Source: Clostridiales bacterium
GTDB lineage: Bacteria; Bacillota; Clostridia; Lachnospirales; Lachnospiraceae
Direction of reading: 5' to 3'
Length of the DNA: 45,681 bases
Assembly: GCA_012839295.1 (NCBI GenBank)
Contig: DUNO01000040.1
Location: 1 to 45,681, forward strand
Shown: in pieces, positions 1 through 45,681 of the stretch
Layout: each line of letters begins with the position of its first letter
How positions within the stretch are numbered: position 1 is the stretch's first letter
Program-made: the position numbers and the translations under genes
Notes under the pieces: model-generated
The model's database searches: none
Told to the model about the DNA's origin: nothing
Seen by the model: the letters and a program-made list of their open reading frames with translations, nothing else

Positions 1-195
1 AATGTCGGAGACATTATACCATGGAAAAATCACCATGGCATGGCGCTTTGCGCCAGGATGCGCACTCCCGTTGGTCGGCGCCGGTATAATGTCGGAGACA
101 TTATACCATGGAAAAATCACCATGGCATGGCGCTTTGCGCCAGGATGCGCACTCCCGTTGGTCGGCGCCGGTATAATGTCGGAGACATTATACCG
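1..195. repeat. 87-bp tandem repeat behind the spoVD-like gene
   Basis: Two identical 87-bp units (1-87 and 88-174) are followed by the first 21 bases of a third (175-195), and the array runs off the left edge of the window. Each junction holds an inverted repeat, GGTATAATGTC-GGA-GACATTATACC (83-107 and 170-194; half of it at 1-20). Within the unit there are also TGGCGC-TTT-GCGCCA and two CCATGG sites. The last palindrome ends 3 bp beyond the stop codon of the PBP gene at 198, so on the minus strand it would form a hairpin right after that stop. No T-run follows, so it is not a classical terminator. An open reading frame runs through it only because 87 is a multiple of three. Confidence 0.9.
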
Positions 196-197
196 TA

Positions 198-2150
198 TTA
201 CTTTTCATAATACAACACAATATCGCTGCCTTTATCGATATTTTCTCCCGGGAGTGGAAATTGTGCCGTAATTTTATCCCCCTCGCCTGAAGAAAAAGCT
301 TCTCCAAACTCATATAATTTCATCATCTTCTTTACTTCCTCCCTGGTCTTTCCAATGAAATCAGGCATTTCGAATTTTCCAATGTTGTATTGCTCTATCT
401 CTGCCTCCGTATACTTTTCCTCAATACCCATATAAGGAAGGATGTTATCAAATAATTCGGAAATCACCGGTGCCGCTACCGTACCTCCATAATAGATTCC
501 CGTCGGTTCATCAATTAATACCAGTGCCATAACCTGTGGGTTATCCGCAGGTGCAAAGCCGATGAAAGAAGATATGTATTTATTGCTGCTTCTCGGTAAT
601 TTTTCCGAGGTAGCCGTCTTACCCCCGATACGGAAGCCCGGGAGATAAGCCCTTTTTCCTGTTCCTTCTGCTACTACTGCCTCAAGCAGCTCCTTCATTG
701 TATCAGAAGTCTCCTTCGATACCACATTATCCGTGGTATTATAGTCTAAGGCACGTATATAGGTGCCGTCTGCCGTTCTCACCTGGGTGCCCAGATGTGG
801 AGTAACCAAGGTTCCTCCATTTACAACCGCGCTGGAGGCAACCATTAACTGTAAGGGGGTGATCTGGAAGGACTGCCCGAAGGACATGGTCGCAAGCTCT
901 ACCGCTCCTATATTATCAATCTTATGCATAATGGAATTGGCTTCCCCCGGAAGATCAATTCCCGTCTTGTTAAAAAGGCCAAGCCTTTTATAATAGGTAT
1001 ACATTTTTTCGACCCCTACCCTTGCCCCAAGCTCCATAAATACCGGGTTGCAGGAGTTCTTTATCCCGTCGACAAAGGTCTGGCTGCCATGTCCGCCTGC
1101 CTTATGGCATCGGATGAGCCGGTCCTCTACACGCTTATAGCCCGGACAAAAGAAGGTATCTGATAATTTTACTACCCCTTCCTCCAAGGCGGCAGTGGCC
1201 GTAATGATCTTAAAGGTGGAGCCTGGCTCATAGGTGTCACTGATGCAGGCATTTCTCCACATTCCATTTAACAGCTCATTCATTTTCTCGGAAGAGAGGG
1301 TCTGCCCCTCATAATCCTTTGCAATTTCATCAATTAAGGTATAGGGATCATTTAAATCAAATTCCGGGGCGTTAACCATGGCATAAATTTCCCCGTTTTG
1401 CGGGTTCATAACGATAAGCTTTACATTGTTGGCGATTTTGGATTCCATCACCTTCTCTGCCGCCTGCTCCGCATACTTTTGGATGTTGACATCCAGGCTG
1501 ATGTACAAATCGCTTCCGGCCTGGGGCTCTATCCGGCTCTCCGCCGCATTCTCTATCTCCACACCATAGGCCGTGGTCAGGGTCAGAATTGTTCCGTCAA
1601 TCCCCTTTAAATATTTGTCATACTTTACCTCCAGCCCGATAATCCCCTGATTATCGCTGCCGGTAAAGCCAATCACCTTGGATGCAAGGCTTCCGTAAGG
1701 ATAGTATCTTTTATAATCTTCATCTACCATTACCCCGTTTAAGTCATATTCCCTGATTTTATCAGCAATTTCCTTATCTACATTAGATTTTATCCTTTCA
1801 ATGGAGGACACCTTTTCCACTCTTTTACGGACCTTTTCCTCCGAAAGGCCAAGGAGCTCAGATAACACCTCTACAACCCGGTCCGGGTCGGTTATCTGGG
1901 CGTGGATCACGGATATGGTGCATACCGGCTTATTGGTTGCCAGCAGGGTTCCATTCGCATCATAGATGGAGCCGCGCTTCGCTTTAATGGACCGTTCCCT
2001 TTCATGCAGGGCCTGCGCCCGCTCAGCATAGTCCTCGGACTTAAATATCATCAGGTATCCCAAACGGGCTACCAGGCTGACTGCAACAATAAGAACCACC
2101 ACAACTACGGTTAAAATGTTTCTTCTATTATAAGTTCTGCTTTTCGACAT
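198..2150 (-). CDS. spoVD: SpoVD-like class B penicillin-binding protein with PASTA domain
   Basis: A 650-residue peptidoglycan DD-transpeptidase that crosslinks wall peptides outside the membrane. A single N-terminal membrane segment lies at about residues 13-35, followed by the PBP dimerisation domain and a transpeptidase domain. That domain has the nucleophile motif STFK and the motif SCN. One PASTA domain closes the protein from about residue 590. The single PASTA domain matches SpoVD, the spore-cortex PBP, better than vegetative PbpB/FtsI, which usually has two. The third active-site motif reads KTA (in GGKTATSEK) where KTG is expected. The gene is last of the visible mraZ cluster, 154 bp after the other PBP. 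The start ATG is preceded by a weak AAGG site. The choice between SpoVD and a divisome PBP is inference. Confidence 0.85.
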   Translation of the reverse strand: MSKSRTYNRRNILTVVVVVLIVAVSLVARLGYLMIFKSEDYAERAQALHERERSIKAKRGSIYDANGTLLATNKPVCTISVIHAQITDPDRVVEVLSELLGLSEEKVRKRVEKVSSIERIKSNVDKEIADKIREYDLNGVMVDEDYKRYYPYGSLASKVIGFTGSDNQGIIGLEVKYDKYLKGIDGTILTLTTAYGVEIENAAESRIEPQAGSDLYISLDVNIQKYAEQAAEKVMESKIANNVKLIVMNPQNGEIYAMVNAPEFDLNDPYTLIDEIAKDYEGQTLSSEKMNELLNGMWRNACISDTYEPGSTFKIITATAALEEGVVKLSDTFFCPGYKRVEDRLIRCHKAGGHGSQTFVDGIKNSCNPVFMELGARVGVEKMYTYYKRLGLFNKTGIDLPGEANSIMHKIDNIGAVELATMSFGQSFQITPLQLMVASSAVVNGGTLVTPHLGTQVRTADGTYIRALDYNTTDNVVSKETSDTMKELLEAVVAEGTGKRAYLPGFRIGGKTATSEKLPRSSNKYISSFIGFAPADNPQVMALVLIDEPTGIYYGGTVAAPVISELFDNILPYMGIEEKYTEAEIEQYNIGKFEMPDFIGKTREEVKKMMKLYEFGEAFSSGEGDKITAQFPLPGENIDKGSDIVLYYEK

Positions 2151-2304
2151 GGCTTCATAACCTTAAAACTCTTATCGATTCATTTTATTACAGTAGTTGC
2201 CGCTTTATTCACGGTGGTGGGACTTAGTTTTTCCCGGAAGCGGTATTTACACTTTCTAGGAACCCTTTTCCGGGAAATCCTTCTCCCCGAAATTTCTTTT
2301 TGGT

Positions 2305-4470
2305 TTACTCAATTGCATCCCCATTAAACTCATCCTCTGAGGAATTATTTTCAGCTCCTGCGCCTTCATTGCCCTCTTCTCCTGATGCTGAACCTGACGC
2401 ATTGCTTGAATTTGTATCGCCTGAAGCCGTATCATCCCCAGCTTCTCCATTTGCTGTATTATTCCCGGGCGTAGTCCCTCCGTTTTCCTCATTATTTCCA
2501 GTTCCCGCATTATCCCCAGCCTGGGCTGTTCCACCCGCATTATTTCCGGCGGAAGCTGCCCCCTGGGTCTCATTATTTGCCGCATTATTTCCGGCACCGG
2601 TTCCCTGGCCTTGTTGTCCTGTAGTATTCGCATCCCCGGAGGTTCCATCCTCCAGCAGGTAGTCGATATCGCCCTTTGGATAGATATCAAGGGCCGGAAG
2701 GATCTCCTTTAATATTTTACTTGCGAAGGTGGTGGCAATGGAGCTGTCGGCCTGCTTCACCACATTCTGGGGCTCATCGATCATCACGTAGATTACGATC
2801 TCCGGATTAATGGCCGGAACACAGCCTAAGAAGGATACCACATAGGTCTTCGCCTCACGGGGCAGCTTCTGTGCCGTACCGGTCTTGCCTCCAATAGCAT
2901 AGCCCTCTACCTTGGCTCCCTGGGCAGTTCCTGCCTCAACAGTCTGGTATAACGCCTGCTGGATAAAATCCGAGGTCTGCGCCGACACCGTCTGCCTGAC
3001 CACAATTCCCGTATTCTCTTTTACCGTAGCACCGTTGTCATTTACAATTTTCTTCATCACATGGGGCTGGTAATAGCTTCCCCCATTTACGAGGGAGGAA
3101 AAAGCGGAAACCATCTGGAGCATGGTGGTGGTAAAGGATTGACCGAAGCTGCTGGTTGCCAGCTCCGTCGCATTTAAACTGTTCTTGGCAATGATGAGGC
3201 CTCCCTCTTCTCCCGGAAGATCTACTCCTGTTTTTTTGCCAAATCCAAAATTATTCTCATACCGGTAGAAAATATCCTTCCCTTCCTTTGCAACGATCTG
3301 CATCAGGGCATCGTTACAGGAAAGCATAAGGCTCTGTGTCAAAGTAATCTCCCCATGACCTGACCTTTTGCTACAATGGATGGGCTTCTGCCCTGCTACT
3401 ACCACTTCACTGCCGTCACAGTAATAGGTTGAATCCTTTCCAACTACACCCTCCTCCAAGGCAGCTGCAATGGTAACCGGCTTAAAGGTTGAGCCCGGTT
3501 CGAAGCCGCTGCTGATGACATCATTTTTCCATAATGCATTTAACGCTTCTGTCTTCTGCTCATCCGTCATTGCCTCAATTTCCTTCTTGGTATAAATCCC
3601 TTTCAGGCTCTGGGGATTATTGAGGTCATATTCCTGGTTAGAGGCCATGGCAAGTATTTCCCCGTTGTTCGGGTTCATTACCAATATCCCTATTCCCTTG
3701 CTGCCGATTTCCTTATTAAATTCAACAATTTTCTCCTGGATGATTCTTTGTACATTTGCATCAATGGTGCTGATAACGGAATTTCCATTGACTGCTTTCT
3801 TTACGATCCGCTCCAGGTCAAGCTCGGAATCGTAATAACCGTATTCCCTTCCGTTCGTTCCATTAAGCTCATTGCTGTAGTATTCTTCAATTCCCCAAAA
3901 TCCGTTATTATCAGCTGAGGTAAAGCCAATGATATCACAGGCAAGCGTATTATAAGGATAAGTTCTTACATACTGTTCCTCAAACCATATGCCAATGATG
4001 GAATTCTCTTTATCCTCCATCAGCTTCTTGAAGCTCTGGACCACATCATATTTTAATTCCTTGAGTAAAATGGTGTATTGGCTCTCCGGCTTTGAATCTA
4101 AGATTTCCTGGACCGCGGCATTCTCCACCCCAAAGGTGTCCTTTAATGCCTTCATGGTAGGTTCGATGCATTTCTCGTTTTCCAGCAAACGCTTAGGGTC
4201 AAGAATCAGGCGGTATTGTAATTCACTGGTGGCCAGCACTGTCCCATTCCGGTCCAGGATATCCCCACGCTTATATGGCAGCACGGAGCTGACATAGGAT
4301 TGTCTGGACAATACCTTTTTCGCATACCGGTCCCCGTCCGTTTGGACAATATAAACCAGCCTGACCATCAGTGCCACTAAAACAAGCGCAACAACACAAA
4401 ATACAAGCAAGAGTCTTGCTTGCATCCGTGAATTAAAGCTCCGGTTCGTTTTCCCTGATAATTGTCTCAT
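2305..4470 (-). CDS. Class B penicillin-binding protein (FtsI/PBP2-type) with long low-complexity tail
   Basis: A 721-residue transpeptidase with a short basic cytoplasmic start, one membrane segment at about residues 18-40, a dimerisation domain and a transpeptidase domain. All three active-site motifs are intact: STFK, SCN and KTGTAQ. It probably serves septal wall synthesis, because it sits directly after ftsL in the dcw order mraZ-rsmH-ftsL-pbp. It has no PASTA domain. Instead the last 110 or so residues are a low-complexity tail rich in Asn, Gly, Ala, Thr, Ser and acidic residues, exposed outside the membrane. A GAGGTG ribosome binding site precedes the ATG. Being one of two adjacent class B PBPs fits a sporulating clostridium with a division and a sporulation enzyme. 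Confidence 0.88.
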   Translation of the reverse strand: MRQLSGKTNRSFNSRMQARLLLVFCVVALVLVALMVRLVYIVQTDGDRYAKKVLSRQSYVSSVLPYKRGDILDRNGTVLATSELQYRLILDPKRLLENEKCIEPTMKALKDTFGVENAAVQEILDSKPESQYTILLKELKYDVVQSFKKLMEDKENSIIGIWFEEQYVRTYPYNTLACDIIGFTSADNNGFWGIEEYYSNELNGTNGREYGYYDSELDLERIVKKAVNGNSVISTIDANVQRIIQEKIVEFNKEIGSKGIGILVMNPNNGEILAMASNQEYDLNNPQSLKGIYTKKEIEAMTDEQKTEALNALWKNDVISSGFEPGSTFKPVTIAAALEEGVVGKDSTYYCDGSEVVVAGQKPIHCSKRSGHGEITLTQSLMLSCNDALMQIVAKEGKDIFYRYENNFGFGKKTGVDLPGEEGGLIIAKNSLNATELATSSFGQSFTTTMLQMVSAFSSLVNGGSYYQPHVMKKIVNDNGATVKENTGIVVRQTVSAQTSDFIQQALYQTVEAGTAQGAKVEGYAIGGKTGTAQKLPREAKTYVVSFLGCVPAINPEIVIYVMIDEPQNVVKQADSSIATTFASKILKEILPALDIYPKGDIDYLLEDGTSGDANTTGQQGQGTGAGNNAANNETQGAASAGNNAGGTAQAGDNAGTGNNEENGGTTPGNNTANGEAGDDTASGDTNSSNASGSASGEEGNEGAGAENNSSEDEFNGDAIE

Positions 4471-4515
4471 TGTATTTTCACCTCATAGCCTTTCCCTTTT
4501 CACCTGCGTACCTTT

Positions 4516-5001
4516 TTACTCCGGTATATCCTCATATTGCCTTACATAGCCATCATCCTGGCTCTTATAAGTGATTACCTCATTTTTATTCGGATATACC
4601 ATGCCTAACTCTTCTACGGCCACCTTATAAATATAGCCCAAATCAGGCTGCGTATCAATAGTAGCATAGGCTGCGTTATTCTCATTTGTCAGGGCCTTGA
4701 GATTCTTTTCCATGGAAACAATCGATTTTTCCATGGAGCTTACCTTCCACTGAAGCTGTAAATACTGGGCACATACCAATACAGAAATTACCGTTGCCAC
4801 CGTAAGCACCGTTAAGGATGCCAGGTTGATTCCTGAGAAAGCCCTTGTCTTTCTGTGGGGTCGTCTCTGCGGCGCTGGCATCTCCCGGATCCGTTCTTCT
4901 CTTCTTCTCTCCGGTACCGCATTCAGCTTTCGTACTGTACTTCCATCCACATAGCTTGTCCTGGAATCTTCCGGTTCATATCTTCTCCTCTTTGCCTCCA
5001 T
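4516..5001 (-). CDS. ftsL: FtsL-like division protein
   Basis: A 161-residue bitopic membrane protein. The first 50 or so residues are highly charged and cytoplasmic, then one membrane segment (about 54-76) and an extracytoplasmic coiled-coil stretch (QLQWKVSSMEKSIVSMEKNL) follow. FtsL proteins scaffold the FtsB-FtsQ complex and activate the septal PBP. Sequence conservation in this family is low, so the call rests on topology, size and the position between rsmH and the PBP gene. The ribosome binding site GGGAGGGAG lies upstream of the ATG. The gap to the downstream PBP is 45 bp, consistent with one operon. Confidence 0.75.
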   Translation of the reverse strand: MEAKRRRYEPEDSRTSYVDGSTVRKLNAVPERRREERIREMPAPQRRPHRKTRAFSGINLASLTVLTVATVISVLVCAQYLQLQWKVSSMEKSIVSMEKNLKALTNENNAAYATIDTQPDLGYIYKVAVEELGMVYPNKNEVITYKSQDDGYVRQYEDIPE

Positions 5002-5087
5002 GCAAGATCTCCCTCCCTATTGTTCCGAAGAATCAGGCTCTTGCGCTGTTTACAATCACCCGCTTCTTAACTGTTGTCCTTTTTTAT

Positions 5088-5135
5088 GTCCATGCCCTTT
5101 TCCGCTCAAAATGCCATAAAAGTGCTGGCATGGAC
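5088..5135 (-). other. Hairpin in the rsmH-ftsL gap
   Basis: GTCCATGCC (5088-5096) and GGCATGGAC (5127-5135) form a perfect 9-bp inverted repeat around a 30-base loop, within the 158-bp gap between rsmH and ftsL. On the minus strand no T-run follows, so it is more likely an mRNA stem that affects stability or processing than a terminator. Confidence 0.4.
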
Positions 5136-5159
5136 CTGGTCCCACTTCGTTCACTAATT

Positions 5160-6098
5160 TTATTCTTTCAACCTTTCAAACACTCTTAATTTTGCGCTTT
5201 TTGATCTTGAATTATTCTCCAGTTCCTCCTCCGACGGAAGAATCGGTTTTCTGGAGATTACCTTTCCCCTGGGTAGCTTACCGCATACACACACCGGAAA
5301 ATCCGGCGGACATGTACATGGGTTCTCATTTTGTCTAAAGGAAGCCTTTACGATTCTGTCCTCCAGCGAATGGAAGGTGATAATGCAAAGCCTCCCTCCC
5401 GGCGCCAGTAAATCAATCATATCCTGAAGCGTGTCCCTAAGCACCTCAAGCTCCCTGTTTAGCTCAATCCGGATTGCCTGGAATGTCCTTTTTGCCGGGT
5501 GTCCGGAATTCATCCTTATCTTCATCGGTATTGCCGCTTTGATTACCTCAGTCAATTCAAAGGTTGTCCCAATGGGCTTTTCCGCTCTTCTACGGACAAT
5601 ATGCTTGGCTATATTTTTAGCAAAATTGTCTTCCCCATAATCCCGGATGATGCGGAACAGCTCCATTTCACTGTAATTATTTATAATATCCTTTGCAGTA
5701 AGCTCCCCTCTTGTATCCATCCTCATGTCAAGGGGTGCATCCTCCTTATAAGAAAATCCTCTCTCCGGCGTATCAAGCTGATAGGAGGAAACTCCAAGGT
5801 CCAGCAGGATCCCGTCCACACTCTCTATGGATAAATCCTTTAAGACCTGCTTCATATCACAATAGTTGCTTCTTACAACCGTAACCCGGTCTTTAAATTC
5901 CGAAAGCCGTTCACTGGCTGCAGCAATCGCGGCCTCATCCTGGTCAATCCCGATTAACCTTCCGGTTGTCAACCTCTTCGCAATCTCATAGGAATGCCCT
6001 CCGCCGCCCAGGGTTCCATCCACATAGATACCCTCCGGCTTAATATTCAGATGCTCTATCGTTTCTTCCAACAACACTGATATATGCTTAAACGCCAT
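5160..6098 (-). CDS. rsmH: 16S rRNA (cytosine1402-N4)-methyltransferase
   Basis: A 312-residue SAM-dependent enzyme (MraW) that N4-methylates C1402 in the ribosomal decoding centre. Diagnostic stretches are [11 protein letters not shown] for SAM binding, [11 protein letters not shown] near the catalytic core, and the C-terminal region [13 protein letters not shown] Cys cluster ([13 protein letters not shown]) occurs late in the protein, as in many homologues. The ATG at 6098 is chosen because GGGAGG lies 8 nt upstream; an in-frame TTG two codons earlier is too close to that site. It is the second gene of the cluster after mraZ, the classic order. Confidence 0.95.
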
Positions 6099-6265
6099 TA
6101 CCAAATCCTCCCATTGAAGGCTTTTGCCTCCGTATTATGGAGGATTCCCCTCCATCTTACTTACCGTAGGATTTTCCTCCAGTAATTTTCATGCAAGAAT
6201 CCGCCCCAGCGTCCTCCTGCACTCTTATGTATATAAACCCAGCTCTGTGGTTCATCCGCTGACAG

Positions 6266-6694
6266 CTAAAAGCTAATCCCATACTGTGACATATGCTCTG
6301 CAATAGCATCCACATCTTCATAATCATTATTGTTCTCCCAGCGTTCCTTACTCCAGATCTCTATCTTGTTCAGTACACCGACAAATACAATATCCTTATC
6401 AAGTCCTGCGCATTCCCGGAGCTTCATTGGTATCAAAGCCCTACCCTGCTTGTCCACCTCACAGGCAGCGGCCTTTGCTAAAAAGTAACGCTGTAATTGA
6501 CGGGCTTCCTTGGTGCCTGGCAGCTTTGCCAGCTCCTCCGAAAAGGTCTGCCATTCTGTTTTTGGGTATACAAAGAGACAACCATCCAGACCCGCGGTGA
6601 TAACAAATTCCTCACCAAGGCCTTCACGGAATTTAGATGGTATGATAATCCTTCCCTTTGAATCGATCGAGTGGTCGAATTCACCCATGAACAT
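6266..6694 (-). CDS. mraZ: Transcriptional regulator MraZ
   Basis: A 142-residue double AbrB-like (SpoVT/AbrB fold) DNA-binding protein, the usual first gene of the dcw cluster and a regulator of its own operon. The N-terminus MFMGEFDHSIDSKGR and the second repeat with CEVDKQGRALIP are the two family signatures. Length is normal for the family. AAGGTG stands before the ATG. Four GTGGAG boxes and a strong promoter lie upstream (6757-6842), so autoregulation can be read from the sequence. Confidence 0.96.
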   Translation of the reverse strand: MFMGEFDHSIDSKGRIIIPSKFREGLGEEFVITAGLDGCLFVYPKTEWQTFSEELAKLPGTKEARQLQRYFLAKAAACEVDKQGRALIPMKLRECAGLDKDIVFVGVLNKIEIWSKERWENNNDYEDVDAIAEHMSQYGISF

Positions 6695-6756
6695 CCGGCT
6701 TCACCTTCTTCCAGCGTGAAATAGGGAGGCTTGTCTTGTGGAAAGCTTCGCTTTCA

Positions 6757-6803
6757 CTCCACTTCCATGGTCCTTTACTCCACTTCACTCCACTTTGCTC
6801 CAC
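6757..6803 (-). promoter_or_regulatory. MraZ operator boxes
   Basis: The minus strand has GTGGAG at 6798-6803, 6788-6793 and 6778-6783, spaced exactly 10 bp, and a fourth at 6757-6762, 21 bp further on. Direct GTGGAG-type repeats with about one helical turn between them are the known form of MraZ binding sites. They begin about 10 bp downstream of the predicted -10, where a bound protein would hinder initiation. Confidence 0.8.
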
Positions 6804-6813
6804 TAATAGGTTC

Positions 6814-6842
6814 ATTTTATCTTAAAAATGGGAATATATCAA
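6814..6842 (-). promoter_or_regulatory. Promoter of the mraZ operon
   Basis: On the minus strand TTGATA (6837-6842), a 17-bp spacer and TAAAAT (6814-6819) form a near-consensus sigma-A promoter about 120 bp upstream of mraZ, immediately followed by the MraZ boxes. Confidence 0.8.
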
Positions 6843-6853
6843 GGGAAAAACAC

Positions 6854-6897
6854 AAAAAAATAATGCGGAAAGCCTTATAACTATAGGCTTTCCGCAT
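6854..6897 (-). terminator. Rho-independent terminator upstream of the mraZ promoter
   Basis: The 13-bp arms ATGCGGAAAGCCT (6863-6875) and AGGCTTTCCGCAT (6885-6897) are followed on the minus strand by a T-rich tract (6854-6860). With the terminator at 6967-7006 it forms a double stop that shields the mraZ promoter from the lgt transcript. Confidence 0.85.
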
Positions 6898-6966
6898 GTA
6901 TGCGATTCTATGTACTAGATATAGTATTTTTTATTTTTTTTTATCTATATATGCCCTTTTCCTATA

Positions 6967-7006
6967 AAAAATAAGGAATAAGAAATTAGTCCTATTCCTT
7001 ATTTTT
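6967..7006 (-). terminator. Rho-independent terminator after lgt
   Basis: The arms AAAAATAAGGAATA and TATTCCTTATTTTT pair over 14 bp, with a run of T on the minus strand at the end, 24 bp behind the lgt stop codon. The symmetric A/T ends would let it also act on the plus strand. Confidence 0.8.
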
Positions 7007-7029
7007 ACATTTACATAAGTACCCTCAAA

Positions 7030-7962
7030 TCATTTCACTGCTACAACCTTCTTCTTATAAACCCATATCCCAACCGCAAAAACAATAATCAAAGCCGACA
7101 AAAGCTGGGATACCGCCAGAGGAGTTCCCCACAGGAACAGCTGGTCCGTGCGCAGCCCTTCCATCCAAACCCTGCCAAGACCGTAGCCCACCAGGTAGAA
7201 CAGCATGACTTCCCCGTCAAACTTCTTATGCTTTGTATATATCAACAGCAGGATGAGCAGGCATAAATTCCAGAGGGACTCATACAGAAAAGTCGGATGG
7301 ACCTGGATATATTCCACTCCATTGACACTCACAATATGGTCCCGGATCTCCAGGATCCGGTTCAAGGCCTCAGGCTTTCCGGTATAAAGCTCCTGCAGCC
7401 GCGCCACCGATACAGAATCATGGTATATATTTGAAACTGCGTTGCGCCCAACCTGCATGGCAAAAAGTCCGTCCGTATATTTCCCAAAGGCTTCCCTGTT
7501 GAAAAAATTACCCCAGCGCCCGATCATCTGACCCGCTACCAGACCAATACAGCTGGTATCCGCCAACAGCCAGAAGGAGTACCTTTTCACCTTGGAATAG
7601 ATAACCGCCGCTGCTACGGCCGCAATGATTCCTCCGTAAATTGCCAGGCCTCCCGTCCTTAGGTTAAATATGGACAAGGGGCGGTCAGCAAATTCCTCCC
7701 AGGCAAAGATCACATAATAGGCCCTGGCACCAATAACCGCGCAGACAATTGCAATCAGCGCAAAATCCAGGTACAGCTCCGGGTTTTGCCCTGTCCTCCT
7801 TGCCACCCCTTCGGCAATCAGCCAGCCAACCAGCATGCCAAGCCCAATCACGACACCGTAATACGCAATATGGTACCCGAAGATGTCAAAGCCGGAACCA
7901 ACATTCTCAAACTCGATTCCAAGATGGGGAAAAATAATATTTGAACTCAATATCGCCTGCAA
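7030..7962 (-). CDS. lgt: Prolipoprotein diacylglyceryl transferase
   Basis: A 310-residue polytopic membrane enzyme that transfers diacylglycerol from phosphatidylglycerol to the lipobox cysteine of prolipoproteins, the first step of lipoprotein maturation. The Lgt signature GRWGNFFNREAFG is intact, as is the later HPTFLYESLWN region; about seven hydrophobic segments are visible. The start is a TTG preceded by an AAGGCGGTG-like site; no in-frame ATG exists upstream before the stop. It is the last gene of the long housekeeping run, 30 bp after ychF, and is followed by a terminator. Substrates in this window include the GerMN lipoprotein at 28390. Confidence 0.95.
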   Translation of the reverse strand: MQAILSSNIIFPHLGIEFENVGSGFDIFGYHIAYYGVVIGLGMLVGWLIAEGVARRTGQNPELYLDFALIAIVCAVIGARAYYVIFAWEEFADRPLSIFNLRTGGLAIYGGIIAAVAAAVIYSKVKRYSFWLLADTSCIGLVAGQMIGRWGNFFNREAFGKYTDGLFAMQVGRNAVSNIYHDSVSVARLQELYTGKPEALNRILEIRDHIVSVNGVEYIQVHPTFLYESLWNLCLLILLLIYTKHKKFDGEVMLFYLVGYGLGRVWMEGLRTDQLFLWGTPLAVSQLLSALIIVFAVGIWVYKKKVVAVK

Positions 7963-7992
7963 AGCATCACCGCCTTTAATTTGTTTTCAACC

Positions 7993-9090
7993 CTATACGT
8001 TAAAACGGAATAATACAACATCCCCGTCCTGTACCACGTATTCCTTTCCTTCGGAGCGTACCAATCCCTTTTCCTTTGCCGCATTAAAATTACCGCATTC
8101 CACCAGGGTATCGTAATTCACAATCTCTGCCCGGATAAAGCCTCTTTCAAAATCGGAATGGATCTTCCCGGCTGCCTGGGGCGCCTTCGTCCCAACCTTG
8201 ATGGTCCAGGCCCTAGTTTCCTTCGGACCTGCAGTCAGGAAGGAAATCAGCCCAAGAATATGGTAGCTGGCCTTTATTAGTTTTTCCAGTCCCGATTCAT
8301 TTAAACCAAGCTCCTCAAGAAACATCTTCTTCTCGTCCTCTTCCAGCTCTGCAATCTCCTGCTCGATCTGGGCACAGATTACGAATACCTCGGAATTCTC
8401 CTGCTCCGCAAATTTACGGACTACCTGGACATATTCATTGCCTGCCCCATCATCCGCCAGATCGCTGTCCACTACATTCGCTGCATAAATTACCGGCTTT
8501 GCTGTCAGCAGGTTATACTCCGAAAGGAGCGCCGCTTCTTCCTCATCCTCTGTCTGGAAGACCTTTGCAAGCTTTCCATCCTCCAGATGGGCCTTTAAGC
8601 GTTCCTGCAGGCTAAGCTCCTTGGCAAGGGCCTTATCATTCTTCGCCCCCTTGGCAGTCCTTGATATCCTCCGCTCGATCATCTCCAGATCCGAGAACAC
8701 CAGCTCAAGATTGATGGTTTCAATATCCCTTAAGGGATCCACCGAACCGTCCACATGGATGACATTAGTGTCCTCAAAGCACCGTACAACATGAACGATG
8801 GCATCCACCTCCCTGATATGGGAAAGGAACTGGTTTCCCAGGCCTTCTCCCTTGGAGGCACCCCGGACCAGTCCGGCAATATCAACAAACTCAATTGCTG
8901 CCGGGACTATTTTCTCCGTATGGTACAGCTCCCCCAGAACCTTTAACCTCTGGTCCGGGACTGCTACAATACCAACATTAGGGTCTATGGTACAGAAGGG
9001 GTAGTTTGCCGATTCCGCTCCTGCCTTAGTCAGTGAATTAAAAAGTGTGCTCTTGCCTACATTGGGCAAGCCTACGATACCTAATTTCAT
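7993..9090 (-). CDS. ychF: Redox-regulated ATPase/GTPase YchF
   Basis: A 365-residue Obg-family P-loop protein (OLA1/YchF) that binds ribosomes and, in studied homologues, prefers ATP. The G1 motif GLPNVGKST, the G3 region DIAGLVRGASKGEGLGN and a C-terminal TGS-like domain (ending in VVQDGDVVLFRFNV) are all present, and the length is normal. The AAGGAAGG site lies 9 bp before the ATG. It follows thiN closely (22 bp), as part of the same transcription unit. Confidence 0.95.
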   Translation of the reverse strand: MKLGIVGLPNVGKSTLFNSLTKAGAESANYPFCTIDPNVGIVAVPDQRLKVLGELYHTEKIVPAAIEFVDIAGLVRGASKGEGLGNQFLSHIREVDAIVHVVRCFEDTNVIHVDGSVDPLRDIETINLELVFSDLEMIERRISRTAKGAKNDKALAKELSLQERLKAHLEDGKLAKVFQTEDEEEAALLSEYNLLTAKPVIYAANVVDSDLADDGAGNEYVQVVRKFAEQENSEVFVICAQIEQEIAELEEDEKKMFLEELGLNESGLEKLIKASYHILGLISFLTAGPKETRAWTIKVGTKAPQAAGKIHSDFERGFIRAEIVNYDTLVECGNFNAAKEKGLVRSEGKEYVVQDGDVVLFRFNV

Positions 9091-9112
9091 CCGTGTATAC
9101 CTTCCTTATTTA

Positions 9113-9769
9113 TTAATCTCTAGTTTCCATTACCAGCAGAATTCCCTCTAAGAACTCAACCTCTCCCAGCTCCCCTGATATTTCATTGCTGATACCAAGG
9201 CTGCTTCCTGCCTCCAGGATAATATGGTCAAGGGGATATTTAAACCCCTTTAAGGTAAGCCCCTTTACTCTTTCCGTAAAAGGCATCAGGGAGACATAGT
9301 CCCCAAACTGCCCGGCTCTTTCTATGGTAAAGCTTTTATTTTTCAAATAGATTTTATTATTGGCATCAACCATGGCTGCCGGAATCCCCAGCTGCATGGG
9401 CAGCAATAAAAGATGGATGTTTGCCAGGACATGGTCCAGTCTTGACCCGGTTCCCCCCACGATCGTTATGGAGGTGGGCTTCTGCATTAGAGCCAGCTCC
9501 AGCGCAATATGGGTATCGGTCTTGTCTTTTTCCCTTGGAAACCTGTGGGTAGGGATCTCTTTCCCTCCATACCGGTCCAGTATCTCTTCCGGGACTGAAT
9601 CAAAATCCCCGACGATATCATCCAGCTTAAGCTTTAACCGGTCTGCGACGGAAAGGCCGCTGTCTGCGGCTATGACCACATGGAACCTTTCCCGCTCCAG
9701 GAGCAGGGACAGGAATTCCTCCTCCGCCCGTCCGCCTGTTATGATTAATACCTTATTTTCCTTCTCCAT
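9113..9769 (-). CDS. thiN: Thiamine pyrophosphokinase
   Basis: A 218-residue cytoplasmic enzyme that pyrophosphorylates thiamine to thiamine diphosphate. The family motifs IAADSGL, GDFDSVP and the TDTHIAL stretch, together with GGTGSRLDH, mark both substrate sites. The start at 9769 is preferred over longer in-frame options because AAGGAAGG stands 5 bp upstream and the family begins at this residue. It overlaps the end of rpe by 17 bp, which suggests coupled translation. The rsgA-rpe-thiN order is common in Firmicutes. No TPP riboswitch was seen. Confidence 0.92.
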   Translation of the reverse strand: MEKENKVLIITGGRAEEEFLSLLLERERFHVVIAADSGLSVADRLKLKLDDIVGDFDSVPEEILDRYGGKEIPTHRFPREKDKTDTHIALELALMQKPTSITIVGGTGSRLDHVLANIHLLLLPMQLGIPAAMVDANNKIYLKNKSFTIERAGQFGDYVSLMPFTERVKGLTLKGFKYPLDHIILEAGSSLGISNEISGELGEVEFLEGILLVMETRD

Positions 9770-10436
9770 GTCTGCCTTCCTTAAATTCTTCGAACTTCCT
9801 CTTAAAGCCGGCAACATTTTCTTCAATATCACCCCGGAATATACAGGTGCCTGCAACGATAACATTGGCACCGGCACTCATGACACGCCCTACATTATCT
9901 ACACTGATGCCTCCGTCTACCTGGATATCGATTTCCTTCCCGGTTTTTTGTATCATTTCCTTCAATGCCACAATTTTAGGAAGTGTCGCCTCAATAAAGG
10001 ACTGGCCCCCAAAGCCGGGATTTACAGTCATAACCAAAACCATGTCAAGCTCCCCGAGGACATACTCTAAGACATTTGCCGGCGTTGCAGGATTTAAGGA
10101 AACTCCCGCCTTTAACCCAAGCTCCTTGATCCTCATGACCGTCCGGTGAAGATGCTTGCAGGCCTCCGCATGGATCGTAATCAGGTCTGCTCCCGCCTCC
10201 TTGAAGGCTTCCACATAGCGGATCGGCTCCTCCACCATCAGATGCACATCAAAAACCAGCTTTGAATTTTTACGGATGGAGGCTATGACAGGCATACCAA
10301 AGCTGATGCTGGGTACGAACATGCCGTCCATAACATCAATATGGAGATACTCTACGCCTGCCTTTTCCAGGCGGCTGATCTGCTCTCCCAGAACAGTAAA
10401 GTCTGCTGCTAAAATCGATGGGGCAAGTTTCATCAT
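9753..10436 (-). CDS. rpe: Ribulose-phosphate 3-epimerase
   Basis: A 227-residue TIM-barrel metalloenzyme that interconverts ribulose 5-phosphate and xylulose 5-phosphate in the pentose phosphate pathway. The first strand LAPSILAADF, the metal-ligand stretches HIDVMDG and DVHLM, MTVNPGFGGQ and QVDGGI are all typical. The ATG pair at 10433-10436 follows AAAGGGATTTGAG; longer in-frame starts lack family similarity. Complete and of normal size. Confidence 0.95.
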   Translation of the reverse strand: MMKLAPSILAADFTVLGEQISRLEKAGVEYLHIDVMDGMFVPSISFGMPVIASIRKNSKLVFDVHLMVEEPIRYVEAFKEAGADLITIHAEACKHLHRTVMRIKELGLKAGVSLNPATPANVLEYVLGELDMVLVMTVNPGFGGQSFIEATLPKIVALKEMIQKTGKEIDIQVDGGISVDNVGRVMSAGANVIVAGTCIFRGDIEENVAGFKRKFEEFKEGRHGEGK

Positions 10437-10512
10437 CTCAAATCCCTTTCCTTTCCCAGGGCGCATCAAACCACACCCTTAACAGTCTGCCATATATAAT
10501 ACATGAATAATC

Positions 10513-10612
10513 CTCCGCCTTAAGCGGAGGTAATATATACCCTATTTCTTTTTTATACCGTAAGTTCTTTATACCGTATCTTGGCAGATAATTGGGAAAT
10601 TCGCAATTATCT
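10513..10612 (-). other. Two inverted repeats in the rsgA-rpe gap
   Basis: The 191-bp gap between rsgA and rpe holds two stems: AGATAATTG/CAATTATCT (10586-10612) and CCTCCGC/GCGGAGG (10513-10531). Neither is followed by a clear T-run on the minus strand, so they may be processing or weak attenuation hairpins. A 60-codon open frame across the gap has no ribosome binding site and no recognisable similarity. Confidence 0.45.
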
Positions 10613-10627
10613 TCTATCACTTACGGC

Positions 10628-11509
10628 TTAATAACGCTTTTTATCCTTCAATTCATTATACAGGACGACATAATTCCCATAACGGATTTTACTGATTTTT
10701 TCATCCGCCAGCGCCTGCTTCACGGCACAGCCAGGTTCATTCAGATGGCTGCAGCCGCCAAAGCGGCAGCCTTCCTCATATTCCTTAAATTCCGTGAAAT
10801 AAGATTTCAGCTCCTCCTTCTCTATCTCATTAATATATAAGGAGCTAAAGCCGGGGGTATCCATCACATAGGTATCCTGTTCCACATAAATCAGCTCTGA
10901 ATGCCTTGTCGTATGCTTCCCCCTCTTGATCTTACTGCTGACATTTCCTGTTTCCATCCTTGCTTCCGGCTGGAGCAGGTTGATAAAGGTTGATTTGCCG
11001 ACGCCGGAAGGTCCTGCCAGCACGGTAGTTTTTCCCTTCAGCATTTCCCTGAGCCCTAAGATTCCATCCTGGCGCCGCAGGCTGGTAAAAACCACCTGGT
11101 ACCCGCACAGCCGGTAGGTCTCCTCTAATAGGGCAAGCTCCTTCTCATCCGCAATATCCATCTTATTGAAGCATACCACCGTATCCAGCTTTTGCTTCTG
11201 CATCATGATCAAAAAACGGTCCAAAAGGTTCAGGTTCGGATCAGGCTCCGCTGCCGCAAATATAACCATGGCCTGGTCCACATTCGCAACAGCCGGTCTG
11301 ATCAGTTCATTCTTCCTCGGTAAAATCCCGGAGATGGTGCCACAGCCTTCGGGTTGATTATCGGTATCAATCAGGACATCATCACCCACCAGGGGCTTAA
11401 TATTCTGATTACGGAAAATCCCTTTTGCCTTACATTCATAAATATTGTCATCCATTGGTACATGAACATAATAAAATCCAGCAATTCCCTTGATAATCTT
11501 CCCTTTCAA
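10628..11509 (-). CDS. rsgA: Ribosome small subunit-dependent GTPase A
   Basis: A 293-residue circularly permuted GTPase that acts in late 30S subunit maturation. An OB-fold N-terminus is followed by motifs in permuted order: G4 FNKMD, G1 GPSGVGKST, then G3 DTPG. A C-terminal zinc knuckle follows, with Cys and His in CRFGGCSHLNEPGCAV. The start is taken as TTG at 11509, because GGAGG sits 6 bp before it, inside the last codons of prkC; translation is therefore probably coupled to the kinase gene. The longer frame to 11530 has no ribosome binding site. A decayed second copy of the C-terminal region lies at 40095. Confidence 0.94.
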   Translation of the reverse strand: MKGKIIKGIAGFYYVHVPMDDNIYECKAKGIFRNQNIKPLVGDDVLIDTDNQPEGCGTISGILPRKNELIRPAVANVDQAMVIFAAAEPDPNLNLLDRFLIMMQKQKLDTVVCFNKMDIADEKELALLEETYRLCGYQVVFTSLRRQDGILGLREMLKGKTTVLAGPSGVGKSTFINLLQPEARMETGNVSSKIKRGKHTTRHSELIYVEQDTYVMDTPGFSSLYINEIEKEELKSYFTEFKEYEEGCRFGGCSHLNEPGCAVKQALADEKISKIRYGNYVVLYNELKDKKRY

Positions 11510-11510
11510 G

Positions 11511-13601
11511 CTAACCCTCCACAGGCACAAATTTCACGCTCCAGGTCGCTTCATTGGACTCACCCGGAACAATATATACTTCACCGTCAACATACATTTT
11601 CACAATACCCGTACCTCCACTATTACTGTCAACGGGGATCGAGAACGGAAAATCATCCGATGTCAGGAAATCACTATAGATCTCATATCCTGGCTCCCCG
11701 TCCTTCTCTAATTCAAGGGTGATCTCAGCCGTCTGACCCGGGCCATAGCCCTCCAGGGGATTTACATCAATAGTAACCTGCCCGACATAACTCCTCGCAT
11801 TCGTAGCGCCCTGGTTAATCGTAATATCAATGGCAGTACCGCTTGCAATCTTTTCACCTACGGAATAATTCTGGTAAATTACCTGGCCTACCGCATAGAT
11901 ATCTGAGGAATCATAGGATACGGAGCCTTTTTTAAGACCTGCACCCTTTAAAGCAGCTTCTGCCTCTTTCTCTGTCATTCCGAGCAAACTGGGTACCGTA
12001 ACATTCTGGGGTCCATTGCTGACATATACCGTAACTGAATCCCCGGCGGTAACCATGGTTCCACGCTCAGGTAAGGTATTGATTACCTTGCCGGCCTCTA
12101 CCTCGTCATTGTATGGATATTCATGTGTAAGGTTTAATCCTTTTTCCACCAGCTTTTTATCTGCCTGTGCCTCTGTCAAGCCATAGACATCCGGCACCGG
12201 AATGGATTCTTTGCCGGTGCTGATGGTCAGTATGACACTTTCACCCGGCAGCATATTGTTCCCTGCGTCCGGATACTGCTTCATAACAACCCCTGCCTCA
12301 TAGGTATCGGAAAAGTCCTCGTCAAATTCGATGAACACATCCCTATCCTTTGATTCCAGAATCGCCTTTGCATCCTCTTTTTTATATCCGAGTACCGACG
12401 GCATAGCATAGGTTTCTCCGGTACCGGTGACGGTAGGTGATACCCCATCGGTAGGCATTACAGTTACTGTCGGAGTAGGTGCTGCTCCTCCATCTCCCCT
12501 GGCATTATTCGATATAAACCAGATGATGGCCGCAATAATTGCGATAACAATTAAGGCACTGACACCAACCGTCAGCCATACGAATACCTTTTCCACCTTT
12601 GCGTCCACCGTATCCAGCTCTTCGTCCTCATCCTCATCAAACTTTCCTGGGGTAAGGTTCCTCGTGGCACGCAGGTCATCCTGAGGATAAGCGCCGCTCT
12701 TTATTTTACTTAAATCATCGGAGATATTAATAGTTGGTGAATCCGTGGCAGAAAATGCCGGAATCTGGACGAAATCTCCGTCCGGATTGGTAATCGCCTT
12801 CTTTAAGTCAGAAATCAGCTCAGAAGCAGTATGGTATCTGCGCTCCGGCCTCTTCTGCATACATTTCTGGACAATTTTATCCACACTGACAGGAATCTCC
12901 GGATCCAGTTCGCGCAGCGGCATAGCCTCTCCCTGTATATGGAGCAGGGCGACGGAAACCGTATTGTCACCGGCAAAGGGTACCTTTCCCGATAACATTT
13001 CATACAGGGTCACACCCAGGGAATAGATATCACTTTTTTCATCGCTGTAGCCGCCCCTGGCCTGTTCCGGGGACAGATAATGCACGGAGCCCATTGCATT
13101 AGAAGTAATCGTATTCGAGGTTGTAGCCTTCGCAATACCAAAATCTGTAACTTTCACTTTTCCATCTCTGGAAATAATTATGTTCTGGGGCTTTATATCC
13201 CTATGAATAATATGGTTGTCATGGGCAGCTTCCATACCCTGGGCAATCTGGATTGCAATTCCCACTGCCTCCTTGATCTCAAGCTTACCCTTTCTTTCAA
13301 TGAAACGCTTTAGGGTGATACCCTCCACTAACTCCATTACAATATAATGTAAACCATTGTCATCCCCAACATCATAGACATTTACGATATTCGGATGGGA
13401 TAATCCGGCTGCCGACTGAGCTTCCCCCCTGAACTTATTGACAAAACTCTTATCACTGGAATATTCCGGCTTTAGTACCTTTATCGCCACAAAACGATTC
13501 AGTCTCTGGTCTCTGGCCTTGTATACATCAGCCATACCGCCTGAACCCACTTTATCAATAACTTCATAGCGATCGCTGATAATCATACCTGGTTTCAACA
13601 T
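11511..13601 (-). CDS. prkC: PASTA-domain Ser/Thr protein kinase
   Basis: A 696-residue membrane kinase that senses muropeptides or lipid II and phosphorylates growth, wall and translation proteins. The cytoplasmic kinase domain (about residues 8-265) has GSGGMADVYKA, the lysine in VAIKVLK, HRDIKPQN and DFG. A membrane segment follows at about 345-370, then three PASTA domains (about 395-595) and an extra beta-rich C-terminal domain of about 100 residues. The ATG at 13601 is preferred over the GTG at 13613, because that GTG is itself part of the GAGGTG ribosome binding site. It pairs with the phosphatase gene prpC, 76 bp upstream. Confidence 0.96.
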   Translation of the reverse strand: MLKPGMIISDRYEVIDKVGSGGMADVYKARDQRLNRFVAIKVLKPEYSSDKSFVNKFRGEAQSAAGLSHPNIVNVYDVGDDNGLHYIVMELVEGITLKRFIERKGKLEIKEAVGIAIQIAQGMEAAHDNHIIHRDIKPQNIIISRDGKVKVTDFGIAKATTSNTITSNAMGSVHYLSPEQARGGYSDEKSDIYSLGVTLYEMLSGKVPFAGDNTVSVALLHIQGEAMPLRELDPEIPVSVDKIVQKCMQKRPERRYHTASELISDLKKAITNPDGDFVQIPAFSATDSPTINISDDLSKIKSGAYPQDDLRATRNLTPGKFDEDEDEELDTVDAKVEKVFVWLTVGVSALIVIAIIAAIIWFISNNARGDGGAAPTPTVTVMPTDGVSPTVTGTGETYAMPSVLGYKKEDAKAILESKDRDVFIEFDEDFSDTYEAGVVMKQYPDAGNNMLPGESVILTISTGKESIPVPDVYGLTEAQADKKLVEKGLNLTHEYPYNDEVEAGKVINTLPERGTMVTAGDSVTVYVSNGPQNVTVPSLLGMTEKEAEAALKGAGLKKGSVSYDSSDIYAVGQVIYQNYSVGEKIASGTAIDITINQGATNARSYVGQVTIDVNPLEGYGPGQTAEITLELEKDGEPGYEIYSDFLTSDDFPFSIPVDSNSGGTGIVKMYVDGEVYIVPGESNEATWSVKFVPVEG

Positions 13602-13677
13602 TTTTTTGTTCACCTCTTTTTCATAGTTAACTTACCTGATGCCGCCCGGCAGCGGGGGCCATATCCGGAGAATAATT

Positions 13678-14397
13678 TCACACTTTAACAATAATTATGG
13701 CGATATTGTCCTTTCCGCCATTCTGGTTCGCATATTTAACTAAGGTTGCTGCCGCAGTCTCCAGGTCTTCGTTCTCCCTGATGATCTGCTCAATCGTCTC
13801 GTCCTCCAACATATTTGTCAGACCGTCCGAGCACATAAGTACAATGTCCCCCTCTTCCAAGCCGACTTCAAAAAAGTCCGGCTCGACTTCCTCATTCGCC
13901 CCCAAGGCTCTGGTAATAATATTCTTATTTGGATGAACCCGCGCTTCGCTGCGCTCTATCTCACCGGTCTTTACCATCGCTTCAACCAGGCTGTGGTCCT
14001 CCGTAATCTGCTTCATATCTTTACCAATGACATAAAGCCTGCTGTCACCAATATTGGCAACATACATTTCGTGTCCAAATATAGTAGCCACCACAAAAGT
14101 GGTCCCCATACCCTCTAAATCAATTTGCTCCTGCGCTTTACTCAGCAGTGCTTCATTTGTTTTGGCCAAGGCATATTTGATAGCCGAGACCGGTGTAGTC
14201 ATATCGCTCTCTTCTATCTTTTGTCTAAAAAATTCCACACAGAATCTTGAAGCATAGTCACCCGCATTATGTCCGCCCATGCCGTCCGCCACAACAAATA
14301 AATTCGGCAATATTCCAACGGCCGTCTCACTGCAATAAACATAATCCTGGTTTATCCTCCGTCGCTCTCCAATATCAGTTATTGAAAATGCTTTCAA
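13678..14397 (-). CDS. prpC: PP2C-type Ser/Thr phosphatase
   Basis: A 239-residue cytoplasmic metal-dependent phosphatase that reverses PrkC phosphorylation. The metal-site motifs VVADGMGGHNAGD, NIGDSR, MCSDGLT and GGKDNI are all present. The start is TTG at 14397, preceded at 7 bp by AGGAGG; starting there gives the usual family N-terminus MKAFSITDIG-type. The prpC-prkC-rsgA order is the standard Firmicute arrangement and implies co-transcription. Confidence 0.95.
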   Translation of the reverse strand: MKAFSITDIGERRRINQDYVYCSETAVGILPNLFVVADGMGGHNAGDYASRFCVEFFRQKIEESDMTTPVSAIKYALAKTNEALLSKAQEQIDLEGMGTTFVVATIFGHEMYVANIGDSRLYVIGKDMKQITEDHSLVEAMVKTGEIERSEARVHPNKNIITRALGANEEVEPDFFEVGLEEGDIVLMCSDGLTNMLEDETIEQIIRENEDLETAAATLVKYANQNGGKDNIAIIIVKV

Positions 14398-14424
14398 GCC
14401 TGCACCTCCTAGTTTTCGCAACCG

Positions 14425-15468
14425 TTAAAGACCTGTTTTATCAATATAGCTCTTCCTCAGTTGCCCACAGGCAGCGTCAATATCCGCGCCCATTTCTCTT
14501 CTTATAGTAACATTAATTCTGTATTTTTCAAGTATAAATTTAAATTTTTGTATATTTTCGCTCCCCGATTTCCTGTAATTCCGCTCTTTTATTGGGTTGA
14601 CAGGAATCAGATTTATGTGGCAATTGATACCCTTTACCAGCCTTGCCAGCTCCTTCGCATGCTCTTCCTTATCATTTACTCCATCCACTAAGCTGTATTC
14701 AAAGGTAAGCCTCCTGCCCGTCCTTTCATAGTAGTGCCGGAAGGCCTCCATTACTTCCTCAAGGCCGTATTTTGCCGCTACCGGCATCATGGATTTTCTG
14801 ATCTCATTATTTGGTGCATGTAAGGAAAGTGCCAGGGTTACCGGAAGCCTCTCCTCGGCAAAGGCACGGATTTTATCCGGTATCCCGCAGGTTGATACCG
14901 TAATGTTCCTTGCGCTGATATTCAAACCCTTGGGATCTGTGGCCAGCCTGAGGAAGCGGATTAAATGATCATAATTATCCAAGGGTTCACCGGTTCCCAT
15001 TACCACGATATTGGATACCCTCTCCCCCGACAAGGTCTGGATCCGGTAAATCTGGTCCAGCATCTCAGAAGGCAGGAGGTCCCGCTCCTTACCGCCTATG
15101 GCAGATGCGCAGAACTTACATCCCATTCTGCATCCGACCTGGGAGGAAATACAGACGCTGTTCCCATGATGATATTTCATAAGGACGCTTTCTATCACCC
15201 TGTCATCCATTAGACGGAATAAATATTTTATGGTTCCATCCGAAGCAGAATGCAGGGAATCGACCTCCTCAAGTGCGGTTAGAAAATACCTTTCCCTCAA
15301 GCTTTCCCTTAGCTCCTTTGACAGGTTGGTCATCTCCCCAAAGCCGGCTGCCAGCTTAACATGGAGCCATTCATATACCTGCTTGGCGCGGAAGGCGGGA
15401 AGGCCAAGGCTTTTTAATTCACTTTCCAGTTCTTCAAAATACAAGGATTTGATATCTATTTTATCCAT
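14425..15468 (-). CDS. rlmN: 23S rRNA/tRNA (adenine-C2)-methyltransferase RlmN
   Basis: A 347-residue radical-SAM enzyme that forms 2-methyladenosine at A2503 of 23S rRNA and A37 of some tRNAs. The iron-sulfur ligands are the three cysteines in CRMGCKFC. GTGEPLDNYD and the late STCGIPDKI and C-terminal Cys (in AACGQL) correspond to the SAM site and the resolving cysteine. The length is normal. It lies 28 bp upstream of prpC and 27 bp after rsmB in the same operon. Confidence 0.96.
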   Translation of the reverse strand: MDKIDIKSLYFEELESELKSLGLPAFRAKQVYEWLHVKLAAGFGEMTNLSKELRESLRERYFLTALEEVDSLHSASDGTIKYLFRLMDDRVIESVLMKYHHGNSVCISSQVGCRMGCKFCASAIGGKERDLLPSEMLDQIYRIQTLSGERVSNIVVMGTGEPLDNYDHLIRFLRLATDPKGLNISARNITVSTCGIPDKIRAFAEERLPVTLALSLHAPNNEIRKSMMPVAAKYGLEEVMEAFRHYYERTGRRLTFEYSLVDGVNDKEEHAKELARLVKGINCHINLIPVNPIKERNYRKSGSENIQKFKFILEKYRINVTIRREMGADIDAACGQLRKSYIDKTGL

Positions 15469-15495
15469 ACTTATTACATTGCCTTTCCTGCCGGC

Positions 15496-16872
15496 TTAAT
15501 GTCTGATCTGCCAAGCTTCTAACTTTATCTTACGGAATTTTGAAATAAAGAAGCCGTCCGTATCATGGATTCCCGGAATCAGCTGCAGGTATCCTTCTTT
15601 CGTAGTTTCACTGCACAGCTTGTCCGGAAGATAATCATCCAGGCTTTCCGGACGCAGCTTGAGGCTTTCCATGATCCATTCCCTGTTTCCCTGGTTTTCT
15701 TCCTTGTTGACGGTACAGGTGCTGAAGATCAATACTCCATCTTCCTTCACATAATTTTGCGCGGTCTCTAAAATACTTCTTTGTAACCCCACTAGCTCCT
15801 TAAGCTGGCTTTCATTTAATTTATATTTTATATCCGACTTCTTACCAAGGACTCCCAGGCCGCTGCAGGGCAGGTCACAGATCACAACATCCGCCTTACC
15901 TGTAACCGATTCATCGGGCAGGGTTGCATCCCATACCTTTGTTTCAACATTATCAAAGCCCATCCGCCGGATATTATCCTCGATCAGCTTTGTTTTATAA
16001 GCAGTAAGATCCCTTGCGGATACCCTGTTCGCCGATTCAGCCGCATGCAGGGCTTTACCGCCCGGTGCAGCACAGACATCCACAACAAAATCCGTGTTTT
16101 TTATTCCTGCAACCTGGCAAACCAGCATTGAACTCACATCCTGGACCGTAAAGCTGCCGTCCTGGAAGGAGGCCAACTTCTCCAGATAATCAAAATCCGT
16201 GATTTTAAAGGCATAGTCCAGATATTCATTTTCATGGACGGTAACTCCCTCCATTAATAAAAGCTGCCTTAATTGCTGCGGACTGACCTTTTTTCTATTA
16301 CAACGGATTGTCAGCTCATTTTCCTTCAGGGATGCCTTTAGCATGCCCTGGACCTGGGAAAACTCATATTGCTTTAGCAGCTCTTCCACCAGCCATTTGG
16401 GGAAGGAATATACCACCTCAAGATATTTTGTCGGGTTATCCGCCTGATCCGGGTATTCCACCTGGTCCAGGCTCCTATTAATACTGCGCAGCACCCCGTT
16501 AACAAAGCCGGACAAACCGGAGAAGCCACGCTTTTTTGCTATCTTAACTGCTTCATTGCAAACCGCGCTGGCGGGAACCTGGTCCATGGACTGCAGCTGG
16601 TATACGCTCAGCCGGAGCAGGTTACGGATCAGGGGCTTCATCCTTTTTACAGGAACCTTTGAAAATTGGTTGATAATATAGTCCAGCTTCAAGTAGCTTT
16701 TAACAGTCCCCTGGAACAATCTTGAGATGAATGCCCGCTGCTGCTTATCCAAGTTCTGATTCATCTTTAAGGTCCGGTTCAAGACCCTATGGCTGTACTC
16801 ATCCCCTTCAATCACTTCCAGAAGCATATCCAGGACGATTTCCCTTTCCATTTTCCCTGCCTGATCAGTCAC
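15496..16872 (-). CDS. rsmB: 16S rRNA (cytosine967-C5)-methyltransferase
   Basis: A 458-residue SAM enzyme (Sun/RsmB) with an N-terminal NusB-like RNA-binding domain (about residues 1-140) and a C-terminal methyltransferase domain. SAM site: CAAPGGKALH; catalytic region: CDLPCSGLG, with the second conserved Cys in STCTVNKEEN. The GTG at 16872 is chosen over a TTG five codons earlier, because the GGAGG overlaps that TTG and lies 8 bp before the GTG. It overlaps the end of the upstream peptidase gene by 8 bp. Confidence 0.93.
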   Translation of the reverse strand: MTDQAGKMEREIVLDMLLEVIEGDEYSHRVLNRTLKMNQNLDKQQRAFISRLFQGTVKSYLKLDYIINQFSKVPVKRMKPLIRNLLRLSVYQLQSMDQVPASAVCNEAVKIAKKRGFSGLSGFVNGVLRSINRSLDQVEYPDQADNPTKYLEVVYSFPKWLVEELLKQYEFSQVQGMLKASLKENELTIRCNRKKVSPQQLRQLLLMEGVTVHENEYLDYAFKITDFDYLEKLASFQDGSFTVQDVSSMLVCQVAGIKNTDFVVDVCAAPGGKALHAAESANRVSARDLTAYKTKLIEDNIRRMGFDNVETKVWDATLPDESVTGKADVVICDLPCSGLGVLGKKSDIKYKLNESQLKELVGLQRSILETAQNYVKEDGVLIFSTCTVNKEENQGNREWIMESLKLRPESLDDYLPDKLCSETTKEGYLQLIPGIHDTDGFFISKFRKIKLEAWQIRH

Positions 16873-17575
16873 GCCGCCTTCCTCCAAATAATAGGATTAA
16901 TCTCAGCAGCTGTAATATCATGGCTGCTGCAGACGCAACATAGGTCAAAGCCGCCGCATCAAGGACCTTTTTCGACTGGCCAAGCTCATCACCATATAAA
17001 ATTCCGGTTTCACTCAGCCTGGCAATCGCCCTTTTCGAGGCGTTGAACTCCACTGGGAGCGTAATCAGCTGGAACAACACCGCCACTGAAAACAGTATAA
17101 TGCCAAGATTCACCAGGAACTCATTATAGCCCATCAAGACACCGAGAATGATCACCGGCCAGGCCGCCATAGAACCGATATTGGCGACGGGCACCAGGGT
17201 ACTCCGCAGCGCTAAGGGGGCATAGGCATTCTGGTGCTGGATTGCATGTCCGCATTCATGGGCTGCTACGCCTACCGCCGCCAGGGAGCTGCTCCCATAG
17301 ACTGATTCCGACAGCCTGAGCACCTTACTTCTGGGATCATAATGATCCGTCAGATTTCCTGTGACCGCCTGGACCTGCACATCATAGATGCCCGATTCCT
17401 GCAGGATCCTCTCCGCCGCCTGGGCACCTGTAATCCCCATCCGGTTCCTTACCTTCGAATATTTTGCAAAGGTAGACTTCACTTTAGCGGACGCCGCCAG
17501 GGTAATAACAATACCAATTAAAACCAACAGATAGGTCTTATCAAAATAAGGATAATAACCATAACCGTAACCCAT
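16865..17575 (-). CDS. yugP: Membrane zinc metallopeptidase, YugP family
   Basis: A 236-residue membrane protein with the zinc-protease motif HECGH (in AAHECGHAIQH). A membrane segment lies near the N-terminus (LLVLIGIVITLAA) and three more follow the active site. Its physiological substrate is not established in the family. The ATG at 17575 is chosen because TGGAGG precedes it; the longer frame has no site and no family similarity. The position between fmt and rsmB is conserved in Clostridia. Confidence 0.88.
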   Translation of the reverse strand: MGYGYGYYPYFDKTYLLVLIGIVITLAASAKVKSTFAKYSKVRNRMGITGAQAAERILQESGIYDVQVQAVTGNLTDHYDPRSKVLRLSESVYGSSSLAAVGVAAHECGHAIQHQNAYAPLALRSTLVPVANIGSMAAWPVIILGVLMGYNEFLVNLGIILFSVAVLFQLITLPVEFNASKRAIARLSETGILYGDELGQSKKVLDAAALTYVASAAAMILQLLRLILLFGGRRRD

Positions 17576-17677
17576 AACTAACCTCCATTCTGTCAAAACG
17601 CCATAATTTCTGGCACTAGCAAAACAGTTGCAAAGCGGACTGTAAATCAATCCACTCATCACCTGATAACACCAAGG

Positions 17678-18730
17678 TTATCCAAGCATTGTACCGGCTG
17701 TAACAGAAAACCCGCGCAAAAACGCGTCTGCCGGCATTCGTTTTTTTCCTTCCAGCTGCAGCTCCTTAACTACCAGCAGCCCATCCCCCGTCAGGATCAC
17801 AAGTGCATCCTTTCGCACCTCCACTACGGTACCTGGAAGGCTGTCCTTTAACATAACCTCCCTGGTTTCCCGGGCGGCCTTGCTTTCGTCTGTATTCTCT
17901 ACCTCAGCCTTCCAAAACTTCAGGGTTTTACCCTCTAAAAATGTATATGCGCTTGGCCAAGGATTTAATCCACGGATCAGCCGCTCCAATTGAACCGCCG
18001 GTTTTGTAAAATCCAGCCTCCCCATTTCCTTATCAATCATCTTAACATAGGTGGCCTTCTCGTTCTCCTGGGGCGTTCTCCTTGCCTCCCCCAGCTCTAT
18101 CTGACCTAAGGCCTTGATAATGGAAGCCGCCCCTTGCTCTGCCATCTTCTCAAACAGGCTCCCGCCCGTTTCCGACCGGGTGATAGGAACCACATCCTGT
18201 AAAATAATATCGCCCGTATCCAAGCCAACGTCCATATACATAATGGTTATTCCTGTCTCTTCTTCGCCATCAATAATGGAATATTGGATCGGAGCCGCCC
18301 CCCTGTATTTTGGAAGCAATGAAGCATGCACATTAATACAGCCCTGCTCCGGTATATCCAGAAGCTCCTTAGGCAATAGCTGCCCAAAGGCCGCAACCAC
18401 AATAACATCCGGCCGCAGCTCCCTGACCTGCCCTAAAAATTCCGGCTCCCTCACCTTCCTCGGCTGATACACCGGCAAGCCATGCCGTATCGCCAATTCC
18501 TTCACCGGTGAAAATGCCAGCTCCTTCCCCCTGCCTTTTTCCTTATCCGGCTGTGTCACAACCCCTATAACCTGATAAACCGCCAAAAGCTCCTCCAAAA
18601 TCGTAGCAGCAAAATCCGGAGTCCCCATAAACAAAACCGTCATAGCCTTCTTATTCCTATTATCTTCCTTATCCCTATTATCTTCTATATCCTTATTATC
18701 TTCTATATCCTTATTATCTTTCATACTCAA
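17678..18730 (-). CDS. fmt: Methionyl-tRNA formyltransferase with repetitive N-terminal extension
   Basis: The enzyme formylates initiator Met-tRNA with 10-formyl-tetrahydrofolate. The conserved core begins at TVLFMGTPDFA (ATG at 18643, 321 residues) and contains HASLLPKYRGAAPI and MDVGLDTGD, with a C-terminal tRNA-binding domain. Upstream, in frame, are 29 charged residues built on a 6-residue repeat (NKDIED-like). The best ribosome binding site, AAAGGAGG, is 6 bp before a TTG at 18730, which would include the extension (350 residues). The core ATG has only AAGAAGG 2 bp away. So the extension is probably translated, but this is inference. It lies between def and yugP. Confidence 0.9.
   Translation of the reverse strand: MSMKDNKDIEDNKDIEDNRDKEDNRNKKAMTVLFMGTPDFAATILEELLAVYQVIGVVTQPDKEKGRGKELAFSPVKELAIRHGLPVYQPRKVREPEFLGQVRELRPDVIVVAAFGQLLPKELLDIPEQGCINVHASLLPKYRGAAPIQYSIIDGEEETGITIMYMDVGLDTGDIILQDVVPITRSETGGSLFEKMAEQGAASIIKALGQIELGEARRTPQENEKATYVKMIDKEMGRLDFTKPAVQLERLIRGLNPWPSAYTFLEGKTLKFWKAEVENTDESKAARETREVMLKDSLPGTVVEVRKDALVILTGDGLLVVKELQLEGKKRMPADAFLRGFSVTAGTMLG
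18657..18720 (-). repeat. 18-bp microsatellite-like repeat at the start of fmt
   Basis: Three copies of an 18-bp unit (18657-18674, 18675-18692 and 18693-18710) plus 10 bases of a fourth lie head to tail. The last two full copies differ by one base. Unit length is a multiple of three, so copy changes keep the frame of fmt. Confidence 0.85.
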
Positions 18731-18813
18731 ATCCACGCCTCCTTTCAGATACGTCACAACTGCCTCCGCACTTTAAAAAGCCCTACACCATGCTTCTCCC
18801 GAACCAGCCCGCC

Positions 18814-19299
18814 TTATTGAACTTCTTCCGTCGTATAAGAATTCCGCAGCTCGCCCTCCGTCTTCTCAATATAAAGAACCCCATTCAGATGGTCAATTTC
18901 GTGGCACAACGCCCTAGCCTTTAATTCTGTACCCTCGACCGTGATTTCCTCCATCTTCTCGTTAAAGGCCTTCACCTTAACATAATTCGGCCTGGTGACT
19001 GTACCAACCTTTCCCGGAACGCTCAGGCAGCCCTCGTCGCCGGTCTGCTCGCCATCCGTTTCAAGAATAACCGGGTTAATCAGGATAATCGGATCATCCC
19101 CCTCCGGTGATACGTCAATGACAATGACACGCTTCAAAACCCCCACCTGGGGAGCCGCAAGGCCAACGCCGGCTGCATCGTACATAGTATCCAGCATATC
19201 TTCAATTAATGTAAGAAGCTTATTATCAACTTCCTTAACCTCTTTACTCACCTTTAATAAGACCTTATCTCCTACTTCCCTGATATTGCGTATTGCCAT
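18814..19299 (-). CDS. def: Peptide deformylase
   Basis: A 161-residue metalloenzyme that removes the formyl group from nascent peptides, the counterpart of Fmt. All three family motifs are present: [18 protein letters not shown] (Cys metal ligand) and HEIDH (two His ligands and the catalytic Glu). Four ATG-region starts lie close together; the one at 19299 is placed best behind AGAGGA, though 19305 is possible. The def-fmt order is the usual functional pairing. Confidence 0.95.
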
Positions 19300-19355
19300 A
19301 CTCATCATTCCTCTCTATTTTTTATAGCCTGTTTTGCATAAGATAGAATCCATCA

Positions 19356-19517
19356 TCAAACTACATAAGGTATCCCACAACCTACCCATACACTATCTAT
19401 TGTGTTATTTTGTACCATAACATTTATGGTGCCTCCAATTATCATATCATATCCACCCCTGTTTAAGCAACAATATCTTGTATTACCTGCCAAGGTACCC
19501 CCTATATATTCCTGCAT
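19356..19517 (-). CDS. Possible small protein between priA and def
   Basis: A 53-codon frame fills most of the 244-bp gap between priA and def. It has two similar segments (YIGGTL and IIGGTI) and four cysteines, but no hydrophobic membrane span and no good ribosome binding site. A TTG-started version would reach into the priA stop codon (19547). I do not recognise it. It may be a real small protein or chance. Confidence 0.25.
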   Translation of the reverse strand: MQEYIGGTLAGNTRYCCLNRGGYDMIIGGTINVMVQNNTIDSVWVGCGIPYVV

Positions 19518-19543
19518 TGCACAGATATTTACAGACCCTCTTA

Positions 19544-21991
19544 TCAATAACCGCTCAGCGGGTTAAAGTCAAACTGGAGGCCGCTTTTTGCAAATTGCTC
19601 GGAAAAATTAAAATAGCCTTCCAGATAGTCCTTGATTTCCACCAGCCTATCGTAATCCCTGTGCTTTAGATAAATAACCTGACGGAAAATATCATTTACC
19701 TTCGATATGCTTGCCGGAGCCGGACCGATCATGCTTATCTCTTCCGGCCCATCTTCAGGCTTCTCCCCAAGGCTTCCTCCCGGATTCTCCCCAAGGCTTC
19801 CTCCTGGCCTCTCTCCAGAGTTTCCTCCCGGATTCTCTCCAAGGCTTCCTCCTGGCCTCTCTCCAGAGTTTCCTCCCGGATTCTCTCCAAGGCTCCCCCC
19901 CAGATTCTCTCCGGCGCTTTGTCCTGGTGCTTCCACAATGCCCTGCTTTAGATTTTCAATATAATGCTTAACAGCGGCAGCAAGCCTGGAAGCCGATTTT
20001 GCCGCTTCCTCTTCCTCCTTTGACGTAACCAGCAGGAGTAAAATATGCGCCGCAGGAGGATACTGCATCAGCCTGCGGTACAGCATTTCCTGCTCATAGA
20101 AGGCCTCATAGTTACCCTCTGCTGCCGTAAGGATGCTGTAATGGTCCGGATGGTAGGTCTGAATGACCACCTCCCCCGGCAGCACATCCCTGCCTGCCCT
20201 TCCTGCGGCCTGGCACAGGAGCTGGAAGGTCCGTTCGCTGGCGCGGAAATCCCCCGTATATAAGGAAAGATCCGCTGCAATAATCCCTACCAGCGTCACC
20301 TTGGGAAAATCATGTCCCTTCACGATCATCTGGGTCCCGACTAAAATATCCGCCTGATGTCCTGAAAATGCTGATAAAACCGCTTCATGCCCCCCCTTAT
20401 TCCTGGTCGTGTCCGCATCCATACGGAGCACCCTGGCTTCCGGAAATTCCTTTTTCACCAATTCCTCAACCTTCTGGGTGCCGGTACCAAAGGCCGCAAT
20501 GTACTTTGAACCGCATTCCGGGCAGATATCAGGCTGCTTTTCTTCATGGCCGCAATAATGGCAAACCAGGCTTCTGTTATTATGGGCCGTAAGGGAAATG
20601 TCACAGTGGGGACATTTAACCACATAGCCGCAGCTCCGGCAGGATACAAAGCCGGCATAGCCCCGCCGGTTCAAAAAGAGCATGATCTGTTCCTTCTTAT
20701 TCAAGCGGTCCCTGATCAGCTCCTTCAACTTCCCGCTGAAGATGGACTTATTCTTTCTTTTTAATTCTTCACGCAAATCCGCAATCCATACCATGGGCGG
20801 CTCCGCTTCCTTCGCCCGTTTTGTCAGGGTATATAGCTTCATTTCCCCCTGCTTTGCCTTTAAATAAGCCTCCAGGGAAGGAGTTGCCGACCCGAGGACC
20901 ACGCAAGCCCCCGTAAGCCTCGCCCGTTCCACCGCCACCGGGGTAGCGTGATATTTGGGAACGGATTCACTCTTATAACTATATTCATGTTCCTCGTCAA
21001 TAATGATCAGCCCAAGCCTTTGGAAGGGGGTAAACAAGGCTGACCTTGGACCGATCATGATATCAATCTCACCATTTTTTGCACGGAGGCTCTGATCATA
21101 TCGTTCCCCCTGGGACATTTTTGAATTCATAATACTGATACGGTTTCCAAACCGCTTGTAAAAACGCATAACCGTCTGATAGGTTAATGCGATTTCCGGT
21201 ATCAGCAGGATCACCTGCTTCCCCATTGCAATGACGGAAGCGATCATTTCCATATATACCTCCGTCTTACCGCTCCCCGTGATCCCGTGTATCAGATAAG
21301 TCCGCCGTATCCCCTGCCGGTAATCTTCCAGAAAATCCTCCACGATATAGCTTTGTTCTTCATTCAGGCTGACCGGCTGGTATGCTTCTTCCTGTGCTTT
21401 GATCGGGTTCCGGTAGATCTGCTGCGAGGAAGTCCTGGTAACACCCTGCTTCTCCATTCCAAGTAAGGTTGCCCTCGGAATGCCCAGCTTGTTGATGACG
21501 ACATCATAATCCAAGGTTGGCTCCCTGAGAAGCGCTTCCAGAAGCCGTAGCTTTGCCTTGCTGTTTTTCTTCTGGTACTCAAAATATAGCCTGTGGGCCT
21601 CTTCGGTCCCAACGGCCAGCTGGACACTTCTTTGCTCCTTTATTTTAACCGCCTTCCGGACAGGAATAACGGTTTTCAGGGCATCATTCATTGTGCCGCC
21701 AAACTTCTCCTTGATATAGTAGGCAAGGTAGATCAGATGGCTTTCAATGACTGGTGCCCCTTCGACCACTTCATAAACAGGCTTGATACGTTCCGCGCCA
21801 ATTTTGGGCTCTGTCGATATTCCAACGATATATCCGTTGATCCTGCGGTTGCCCTTCCCCAGGGGAACTACTACAAGAGAACCTATGACTGCCTTTTCCT
21901 CCATCTCTTCCTGGATGGCATATTGGTATGTCTTGTCTAGATTTTCATGTGATATGTCTATAATGATATCTGCATAGTAACGAAAAGACAT
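19544..21991 (-). CDS. priA: Primosomal helicase PriA with repeat insert
   Basis: An 815-residue 3'-5' DNA helicase that restarts stalled replication forks. It has the N-terminal 3'BD and winged-helix region, then a DEAH-like helicase with GITGSGKTEVY and DEEHEYSYK. Next come a zinc-binding insert with pairs of Cys (CRSCGYVVKCPHCD, CHYCGHEE, CPECGS) and the second RecA lobe (QAAGRAGR). Before the C-terminal domain there is an unusual Gly/Pro/Glu-rich repeat insert (19758-19902). The ATG at 21991 is preceded by AAAGGAGG at an ideal distance; the frame upstream overlaps murE and is not used. It lies 28 bp after murE. Confidence 0.95.
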   Translation of the reverse strand: MSFRYYADIIIDISHENLDKTYQYAIQEEMEEKAVIGSLVVVPLGKGNRRINGYIVGISTEPKIGAERIKPVYEVVEGAPVIESHLIYLAYYIKEKFGGTMNDALKTVIPVRKAVKIKEQRSVQLAVGTEEAHRLYFEYQKKNSKAKLRLLEALLREPTLDYDVVINKLGIPRATLLGMEKQGVTRTSSQQIYRNPIKAQEEAYQPVSLNEEQSYIVEDFLEDYRQGIRRTYLIHGITGSGKTEVYMEMIASVIAMGKQVILLIPEIALTYQTVMRFYKRFGNRISIMNSKMSQGERYDQSLRAKNGEIDIMIGPRSALFTPFQRLGLIIIDEEHEYSYKSESVPKYHATPVAVERARLTGACVVLGSATPSLEAYLKAKQGEMKLYTLTKRAKEAEPPMVWIADLREELKRKNKSIFSGKLKELIRDRLNKKEQIMLFLNRRGYAGFVSCRSCGYVVKCPHCDISLTAHNNRSLVCHYCGHEEKQPDICPECGSKYIAAFGTGTQKVEELVKKEFPEARVLRMDADTTRNKGGHEAVLSAFSGHQADILVGTQMIVKGHDFPKVTLVGIIAADLSLYTGDFRASERTFQLLCQAAGRAGRDVLPGEVVIQTYHPDHYSILTAAEGNYEAFYEQEMLYRRLMQYPPAAHILLLLVTSKEEEEAAKSASRLAAAVKHYIENLKQGIVEAPGQSAGENLGGSLGENPGGNSGERPGGSLGENPGGNSGERPGGSLGENPGGSLGEKPEDGPEEISMIGPAPASISKVNDIFRQVIYLKHRDYDRLVEIKDYLEGYFNFSEQFAKSGLQFDFNPLSGY
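19758..19902 (-). repeat. Tandem repeat inside priA
   Basis: A 48-bp unit (16 residues, GGSLGENPGGNSGERP) is repeated twice and flanked by 24-bp half-units, giving six 8-residue blocks in frame. It sits in a loop between the helicase core and the C-terminal domain. Near-identical copies indicate recent expansion. Confidence 0.85.
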
Positions 21992-22019
21992 CTCATCCTC
22001 CTTTGTAGCCCTCTCCACT

Positions 22020-23516
22020 TTACCTTCCAGCCAAAATGTCAGCGATGAGCTCACGTTCATCCATATGGTGCTTCACACCATCTATTTCCTGGTAATCCTC
22101 ATGGCCCTTACCAGCCAATACGATGACATCGCCTTCCTGGGCATTGTCGATACAATACTTGATTGCCTGTTTACGGTCAATGATTTCGACATAGTTACCG
22201 GAGGCTTTTTTAACCCCCACAATAATATCATCAATGATGTCCTGGGGATTCTCGGTTCTTGGGTTATCTGAGGTCACTACCGTAAGGTCTGCCAGCCTTG
22301 ATGACACCTCGCCCATCTCAAACCTTCTGCTTCTGGAACGGTCTCCACCGCATCCAAAGAGGCACACCAGGCGTCTTGGATGGTATTCCTTCAATGTCGT
22401 AAGTAAGCTTTCCAGGCTCATTGCATTGTGTGCGTAATCGATCATCAGGGTATAATGTCCGGGAACCGGAACAAGCTCCACACGTCCCCTTACATTAACA
22501 TGCTTCAGCGCCCCTGCTATTTCCTCCTTGACCTTCTCCTCCGTAAGATCAGGACCTACAGCCAAATGCCTGCAAAGTGCAATGGCGCACAGGGAATTAT
22601 ATACGTTAAATTTTCCGGGTACGTTCATGGTTACATCCATATTGATTAGACCCTCTACTTTATAGGCAATTCCAAGGTAGCCGGGCCTTTCCACCAAATC
22701 AACCTCCGACGCACGGACGTCCGCTTCCTTCGAGAAGCCGAAGGTCTCTACCTGGCAGGTATGCCCCTCAAGAATCTCCTGGGCATGGGAATCATCAATA
22801 TTAATCAGGCCAAGCCTGCACTGCTTAAAGAGCTTGCTCTTACAACGGAGATAATCCTCAAAATCCTTATGCTCTGCCCCGCCGATATGGTCCGGCTCCA
22901 GGTTCGTAAAGATTCCATAGTCAAAGGTAAAGCCAGCCATCCGGTGGAGCATCAGTCCCTGGGAGGAGGCTTCCATCACCACGCATTCACAGCCCTCCTC
23001 CACCATTTCCGCAAAATATTTCTGCACCATATAGGACTCCGGTGTGGTATTATTTGCCGGTATTACTTTATTTCCGATGATTACTTCGATGGTTCCGATG
23101 AGACCCACCTTTTTTCCGGTATTTTCAAGGATTGATTTAATCATATAGGTGGTGGTGGTCTTTCCCTTCGTGCCTGTGATGCCTATGGTGGTCAGCTTCT
23201 CCGCCGGATGCCCGAAATAAGCTGCCGACAGATAGGCCAAAGCCAGGCGGCTGTCTTTCACCTTAATGATTGTAACGCCTTCCGGGTAGCCACCCTCCCG
23301 GAATACGGCTTCCCTTTCTACGATAATTGCCGCCGCTCCCTTAAGAGCAACCTCGTAGGCGAATTCATGCCCGTCCTTTACCGCTCCGGCAATGCATACA
23401 AATACAGAGTTATCCACTACCTTCCTCGAATCATACACCAGCTCCGTAATTCCAATATGGGTTTCTCCCTGCAAACAGGTATATTCTAACCGTTCCAACA
23501 TTTTGTCTAAAAACAT
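22020..23516 (-). CDS. murE: UDP-MurNAc-L-Ala-D-Glu:meso-diaminopimelate ligase
   Basis: A 498-residue cytoplasmic Mur ligase that adds the third residue of the wall peptide. The ATP site is GITGTKGKTTT; Mur-ligase landmarks ASSQGL, NLEPDHIGG and YAHNAMSLE follow. The DNPRTE motif is the established marker for meso-diaminopimelate rather than lysine specificity, so the wall is predicted to be of the DAP type. AAGGAG precedes the ATG. It is the first gene of the long housekeeping run and has its own promoter at 23596-23623. Confidence 0.95.
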   Translation of the reverse strand: MFLDKMLERLEYTCLQGETHIGITELVYDSRKVVDNSVFVCIAGAVKDGHEFAYEVALKGAAAIIVEREAVFREGGYPEGVTIIKVKDSRLALAYLSAAYFGHPAEKLTTIGITGTKGKTTTTYMIKSILENTGKKVGLIGTIEVIIGNKVIPANNTTPESYMVQKYFAEMVEEGCECVVMEASSQGLMLHRMAGFTFDYGIFTNLEPDHIGGAEHKDFEDYLRCKSKLFKQCRLGLINIDDSHAQEILEGHTCQVETFGFSKEADVRASEVDLVERPGYLGIAYKVEGLINMDVTMNVPGKFNVYNSLCAIALCRHLAVGPDLTEEKVKEEIAGALKHVNVRGRVELVPVPGHYTLMIDYAHNAMSLESLLTTLKEYHPRRLVCLFGCGGDRSRSRRFEMGEVSSRLADLTVVTSDNPRTENPQDIIDDIIVGVKKASGNYVEIIDRKQAIKYCIDNAQEGDVIVLAGKGHEDYQEIDGVKHHMDERELIADILAGR

Positions 23517-23595
23517 GCTTCGTCTCCTTCTCTTTTGGAGGCCTTGGCTTCCTATATAATATATGACCGTTTTATATTTTGTTTATTCAAATATT

Positions 23596-23623
23596 ATTAT
23601 AGGCAAATCAAGCTATTTGTAAA
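23596..23623 (-). promoter_or_regulatory. Promoter of murE
   Basis: On the minus strand TTTACA (23618-23623), a 16-bp spacer and TATAAT (23596-23601) precede murE by about 80 bp. It lies 11 bp beyond the comEC-tail fragment, so it was probably the original intergenic promoter after comEC. Confidence 0.7.
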
Positions 23624-23634
23624 GGAAAAGATGG

Positions 23635-23767
23635 ATTTCACTCCAGATGCCCTGACACCTCCATCAGCCTTCCGTCGGTCTCAATCTGTATAGCACCGGC
23701 CTCATAGGTTATCCTGATGCTGCTTCCTGCTTCCTGCAGCCGCTCTAATAAATCCTGGTGGGGATGC
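23635..23767 (-). pseudogene. Duplicated 3' end of comEC
   Basis: These 133 bp match 25882-26014, the last part of comEC, at 121 positions with no gap by hand alignment. The encoded last 42 residues match ComEC except at four places and end at the same stop codon. The match begins 3 bp beyond the stop and ends abruptly after GGGGATGC. The open frame continues to 23826 with about 20 residues unlike ComEC, so no working protein is expected. It is the distal direct repeat that flanks the ATPase-nuclease cassette. Confidence 0.92.
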
Positions 23768-23852
23768 ATCCCTTCCACAACAAAAGCCGGCCCAGTTTCC
23801 CAAGTCGACTCTGTTGTAAACACCATTTAATAAACATAACGTTTGTACATAA

Positions 23853-24398
23853 TCAAAAAATAATAGGCACCGATGGAGAGCATAGGATATGGTTTCCATC
23901 GTCCCCTTTTGCGTTTGATTTCATAACTACCTTTACATACTTTATAAAGTCAAACAAATTTTCTGCTTTTATCTTAGAATGCTTTGATAACCTTTGAGCC
24001 AGAAAACGGCTCTTGGTATTGATTCCCCTCGGTATTTCCTGTCTTCCCGGGCTGACAATGAAAGCATTCACTATTTTCTGGCCTTTTATTAAGAAAACCA
24101 ATTCCTGCTCCTCTTCTAAATTCTTTAAAGTCTCTTCCAGCTGTATGAGTGCTTTGTCAATAATTGCTCCCTTAAGCTCAATTAAATGCGTTTCTTCCTT
24201 TATCTCATCATAGATTATAAAATCACATTTATTAATTCCTGCCGTCACATCAGCTATGATTCCTTTATCCACCTTAACCTTCCATATGGCATTTCCATTG
24301 GCCTGCAGATATAATTTTGTTTTCTCATCGGCCAGAGTAAACCTTTTTCCAGCCTCCTGTACCTCAAAATATGGTTCATATTTTTTCTCGATCTTCAT
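23853..24398 (-). CDS. Predicted PD-(D/E)XK-type nuclease partner of an AAA ATPase
   Basis: A 181-residue protein I cannot place in a named family. Residues 59-86 carry the layout of a PD-(D/E)XK nuclease core: Asp59 (in NKCDFIIYD), then Glu74-Leu-Lys76 (in HLIELKG), and Gln86 in the next helix (ALIQLEE). Similar spacing occurs in restriction-type and resolvase-type nucleases. No membrane segment or signal peptide is seen. Its ATG overlaps the end of the ATPase gene by 23 bp, behind a strong GGAGGAGG site, so the two are made together. The A/T-rich composition differs from the neighbours. The nuclease role is inferred from motif and context; it could also be an inactive regulator. Confidence 0.65.
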   Translation of the reverse strand: MKIEKKYEPYFEVQEAGKRFTLADEKTKLYLQANGNAIWKVKVDKGIIADVTAGINKCDFIIYDEIKEETHLIELKGAIIDKALIQLEETLKNLEEEQELVFLIKGQKIVNAFIVSPGRQEIPRGINTKSRFLAQRLSKHSKIKAENLFDFIKYVKVVMKSNAKGDDGNHILCSPSVPIIF

Positions 24399-25707
24399 CT
24401 TCCTCCTCCAGATAAAACAACTCCGTATAAGCTTTGTTTACTGTATCAGAGATCTCATCTATAGACTCCGTAATAATTTCGTGACTTTCTTTATCGATCA
24501 AATTTATAAAAACCGTTTGTTCCTTTGACTTTATCAATTTGCAAGCGAACAATTCCCCTTCTTTCACCAGCTTTCCCTTTCCGATGATTTTCTCCACCCT
24601 GTCCTTTGTTTTATCGCTTTGCAGCCTTCCCGCATATAGCAAATTATTCATACAGGTCAGAACATAGGGGCTATGTGTGGTTATGATAACACTGCTGCCT
24701 GTAACATTTGCAAATTGTATGATAAATTCAATCACCTGCTTTTGCAGTGTAGGATACAAATGCGCTTCCGGCTCTTCAATTACAATAAACGCTTTTTCAT
24801 CACGGAGCATTAAAATATATAATTGATTTAATAACCATAGCACTTCCTGTTGCCCCGATGAGGTAAAATTGATCGGAATCTTCTCATTGGAATTGTTAAG
24901 CTGTAAAAATTCCTTTCCCGGGGCATATAAATAATCTCCCTTCAAACCATTTACAAGGGATTCGACTACTTTACTTATATCAAATTTTCGTTCTGCAACA
25001 GGATAGTATTTATACGCCTGCGAAATTCCCATATCGAATTTTGACTGTATGCTCTCAATAAACTGCATGAATTTCCGGTTAATCAAGTCCATTGTATTAT
25101 AGTCTAATTTGGTTTTTTGATTTGTCATCAAGGTCATCAAACTTCTTCCAGCCGGAATATAATAGCACTGCATGTCATCATTTAGCATCCCGGATATTTT
25201 TCGGAAGAGCTCCTGATGCATACGCAGTCTTTCTGTTGTAGCAAAAGAAAAATTGGTTGAGGATTCTTTATTGGATAAATAAAAATCATATGCTTGTCCC
25301 TCATAAGCTTTCATATCCTTTTCAAATTCGGCACTAAAGTTAATCGACAAATAATTTTTACCATTTCGCTTCTGTAAAGCAACCACAGTCCAATAGCCTT
25401 CCTTATATTCATAGCGCAGCTCTAAGGTTTCCGGCAGATTCCAGCGGTATCCAAATAAATCTATGAAATAGTTTTCAATTTCCTGCCTGGTGGTTTTGGG
25501 AAATGTATCATCCATATCCGTTTTACCATCCAAAGAAATATTATATAAATACTCTACCAATATATCCCTCAAGGTTCTGAAAAAGAAAACCGCCTTGCTT
25601 ATCGTACTTTTTCCAGTGGCCTGTTCCCCGATGAATAAGTTTATCTTCTTAACTTCCATTTCAAACTTTTTAATCGGTCCCAGGGATGTTATATATATTT
25701 TTGCCAT
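24376..25707 (-). CDS. AAA family ATPase (OLD/AAA_15-like, SMC-type head, no TOPRIM)
   Basis: A 443-residue ABC/SMC-like ATPase. Walker A is GEQATGKS (27-34), the signature SSGQQ (283-287), Walker B FIVIEEPEAH (307-316) and the switch histidine is in TTHS (343-346). YIPAGRS (183-189) is also typical of this ATPase group. The C-terminal 90 or so residues are too short for the TOPRIM nuclease domain of OLD proteins, and no such motif is visible; nuclease activity would have to come from the overlapping gene. ATPase-nuclease pairs of this design (Septu, PARIS, Gabija) are antiphage systems, so a defence role is inferred. The gene has its own promoter and is richer in A/T: 19 of 60 bases are G or C at 25321-25380, versus 28 of 60 at 26221-26280 in comEC. 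Confidence 0.85.
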   Translation of the reverse strand: MAKIYITSLGPIKKFEMEVKKINLFIGEQATGKSTISKAVFFFRTLRDILVEYLYNISLDGKTDMDDTFPKTTRQEIENYFIDLFGYRWNLPETLELRYEYKEGYWTVVALQKRNGKNYLSINFSAEFEKDMKAYEGQAYDFYLSNKESSTNFSFATTERLRMHQELFRKISGMLNDDMQCYYIPAGRSLMTLMTNQKTKLDYNTMDLINRKFMQFIESIQSKFDMGISQAYKYYPVAERKFDISKVVESLVNGLKGDYLYAPGKEFLQLNNSNEKIPINFTSSGQQEVLWLLNQLYILMLRDEKAFIVIEEPEAHLYPTLQKQVIEFIIQFANVTGSSVIITTHSPYVLTCMNNLLYAGRLQSDKTKDRVEKIIGKGKLVKEGELFACKLIKSKEQTVFINLIDKESHEIITESIDEISDTVNKAYTELFYLEEEDEDREKI

Positions 25708-25766
25708 GCCTCTATCCCCCTTAATTTTTTAGTTCATGCAATTAATTTTTACACCTGTTTATCCCA

Positions 25767-25795
25767 ATTATATAATATACAAATTTATTAAGCAA
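25767..25795 (-). promoter_or_regulatory. Promoter of the ATPase-nuclease pair
   Basis: On the minus strand TTGCTT (25790-25795), a 17-bp spacer and a perfect TATAAT (25767-25772) stand about 60 bp before the ATPase start. The surrounding 177 bp between comEC and the ATPase are very A/T-rich and hold no other gene. Confidence 0.7.
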
Positions 25796-25884
25796 TGAAG
25801 ATTTCACAATGAAGATTCCCAACATCAGTAAAATCATAACATCATTTCCCAATATTCTGCCCGGCATTCCCATCAATTTTAATT

Positions 25885-28377
25885 TCACTCCAGATACCCT
25901 GATACCTCCATCAGCCTTCCATCGGTCTCAATCTGTATAGCACCGGCCTCATAGGTTATCCTGGTATCACTTCCCGCCTCCTGCAGCCGCTCCAATAATT
26001 CCTGGTGGGGATGCCCATAGCGGTTATTGGAGCCACAGGAAATAAAGGCATACCTTGGCTGCAATGAAGATAGAAATTCATCGGAGGTAGAGTTCTTTGA
26101 CCCATGATGGGCGACCTTCAGGATATCATATTCCATCCGGGGCTTAAATCCACTGGGCCCATCATCTCCCCACAAGGCCTCATCTGTCAAATTCCTAAGA
26201 AGGGCTGGTTCCTGTTCCTTTCCTATATCCCCGGTGAGAAGCAGATCAAATTCACCATATCTCACGCTAAAGACAGCGGAATAGGAGTTGGTATCAGGAG
26301 CCTCAACCCCTTCGGAGGGATGCAGGCAGAACAGGGTCAGATCCCCATCCACAATCTTATCCCCTGCCTTACAATAGCTGACTGCTATCTTCTTCTCCTT
26401 GGCTAAGGCTTCCATCTCCAAGTACCCTTGATCCTTATTCGATATCTCCGGCAAGACCAGATTCCTGATCCTAGTCTGCCCGTCCTCCATCAGCTCCTTT
26501 AACCCGTTAATATGATCCGCATCAGCATGGGTCATGATGACATAGGTAAGCTCATCGGTTCCCTGTGACAAGAGGAATGGCTTGATCCGATACTTTCCCA
26601 CATTCATTACATCCGTACTACCACCGTCGATTAAAGCCGTCATCCCACCCTCATGCTCTAAGTAGATGGAATCTCCCTGCCCTACATCCAGGATGGTAAC
26701 CCTAAGGCCTGCATGGCTTTGAGGCAGGATCAGCAATATGGAGGCCAGCAAGGGCAGCAAGAGGCATAGCTTCTTATTACAATGCTGCGTTGCCCAATGC
26801 TTCATTGTCGCATTATCCTCAGTTTCATTCTTTGCCGATTCATCCTTTGCTGCCTCATCCCTTGCCGCCCAACGATTGCTTGTCCAACAAAAGAGGACAA
26901 GGAGTATTATATACAGCACCATTTGCAACGCCCCCGGCTTCCCAACCGTGACCAAATTGCCCGGCAGGGCGCTGCCCACCCTGCAGACCCATTCGTAGAA
27001 TTTCAAAATATAATTAGCCCCTCCCACACAGAAAATGCCAAGGGGAAGATAAACCACTCCCAGGATTCCCGCAAAGATAGAGGTCAGGGTCAATATGGTA
27101 ACAAAGGGGAGAATGATTAAATTTACAAGAATTCCATAGAGGGGAAGCTGATAATAGAAATAAATGACGATCGGTGCCGTAGCCAGCTGGGCGCTGGTGC
27201 TGACATAAATACTCTCCAGAATAATATGCTTTTTTTGGAATAACTGCCTAAAGCAGGGCTGGATTAGGGCAATGCCCAGCACAGCGCCGTAGGATAACAA
27301 AAAACCGGCACTAAACACCTGCAGCGGATTTTGCAGCAGGATGAGGAAGGCACTGAGGGACAATGCGCTCAGCATGTCATAGGTTTTGCCTGCCGGGGAA
27401 GCCAGCAGCATAATTGTCATCATCACAACTGCCCGGTTTGTAGATACACTGAAATTCGTAAGTACCCCGTAGCAATACAGAATAAAGATTGTGACAAAGG
27501 TTGAAATGAATATCGGGACCTTCAGACCTTTTAGCACCGCAAATACAAACATGCCGATCAGGGAAACATGCAGGCCGGAAATCGCAAGGATATGGGATAT
27601 CCCATTCTGCTGATACAGGGTCTTGACCTCATCCCCCAGCAGATACTTTTCTCCCAGCAGCATTGCAACCAATGCCCCGGACTCCTTTTCCGAAAGGATG
27701 GTATCATATACCTTAATGAGTCTTTCTTTTATGTGGTCCAGTACGGAATGAAACTCGGAATAACGGCCGTCTGTCATGGTTATGGCTTTGGCCTTAAGCT
27801 TAAAGTCGATATTCTCAATTTCATAATAGAATTGTTCATTGAATTGGCCTGGATTTGTGGCCTGAGAAAATTTCTGGAGTGTCCCCTTTACGGCGATTTC
27901 ATTGCCGACCCGGTAATTCGTTTGGTGATCGAATGGGCCAGCAGGGGATGCGGGACTGGCCGTTGTATCCTCATTGCAAAATACAAGGATTGCTTCACAC
28001 CGGTAGGTATCCCCCTCCGGCAGGGTTACTTTATTTTTCTTTAGATAAACCGCCTTTCCCGAGGGCTTTTGTACTATCAGGCTTATCTTCCCGGACACCT
28101 CACAGTAGGTTTTCTGGTCAAAGGCATCATAGAGCGCAGGCTTCACCAGCCGCCCTCCCATGGCCAGAAATCCCAGAAGCAGGATAAAAGGCAGTGACCA
28201 CAGGAATTTATCCTTCGGGCTTACCACTTTCCATTTGGCCCTGTACATACCTAGATAGATGCAGAGCAAAAGTGATAATACCAGAAGGCTTACTATAGAA
28301 ACCGAAAAATGCCGCCAAGCCAGATACATCCCAAGCAAAAAGGAGGCCAGTATCCATATGAGTGGACGCTTGATCAA
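25885..28377 (-). CDS. comEC: DNA uptake channel protein ComEC/Rec2
   Basis: An 830-residue polytopic protein that carries single-stranded DNA across the membrane during natural transformation. It has the N-terminal membrane segments and extracytoplasmic OB-like domain, then the Competence core with HILAISGLHVSLIG, many further membrane spans, and a C-terminal metallo-beta-lactamase-like domain. The metal motif reads THADADH, and HHGSKNSTS follows later. It is intact and normal in length. The start is TTG, 12 bp after the GerMN gene stop and behind GGGGGTGAG, so translation is probably coupled. Its last 130 bp are duplicated at 23635. Confidence 0.95.
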   Translation of the reverse strand: MIKRPLIWILASFLLGMYLAWRHFSVSIVSLLVLSLLLCIYLGMYRAKWKVVSPKDKFLWSLPFILLLGFLAMGGRLVKPALYDAFDQKTYCEVSGKISLIVQKPSGKAVYLKKNKVTLPEGDTYRCEAILVFCNEDTTASPASPAGPFDHQTNYRVGNEIAVKGTLQKFSQATNPGQFNEQFYYEIENIDFKLKAKAITMTDGRYSEFHSVLDHIKERLIKVYDTILSEKESGALVAMLLGEKYLLGDEVKTLYQQNGISHILAISGLHVSLIGMFVFAVLKGLKVPIFISTFVTIFILYCYGVLTNFSVSTNRAVVMMTIMLLASPAGKTYDMLSALSLSAFLILLQNPLQVFSAGFLLSYGAVLGIALIQPCFRQLFQKKHIILESIYVSTSAQLATAPIVIYFYYQLPLYGILVNLIILPFVTILTLTSIFAGILGVVYLPLGIFCVGGANYILKFYEWVCRVGSALPGNLVTVGKPGALQMVLYIILLVLFCWTSNRWAARDEAAKDESAKNETEDNATMKHWATQHCNKKLCLLLPLLASILLILPQSHAGLRVTILDVGQGDSIYLEHEGGMTALIDGGSTDVMNVGKYRIKPFLLSQGTDELTYVIMTHADADHINGLKELMEDGQTRIRNLVLPEISNKDQGYLEMEALAKEKKIAVSYCKAGDKIVDGDLTLFCLHPSEGVEAPDTNSYSAVFSVRYGEFDLLLTGDIGKEQEPALLRNLTDEALWGDDGPSGFKPRMEYDILKVAHHGSKNSTSDEFLSSLQPRYAFISCGSNNRYGHPHQELLERLQEAGSDTRITYEAGAIQIETDGRLMEVSGYLE

Positions 28378-28389
28378 TTACTCACCCCC

Positions 28390-29304
28390 TTACTTTGGCG
28401 CCTCTATAATATTTAAGTTCCGTTCAAAGGGAGTATCAAAATCTATACTCTCTAAATAAGTTTCCTGCACCTCTCCATTAATACGGAATTGTACCTTGCT
28501 GATGCCCGGAAGCTCAACCAGGGTATTAACCACGCTGTAAATGGAAACATCTGCCGTAACATCCGGGAGCTTTTCCAGGAATTTCTCATTGAAATCCACA
28601 AAGCAGGTTCCGTCGGTCTTGTATAAATCCAGCAGTACCGTATCCTTTGGGATTGTATCGTACAGCCCCATCTTCGTCGGGCCATTGATTAACTGCTTTA
28701 TCGCCAGCTCTTCAATGGTTTCCACGCCGGAATAGTTGATATCCGTATCGTATTCGATTAAAGCGTCGCCCTTCTCATTTGCAAAGTACAGCTTCACCCT
28801 GTAATTTGTATTCGTATCCGTATCATCAATGAAATCCTCCGCCGTAAGGGGTCCCACCGCATTACCGTTGGAATCAATGAGCGGGTTCCCGTTGACATTA
28901 ATCTGGACATACTCAATTTTCGGAAGCTGGGTCAGCGTCTTAACAATTGCTGCACGTGCCAGGATTTCATCCACCCCCGTAAGATTGCTGTAGACGGCAT
29001 CAAAATTCACCGCCAGGCTCCCGTCCTCATTTAACGCAAACTCCGATTTAATGTCACCGGGAAGCACGCTTTTGTAGGCCAGGTTCTCCGGGCTCTTCTT
29101 TAGCATATACAGCAGTTCATTGATTTGTTCGGAAAGCTCCGTGCTGATTAATTCATAGCTTTCACTGATTAAGCCCTTCGTCTCCGTACTAATATAGTAG
29201 ACGGACACCTTTGCTTCCCCGTCATCATTATCCTGCCGGCGGCTGCAGGAGGTAAGAACAATTGCCGCCATGATCAGGACAGTTAATACTAATTGTCTTT
29301 TCAT
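28390..29304 (-). CDS. GerMN-domain lipoprotein
   Basis: A 304-residue secreted lipoprotein. The signal peptide ends in the lipobox LTSC, so the mature Cys is lipidated by Lgt and the protein sits on the outer face of the membrane. Two GerMN domains (about residues 50-160 and 175-295) each end in the LPxIxxVQ(I/F)xxNG pattern. In sporulating bacteria GerM takes part in engulfment and germination; in the operon after a sensor kinase its role here is open. The ATG at 29304 lies 6 bp behind GGAG. Confidence 0.88.
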   Translation of the reverse strand: MKRQLVLTVLIMAAIVLTSCSRRQDNDDGEAKVSVYYISTETKGLISESYELISTELSEQINELLYMLKKSPENLAYKSVLPGDIKSEFALNEDGSLAVNFDAVYSNLTGVDEILARAAIVKTLTQLPKIEYVQINVNGNPLIDSNGNAVGPLTAEDFIDDTDTNTNYRVKLYFANEKGDALIEYDTDINYSGVETIEELAIKQLINGPTKMGLYDTIPKDTVLLDLYKTDGTCFVDFNEKFLEKLPDVTADVSIYSVVNTLVELPGISKVQFRINGEVQETYLESIDFDTPFERNLNIIEAPK

Positions 29305-29358
29305 ATCCATCTCCGTTCTATTCTGTGGCCGAAAATACCTGGCAGCGTCAGCTTTTGG

Positions 29359-30852
29359 CTAGTAGGATACATAGTTTAAAGGAATCCGGACATTAAAGGT
29401 AGTGCCCTCCCCTTCCTTACTATAAACCTTGATCGCCCCATGGTGCATCAAAATTACATTTTTCGTAATTGCAAGTCCCAGTCCCGTTCCACCCGTTCCC
29501 CTGGACCTTGCCTTATCCACGCGGTAAAAACGCTCAAAAATAGAATCCAGGGCCTCTTCCGGTATACCGATACCAGAGTCCGACACCTTAATGAAGAAAT
29601 ACTTATGGTCAGCATTTAAGGATACCCTGACCCAGCCATCCTCCACATTGTATTTAATTGCATTCTCAATTAAATTGGAGATACCCAGGGACAGCTTTAC
29701 CTCATCAATTTCAGCAACCACCGGACGGAAGCTCTCATAAATCATCTCAATATTCTGCTTCTTGGCGATGGGCCTTAACCTTTTGAGTATCAGCTCCAGC
29801 AGCTCATTGATATTAACCGCCGTGATATTCATATCCCCTGCGGTCTTATCCAGCTTTACCAGGGAAAGAAGATCCGTAATAATCTTATTCTCACGTTCAA
29901 TTTCATCCGTAATATCGGTCAAAAATTCCCGGTAAAGCTCCACCGGTGCATCCTCCTGCATCAGCAGGGAATCCGCGAGCACCTTGATCGACGTAATCGG
30001 CGTCTTCAGCTCGTGGGATACGTTGGATACAAATTCCTGCCTGGTGCTCTCCAGCTTTTTCATCTGGTTAATCATATGGTTAAAGGAATCCGATATCCTC
30101 TCAATCTCGTTGTAGCCCTTAATGGACACCTCTCCCTCCAGATATCCGTCCGTAATCCGGTCAATGGAATTAACTATGCTGGTCAGGGGCTTTGTCAGGT
30201 TTCCAGAAAAATAGATCGCAAAGGCAACGATTAAGATCGACAGGGTTACCGCAAAAACAGCCGCGCGCTGGTTTAAGCTCCCCCGGATGCTCTGGATGTC
30301 CTTTGTAGAAAAGCTCATAACAATAGCACCCATAATTTCCTTTGTTTCATTATGGGTGATTGGGTAAGTAAACTTAAGATAATGCGTGCTTCTGTCATGA
30401 ACCGGAACAGGGGTGGTCCCCTTTAAGCACTGGGCAACACTGGCGGAAACCAAATACTTCCCTTCTTCCAGGGAATAGGTATCCTTTACAATGCTCATAT
30501 TCTTGTTGACAATAATAATTCGCCCATTATAGATATCCGCAAGCCGGTTAATCTCCTGGTCCATCCCGGAATCATCACCGGCGGTCAGATATAGGCTTAC
30601 CGCTAATTTATTTGATAAAATGCTTCCCTGGTTCTCCAGCACTGTGACTTTATTTGAAATCGCATTTTTTTCATAGGTATTTAAAACCACCAGGGAGAAA
30701 AGCAATAGAGGAACAACTCCCAGCACAATATAGGCCAGGAGCAGGTAGATCCTCATGCTGTTTAAACGTTTGAGATTACTCTTGATTCTGGAAAAAATAT
30801 CCGACACCCCATTTTGTATGTATATATTTTGGCTCACTTGGATTGCTTTCAA
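29359..30852 (-). CDS. Membrane sensor histidine kinase
   Basis: A 497-residue kinase of the PhoR/ResE type. Two membrane segments (about residues 35-60 and 205-225) enclose an extracytoplasmic sensor domain of about 140 residues; HAMP, HisKA with phosphorylated His in SHELKTPITS, and HATPase with NLIENAIKY, DSGIGIPEE and GTGGTGLGLAITK follow. It pairs with the response regulator just upstream. The listed TTG start overlaps the regulator gene by 77 bp. A GTG at 30807 would cut this to 32 bp, but neither has a strong ribosome binding site, so the start is uncertain. Confidence 0.92.
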   Translation of the reverse strand: MKAIQVSQNIYIQNGVSDIFSRIKSNLKRLNSMRIYLLLAYIVLGVVPLLLFSLVVLNTYEKNAISNKVTVLENQGSILSNKLAVSLYLTAGDDSGMDQEINRLADIYNGRIIIVNKNMSIVKDTYSLEEGKYLVSASVAQCLKGTTPVPVHDRSTHYLKFTYPITHNETKEIMGAIVMSFSTKDIQSIRGSLNQRAAVFAVTLSILIVAFAIYFSGNLTKPLTSIVNSIDRITDGYLEGEVSIKGYNEIERISDSFNHMINQMKKLESTRQEFVSNVSHELKTPITSIKVLADSLLMQEDAPVELYREFLTDITDEIERENKIITDLLSLVKLDKTAGDMNITAVNINELLELILKRLRPIAKKQNIEMIYESFRPVVAEIDEVKLSLGISNLIENAIKYNVEDGWVRVSLNADHKYFFIKVSDSGIGIPEEALDSIFERFYRVDKARSRGTGGTGLGLAITKNVILMHHGAIKVYSKEGEGTTFNVRIPLNYVSY

Positions 30853-31474
30853 TCTTTTCCCTTAATCTTCGGATATGGACATCTACAGTTCTGACATCAC
30901 CCGGATAATCATAGCCCCATACAATATTCAATAAATTCTCGCGGCTATATACCTTATTGGGATTGAATACCAGTAATTCAAGCAAATCAAATTCCTTCGC
31001 AGTTAAATTAACCTCTTTCCCTGCGATATAGACCCTCTTATTTTCACAGTCAATCTTCATATCCCCGAAGCTGACGGTTTTCTTATCCGCATTCCCCAGG
31101 GAGGCCGACTTGCTGCTGCGGCGTATAATGGCCTTAATACGGGCCTTAACCTCAAGGATGTTGAAGGGCTTTGTAATATAGTCATCAGCCCCATATTCCA
31201 GGCCGAGAATTTTATCCATATCATCGCCCTTAGCCGTTAGCATGATAATAGGCATTGTTGAAAACTCCCTAATCTGCTGGCATACCTCAAAGCCTGTCAG
31301 CTTGGGCAGCATCACGTCAAGGAGCACCACATCATATTCCTTATTCTTTGCAGCCTCCAAGGCCTCCTCCCCATCATAAGCGCAGTCCACCTCCATGCCA
31401 TCCTGCTCAAGACTAAAGCGAATTCCCTTTACGATTAATTTTTCGTCGTCTACAACGAGTACCTTCTTTGCCAT
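30776..31474 (-). CDS. OmpR/PhoB-family response regulator
   Basis: A 232-residue two-component regulator. The receiver domain has the acidic pocket DDE, the phosphorylated Asp in VLLDVMLP, the Thr in MLTAK and the Lys in KPFN. The C-terminal winged helix ends with VDVHIRRLREKIE and WGVGYFF. Its targets cannot be read from the sequence. GAGGTG precedes the ATG. It lies 59 bp after comEA and overlaps the kinase frame, so it is co-transcribed with comEA, the kinase, the GerMN gene and probably comEC. Confidence 0.94.
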   Translation of the reverse strand: MAKKVLVVDDEKLIVKGIRFSLEQDGMEVDCAYDGEEALEAAKNKEYDVVLLDVMLPKLTGFEVCQQIREFSTMPIIMLTAKGDDMDKILGLEYGADDYITKPFNILEVKARIKAIIRRSSKSASLGNADKKTVSFGDMKIDCENKRVYIAGKEVNLTAKEFDLLELLVFNPNKVYSRENLLNIVWGYDYPGDVRTVDVHIRRLREKIESNPSEPKYIHTKWGVGYFFQNQE

Positions 31475-31533
31475 ATTATCACCTCATAATTAATTTCCAT
31501 ACTGTTTATAGTCACAAAACCATGTTCCGGCTG

Positions 31534-32301
31534 TTAATCTACCGATATTTTTGACGAGATCTGGCGAAAGGAGCCTTCCTTGATTCCCGGCACCTTCATC
31601 AGATCCTCGATTGTCTTAAATTTACCATTTGTACTGCGGTATTCTATAATCCTGTCCGCCTTCGACTGGCCGATCCCCGGTAAGGTCATAAGCCGGGCGG
31701 CATCCGCCGTGTTAATATTGACCAGGGAGGCATCCCCGCCCTCCTGTATGGCAGCTTCCCCGCCGGTGACGAATTCGCCGGCTGTCAGGCTGCCCACCTC
31801 AGACTTTGTAGGGACATATACCCTTTGGCCGTCCAAAATCTGCTGGGCCTGGTTCAAATGTTCCCCCGCCGCTTCCTCTGTCAGCCCTCCTGCAAGCTCC
31901 AGCGCGTCCACTACCCTGGCATCCGCAGTCGCGGCATAAACTCCCGGGTGGACAACAGCACCACAGACATGTACATAAATAACCTTTTCTTCCGGAATTT
32001 CCGTTGGCATAGACTCCAGGTTGTCCCTTTCGGTTTTATCAGCTGGCCCTGAGCCATTCTGGCCCGCGGCTTGCTGGCTGGTACCTTGCTGGCTGCTATC
32101 CTGACAGCCATCAGCTTGTTGTCTGCCATCCTGCTGGCCAGTAAAGTCTGCTTCTTCCTGCGCTGCAAAACCGGTACCGCCTTCCGGGGTACCCGTTACC
32201 AAGGCTGCCTGCTGCCTCTGCTGGTAGGAACAGCTGTAGCAGATTCCCGATACCAGTAAAAAAACACAGGTGAGCCCTGTTATTATTAATTTTCTTTTCA
32301 T
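31534..32301 (-). CDS. comEA: ComEA-type DNA receptor
   Basis: A 255-residue membrane-anchored DNA-binding protein of the competence system. An N-terminal hydrophobic anchor (residues 4-23) is followed by a Gln/Ala/Gly-rich linker. An SLBB-like segment with HVCGAVVHPGVY comes next, and then a pair of helix-hairpin-helix motifs (INTADAARLMTLPGIGQSKA and VPGIKEGSF). ComEA captures incoming double-stranded DNA and feeds it to ComEC, which is encoded 3 kb downstream in the same direction. AGGAAG lies before the ATG. Confidence 0.92.
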   Translation of the reverse strand: MKRKLIITGLTCVFLLVSGICYSCSYQQRQQAALVTGTPEGGTGFAAQEEADFTGQQDGRQQADGCQDSSQQGTSQQAAGQNGSGPADKTERDNLESMPTEIPEEKVIYVHVCGAVVHPGVYAATADARVVDALELAGGLTEEAAGEHLNQAQQILDGQRVYVPTKSEVGSLTAGEFVTGGEAAIQEGGDASLVNINTADAARLMTLPGIGQSKADRIIEYRSTNGKFKTIEDLMKVPGIKEGSFRQISSKISVD

Positions 32302-32328
32302 CCTTAGTCTTCCTTTCCCAGTGTGTCC

Positions 32329-32350
32329 GAAAACGGCACAGGCCGTTTTC
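32329..32350 (-). promoter_or_regulatory. Hairpin in the comEA leader
   Basis: GAAAACGGC and GCCGTTTTC are perfect 9-bp arms around a 4-base loop, between the comEA promoter and its start codon. No T-run follows on the minus strand, which argues against a terminator and for an mRNA stem that could affect stability or translation. Confidence 0.5.
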
Positions 32351-32411
32351 AGGCATTCCCTTAAAGAAGACTTAAAAAGTACCCTCTATACTTTTATGAT
32401 AAGACACTCTC

Positions 32412-32440
32412 ATTTTACATAAGTTGCACCTTATTTACAA
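32412..32440 (-). promoter_or_regulatory. Promoter of the comEA operon
   Basis: On the minus strand TTGTAA (32435-32440), a 17-bp spacer and TAAAAT (32412-32417). It lies about 110 bp upstream of comEA, directly behind the transporter gene at 32465. Confidence 0.65.
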
Positions 32441-32464
32441 TAGCTTATTAAATTTATTTTAAAT

Positions 32465-32917
32465 TTATCCTGCACAATTCCCCTTGTTCCACTGGAAAAT
32501 AACGATCCCAGCGATAATGAAGAGGACACCCACAAGCTTTTTCCACTCAAAGGGAACCTTTTCCGCCCCGCAGAGCCCGAACACCTCGATCAGGTAGGCG
32601 ACAATCATCTGCGCCGTAATAATAAACATATTGGCCATAGCCGGCCCCAGGGAATCGACGCTTTTAATTACGGTAAAGGTGATGAATGCACCCAACATAC
32701 CACCAACCAGAAGATATTTAGGTTCTACCTTAAATAAGGCACCGAAGCTGCCCTGCCTTCCGGTTACAAACCATGCCACCAGGCATACCAGCAATGCGCT
32801 AAACTGGACAAAGCCTGCTGATACCCAGATACTGGTCTGCTTTGTCACCCCGGTATTTAATACTCCCTGCGTACTCATTAATGCCCCTGATATGATTGCG
32901 ATAAGAAAACCCCACAT
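32465..32917 (-). CDS. Small DMT-superfamily membrane transporter (YdcZ/DUF606 type)
   Basis: A 150-residue integral membrane protein with five hydrophobic segments. The family features are the start WGFLIAIISGALMSTQGVLN, the central GGMLGAFITFTVIKS and the end VLFIIAGIVIFQWNKG. Members are small drug/metabolite-type carriers that often act as pairs; the substrate is unknown. Start ATG at 32917 with GGTGGAAGGC before it; a GTG three codons earlier is an alternative. No partner gene of the same family is next to it. Confidence 0.82.
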   Translation of the reverse strand: MWGFLIAIISGALMSTQGVLNTGVTKQTSIWVSAGFVQFSALLVCLVAWFVTGRQGSFGALFKVEPKYLLVGGMLGAFITFTVIKSVDSLGPAMANMFIITAQMIVAYLIEVFGLCGAEKVPFEWKKLVGVLFIIAGIVIFQWNKGNCAG

Positions 32918-33007
32918 GCCTTCCACCCAGCCTTTCCAAGTTATGAAGCTATTGATCAGTCATTCACGCTAACGATCATTTGGCCGCCAGGCCACTCAAT
33001 GTCGGAT

Positions 33008-33028
33008 GTGAAATATTCTGCATTTCAC
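33008..33028 (-). other. Inverted repeat upstream of the DMT gene
   Basis: GTGAAAT and ATTTCAC flank 7 bases in the 278-bp gap between the DMT gene and argD. It could be a regulator site for the transporter. I see no convincing promoter hexamers here; the remainder of the gap holds the argD terminator. Confidence 0.3.
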
Positions 33029-33113
33029 ACTGTCTATCGTGATTACCTTTTTAATTTTGCCAATTCTATGGAAGACTATACAGAATAAATACTAATTCCT
33101 CATAGAAAGCTTA

Positions 33114-33160
33114 CAAAAAACGGGTAAATCCCCAGCCATAAGGCTTTTAGAATTTACCCG
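33114..33160 (-). terminator. Terminator of the argJBD operon
   Basis: The arms CGGGTAAAT (33121-33129) and ATTTACCCG (33152-33160), with an inner AGCC/GGCT pair, are followed on the minus strand by six T (33115-33120). It lies 36 bp behind the argD stop codon. Confidence 0.85.
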
Positions 33161-33195
33161 TCCATAGTTTGATTATTTGCTTAATAATAATCCCA

Positions 33196-34425
33196 TTATT
33201 CACTTAATATCTGGTCCAGGACCGTTGTCATGGCATCAATATGCTCCTTCTCCACAATCAGCGGAGGAACAAAGCGCAGCACATTCGCTCCGGCGGAAAT
33301 CAGTACCAGCCCTTTGTCCAAAGCCTTAGGAACAATATCCTTTACAGGCATTTTAAATTCCAGCCCCTGCATGAATCCCATACCGCGCCGTTCCACGATA
33401 CAAGCATGCTTTCCTGCCAACATATCTAACTTTTCCTCCAGATATGGAGCCACCTGGTTCACATGTTCCAGCAGCCGCTCTTGTTCAAACAGCTCTATTA
33501 CCTTTGCCACAGCCGCCGTCGCAAAGGGATTTCCGCCATAGGTGGTTCCATGGTCTCCCGGTTCAAAGGCTGCTGCAACCCTTTCTACCGCTGCAAAGGC
33601 TCCAACCGGAACTCCGCAGCCGAGGGCTTTTGCACTTGTCACGATATCCGGCTTTATCCCAAACTGTTCATAGGCAAACATGGTTCCGGTACGTCCCATA
33701 CCACATTGGATCTCATCCAGGATTAAAAGGATATCCCTTTCGTCACACAGGGCTCTTACTCCCTGGATAAATTCTTTTGTGGCAGGATAGAGGCCGCCCT
33801 CTCCCTGCACCGGCTCCATAATGATTGCCGCCGTATTTTGCTGGAGCAGCTCCTTTACGCTGTCCAGATTATTAAACTCGGCAAATACCACCCCGCCGAT
33901 CAGGGGCTCAAAGGCCTCACGGTATTTGGAAGTGCCTGTAACGCTTAAAGCTCCCATGCTCCTTCCATGGAAGGAATGGTCCATGGAGATAATCTGGCTG
34001 TTAGCAATTCCATACTTTTTAAAATAATATTTACGCGCCAGCTTTATTGCTCCTTCGATTGCCTCCGTACCGCTGCTCGTAAAGAACACCCGGTCCATAC
34101 CGGAGATCCGGTTAAATTTCCTTGCCGCCTCTATGGCCGGTACCGTATAGAACAGATTGGAGGTATGGAGTATTTTATCAATCTGTACCTTTAAGGCCTC
34201 ATTATAATCCTTACAATTGTAGCCAAGGGCAAAAACCGCTATTCCTGCCGCAAAATCAAGGTATTTCTTGCCTTCCACATCGTACAGGTACATTCCGTCC
34301 CCATGGTCAAATACGATCTGGTAACGGCTATAGGTATGCATCAGTTCCTGCTCAGCTTCTTCAATATAATGCTTCATATTCATGTCCATGCCCCCATATG
34401 GATCAAACGCCATAAAAGAATGCAT
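33196..34425 (-). CDS. argD: Acetylornithine aminotransferase
   Basis: A 409-residue PLP-dependent class III aminotransferase that converts N-acetylglutamate semialdehyde to N-acetylornithine. SFHGRSMGALSVTG, the Asp in LDEIQCGMGRTG and the PLP lysine in TSAKALGCGVP are present. Length is normal; the first 12-16 residues may not be used, since several ATG codons follow (34389, 34383 and 34377), the first two closely behind GGGGGC. It is last of the argJ-argB-argD operon, 53 bp after argB. Confidence 0.95.
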   Translation of the reverse strand: MHSFMAFDPYGGMDMNMKHYIEEAEQELMHTYSRYQIVFDHGDGMYLYDVEGKKYLDFAAGIAVFALGYNCKDYNEALKVQIDKILHTSNLFYTVPAIEAARKFNRISGMDRVFFTSSGTEAIEGAIKLARKYYFKKYGIANSQIISMDHSFHGRSMGALSVTGTSKYREAFEPLIGGVVFAEFNNLDSVKELLQQNTAAIIMEPVQGEGGLYPATKEFIQGVRALCDERDILLILDEIQCGMGRTGTMFAYEQFGIKPDIVTSAKALGCGVPVGAFAAVERVAAAFEPGDHGTTYGGNPFATAAVAKVIELFEQERLLEHVNQVAPYLEEKLDMLAGKHACIVERRGMGFMQGLEFKMPVKDIVPKALDKGLVLISAGANVLRFVPPLIVEKEHIDAMTTVLDQILSE

Positions 34426-34478
34426 GGCTCCCGGCCCCCCTTTTCCTGTTTTTTACTTTCTTCTAACCTTTTCTGCTA

Positions 34479-35372
34479 TTATGCTTCATTTTCAAAAATG
34501 CCGGCCTTATCAATAATAGCTGTTCCGATACCCCGATTGGTGAAGAACTCCAATAAGAGGCAGTGCTCAATCCTGCCATCCAGGATATGTACCCTGGATA
34601 CGCCGTTGCGGACAGCATCAACACAGTTCTTTAGCTTCGGAAGCATGCCGCCGCCAATAAATCCGCTGTCTAAGAGCTTATCCGCCTCGTCAAGGGTCAG
34701 CACCGAAATCAAGCTGCCTTTATCCTCGGGATCAGCATATACGCCCTCGATATCCGTTAAGAATACCAGCTTCTCCGCACCGATTGCCGTAGCCACCGCA
34801 CAGGCCGCATCGTCCGCGTTAATATTATAGTTCTGATAATCCCCGTCAATTCCAATGGGGGCAATCACCGGAACAAAATCATTCTCAATTAAGGTATCGA
34901 TAAGATCCGTGTTTACTTCCGTGATATTTCCTACGAAGCCGATGTCCTGTCCGTTTACAGTCCTTTTCTCCACCCTTAGGGTGCTGCCGTCCTTGCCGCT
35001 GATGCCTGCCGCCTTTACACCCAGCTTTTCTACCAGCTGGACCAGGTTCTTATTCACCTTTCCGAGTACCATTTCTGCTACCTCCATAGTCGGCGCATCG
35101 GTAACACGTAAGCCCTCCACGAATCTTGATTCGTGGCCCATCAGCCCCAGCCACTTGCTGATTTCCTTTCCTCCGCCGTGTACAATGATCGGCTGCATTC
35201 CTACAAGCTTTAGTAATGCCACATCCTTGATTACATTTAACTGCAGGTTTTCATCCAGCATTGCGCTTCCGCCATATTTTACGACTACCTTTTTGTTGTT
35301 GAATTTCTGGATGTATGGCAGAGCCTCAATCAGGGTCTGTGCCTTTAGTAATATCTGGTCCATATGTTCCAT
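34479..35372 (-). CDS. argB: Acetylglutamate kinase
   Basis: A 297-residue amino-acid kinase that phosphorylates N-acetylglutamate, the committed step that in many bacteria is inhibited by arginine. [18 protein letters not shown], and [12 protein letters not shown] are diagnostic. An extended N-terminal helix (about 25 residues before the first strand), seen here, is the feature linked in the family to hexameric, arginine-sensitive enzymes. AAAGGAAAC precedes the ATG. It lies 97 bp after argJ. Confidence 0.95.
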
Positions 35373-35469
35373 TTCATGTTTCCTTTCTAAGTTCGCACAT
35401 ATAAGTTATCGTTCTAATCCATAGATCGTTTCAATCCACATCCCGTGGCTTTTCTCTTGATCTAAAGTA

Positions 35470-36690
35470 TCATGATCTATAATCTGCGTTTATTTTCACG
35501 TAGTCATAGGTTAAGTCACAGCCCCAGGCGGTTGCCGTGGCCGTGCCTGCTTTTAGGTCGGCGGTTGCTTTTACTTCTTTCCCCGAGAGGATTTCCGTTG
35601 CGAATTCCTCGGAATAATCCGTTGCCATGCCATTTTCTACAAGCTTCAGCTTTCCGGCTCCGCTCTCAATAAACAGGTCTACTTTATCCGGGTCAAAATT
35701 CACGCCGGAATAACCAAGGGCGCAGATGATCCTTCCCCAGTTTGCGTCATTGCCAAATACAGCTGATTTTACCAGGTTGGAGGTAATGACCGACTTGCTT
35801 AATACCACTGCCTCCTCCTCGCTTGGGGCATTGATAACCTGCACCTCAAATAATTTGGTGGCACCCTCACCGTCAGCCGCCATTTTCTTGGAAAGCTCCG
35901 TTGTTACATAATTTAAGGCGGCGCAGAAGTTTTCGTAGTCCGTACCCTTTTCCGTGACCGGCTTATTGCCTGCCAGGCCATTTGCCAGCAGCAATAAGGA
36001 ATCGTTTGTCGAGGTGTCACGGTCGACGCTGATCATATTAAAGGATTTCTTAACGTCCGCACTTAAGGCTTCCTGTAACAGTTCCCTGCTGATTGCAAGA
36101 TCCGTCGTAATGACGCCCAGCATTGTAGCCATATTTGGATGGATCATGCCGGAGCCCTTTGCCATGCCGCCGATTTTAACTTCCTTGCCATCTACCAGAA
36201 AGGTCACGGCACATTCCTTGGAATAGGTATCCGTGGTCATAATCGCTTCAGCAGCCTGCAAGGCGGCCTCCCTGCCTTCCTTAAGTTCCGACGCCAGCAG
36301 CTTAACACCCTCCTGGATTACGGCAATCGGCAGCTGCTTGCCGATAACACCCGTTGAAGCGGTATATACGGCATTTACCGGAATGTCCATCGCTTGTGCT
36401 ACCGCCTTCGCCATCAGTTCGTTATTTAAGTCTCCTTCCGCACCGGTACATGCATTTGCAACTCCGCTGTTTAGGACCACCGCCTGAATAAATGGACTTT
36501 CCTTTGTTAATTTCATATCCCATTTTACAGGCGCTGCTTTTACTACATTTGTCGTAAAGGTTCCGGCCTGTACTGCCGGTACGGTTGAATATACCAAGGC
36601 CATATCTTTTCTGGCCTTCTTAATGCCTGCATATACACCGGCTGCCAAAAATCCCTGCGCTGCGGTAACACCGCCATCAATTATCTTCAT
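35470..36690 (-). CDS. argJ: Ornithine acetyltransferase / N-acetylglutamate synthase
   Basis: A 406-residue autoprocessed enzyme that moves the acetyl group from N-acetylornithine to glutamate, recycling it; many members can also use acetyl-CoA. The self-cleavage site and nucleophile Thr are in HPNMATMLG, near residue 190. NSGVANACTG and NDANWGRI are further family motifs. The ATG at 36690 lies behind AGGTG and gives the family start; the frame upstream runs through the leader hairpin at 36703-36747. No argC is found next to it, so that step is encoded elsewhere. Confidence 0.95.
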   Translation of the reverse strand: MKIIDGGVTAAQGFLAAGVYAGIKKARKDMALVYSTVPAVQAGTFTTNVVKAAPVKWDMKLTKESPFIQAVVLNSGVANACTGAEGDLNNELMAKAVAQAMDIPVNAVYTASTGVIGKQLPIAVIQEGVKLLASELKEGREAALQAAEAIMTTDTYSKECAVTFLVDGKEVKIGGMAKGSGMIHPNMATMLGVITTDLAISRELLQEALSADVKKSFNMISVDRDTSTNDSLLLLANGLAGNKPVTEKGTDYENFCAALNYVTTELSKKMAADGEGATKLFEVQVINAPSEEEAVVLSKSVITSNLVKSAVFGNDANWGRIICALGYSGVNFDPDKVDLFIESGAGKLKLVENGMATDYSEEFATEILSGKEVKATADLKAGTATATAWGCDLTYDYVKINADYRS

Positions 36691-36702
36691 CTTAACACCT
36701 GT

Positions 36703-36747
36703 GCCTTTCAATTTTTTTGATGACCTATTCAAAAAAATTGAATAGGC
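36703..36747 (-). promoter_or_regulatory. Dual-hairpin leader element upstream of argJ
   Basis: In the minus-strand RNA a long stem can form between 36729-36747 and 36703-36720, with one bulged base and an 8-base loop (AUAGGUCA). A shorter competing stem CCTATTC/GAATAGG inside 36724-36746 uses the same bases. A second copy with compensatory changes lies before degV (45631-45671). The element ends 12 nt before the argJ start and borders its ribosome binding site, so it could gate translation. Confidence 0.6.
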
Positions 36748-36758
36748 CTGAATGAAAA

Positions 36759-36785
36759 GGTTGAAAATGTTCTTTTTTCAACCTA
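36759..36785 (-). terminator. Possible terminator or stem after the GNAT gene
   Basis: AGGTTGAAAA and TTTTCAACCT pair over 10 bp with a 7-base loop, about 60 bp behind the acetyltransferase stop. On the minus strand a short T-rich stretch (TTTTCATT) follows, so it may be a weak terminator or the first part of the argJ leader. Confidence 0.45.
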
Positions 36786-36844
36786 ACCTCCCAAAGTGCC
36801 AAACCCATATCCCAAACAGAAGGATAGCACCTTTGCTTCTTTAT

Positions 36845-37261
36845 TTATAAAATCTCAAACGAATAAAAATTCAGTTCTTCCCGTTTTGTCCAGCCAAGGG
36901 CTTCCCAGAACCTGTTTCCCGGTTCATTCTCCGAAAAGCAGACCAGGGATAGCTTTATAATCCCTTCCTGCCCCATTGCCTCCGTTACCTTCCCTACAAG
37001 CTCCCCTCCAATGGATCTTCGCCGGCAGGAAGGCTTAACACAGGCATGGTATAAAAAACCGCGCCTGCCGTCATGCCCGCTTAGTATGGCTCCTATGATG
37101 CTTCCGCCATCAACTGCTACAAAATTCGTATTTGGGTTCCTTCTGACAAACCTTGCAATCCCCTCCCTGGAATCATCCAGGCTCCGCAATCCCATACCTG
37201 GTGTTGCTTTCCACAATTGATAAACCTCGTCGTAATCCTCCATTGTGAAATTACGTATCAA
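36845..37261 (-). CDS. GNAT family N-acetyltransferase
   Basis: A 138-residue single-domain acetyltransferase. The acetyl-CoA loop reads PSCRRRSIGGELV, and the end EPGNRFWEALGWTKREE is typical of GNAT enzymes. The substrate cannot be told. Its position before argJ invites an acetylglutamate-synthase idea, but it lacks ArgA features and is too short for the classical enzyme, so this is weak. The start is TTG, behind GGAGGTGAGG. Confidence 0.88.
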   Translation of the reverse strand: MIRNFTMEDYDEVYQLWKATPGMGLRSLDDSREGIARFVRRNPNTNFVAVDGGSIIGAILSGHDGRRGFLYHACVKPSCRRRSIGGELVGKVTEAMGQEGIIKLSLVCFSENEPGNRFWEALGWTKREELNFYSFEIL

Positions 37262-37347
37262 GAAACCTCACCTCCGGCCCTGCTGGAGAATAACCTCCGT
37301 CAGAAAATATTTATAATTATACATCTTAATTTAATTTTATGCAATAC

Positions 37348-37959
37348 CTATTTTAATTTTTTTATATCAATGCCTTTTTGCAGTAAAACCTCATATATTT
37401 TAGAAATCGGAAAACCTACAATATTATAATAATCACCTACGATTTCTTTGATATGGATTCCGAATTTTCCTTGGATTGCATAAGCACCGGCCTTATCCAT
37501 CGGTTCCCCTGTGGCAATATAGTCATTGATCTGTTCCAGGGTGAGGGGCTGCACCCTTACCTTTGTACTGACCGCAAAGGAAACCTGCTCTTCAAAACCA
37601 TATTTATTCTTTATAATAATGCTAACTCCTGTAATTACCTCATGGGCATCATCTGACAGCATACTCAGCATCCTGACGGCATCCTGCACATTTCCCGGTT
37701 TTCCAAGGGCATGCTCCTTATAAAACACCATGGTATCTGCCCCAATGATAATCACATCCTGGTACTGGGGAAACTGTAGCTGCTGCTTTTTCAGCACCTC
37801 AGCTGTCTTTAACCTGGCAAGGGCCTGTACCATTTCTTCCGGTACTGTCTCCTCCACTACCTCCATCACATTTGCCGGTATTACCTGATAGCTGATTCCC
37901 ATTGTTTCCATGATTTCTTTCCTTCTTGGTGATTCTGATGCCAATATAATCTGATACAT
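37348..37959 (-). CDS. maf: Maf-like nucleoside triphosphate pyrophosphatase
   Basis: A 203-residue house-cleaning enzyme that hydrolyses non-canonical or modified nucleotides (dTTP/UTP class in many members). IILASESPRRKEIM, IIGADTMVF, and the end GDYYNIVGFPISK are family motifs. The ATG at 37959 is preferred since the family starts there and GAAAGGAAC lies upstream. A promoter is proposed at 38007-38034. Confidence 0.94.
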   Translation of the reverse strand: MYQIILASESPRRKEIMETMGISYQVIPANVMEVVEETVPEEMVQALARLKTAEVLKKQQLQFPQYQDVIIIGADTMVFYKEHALGKPGNVQDAVRMLSMLSDDAHEVITGVSIIIKNKYGFEEQVSFAVSTKVRVQPLTLEQINDYIATGEPMDKAGAYAIQGKFGIHIKEIVGDYYNIVGFPISKIYEVLLQKGIDIKKLK

Positions 37960-38006
37960 AATGACTGTTCCTTTCTTCCTTAACATTCTTTTGATAATTG
38001 CAACCT

Positions 38007-38034
38007 TATATAACTAATTCATTTTTTTATGCAA
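38007..38034 (-). promoter_or_regulatory. Possible promoter of maf
   Basis: On the minus strand TTGCAT (38029-38034), a 16-bp spacer and TATATA (38007-38012), about 48 bp upstream of the maf start. The rest of the 360-bp gap up to the small membrane gene shows no further gene with a ribosome binding site. Confidence 0.5.
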
Positions 38035-38319
38035 CCGGTGCTGGTTCCTGGATTTCTCAATTACTATTAAGGTTTTTTATTTTTACACCAAAGTCTTATT
38101 TCATTTTTGCTTCCAGTATTCCCGGCCTTTACTTTTATTATAATAATCCTGGACTACATGTAAATAGCCGTTTCCAATTTACGGCGGCATAATTTTTGTT
38201 TTCTCTTTTCATTCAGAAGAAAAACCGGATGAATCTTTTCCAGTTTTGCTTGTATCTTTTTCCAGTCCGATATAGAATAGCAGTATAAGCAAACGTTAAC
38301 AGTCCATGGAGGTACTATG

Positions 38320-38550
38320 ATGAGAATTCCTAAAATAATTACGGCATTACTGTATTTCATTTCTGCAGCCATGCTCATCCTTTCTTCAATATTAAGTAAA
38401 AACTTTGTATTTATCCTTCTCGGAGGCTGCTGTCTTTGTATTGGAATTGTTAGTATCACCTCCAGTAAAAAGAAGAATGCTTCCAGAAAAAAGCAAGGGC
38501 AGAGATATGGAAGGGCAAGGATGACAGACAAGAGTTCAACCCAAAAATGA
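38320..38550 (+). CDS. Small membrane protein, unknown function
   Basis: A 76-residue protein with two hydrophobic segments (about residues 5-24 and 28-46) and a basic, Lys/Arg/Ser-rich C-terminal tail. It is selected over the overlapping minus-strand frame because GGAGG (38308-38312) lies 7 bp before the ATG and the two-helix topology is coherent. It stands alone, 177 bp upstream of argG on the same strand. I do not recognise a family. Confidence 0.65.
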   Translation: MRIPKIITALLYFISAAMLILSSILSKNFVFILLGGCCLCIGIVSITSSKKKNASRKKQGQRYGRARMTDKSSTQK

Positions 38551-38599
38551 ACCCTCCTTCATCCCTTTTTACATTTTTCATACTTTATGCATTTTCCTC

Positions 38600-38628
38600 T
38601 TGCATAATAATTAATTATGTTGTATATT
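38600..38628 (+). promoter_or_regulatory. Promoter of argG with ArgR-like operator
   Basis: TTGCAT (38600-38605), a 17-bp spacer and TATATT (38623-38628) lie about 100 bp before argG. Between the hexamers is the imperfect palindrome CATAAT-AATTA-ATTATG (38603-38619), which resembles the A/T-rich ARG boxes bound by ArgR/AhrC. A repressor bound there would block the polymerase. The operator assignment is inference. Confidence 0.6.
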
Positions 38629-38726
38629 TAAACACATATTAATAAAAACAACTTCTGGATATCTTACGGGGACTAAAACCAGCCTCCCGTAAAAAACAGA
38701 ATCATAAATTTTAGGAGGTATCATAT

Positions 38727-39944
38727 ATGAAAGAAAAGGTTATTCTCGCTTATTCCGGCGGTCTTGACACCACTGCCATTATCCCCTGGTTAAAGGAAAA
38801 TTACGATTATGACGTAGTATGTGTGTGCATTGATGTGGGCCAGGGCAACGAGCTTGACGGCTTGGAGGAAAGGGCTGCATTATCAGGGGCAACAAAGCTG
38901 TACATCGAGGATGTTGTTGATGAATTTGTAAATGACTACGTTCTTCCCTGCGTAAAAGCAAATGCGGTATATGAAAACAAATACTTATTGGGCACTTCCA
39001 TGGCACGCCCCGTAATCGCAAAAAGACTTGTAGAAATTGCCCGGCAGGAAGGCGCTACTGCCATCTGCCACGGTGCTACCGGTAAGGGAAATGACCAGGT
39101 ACGCTTTGAATTGACCATCAAGGCTCTTGCCCCGGATCTTAAAATCATCGCTCCCTGGAGGACCTGGACCATGTCCTCCCGTGAAGAGGAAATCGAATAC
39201 TGCGGGAAGCACGGCATCCATCTGCCCTTCTCTGCTGACAACAGCTATTCCCGTGACCGTAACCTATGGCATATCAGCCATGAAGGCCTCGAGCTTGAGG
39301 ATCCGGCAAATGCGCCGAACTATGATCATCTGCTGGTACTCGGTGTAGCCCCGGAAAAAGCTCCTGAGGAAGGAGCAACCCTCAGCCTGTCCTTTGAAAA
39401 GGGTATCCCTACCGCATTAAACGGCAAGAAAATGTCTGCAACGGATATCATCAAGGAATTAAATGCAATTGGCGGAAAGCATGGCATTGGTATCGTGGAT
39501 ATCGTAGAAAACCGCGTCGTAGGCATGAAATCCCGCGGTGTATATGAGACCCCCGGCGGCACTATCCTAATGGAAGCGCATACGCAGCTGGAGGAATTAA
39601 TCCTTGACCGGGCTACCCTTAGTGCAAAGAAAGAGGTTGCCAACCGTTTTGCAGATATCGTATATGAAGGAAAATGGTTCACACCCCTAAGAGAGGCATA
39701 CCAGGCCTTCGTAGATGTTACACAGGAATATGTAACCGGTGAAGTTAAGCTAAAGCTGTATAAGGGCAACATCATTAAGCAGGGTACTACCTCACCCTAT
39801 TCCTTATATAACGAGAGCATTGCATCCTTTACTACCGGTGATCTTTATAACCATCATGATGCAGAGGGCTTTATCAATCTCTTTGGATTGTCCTTAAAAG
39901 TACGTGCGATGAAGATGGCTTCCATAGATAATAAGGATAAATAG
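38727..39944 (+). CDS. argG: Argininosuccinate synthase
   Basis: A 405-residue ATP-dependent enzyme that joins citrulline and aspartate, the second-last step of arginine synthesis. The PP-loop ATP site [10 protein letters not shown] and later [15 protein letters not shown] and [11 protein letters not shown] are diagnostic. AGGAGG lies 9 bp before the ATG. No argH or argF follows; a strong hairpin 17 bp behind the stop suggests a single-gene transcript. It is on the opposite strand from argJBD, 2 kb away. Confidence 0.97.
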
Positions 39945-39960
39945 GTTTACTCCTTCTTTG

Positions 39961-40015
39961 ATATAATATAAACGGGTCCGTATCACATCCTGATACGGAT
40001 CCGTTTATATTATAT
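39961..40015 (+). terminator. Long hairpin after argG
   Basis: A 25-bp stem (39961-39985 with 39991-40015) has a 5-base loop and only one non-Watson-Crick position, which would be a G-U pair in RNA. It lies 17 bp behind argG. The A/T-rich outer end stands in for a T-run and could act in both directions. Confidence 0.7.
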
Positions 40016-40034
40016 CCCCTGGCTATTTCCATTG

Positions 40035-40063
40035 ATACACACGTTTAGGAGTGTGTATTTTTT
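40035..40063 (+). terminator. Second terminator after argG
   Basis: ATACACAC and GTGTGTAT form an 8-bp stem with an 8-base loop followed by TTTTT, a standard plus-strand Rho-independent terminator. Confidence 0.75.
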
Positions 40064-40094
40064 CTACCCTTTTTCAACCACAGTATGCAGCCGG

Positions 40095-40303
40095 GCTTTC
40101 AAAGGCTCCACATCAAAGGCTGCTTCTGCAATAAAAGCGGCGATTGAAGCCGGTGAACTGGCCCAGGAACGCCGGAACAGCTATATTTCACTAAAAAGTG
40201 AAGCAAATACTCCGATGACAAGGTTAGCTATTTACGGCAGAGACAACAATGGGGCAAGGAAATAGCAAAATGGAGCAAACAGAAAATGAAAGAACGCTGG
40301 TAA
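40095..40303 (+). pseudogene. Remnant of an rsgA paralogue (C-terminal part)
   Basis: The frame around 40128-40213 reads SAIKAAIEAGELAQERRNSY, which closely resembles the segment after the zinc site of RsgA proteins. About position 40213 the frame must shift by one base to continue as DDKVSYLRQRQQWGKEIAKW and end at the stop 40301-40303. That ending is typical of a second, longer RsgA type in Clostridia. The upstream zinc-knuckle cysteines are garbled and the GTPase domain is gone. It differs from the intact gene at 10628, so it derives from another paralogue or donor. Confidence 0.7.
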
Positions 40304-40318
40304 CAGGCGGGGAGTTGT

Positions 40319-40372
40319 AAAAAAGACCCGGTATCTTGCAGAGCTATCCTGGCTTCTGCAAGATCTACCGGG
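40319..40372 (-). terminator. Terminator of the hydrolase gene
   Basis: A long interrupted stem with arms at 40327-40342 and 40355-40372 (CCCGGTA, CTTGCAGA and complements) is followed on the minus strand by six T (40319-40324). It lies 78 bp after the hydrolase stop. On the plus strand a CTTCTTTC tract would serve the old rsgA paralogue. Confidence 0.8.
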
Positions 40373-40449
40373 CCTTCTTTCTATTTTGCATCTCTTTTTT
40401 ACATCGGGCAGATGTATGCTGTCCATTGGGCTCCAGAGTACTTTTCCCT

Positions 40450-41346
40450 CTAAACATACTTGTTTAGGAAGTCCTCCACCCTTCTTTCATACCCCTCCCG
40501 ATTCGTAATATAGCTGGCCGCATGACGAGCCTTCGCGACCAGGTAAATTGCTTTTTTATTCTTCTTCGCCCGGTACATCTCCTTTGACATCCTGCAGGGC
40601 ACCATATTATCTATCTTTCCATGGATAAAGAGAACCGGGGTTTCCACCTCGCTTACTATCTTAATCGGCGATACCTGCCGGTAGCGGAAGCCGGCGCGCA
40701 GATAAGTCAAATGGCCTACCACAGGGATTAACCAGCTGGGCAGATGATAATACTGCTTCAACTGATGCTTAAGCAGCTCGGTCAGATCCGAATAAGCACA
40801 GTCTGCAATTGCACACTTTACCCTGCTGTCAATCCCAAGGTGCAACAGTACGGTCGCTGCGCCCATGGATTCGCCATGGGTTATAACCTTGCAGTCAGGT
40901 CCATAATTTTGATAGCACCAATCCACAACCCTCAGCAAATCATACCGCTCATAAAATCCCATGGAGGTATGGGCCTTTCCGCTTTCACCATGGTTACGGT
41001 GGTCATACATCAAAACCGAATATCCAAGCCTTAAGAAGAAATCGGTATATTTAATACAGCCATACTTTGCATAGCCAAAGCCGTGGCAGAAGATAGCAAT
41101 TTTTTTACCAGGGCTTTCCGGGCTATTTTCAGGACATTCCACCAATTCACAGGACAGCTGGTAGCCATAATCTGATTTTACCCGGAAGGACTTTTTCTTC
41201 CTGTTATGGTAGGCCGCAGCATCAATGTTCCGGTTGGCAAGCTCCCGCCGCAGCCCCTTTTGGTAGGTTACTCCCCTGGGCTTAATAATTAAGTTTGACA
41301 AACACCACAAGCATTCAAATAAACAAACAACAAAAAACCTTATCAT
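40450..41346 (-). CDS. Alpha/beta hydrolase with N-terminal membrane anchor
   Basis: A 298-residue serine hydrolase of the lysophospholipase/aminopeptidase S33 type. A short hydrophobic N-terminus (residues 2-20) probably anchors it. The nucleophile elbow is GESMG, the oxyanion region FCHGFGYAKYG, the acid Asp is in FIHGKIDNMVP, and the His is in ARHAASY. Substrate unknown. GGGGATG precedes the ATG. It stands as a single gene with its own terminator, divergent from the nucleotidyltransferase remnant. Confidence 0.88.
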   Translation of the reverse strand: MIRFFVVCLFECLWCLSNLIIKPRGVTYQKGLRRELANRNIDAAAYHNRKKKSFRVKSDYGYQLSCELVECPENSPESPGKKIAIFCHGFGYAKYGCIKYTDFFLRLGYSVLMYDHRNHGESGKAHTSMGFYERYDLLRVVDWCYQNYGPDCKVITHGESMGAATVLLHLGIDSRVKCAIADCAYSDLTELLKHQLKQYYHLPSWLIPVVGHLTYLRAGFRYRQVSPIKIVSEVETPVLFIHGKIDNMVPCRMSKEMYRAKKNKKAIYLVAKARHAASYITNREGYERRVEDFLNKYV

Positions 41347-41451
41347 TGCTTTACATCCCCATCATATTCTTATGAAGTAATCATCCCCAAACAATCCTTT
41401 CTTATTCATCTGTTAATTAGCGTAAAAACTTATTTTATTACGTTATTTGTA

Positions 41452-41481
41452 TTTACAGTATTAAACAAGTTGATTTATAAT
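41452..41481 (+). promoter_or_regulatory. Promoter of the nucleotidyltransferase remnant
   Basis: TTTACA (41452-41457), an 18-bp spacer and a perfect TATAAT (41476-41481) lie about 55 bp before the 28-codon frame. A minus-strand TTGATA with TATAAA, 16 bp apart, overlaps the region and could drive the hydrolase. The rest of the 190-bp gap shows no other feature. Confidence 0.6.
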
Positions 41482-41536
41482 ATGACTATATATCTTATCA
41501 AAATAGCAATATTATTTTAACAGGAGGGTCATATTC

Positions 41537-41623
41537 ATGGGAAAAGACAATCTTCAAGAGCTTTTGCAAGCGATATGTGCCAATACCAATAAAATATTTG
41601 GGAATAAACTTGTTAGTCTATAA
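41537..41623 (+). pseudogene. Truncated start of a nucleotidyltransferase (MNT-like) gene
   Basis: A 28-codon frame (MGKDNLQELLQAICANTNKI and 8 more residues ending in NKLVSL) begins behind AGGAGG with an intact promoter. It resembles the N-terminal helix of minimal nucleotidyltransferases, which continues in intact members into a strand and the GS(x)ARG motif. Here a stop follows exactly where that strand should begin, and the GDPD gene starts 20 bp further on. Either a deletion removed the body of the gene or this is a real small peptide. The family assignment is inference from a short match. Confidence 0.5.
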
Positions 41624-41643
41624 GCAATGCGGTATACTTTCTA

Positions 41644-42468
41644 TCATTCCACCTTTGGTATAAAGCTATCAAAAATAAACAGCTCATAATATTCCCTGCA
41701 GCTGTCCAGCTCCGCCTGTGACTGAATTGTCCAGGCTGCTGTTTTGACATGGTACAGCTTTCTGCAGATGGTAAATGACAGCCCTGTTTTATAAACATGA
41801 TGGTATGCGATAAAATCCGGCTTGGTCAGGAAATTCAAAAGCAAATGCTTTAACATAAAATACTGAAACCTATTCCCGTCAATCTTTTCCTTAATAAAAT
41901 CCGTTGACAGCTGCCCCCGGACCACCTCCGGATAGTGCTGCTTATACCAGATCAACCCAAAGGGGTTAAAGGATTCAATACAATATACCCCCTTATAATC
42001 CTTCAGCAGCTCCGATACCACCGTACACAATGCAGCCGCCGTCCAGGGGATCTTAAACTCTATAATCAGGGGTACCTTTCCATCAACCAGCTCCAATACC
42101 TCCTCTAAGGTAGGTATCTTCTCCTGCGATTGAAATAATGTATACTGCTTAAGTTCCCCGTAAGTATGCTCCGAAATCTTAATATCCACTCCACAGGCAC
42201 GCCTCAAATTATAATCATGCATCACTACCGGAACCAGATCCTTCGTCAGCTGTACATCCAGTTCAATCCCATACCCCTTCTCCACCGCCCTGTGAAAAGC
42301 CTTCAAAGAGTTCTCCGGTGCCTCCCCATTATTATCATGCAGCCCCCGGTGGGCATATAACCACCCATCCAACTGTTTCCCCGCCGGATTACGCCTAAGC
42401 TTTGGCATAACCGCCAGCAAATAAACCGCTACCACAACAAATATAATAATCAGCAAAATTTCTAACAT
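41644..42468 (-). CDS. Glycerophosphodiester phosphodiesterase family protein
   Basis: A 274-residue TIM-barrel phosphodiesterase with an N-terminal membrane segment (residues 2-19). The catalytic His is in YAHRGLHD; PENSLKAFHRA, ELDVQLTKD with metal ligands and VMHDYNLRR with the second His are all present. It probably cleaves glycerophosphodiesters from lipid turnover at the membrane. It follows the MFS gene by 18 bp, so the two are likely one operon. Confidence 0.93.
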   Translation of the reverse strand: MLEILLIIIFVVVAVYLLAVMPKLRRNPAGKQLDGWLYAHRGLHDNNGEAPENSLKAFHRAVEKGYGIELDVQLTKDLVPVVMHDYNLRRACGVDIKISEHTYGELKQYTLFQSQEKIPTLEEVLELVDGKVPLIIEFKIPWTAAALCTVVSELLKDYKGVYCIESFNPFGLIWYKQHYPEVVRGQLSTDFIKEKIDGNRFQYFMLKHLLLNFLTKPDFIAYHHVYKTGLSFTICRKLYHVKTAAWTIQSQAELDSCREYYELFIFDSFIPKVE

Positions 42469-42486
42469 CCCAGCAAAACGCCCCTC

Positions 42487-43830
42487 TCAATCTTCCACAT
42501 CAAAATTCTCCATAACATCCTTTTTCTTCGGAGGCCTTGAATCCCCATGCTTCACCACCAACATTGTACATAAGGAAGCAAAGGAAAAAATAACAGCATA
42601 AGGAAATAAGGTACGGTAAGAAACATATTCCAGCAGCGCACCGGACACAACCGGTGTCAGGATCTGGGAAGCCATAGAAAAGGTATAGTACATACCTGTA
42701 TATTTTCCAATATCAGAGCCCTTACACATCTCAACTACCATTGGATAGGAGTTTACATTGATCGCTGCCCAGCCAATTCCCGTGAAGGCAAACACCACAT
42801 TAATTAAGGGTGAATACTGTGTGAATAATGCCCCGCACAAATATGAGCCGGTCATCAGAACAATACCTGCAAGGATTGTTTTCTTTCTTCCGATCAGGCT
42901 GGCGATAATACCAATCGGTATGTAGCTTAAGATAGCTACAATCATGGCTATCATAAGGGAATCCGTAAATCCCGCCTTGTGTAACCCCCACACCTCCTGC
43001 GTATATCTGGAGTAGGCTGTCGTAACGGCATTATAGGCAAAAAACCACAGGAAAATGGATGCCAGTATAAAGATAAAGCTTTTTCTGACCTCCTTTGGCA
43101 TCCCATGATCCGAGGAAGGCTCCATGCCCATTTCCCGTGCCCCTTCTTTCTCCCGGGATCCTTCCCTGCTCCCAGGTCCTTCCTGTTTCCCAGCCTCTCC
43201 TTGTTTCTCAAGCCCTTCCTCCAGGTCGATGGTGCCGGACAGCTTCTTTTCCGGAATAGTGAGGATCAGCAGGATGACAGCGAATACCATGATTGCCGAT
43301 ATGGATAAGAATAAAGGTGTATAGCTGCTAGAATCTTCCTTTACTAATACCTTAATCATAGCCAGCGTATATACCCCGCCGATTGCCCCCATCAGGTTAA
43401 TGACGGCATTCGCCTTGCTCCTTAAAGGCTTGGGAGTAAAATCCGGCATTAAAGCCACCGCCGGAGAGCGGTAGGAGGCCATGGCAAGCAATACTATGGC
43501 AAGAAATATGAGAAACAGCGCCATATTCCTAAGCCTGTCTGCAATTGGCAGCAGGGTCATTGATATTACTGCGGCAATCGTCCCGAACAGAATAAAGGGT
43601 GTCCTTTTTCCCAGGGGAGTATCTACCCGGTCTGAGAATGCCCCAAATATCGGAAGCAAAAATAACGCCAGTACATTATCCAGGGCCATTACAACTCCTG
43701 TAACAGTCTCCCCCAAGTGGAAGGTATTCTTTAGCATCAGTGGAATGATGTTGTCATACATCTGCCAAAAAGCACAGATTGACATAAATGCAAGCCCAAT
43801 AAAGAAAGTACGTTTGTAACTCAGTTTCAT
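42487..43830 (-). CDS. MFS transporter (SLC45/GPH-like)
   Basis: A 447-residue carrier with twelve hydrophobic segments. The family loop GAFSDRVDTPLGKRTPFI between segments 2 and 3 is typical of glycoside/sugar cation symporters of this group. The central cytoplasmic loop carries a charged low-complexity stretch of Glu, Gly, Lys and Arg (about residues 203-240). Substrate unknown; the next gene is GDPD, so an organic phosphate or polyol is possible but unproven. The ATG at 43830 lies 8 bp behind GGAGG; 43836 is an alternative. Confidence 0.88.
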   Translation of the reverse strand: MKLSYKRTFFIGLAFMSICAFWQMYDNIIPLMLKNTFHLGETVTGVVMALDNVLALFLLPIFGAFSDRVDTPLGKRTPFILFGTIAAVISMTLLPIADRLRNMALFLIFLAIVLLAMASYRSPAVALMPDFTPKPLRSKANAVINLMGAIGGVYTLAMIKVLVKEDSSSYTPLFLSISAIMVFAVILLILTIPEKKLSGTIDLEEGLEKQGEAGKQEGPGSREGSREKEGAREMGMEPSSDHGMPKEVRKSFIFILASIFLWFFAYNAVTTAYSRYTQEVWGLHKAGFTDSLMIAMIVAILSYIPIGIIASLIGRKKTILAGIVLMTGSYLCGALFTQYSPLINVVFAFTGIGWAAINVNSYPMVVEMCKGSDIGKYTGMYYTFSMASQILTPVVSGALLEYVSYRTLFPYAVIFSFASLCTMLVVKHGDSRPPKKKDVMENFDVED

Positions 43831-43859
43831 ACGCATGTCCTCCATTCTGCCCTCAGGCC

Positions 43860-44606
43860 TTACCGGTTCATAAATGCATACGCCCCTATCCCAACCGCAA
43901 TCGTCAGATTCAAGGAATCCACCTCAGGGGATTGGGGAATAAATATACTGGTCCCGACCCTTAAGAAGGAGTCATCAAGACCCGTGGCCTCATTTCCAAA
44001 GACCAGCGTAAAGAGCTCCGCTTTCGGACACTCCTTAAGTGTCAGGGTTTTTTCCCCGTTTAGCATGAAGGTAAATATCTCATGCCCGGGAAACTCTTTT
44101 TGGTATTCTTCAAAGGATTCATATAGGTGAAAATTCAATTTAAACAAGGCTCCCATGGATGCACGGACTGTCTTTGGATGGTAAATATCCGCTCCCGGCA
44201 GGATAACTGCGAGGTTAAAAATTCCAAAGCCCACGGCAGTCCGAAGAATCGTTCCCAGGTTACCCATATTGCTTGGATTTACTAATACGATATGCGGCTT
44301 ATCCGCCCTCATAGTACAGCTATATTTTTCAAATACTCCGGCCACATAGCAGTTTTCCTTGTCGCTCAGCTTCATGATCAGCTTATTGTTATATTCTAAG
44401 GGTATCTGCTGCTCCCGGCACAGGCTCTTTAAATGCTCCTGGTCCGTAAAGCTTGTGTCTACCAATACCTTTCGCACCATCTGCGGCCTTGACTTGATTA
44501 ATTCATAGGTTGGAAATGCGCCCAAGGTATAGGAATAGTCCCCATCCTTTTTATAAGGCTTTATCTGCTGCTCCTGGTTGCCAGAGCTTATTCTGTCCTG
44601 TTTCAT
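43860..44606 (-). CDS. SpoU/TrmH-family RNA 2'-O-methyltransferase
   Basis: A 248-residue SPOUT-class enzyme. The knot motifs are NPSNMGNLGTILRTAVGFG (motif 1), LVFGNEATGLD (motif 2) and SLNLTIAVGIGAYAF (motif 3), which make up the SAM site. A substrate-binding N-terminal part precedes it. The rRNA or tRNA target is not predictable. ATG at 44606 follows GGAGAATGC; an upstream in-frame TTG is less likely. The leader carries two imperfect repeats. Confidence 0.9.
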   Translation of the reverse strand: MKQDRISSGNQEQQIKPYKKDGDYSYTLGAFPTYELIKSRPQMVRKVLVDTSFTDQEHLKSLCREQQIPLEYNNKLIMKLSDKENCYVAGVFEKYSCTMRADKPHIVLVNPSNMGNLGTILRTAVGFGIFNLAVILPGADIYHPKTVRASMGALFKLNFHLYESFEEYQKEFPGHEIFTFMLNGEKTLTLKECPKAELFTLVFGNEATGLDDSFLRVGTSIFIPQSPEVDSLNLTIAVGIGAYAFMNR

Positions 44607-44617
44607 AGCATTCTCCG

Positions 44618-44690
44618 CGCCTTTCAACTTTCTTCTCCCACAGCATGCTCCATGCCTTTCAGCTTTCTTCTTTCACAGCGGCTCCCATGT
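44618..44690 (-). repeat. Imperfect 35-bp tandem repeat before the TrmH-type gene
   Basis: GCCTTTCAACTTTCTTCT (44621 on) and GCCTTTCAGCTTTCTTCT (44655 on) begin two similar units with CACAGC further along. On the minus strand each reads TGAAAGGC followed by a purine-rich stretch, as does the 3' arm of the leader element of argJ and degV. They may be eroded halves of that element. The gap between the DegV and TrmH genes has no other feature. Confidence 0.45.
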
Positions 44691-44726
44691 CCGTCCATAT
44701 TCTTCCTGCATGTCGGTCCCATGGCT

Positions 44727-45599
44727 TTATGCCTCTTCTCCCATAAAGACCAGTGCCAGCATTCCAGGGCCTGTATGGGTTCCGATGATCGGCCCGATTT
44801 TAGAAATGATAATATCCTTTACCACCTTTTTCTCACGCAGGATTCGCTCCAGCTCCCTGGCCTGCTCCAAATCATCCCCATGTCCTACAATGACGGTCTG
44901 TCCAGCCAGGTCAATTCCTTCCTTCTCCAGCTTCGTAACCAGAAAATCAAGCTCCGCCCGTGATCCGCGTATCTTGGAATTCACGGCCAGCTTTCCTGCC
45001 TCATCCGTAGTCAGCACCGGCTTTATTTTTAAGGCCGTACCGACAAAGGCTTCAATGGAGGTCAGCCTTCCACCCCGTTTCAGATAGTAGAGGTCCTTTA
45101 CTGTAAACCAATGGCGGGATTTCCTCTTATTTTGCTCTACCCAGTCCCTTAATTCCTCAATACTAAGCCCATTTTTCTTCTGTACGGCGGCATGGAGCAC
45201 CAGCAGCCCTTCCCCGATGGAGGCACATAAGGAATCCACCCCATAGATTTTTCTGTCCGGGTATTCCTCTGTCAGATCCCTGATGACTAACCGGGAGGTA
45301 TTATATGTTCCGCTAAGCCCTGAGGAAAAGGCTATATATAAAATATCCTTTCCCTGCTTTAATATGTCCTCAAAAAACTCCATAAACATGATCGGCGTAA
45401 TCTGCGAGGTGCGGGATACCGCCCCAGCCTTTAGCCTGGCATAAAACTCCTCTACCGGGAGCTCCCTCTCATCGGGATAGTGCAGGTAATCTACATCATC
45501 CACATTAAAGCCCATTGGTATTATTCTTATATCATATTCCCTGATAACCTCTGCAGGTAAATCAAGGGTTGCATCACTTACAATTACATAATCCTTCAT
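44727..45599 (-). CDS. DegV family fatty-acid-binding protein
   Basis: A 290-residue protein of the DegV/FakB group, which holds a fatty acid and presents it to a fatty acid kinase. The start VSDATLDLPAEVI, the first lipid-site residues in VSRTSQITP, FSSGLSGTYN and the late GPIIGTHTGPGMLAL are characteristic. No kinase subunit is encoded in the window. GGAG lies upstream of the ATG. Its leader carries the same dual-hairpin element as argJ. Confidence 0.92.
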   Translation of the reverse strand: MKDYVIVSDATLDLPAEVIREYDIRIIPMGFNVDDVDYLHYPDERELPVEEFYARLKAGAVSRTSQITPIMFMEFFEDILKQGKDILYIAFSSGLSGTYNTSRLVIRDLTEEYPDRKIYGVDSLCASIGEGLLVLHAAVQKKNGLSIEELRDWVEQNKRKSRHWFTVKDLYYLKRGGRLTSIEAFVGTALKIKPVLTTDEAGKLAVNSKIRGSRAELDFLVTKLEKEGIDLAGQTVIVGHGDDLEQARELERILREKKVVKDIIISKIGPIIGTHTGPGMLALVFMGEEA

Positions 45600-45630
45600 A
45601 CAAAAACTCCTTTTCCATTTCTATTCCCGT

Positions 45631-45671
45631 GCCTTTCACTTTTTGATGACCTATTCAAAAAGTGAATAGGC
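45631..45671 (-). promoter_or_regulatory. Dual-hairpin leader element upstream of degV
   Basis: Second copy of the element described at 36703-36747. Arms 45655-45671 and 45631-45646 pair over 16 bp with one bulge and the same 8-base loop (AUAGGUCA). The competing short stem CCTATTC/GAATAGG (45650-45656 with 45664-45670) is also kept. The element ends 31 nt before the degV start. Confidence 0.6.
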
Positions 45672-45681
45672 CTTAATAAAT

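Follow-up and report, generated by a model that had tools for sequence, protein, structure and literature searches.

A probable WonAB-type pair of an OLD-like ATPase and a small nuclease-like protein beside comEC in a Lachnospiraceae relative

The window, by which we mean the whole 45,681-nucleotide stretch of DNA that was analysed, comes from a relative of Lachnospiraceae and carries a compact cassette of two overlapping genes, which we read, with a probability of about 0.72, as a WonAB-type abortive-infection system directed against phages. One gene encodes an OLD/SMC-like ABC ATPase and the other a small protein that, judging from its sequence and predicted structure, is likely, short of proof, to be a PD-(D/E)XK nuclease. 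The cassette makes a good candidate for defence, though the kind of system is not new. According to the available part of the original description (Adams et al. 2025, PMC12137116), which is repeated in the available part of PMC12409358, WonAB is a prophage-borne pair of an OLD-type ABC ATPase and a small PD-(D/E)xK nuclease, both of which are required for protection, and it aborts infection, apparently by a stop in translation. The features of the window's pair are as follows.

25767..25795, minus strand: possible promoter, TTGCTT-17-TATAAT, picked out by eye and absent from the list of a consensus scan
24376..25707, minus strand: OLD/SMC-like ABC ATPase, WonA-like, 443 aa (ORF, Pfam AAA_15, invariant residues, model, Foldseek)
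24376..24398, minus strand: 23-nt overlap of the ATPase and small-protein genes, with GGAGGAGG directly 5' of the second ATG (sequence)
23853..24398, minus strand: small putative PD-(D/E)XK-type protein, WonB-like, 181 aa (ORF, invariant residues, model, profile alignment with HsdR-type domains)

The coordinates, strand and 23-nt overlap of the pair had been read correctly in an earlier note on this DNA, as ORFs and sequence confirm. The single promoter proposed there is only plausible: a candidate could be picked out by eye, but it did not appear in the consensus scan, which returned 13 promoter-like sites in the region compared with 9.7 in shuffled sequences and placed both promoter-like and terminator-like sites at chance level. 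An Rfam search of the region gave no match. The foreign composition of the module was evident, with a GC content of 36.5% against 46.1% for the window, and the two genes have the lowest GC among the 35 window ORFs listed.

The ATPase (Pfam AAA_15, 2.5e-28) has a complete SMC/OLD-like head without a TOPRIM domain, as had been claimed. Read from the sequence, the motifs that we take to be Walker A (G27-EQAT-G32-K33-S34), the signature (SSGQQE, 283-288) and Walker B (IEEPE, 310-314) are present, together with H345, and K33, R188, E312 and H345 are invariant in 76/76 rows of the ATPase alignment (A4), from which four ORFs shorter than 380 aa (L046, L078, L081, L093) were left out. The single-chain model is confident (pLDDT 92.3) and ends after the head with a helix (413-442), which leaves no room for a TOPRIM domain. 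Among solved chains, a sequence-profile search places an OLD-family nuclease, PtuA from retrons and Septu, and AriA closest; Foldseek places PtuA (retron and Septu), Rad50 and AriA closest, at low TM-scores of about 0.3-0.4 relative to the query. Among PADLOC models, AriA scored best (2.6e-30), followed by PDC-M56A (2.1e-23) and PDC-M29A (2.9e-20). We discounted AriA as the identity of the ATPase, since its model (373 positions) covers the stretch that Pfam AAA_15 (374 positions) covers, at nearly identical profile coordinates, and also since the partner protein lacks a match to AriB. In an ATPase tree whose bootstrap support had not settled, the window's protein groups with sequences from goat-gut Lachnospiraceae, Eubacterium, Fretibacterium (Synergistota), Brachyspira (Spirochaetota) and Desulfitobacteriaceae. 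This grouping across phyla fits transfer, with the caveat that bins may hold foreign contigs.

For the small protein, the earlier note had named Asp59, Glu74-x-Lys76 and Gln86 as standing in nuclease order, and all four are invariant in 80/80 rows of its alignment (A3); Asp44 is kept in 79/80. Across the larger set of 89 small-protein ORFs, Glu74, Lys76 and Gln86 are present in all 89, Asp59 in 88 (with one gap) and Asp44 in 87. The single-chain model (pLDDT 91.4) places Asp59 just before a strand (60-64), Glu74 near the end of the next strand (69-75), Lys76 after that strand, and Gln86 in a helix (80-96), which is followed by a strand (109-116) and a further helix (128-140). This order of strands and helices is the one expected of a PD-(D/E)XK core.

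Direct matches of the small protein to described families were faint. It matched nothing in Pfam or NCBIfam, a sequence search of the PDB returned one chain at E=0.25, and its sole PADLOC match, to PDC-M29B, was weak (E=0.0061). When the E limit in Pfam was set to 0.1, one or more of the 80 members matched a total of 45 families. The families that recurred most (HSDR_N_2, DUF2726, HSDR_N, PDDEXK_9, NucS_C, SduA_C, SfsA, C2185-like_N and RsgI_M) were each matched by 2-4 members, and the best HSDR_N match reached 5.6e-5. The first seven of these families we take to belong largely to the PD-(D/E)XK superfamily, while C2185-like_N and RsgI_M are presumably others. Aligned with a profile of HsdR-type domains, built from seven domains of relatives after two of nine matches below the family cut-off had been left out, the small-protein profile scored E 1.7e-4 with a probability of 50%, and the register places Asp59, Glu74-x-Lys76 and Gln86 opposite the D, E-x-K and Q of HsdR; as a control, the same profile scored 0.57 against the ATPase profile and 0.41 against another ATPase set. 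Foldseek of the model against the PDB and viral models found nothing at E <= 0.001. Its weak matches include PD-(D/E)XK proteins (the Cas4-like ACE1, FokI, SdaI and several viral ones) beside many unrelated folds, and we did not count them as support. Structure prediction thus yielded a confident model but the fold search no significant match, and the predicted nuclease fold accordingly rests on residue conservation, secondary-structure order and weak profile matches.

Used as the sole query, the small protein retrieved no relative from genome contigs, viral contigs, plasmids or phages, and relatives were therefore gathered through the ATPase; with other family members as queries, plasmids gave none and phages gave two unannotated records. 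A profile of four ATPases yielded 61 viral-contig loci and 403 confirmed genome loci, of which the best 80 were taken; all of these were chosen by the ATPase and not by the small protein. At these loci a small protein lies nearby in 82/89 cases in which the ATPase ORF scores at least 120 bits and in 0/15 cases at 40-120 bits, a count that is not wholly independent because the partner model, seeded with four sequences from the window's family, was refined on the same loci. The count omits genome loci L033 and L072 and 35 viral loci, at which no ATPase ORF passed the profile search. The starts of the 82 small-protein genes range from 86 nt upstream to 396 nt downstream of the end of the ATPase gene. 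Among the remaining ATPase ORFs, one ends at a contig edge and six lack the partner (L011, L020, L063, L076, L077, L079); at L063, a 152-aa ORF with a loosely similar motif lies downstream. The small-protein alignment comprises 80 rows, ten of the 89 ORFs having been left out: L146 and L001 (the window's own copy, replaced by P0002), L147 (which seems identical to L012), L055 (a fragment), L086 and L088 (seemingly near-copies of L095, by length and score), L002-L004 and L148.

The co-occurrence of the two genes elsewhere, together with their invariant residues, supports the view of the pair as a defence-like module of an ATPase and a putative PD-(D/E)XK-type protein; it is these parts, their conservation and their linkage that we observe directly. 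The distribution of the pair is patchy, spans many phyla and includes viral contigs, where twelve loci carry it, three of them apparent near-copies. The small protein was found in 3/298, 2/390 and 4/397 other genomes (overlapping samples searched with different queries) and in 0/33 other genomes of the genus, many of which are incomplete. Two loci with the pair (L019, L026) come from Selenomonadaceae, which we take to be the family of Anaerovibrio. Profiles of the Lachnospiraceae group (four members of the window's family) and of fifteen mostly proteobacterial or viral-contig members align end to end, at E=2.7e-18 for the small protein and E=6.6e-66 for the ATPase. Neighbouring ORFs of the 80 loci were listed (133 upstream, 144 downstream) and scanned (132 and 136) after leaving out one upstream and two downstream ORFs longer than 1200 aa and six more downstream (five long, one short). 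They match models of type I, II and III restriction-modification, DitA, AbiLi and PDC at 1e-15 or better, as raw counts of single members (two at most per model) among the first 25 of the 112 and of the 73 models listed.

The cassette lies between comEC and a duplicated 3' end of the same gene, with the following borders.

25885..28377, minus strand: intact comEC, the 3' end of which forms the upstream border of the cassette; matched in 33/34 genomes of the genus
23768..23852, no strand assigned: 85-bp border between the putative nuclease gene and the comEC remnant
23635..23767, minus strand: partial second copy of the comEC 3' end, from codon 788 to just past the stop, 133 bp, 91% identical
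22020..23516, minus strand: murE homologue, named from similarity; downstream border of the hotspot, with counterparts that follow comEC or comEC 3' pieces in genomes G682, G683, G699, G706 and G709

The earlier note had proposed a repeat-flanked insertion, and the 133-bp, 91% identical repeat (23635-23767 and 25882-26014) proves to be the comEC 3' end, which, with the foreign composition, bears out acquisition by insertion. The two copies differ at 12 of 130 nt, 8 of them third positions, and 6/10 changed codons are silent, as if, on these small numbers, the two ends had diverged as parts of working genes before meeting at this locus. The 85-bp border has no second copy in its own genome and is unlike the element ends of sister genomes.

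Of the 34 genomes of the genus, 8 are listed with comEC 3' pieces apart from the gene: the window's own and G682, G691, G694, G699, G704, G706 and G709. The pieces of G699 and G706 could stem from a contig break, and in G709 comEC is split between two contigs rather than duplicated. In sister genomes, comEC copies are interrupted at about codon 785 by elements, two of which have large serine recombinases in their vicinity. In G682, G691 and G709 the tails begin at codon 785 after a common end (88-95% identical over 40 nt), and the pieces of G691, G704 and G706 begin at codon 752 after a second common end (78-90%); to the eye, these two ends look alike. The 40 nt before the window's comEC piece are only 10-15% like those of the codon-785 tails and 17-28% like those of the codon-752 group. 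Insertion of the same element as in the sister genomes is therefore not borne out by the ends, and the window's cassette, which sits within three codons of the codon-785 site without that end, shares the place.

The recombinases are three ORFs about 3 kb from comEC tails, two in G682 and one in G709 (sister loci L179-L187). Pfam assigned an IS200-like transposase, glycosyl hydrolases, a serpin and others among the ten gap ORFs tested of 72 listed, and no defence-like ORF among the same ten. G682 carries an IS200-like transposase gene both after intact comEC (L179:2827-3585) and after the displaced tail (L180:8674-9432), with 98% identical proteins. The comEC-murE gap looks like an integration hotspot, which may be a fresher finding than the defence pair itself. 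The available part of PMC11472951 does not describe a site of this kind.

Taken jointly, these observations permit a more speculative reading, which we consider possible but doubtful. The comEC 3' end (codons ~785-788) would serve as a dedicated integration hotspot in the genus, at which incoming elements, in some cases equipped with paired large serine recombinases, provide a new comEC 3' end and leave the old one behind; a minimal cassette without a recombinase, consisting of a WonAB-type pair and a spare comEC tail, would have come by that route. In addition, the nucleases of the window's clade, which are longer (169-216 aa), may differ from WonB in the target that they recognise. If true, defence would be traded through a gene for DNA uptake while comEC stays intact.

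Two repeats lie elsewhere in the window. A priA-like gene (19544-22060) contains a tandem repeat at 19756-19912 (24-nt unit, 6.3 copies) that codes for a Gly/Glu-rich stretch, around which the alignments obtained by tblastn with PriA of G706 and G709 are interrupted, and the contig start (1-194) holds a perfect 87-bp tandem repeat of 2.2 copies.

By analogy with WonAB, we propose that a dimer of the ATPase would hold, stabilise and license the nuclease, seated on the C-terminal extensions of the dimer. A phage signal would change the state of the ATPase, and the nuclease, acting together with it, would cut an essential cellular RNA, most likely a tRNA or rRNA, upon which translation would stop and the infected cell would yield no phage. 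Trigger, target and protection alike are here inferred from WonAB. A restriction-enzyme-like variant, in which the ATPase acts as a sensor of phage DNA and the PD-(D/E)XK protein attacks DNA, by degradation or nicking, without any RNA target, would suit the Rad50-like head and the predominance of DNA nucleases (HsdR N-terminal domains, NucS, Shedu) among the small protein's weak profile relatives. We nevertheless consider it improbable, as WonAB leaves genomic DNA intact and inhibits translation (available text of PMC12137116) and Septu, with a related ATPase, is reported to cleave a tRNA (available text of PMC13096335).

Retention of a mobile element by a toxin-antitoxin or addiction module, the ATPase merely sequestering a toxic nuclease as has been proposed for PARIS, seems slightly less probable still. 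Such a module would account for the small overlapping gene of a presumed toxic nuclease, for the location in a mobile-element hotspot and for AriA being the best PADLOC model of the ATPase, but the partner has no AriB match, and overproduced WonB is toxic only with active WonA, which its authors take to exclude simple sequestration (available text of PMC12137116). The Rad50-like head would also fit a cellular repair or processing complex without a defence role; given the absence of the pair from all 33 other genomes of the genus, its rarity elsewhere and its foreign composition, we regard this as very improbable. The WonAB-type abortive-infection reading therefore remains the one we favour. 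On this reading, a defence family validated only recently and still open as to its mechanism gains a divergent member in a Lachnospiraceae relative, and the 80-row map of invariant residues points to mutants with which the licensing of a small nuclease by an OLD-type ATPase could be examined. In the genus, further cargo, defence or other, could be sought at a concrete place, the comEC-murE gap.

Compared with known systems, the window's pair shares an ATPase head with Septu, PARIS, Gabija and retron-associated PtuA. The effector is HNH in Septu, TOPRIM-like in PARIS, and TOPRIM in cis plus a helicase in Gabija; in contrast, that of the window is a small PD-(D/E)XK-type protein. The distinction from these three systems drawn in the earlier note held, as PtuB, AriB and GajB are not among the 14 families matched by members of the small-protein alignment at 0.01; one member matches GajA at 0.009. 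PD-T4-4, called similar in organisation to WonAB in the available text of PMC12137116, is close in its ATPase, with PD-T4-4_A matching 73/76 ATPase members at 1e-10 or better; membership was rejected, since PD-T4-4_B matches 1/80 small proteins (0.0087) and does not match the window's P0002 at E <= 1.

Searches of defence collections did match both genes to the two-gene PADLOC entry PDC-M29, model A well (2.9e-20) and model B only weakly (0.0061), although other ATPase models (AriA, PDC-M56A) score higher. Across the family, PDC-M29A matches 76/76 ATPase members and two PDC-M29B models match 45/80 and 11/80 small proteins. PDC stands for 'phage defence candidate' (available text of PMC11514479); a literature text search for 'PDC-M29' returned nothing, and there it is not a tested system. 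Small-protein members also weakly match PDC-M47B and PDC-M56B besides PDC-M29B, which hints at a wider group of ATPase and small-nuclease pairs.

The closest counterpart by design is WonAB, known to us by its published description (available text of PMC12137116): an OLD-type ABC ATPase followed by a small PD-(D/E)xK protein in the same order and of the same sizes, carried on prophages or islands. WonAB protection is abolished by K34A, R182A, E300A and H333A in WonA and by K71A in WonB (PMC12137116, available text), and these residues would correspond to K33, R188, E312 and H345 of the window's ATPase (76/76 rows) and K76 of its small protein (80/80 rows), with the same E-to-H spacing of 33 in both ATPases; the exact numbering of WonA occurs in none of the pairs fetched, and WonA and WonB are set beside the window by description only. 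The differences are that WonAB has been described mainly in Gram-negative hosts, with a nuclease of 16.1 kDa, whereas the window encodes 181 aa in a Lachnospiraceae relative. The same text relates WonAB closely to the 'OLD-ABC ATPase + Novel REase' operon of an earlier survey (Krishnan et al. 2020), by description identical in architecture and with a reference pair from Anaerovibrio; in connection with that kinship it gives a frequency of 0.96% of genomes, which is of the same order as in our own samples. The pair is accordingly not 'undescribed', as had been suggested: it matches a named system in design, one with phage data, and, that design having been published, it looks like a divergent member of the WonAB type rather than a new kind of system.
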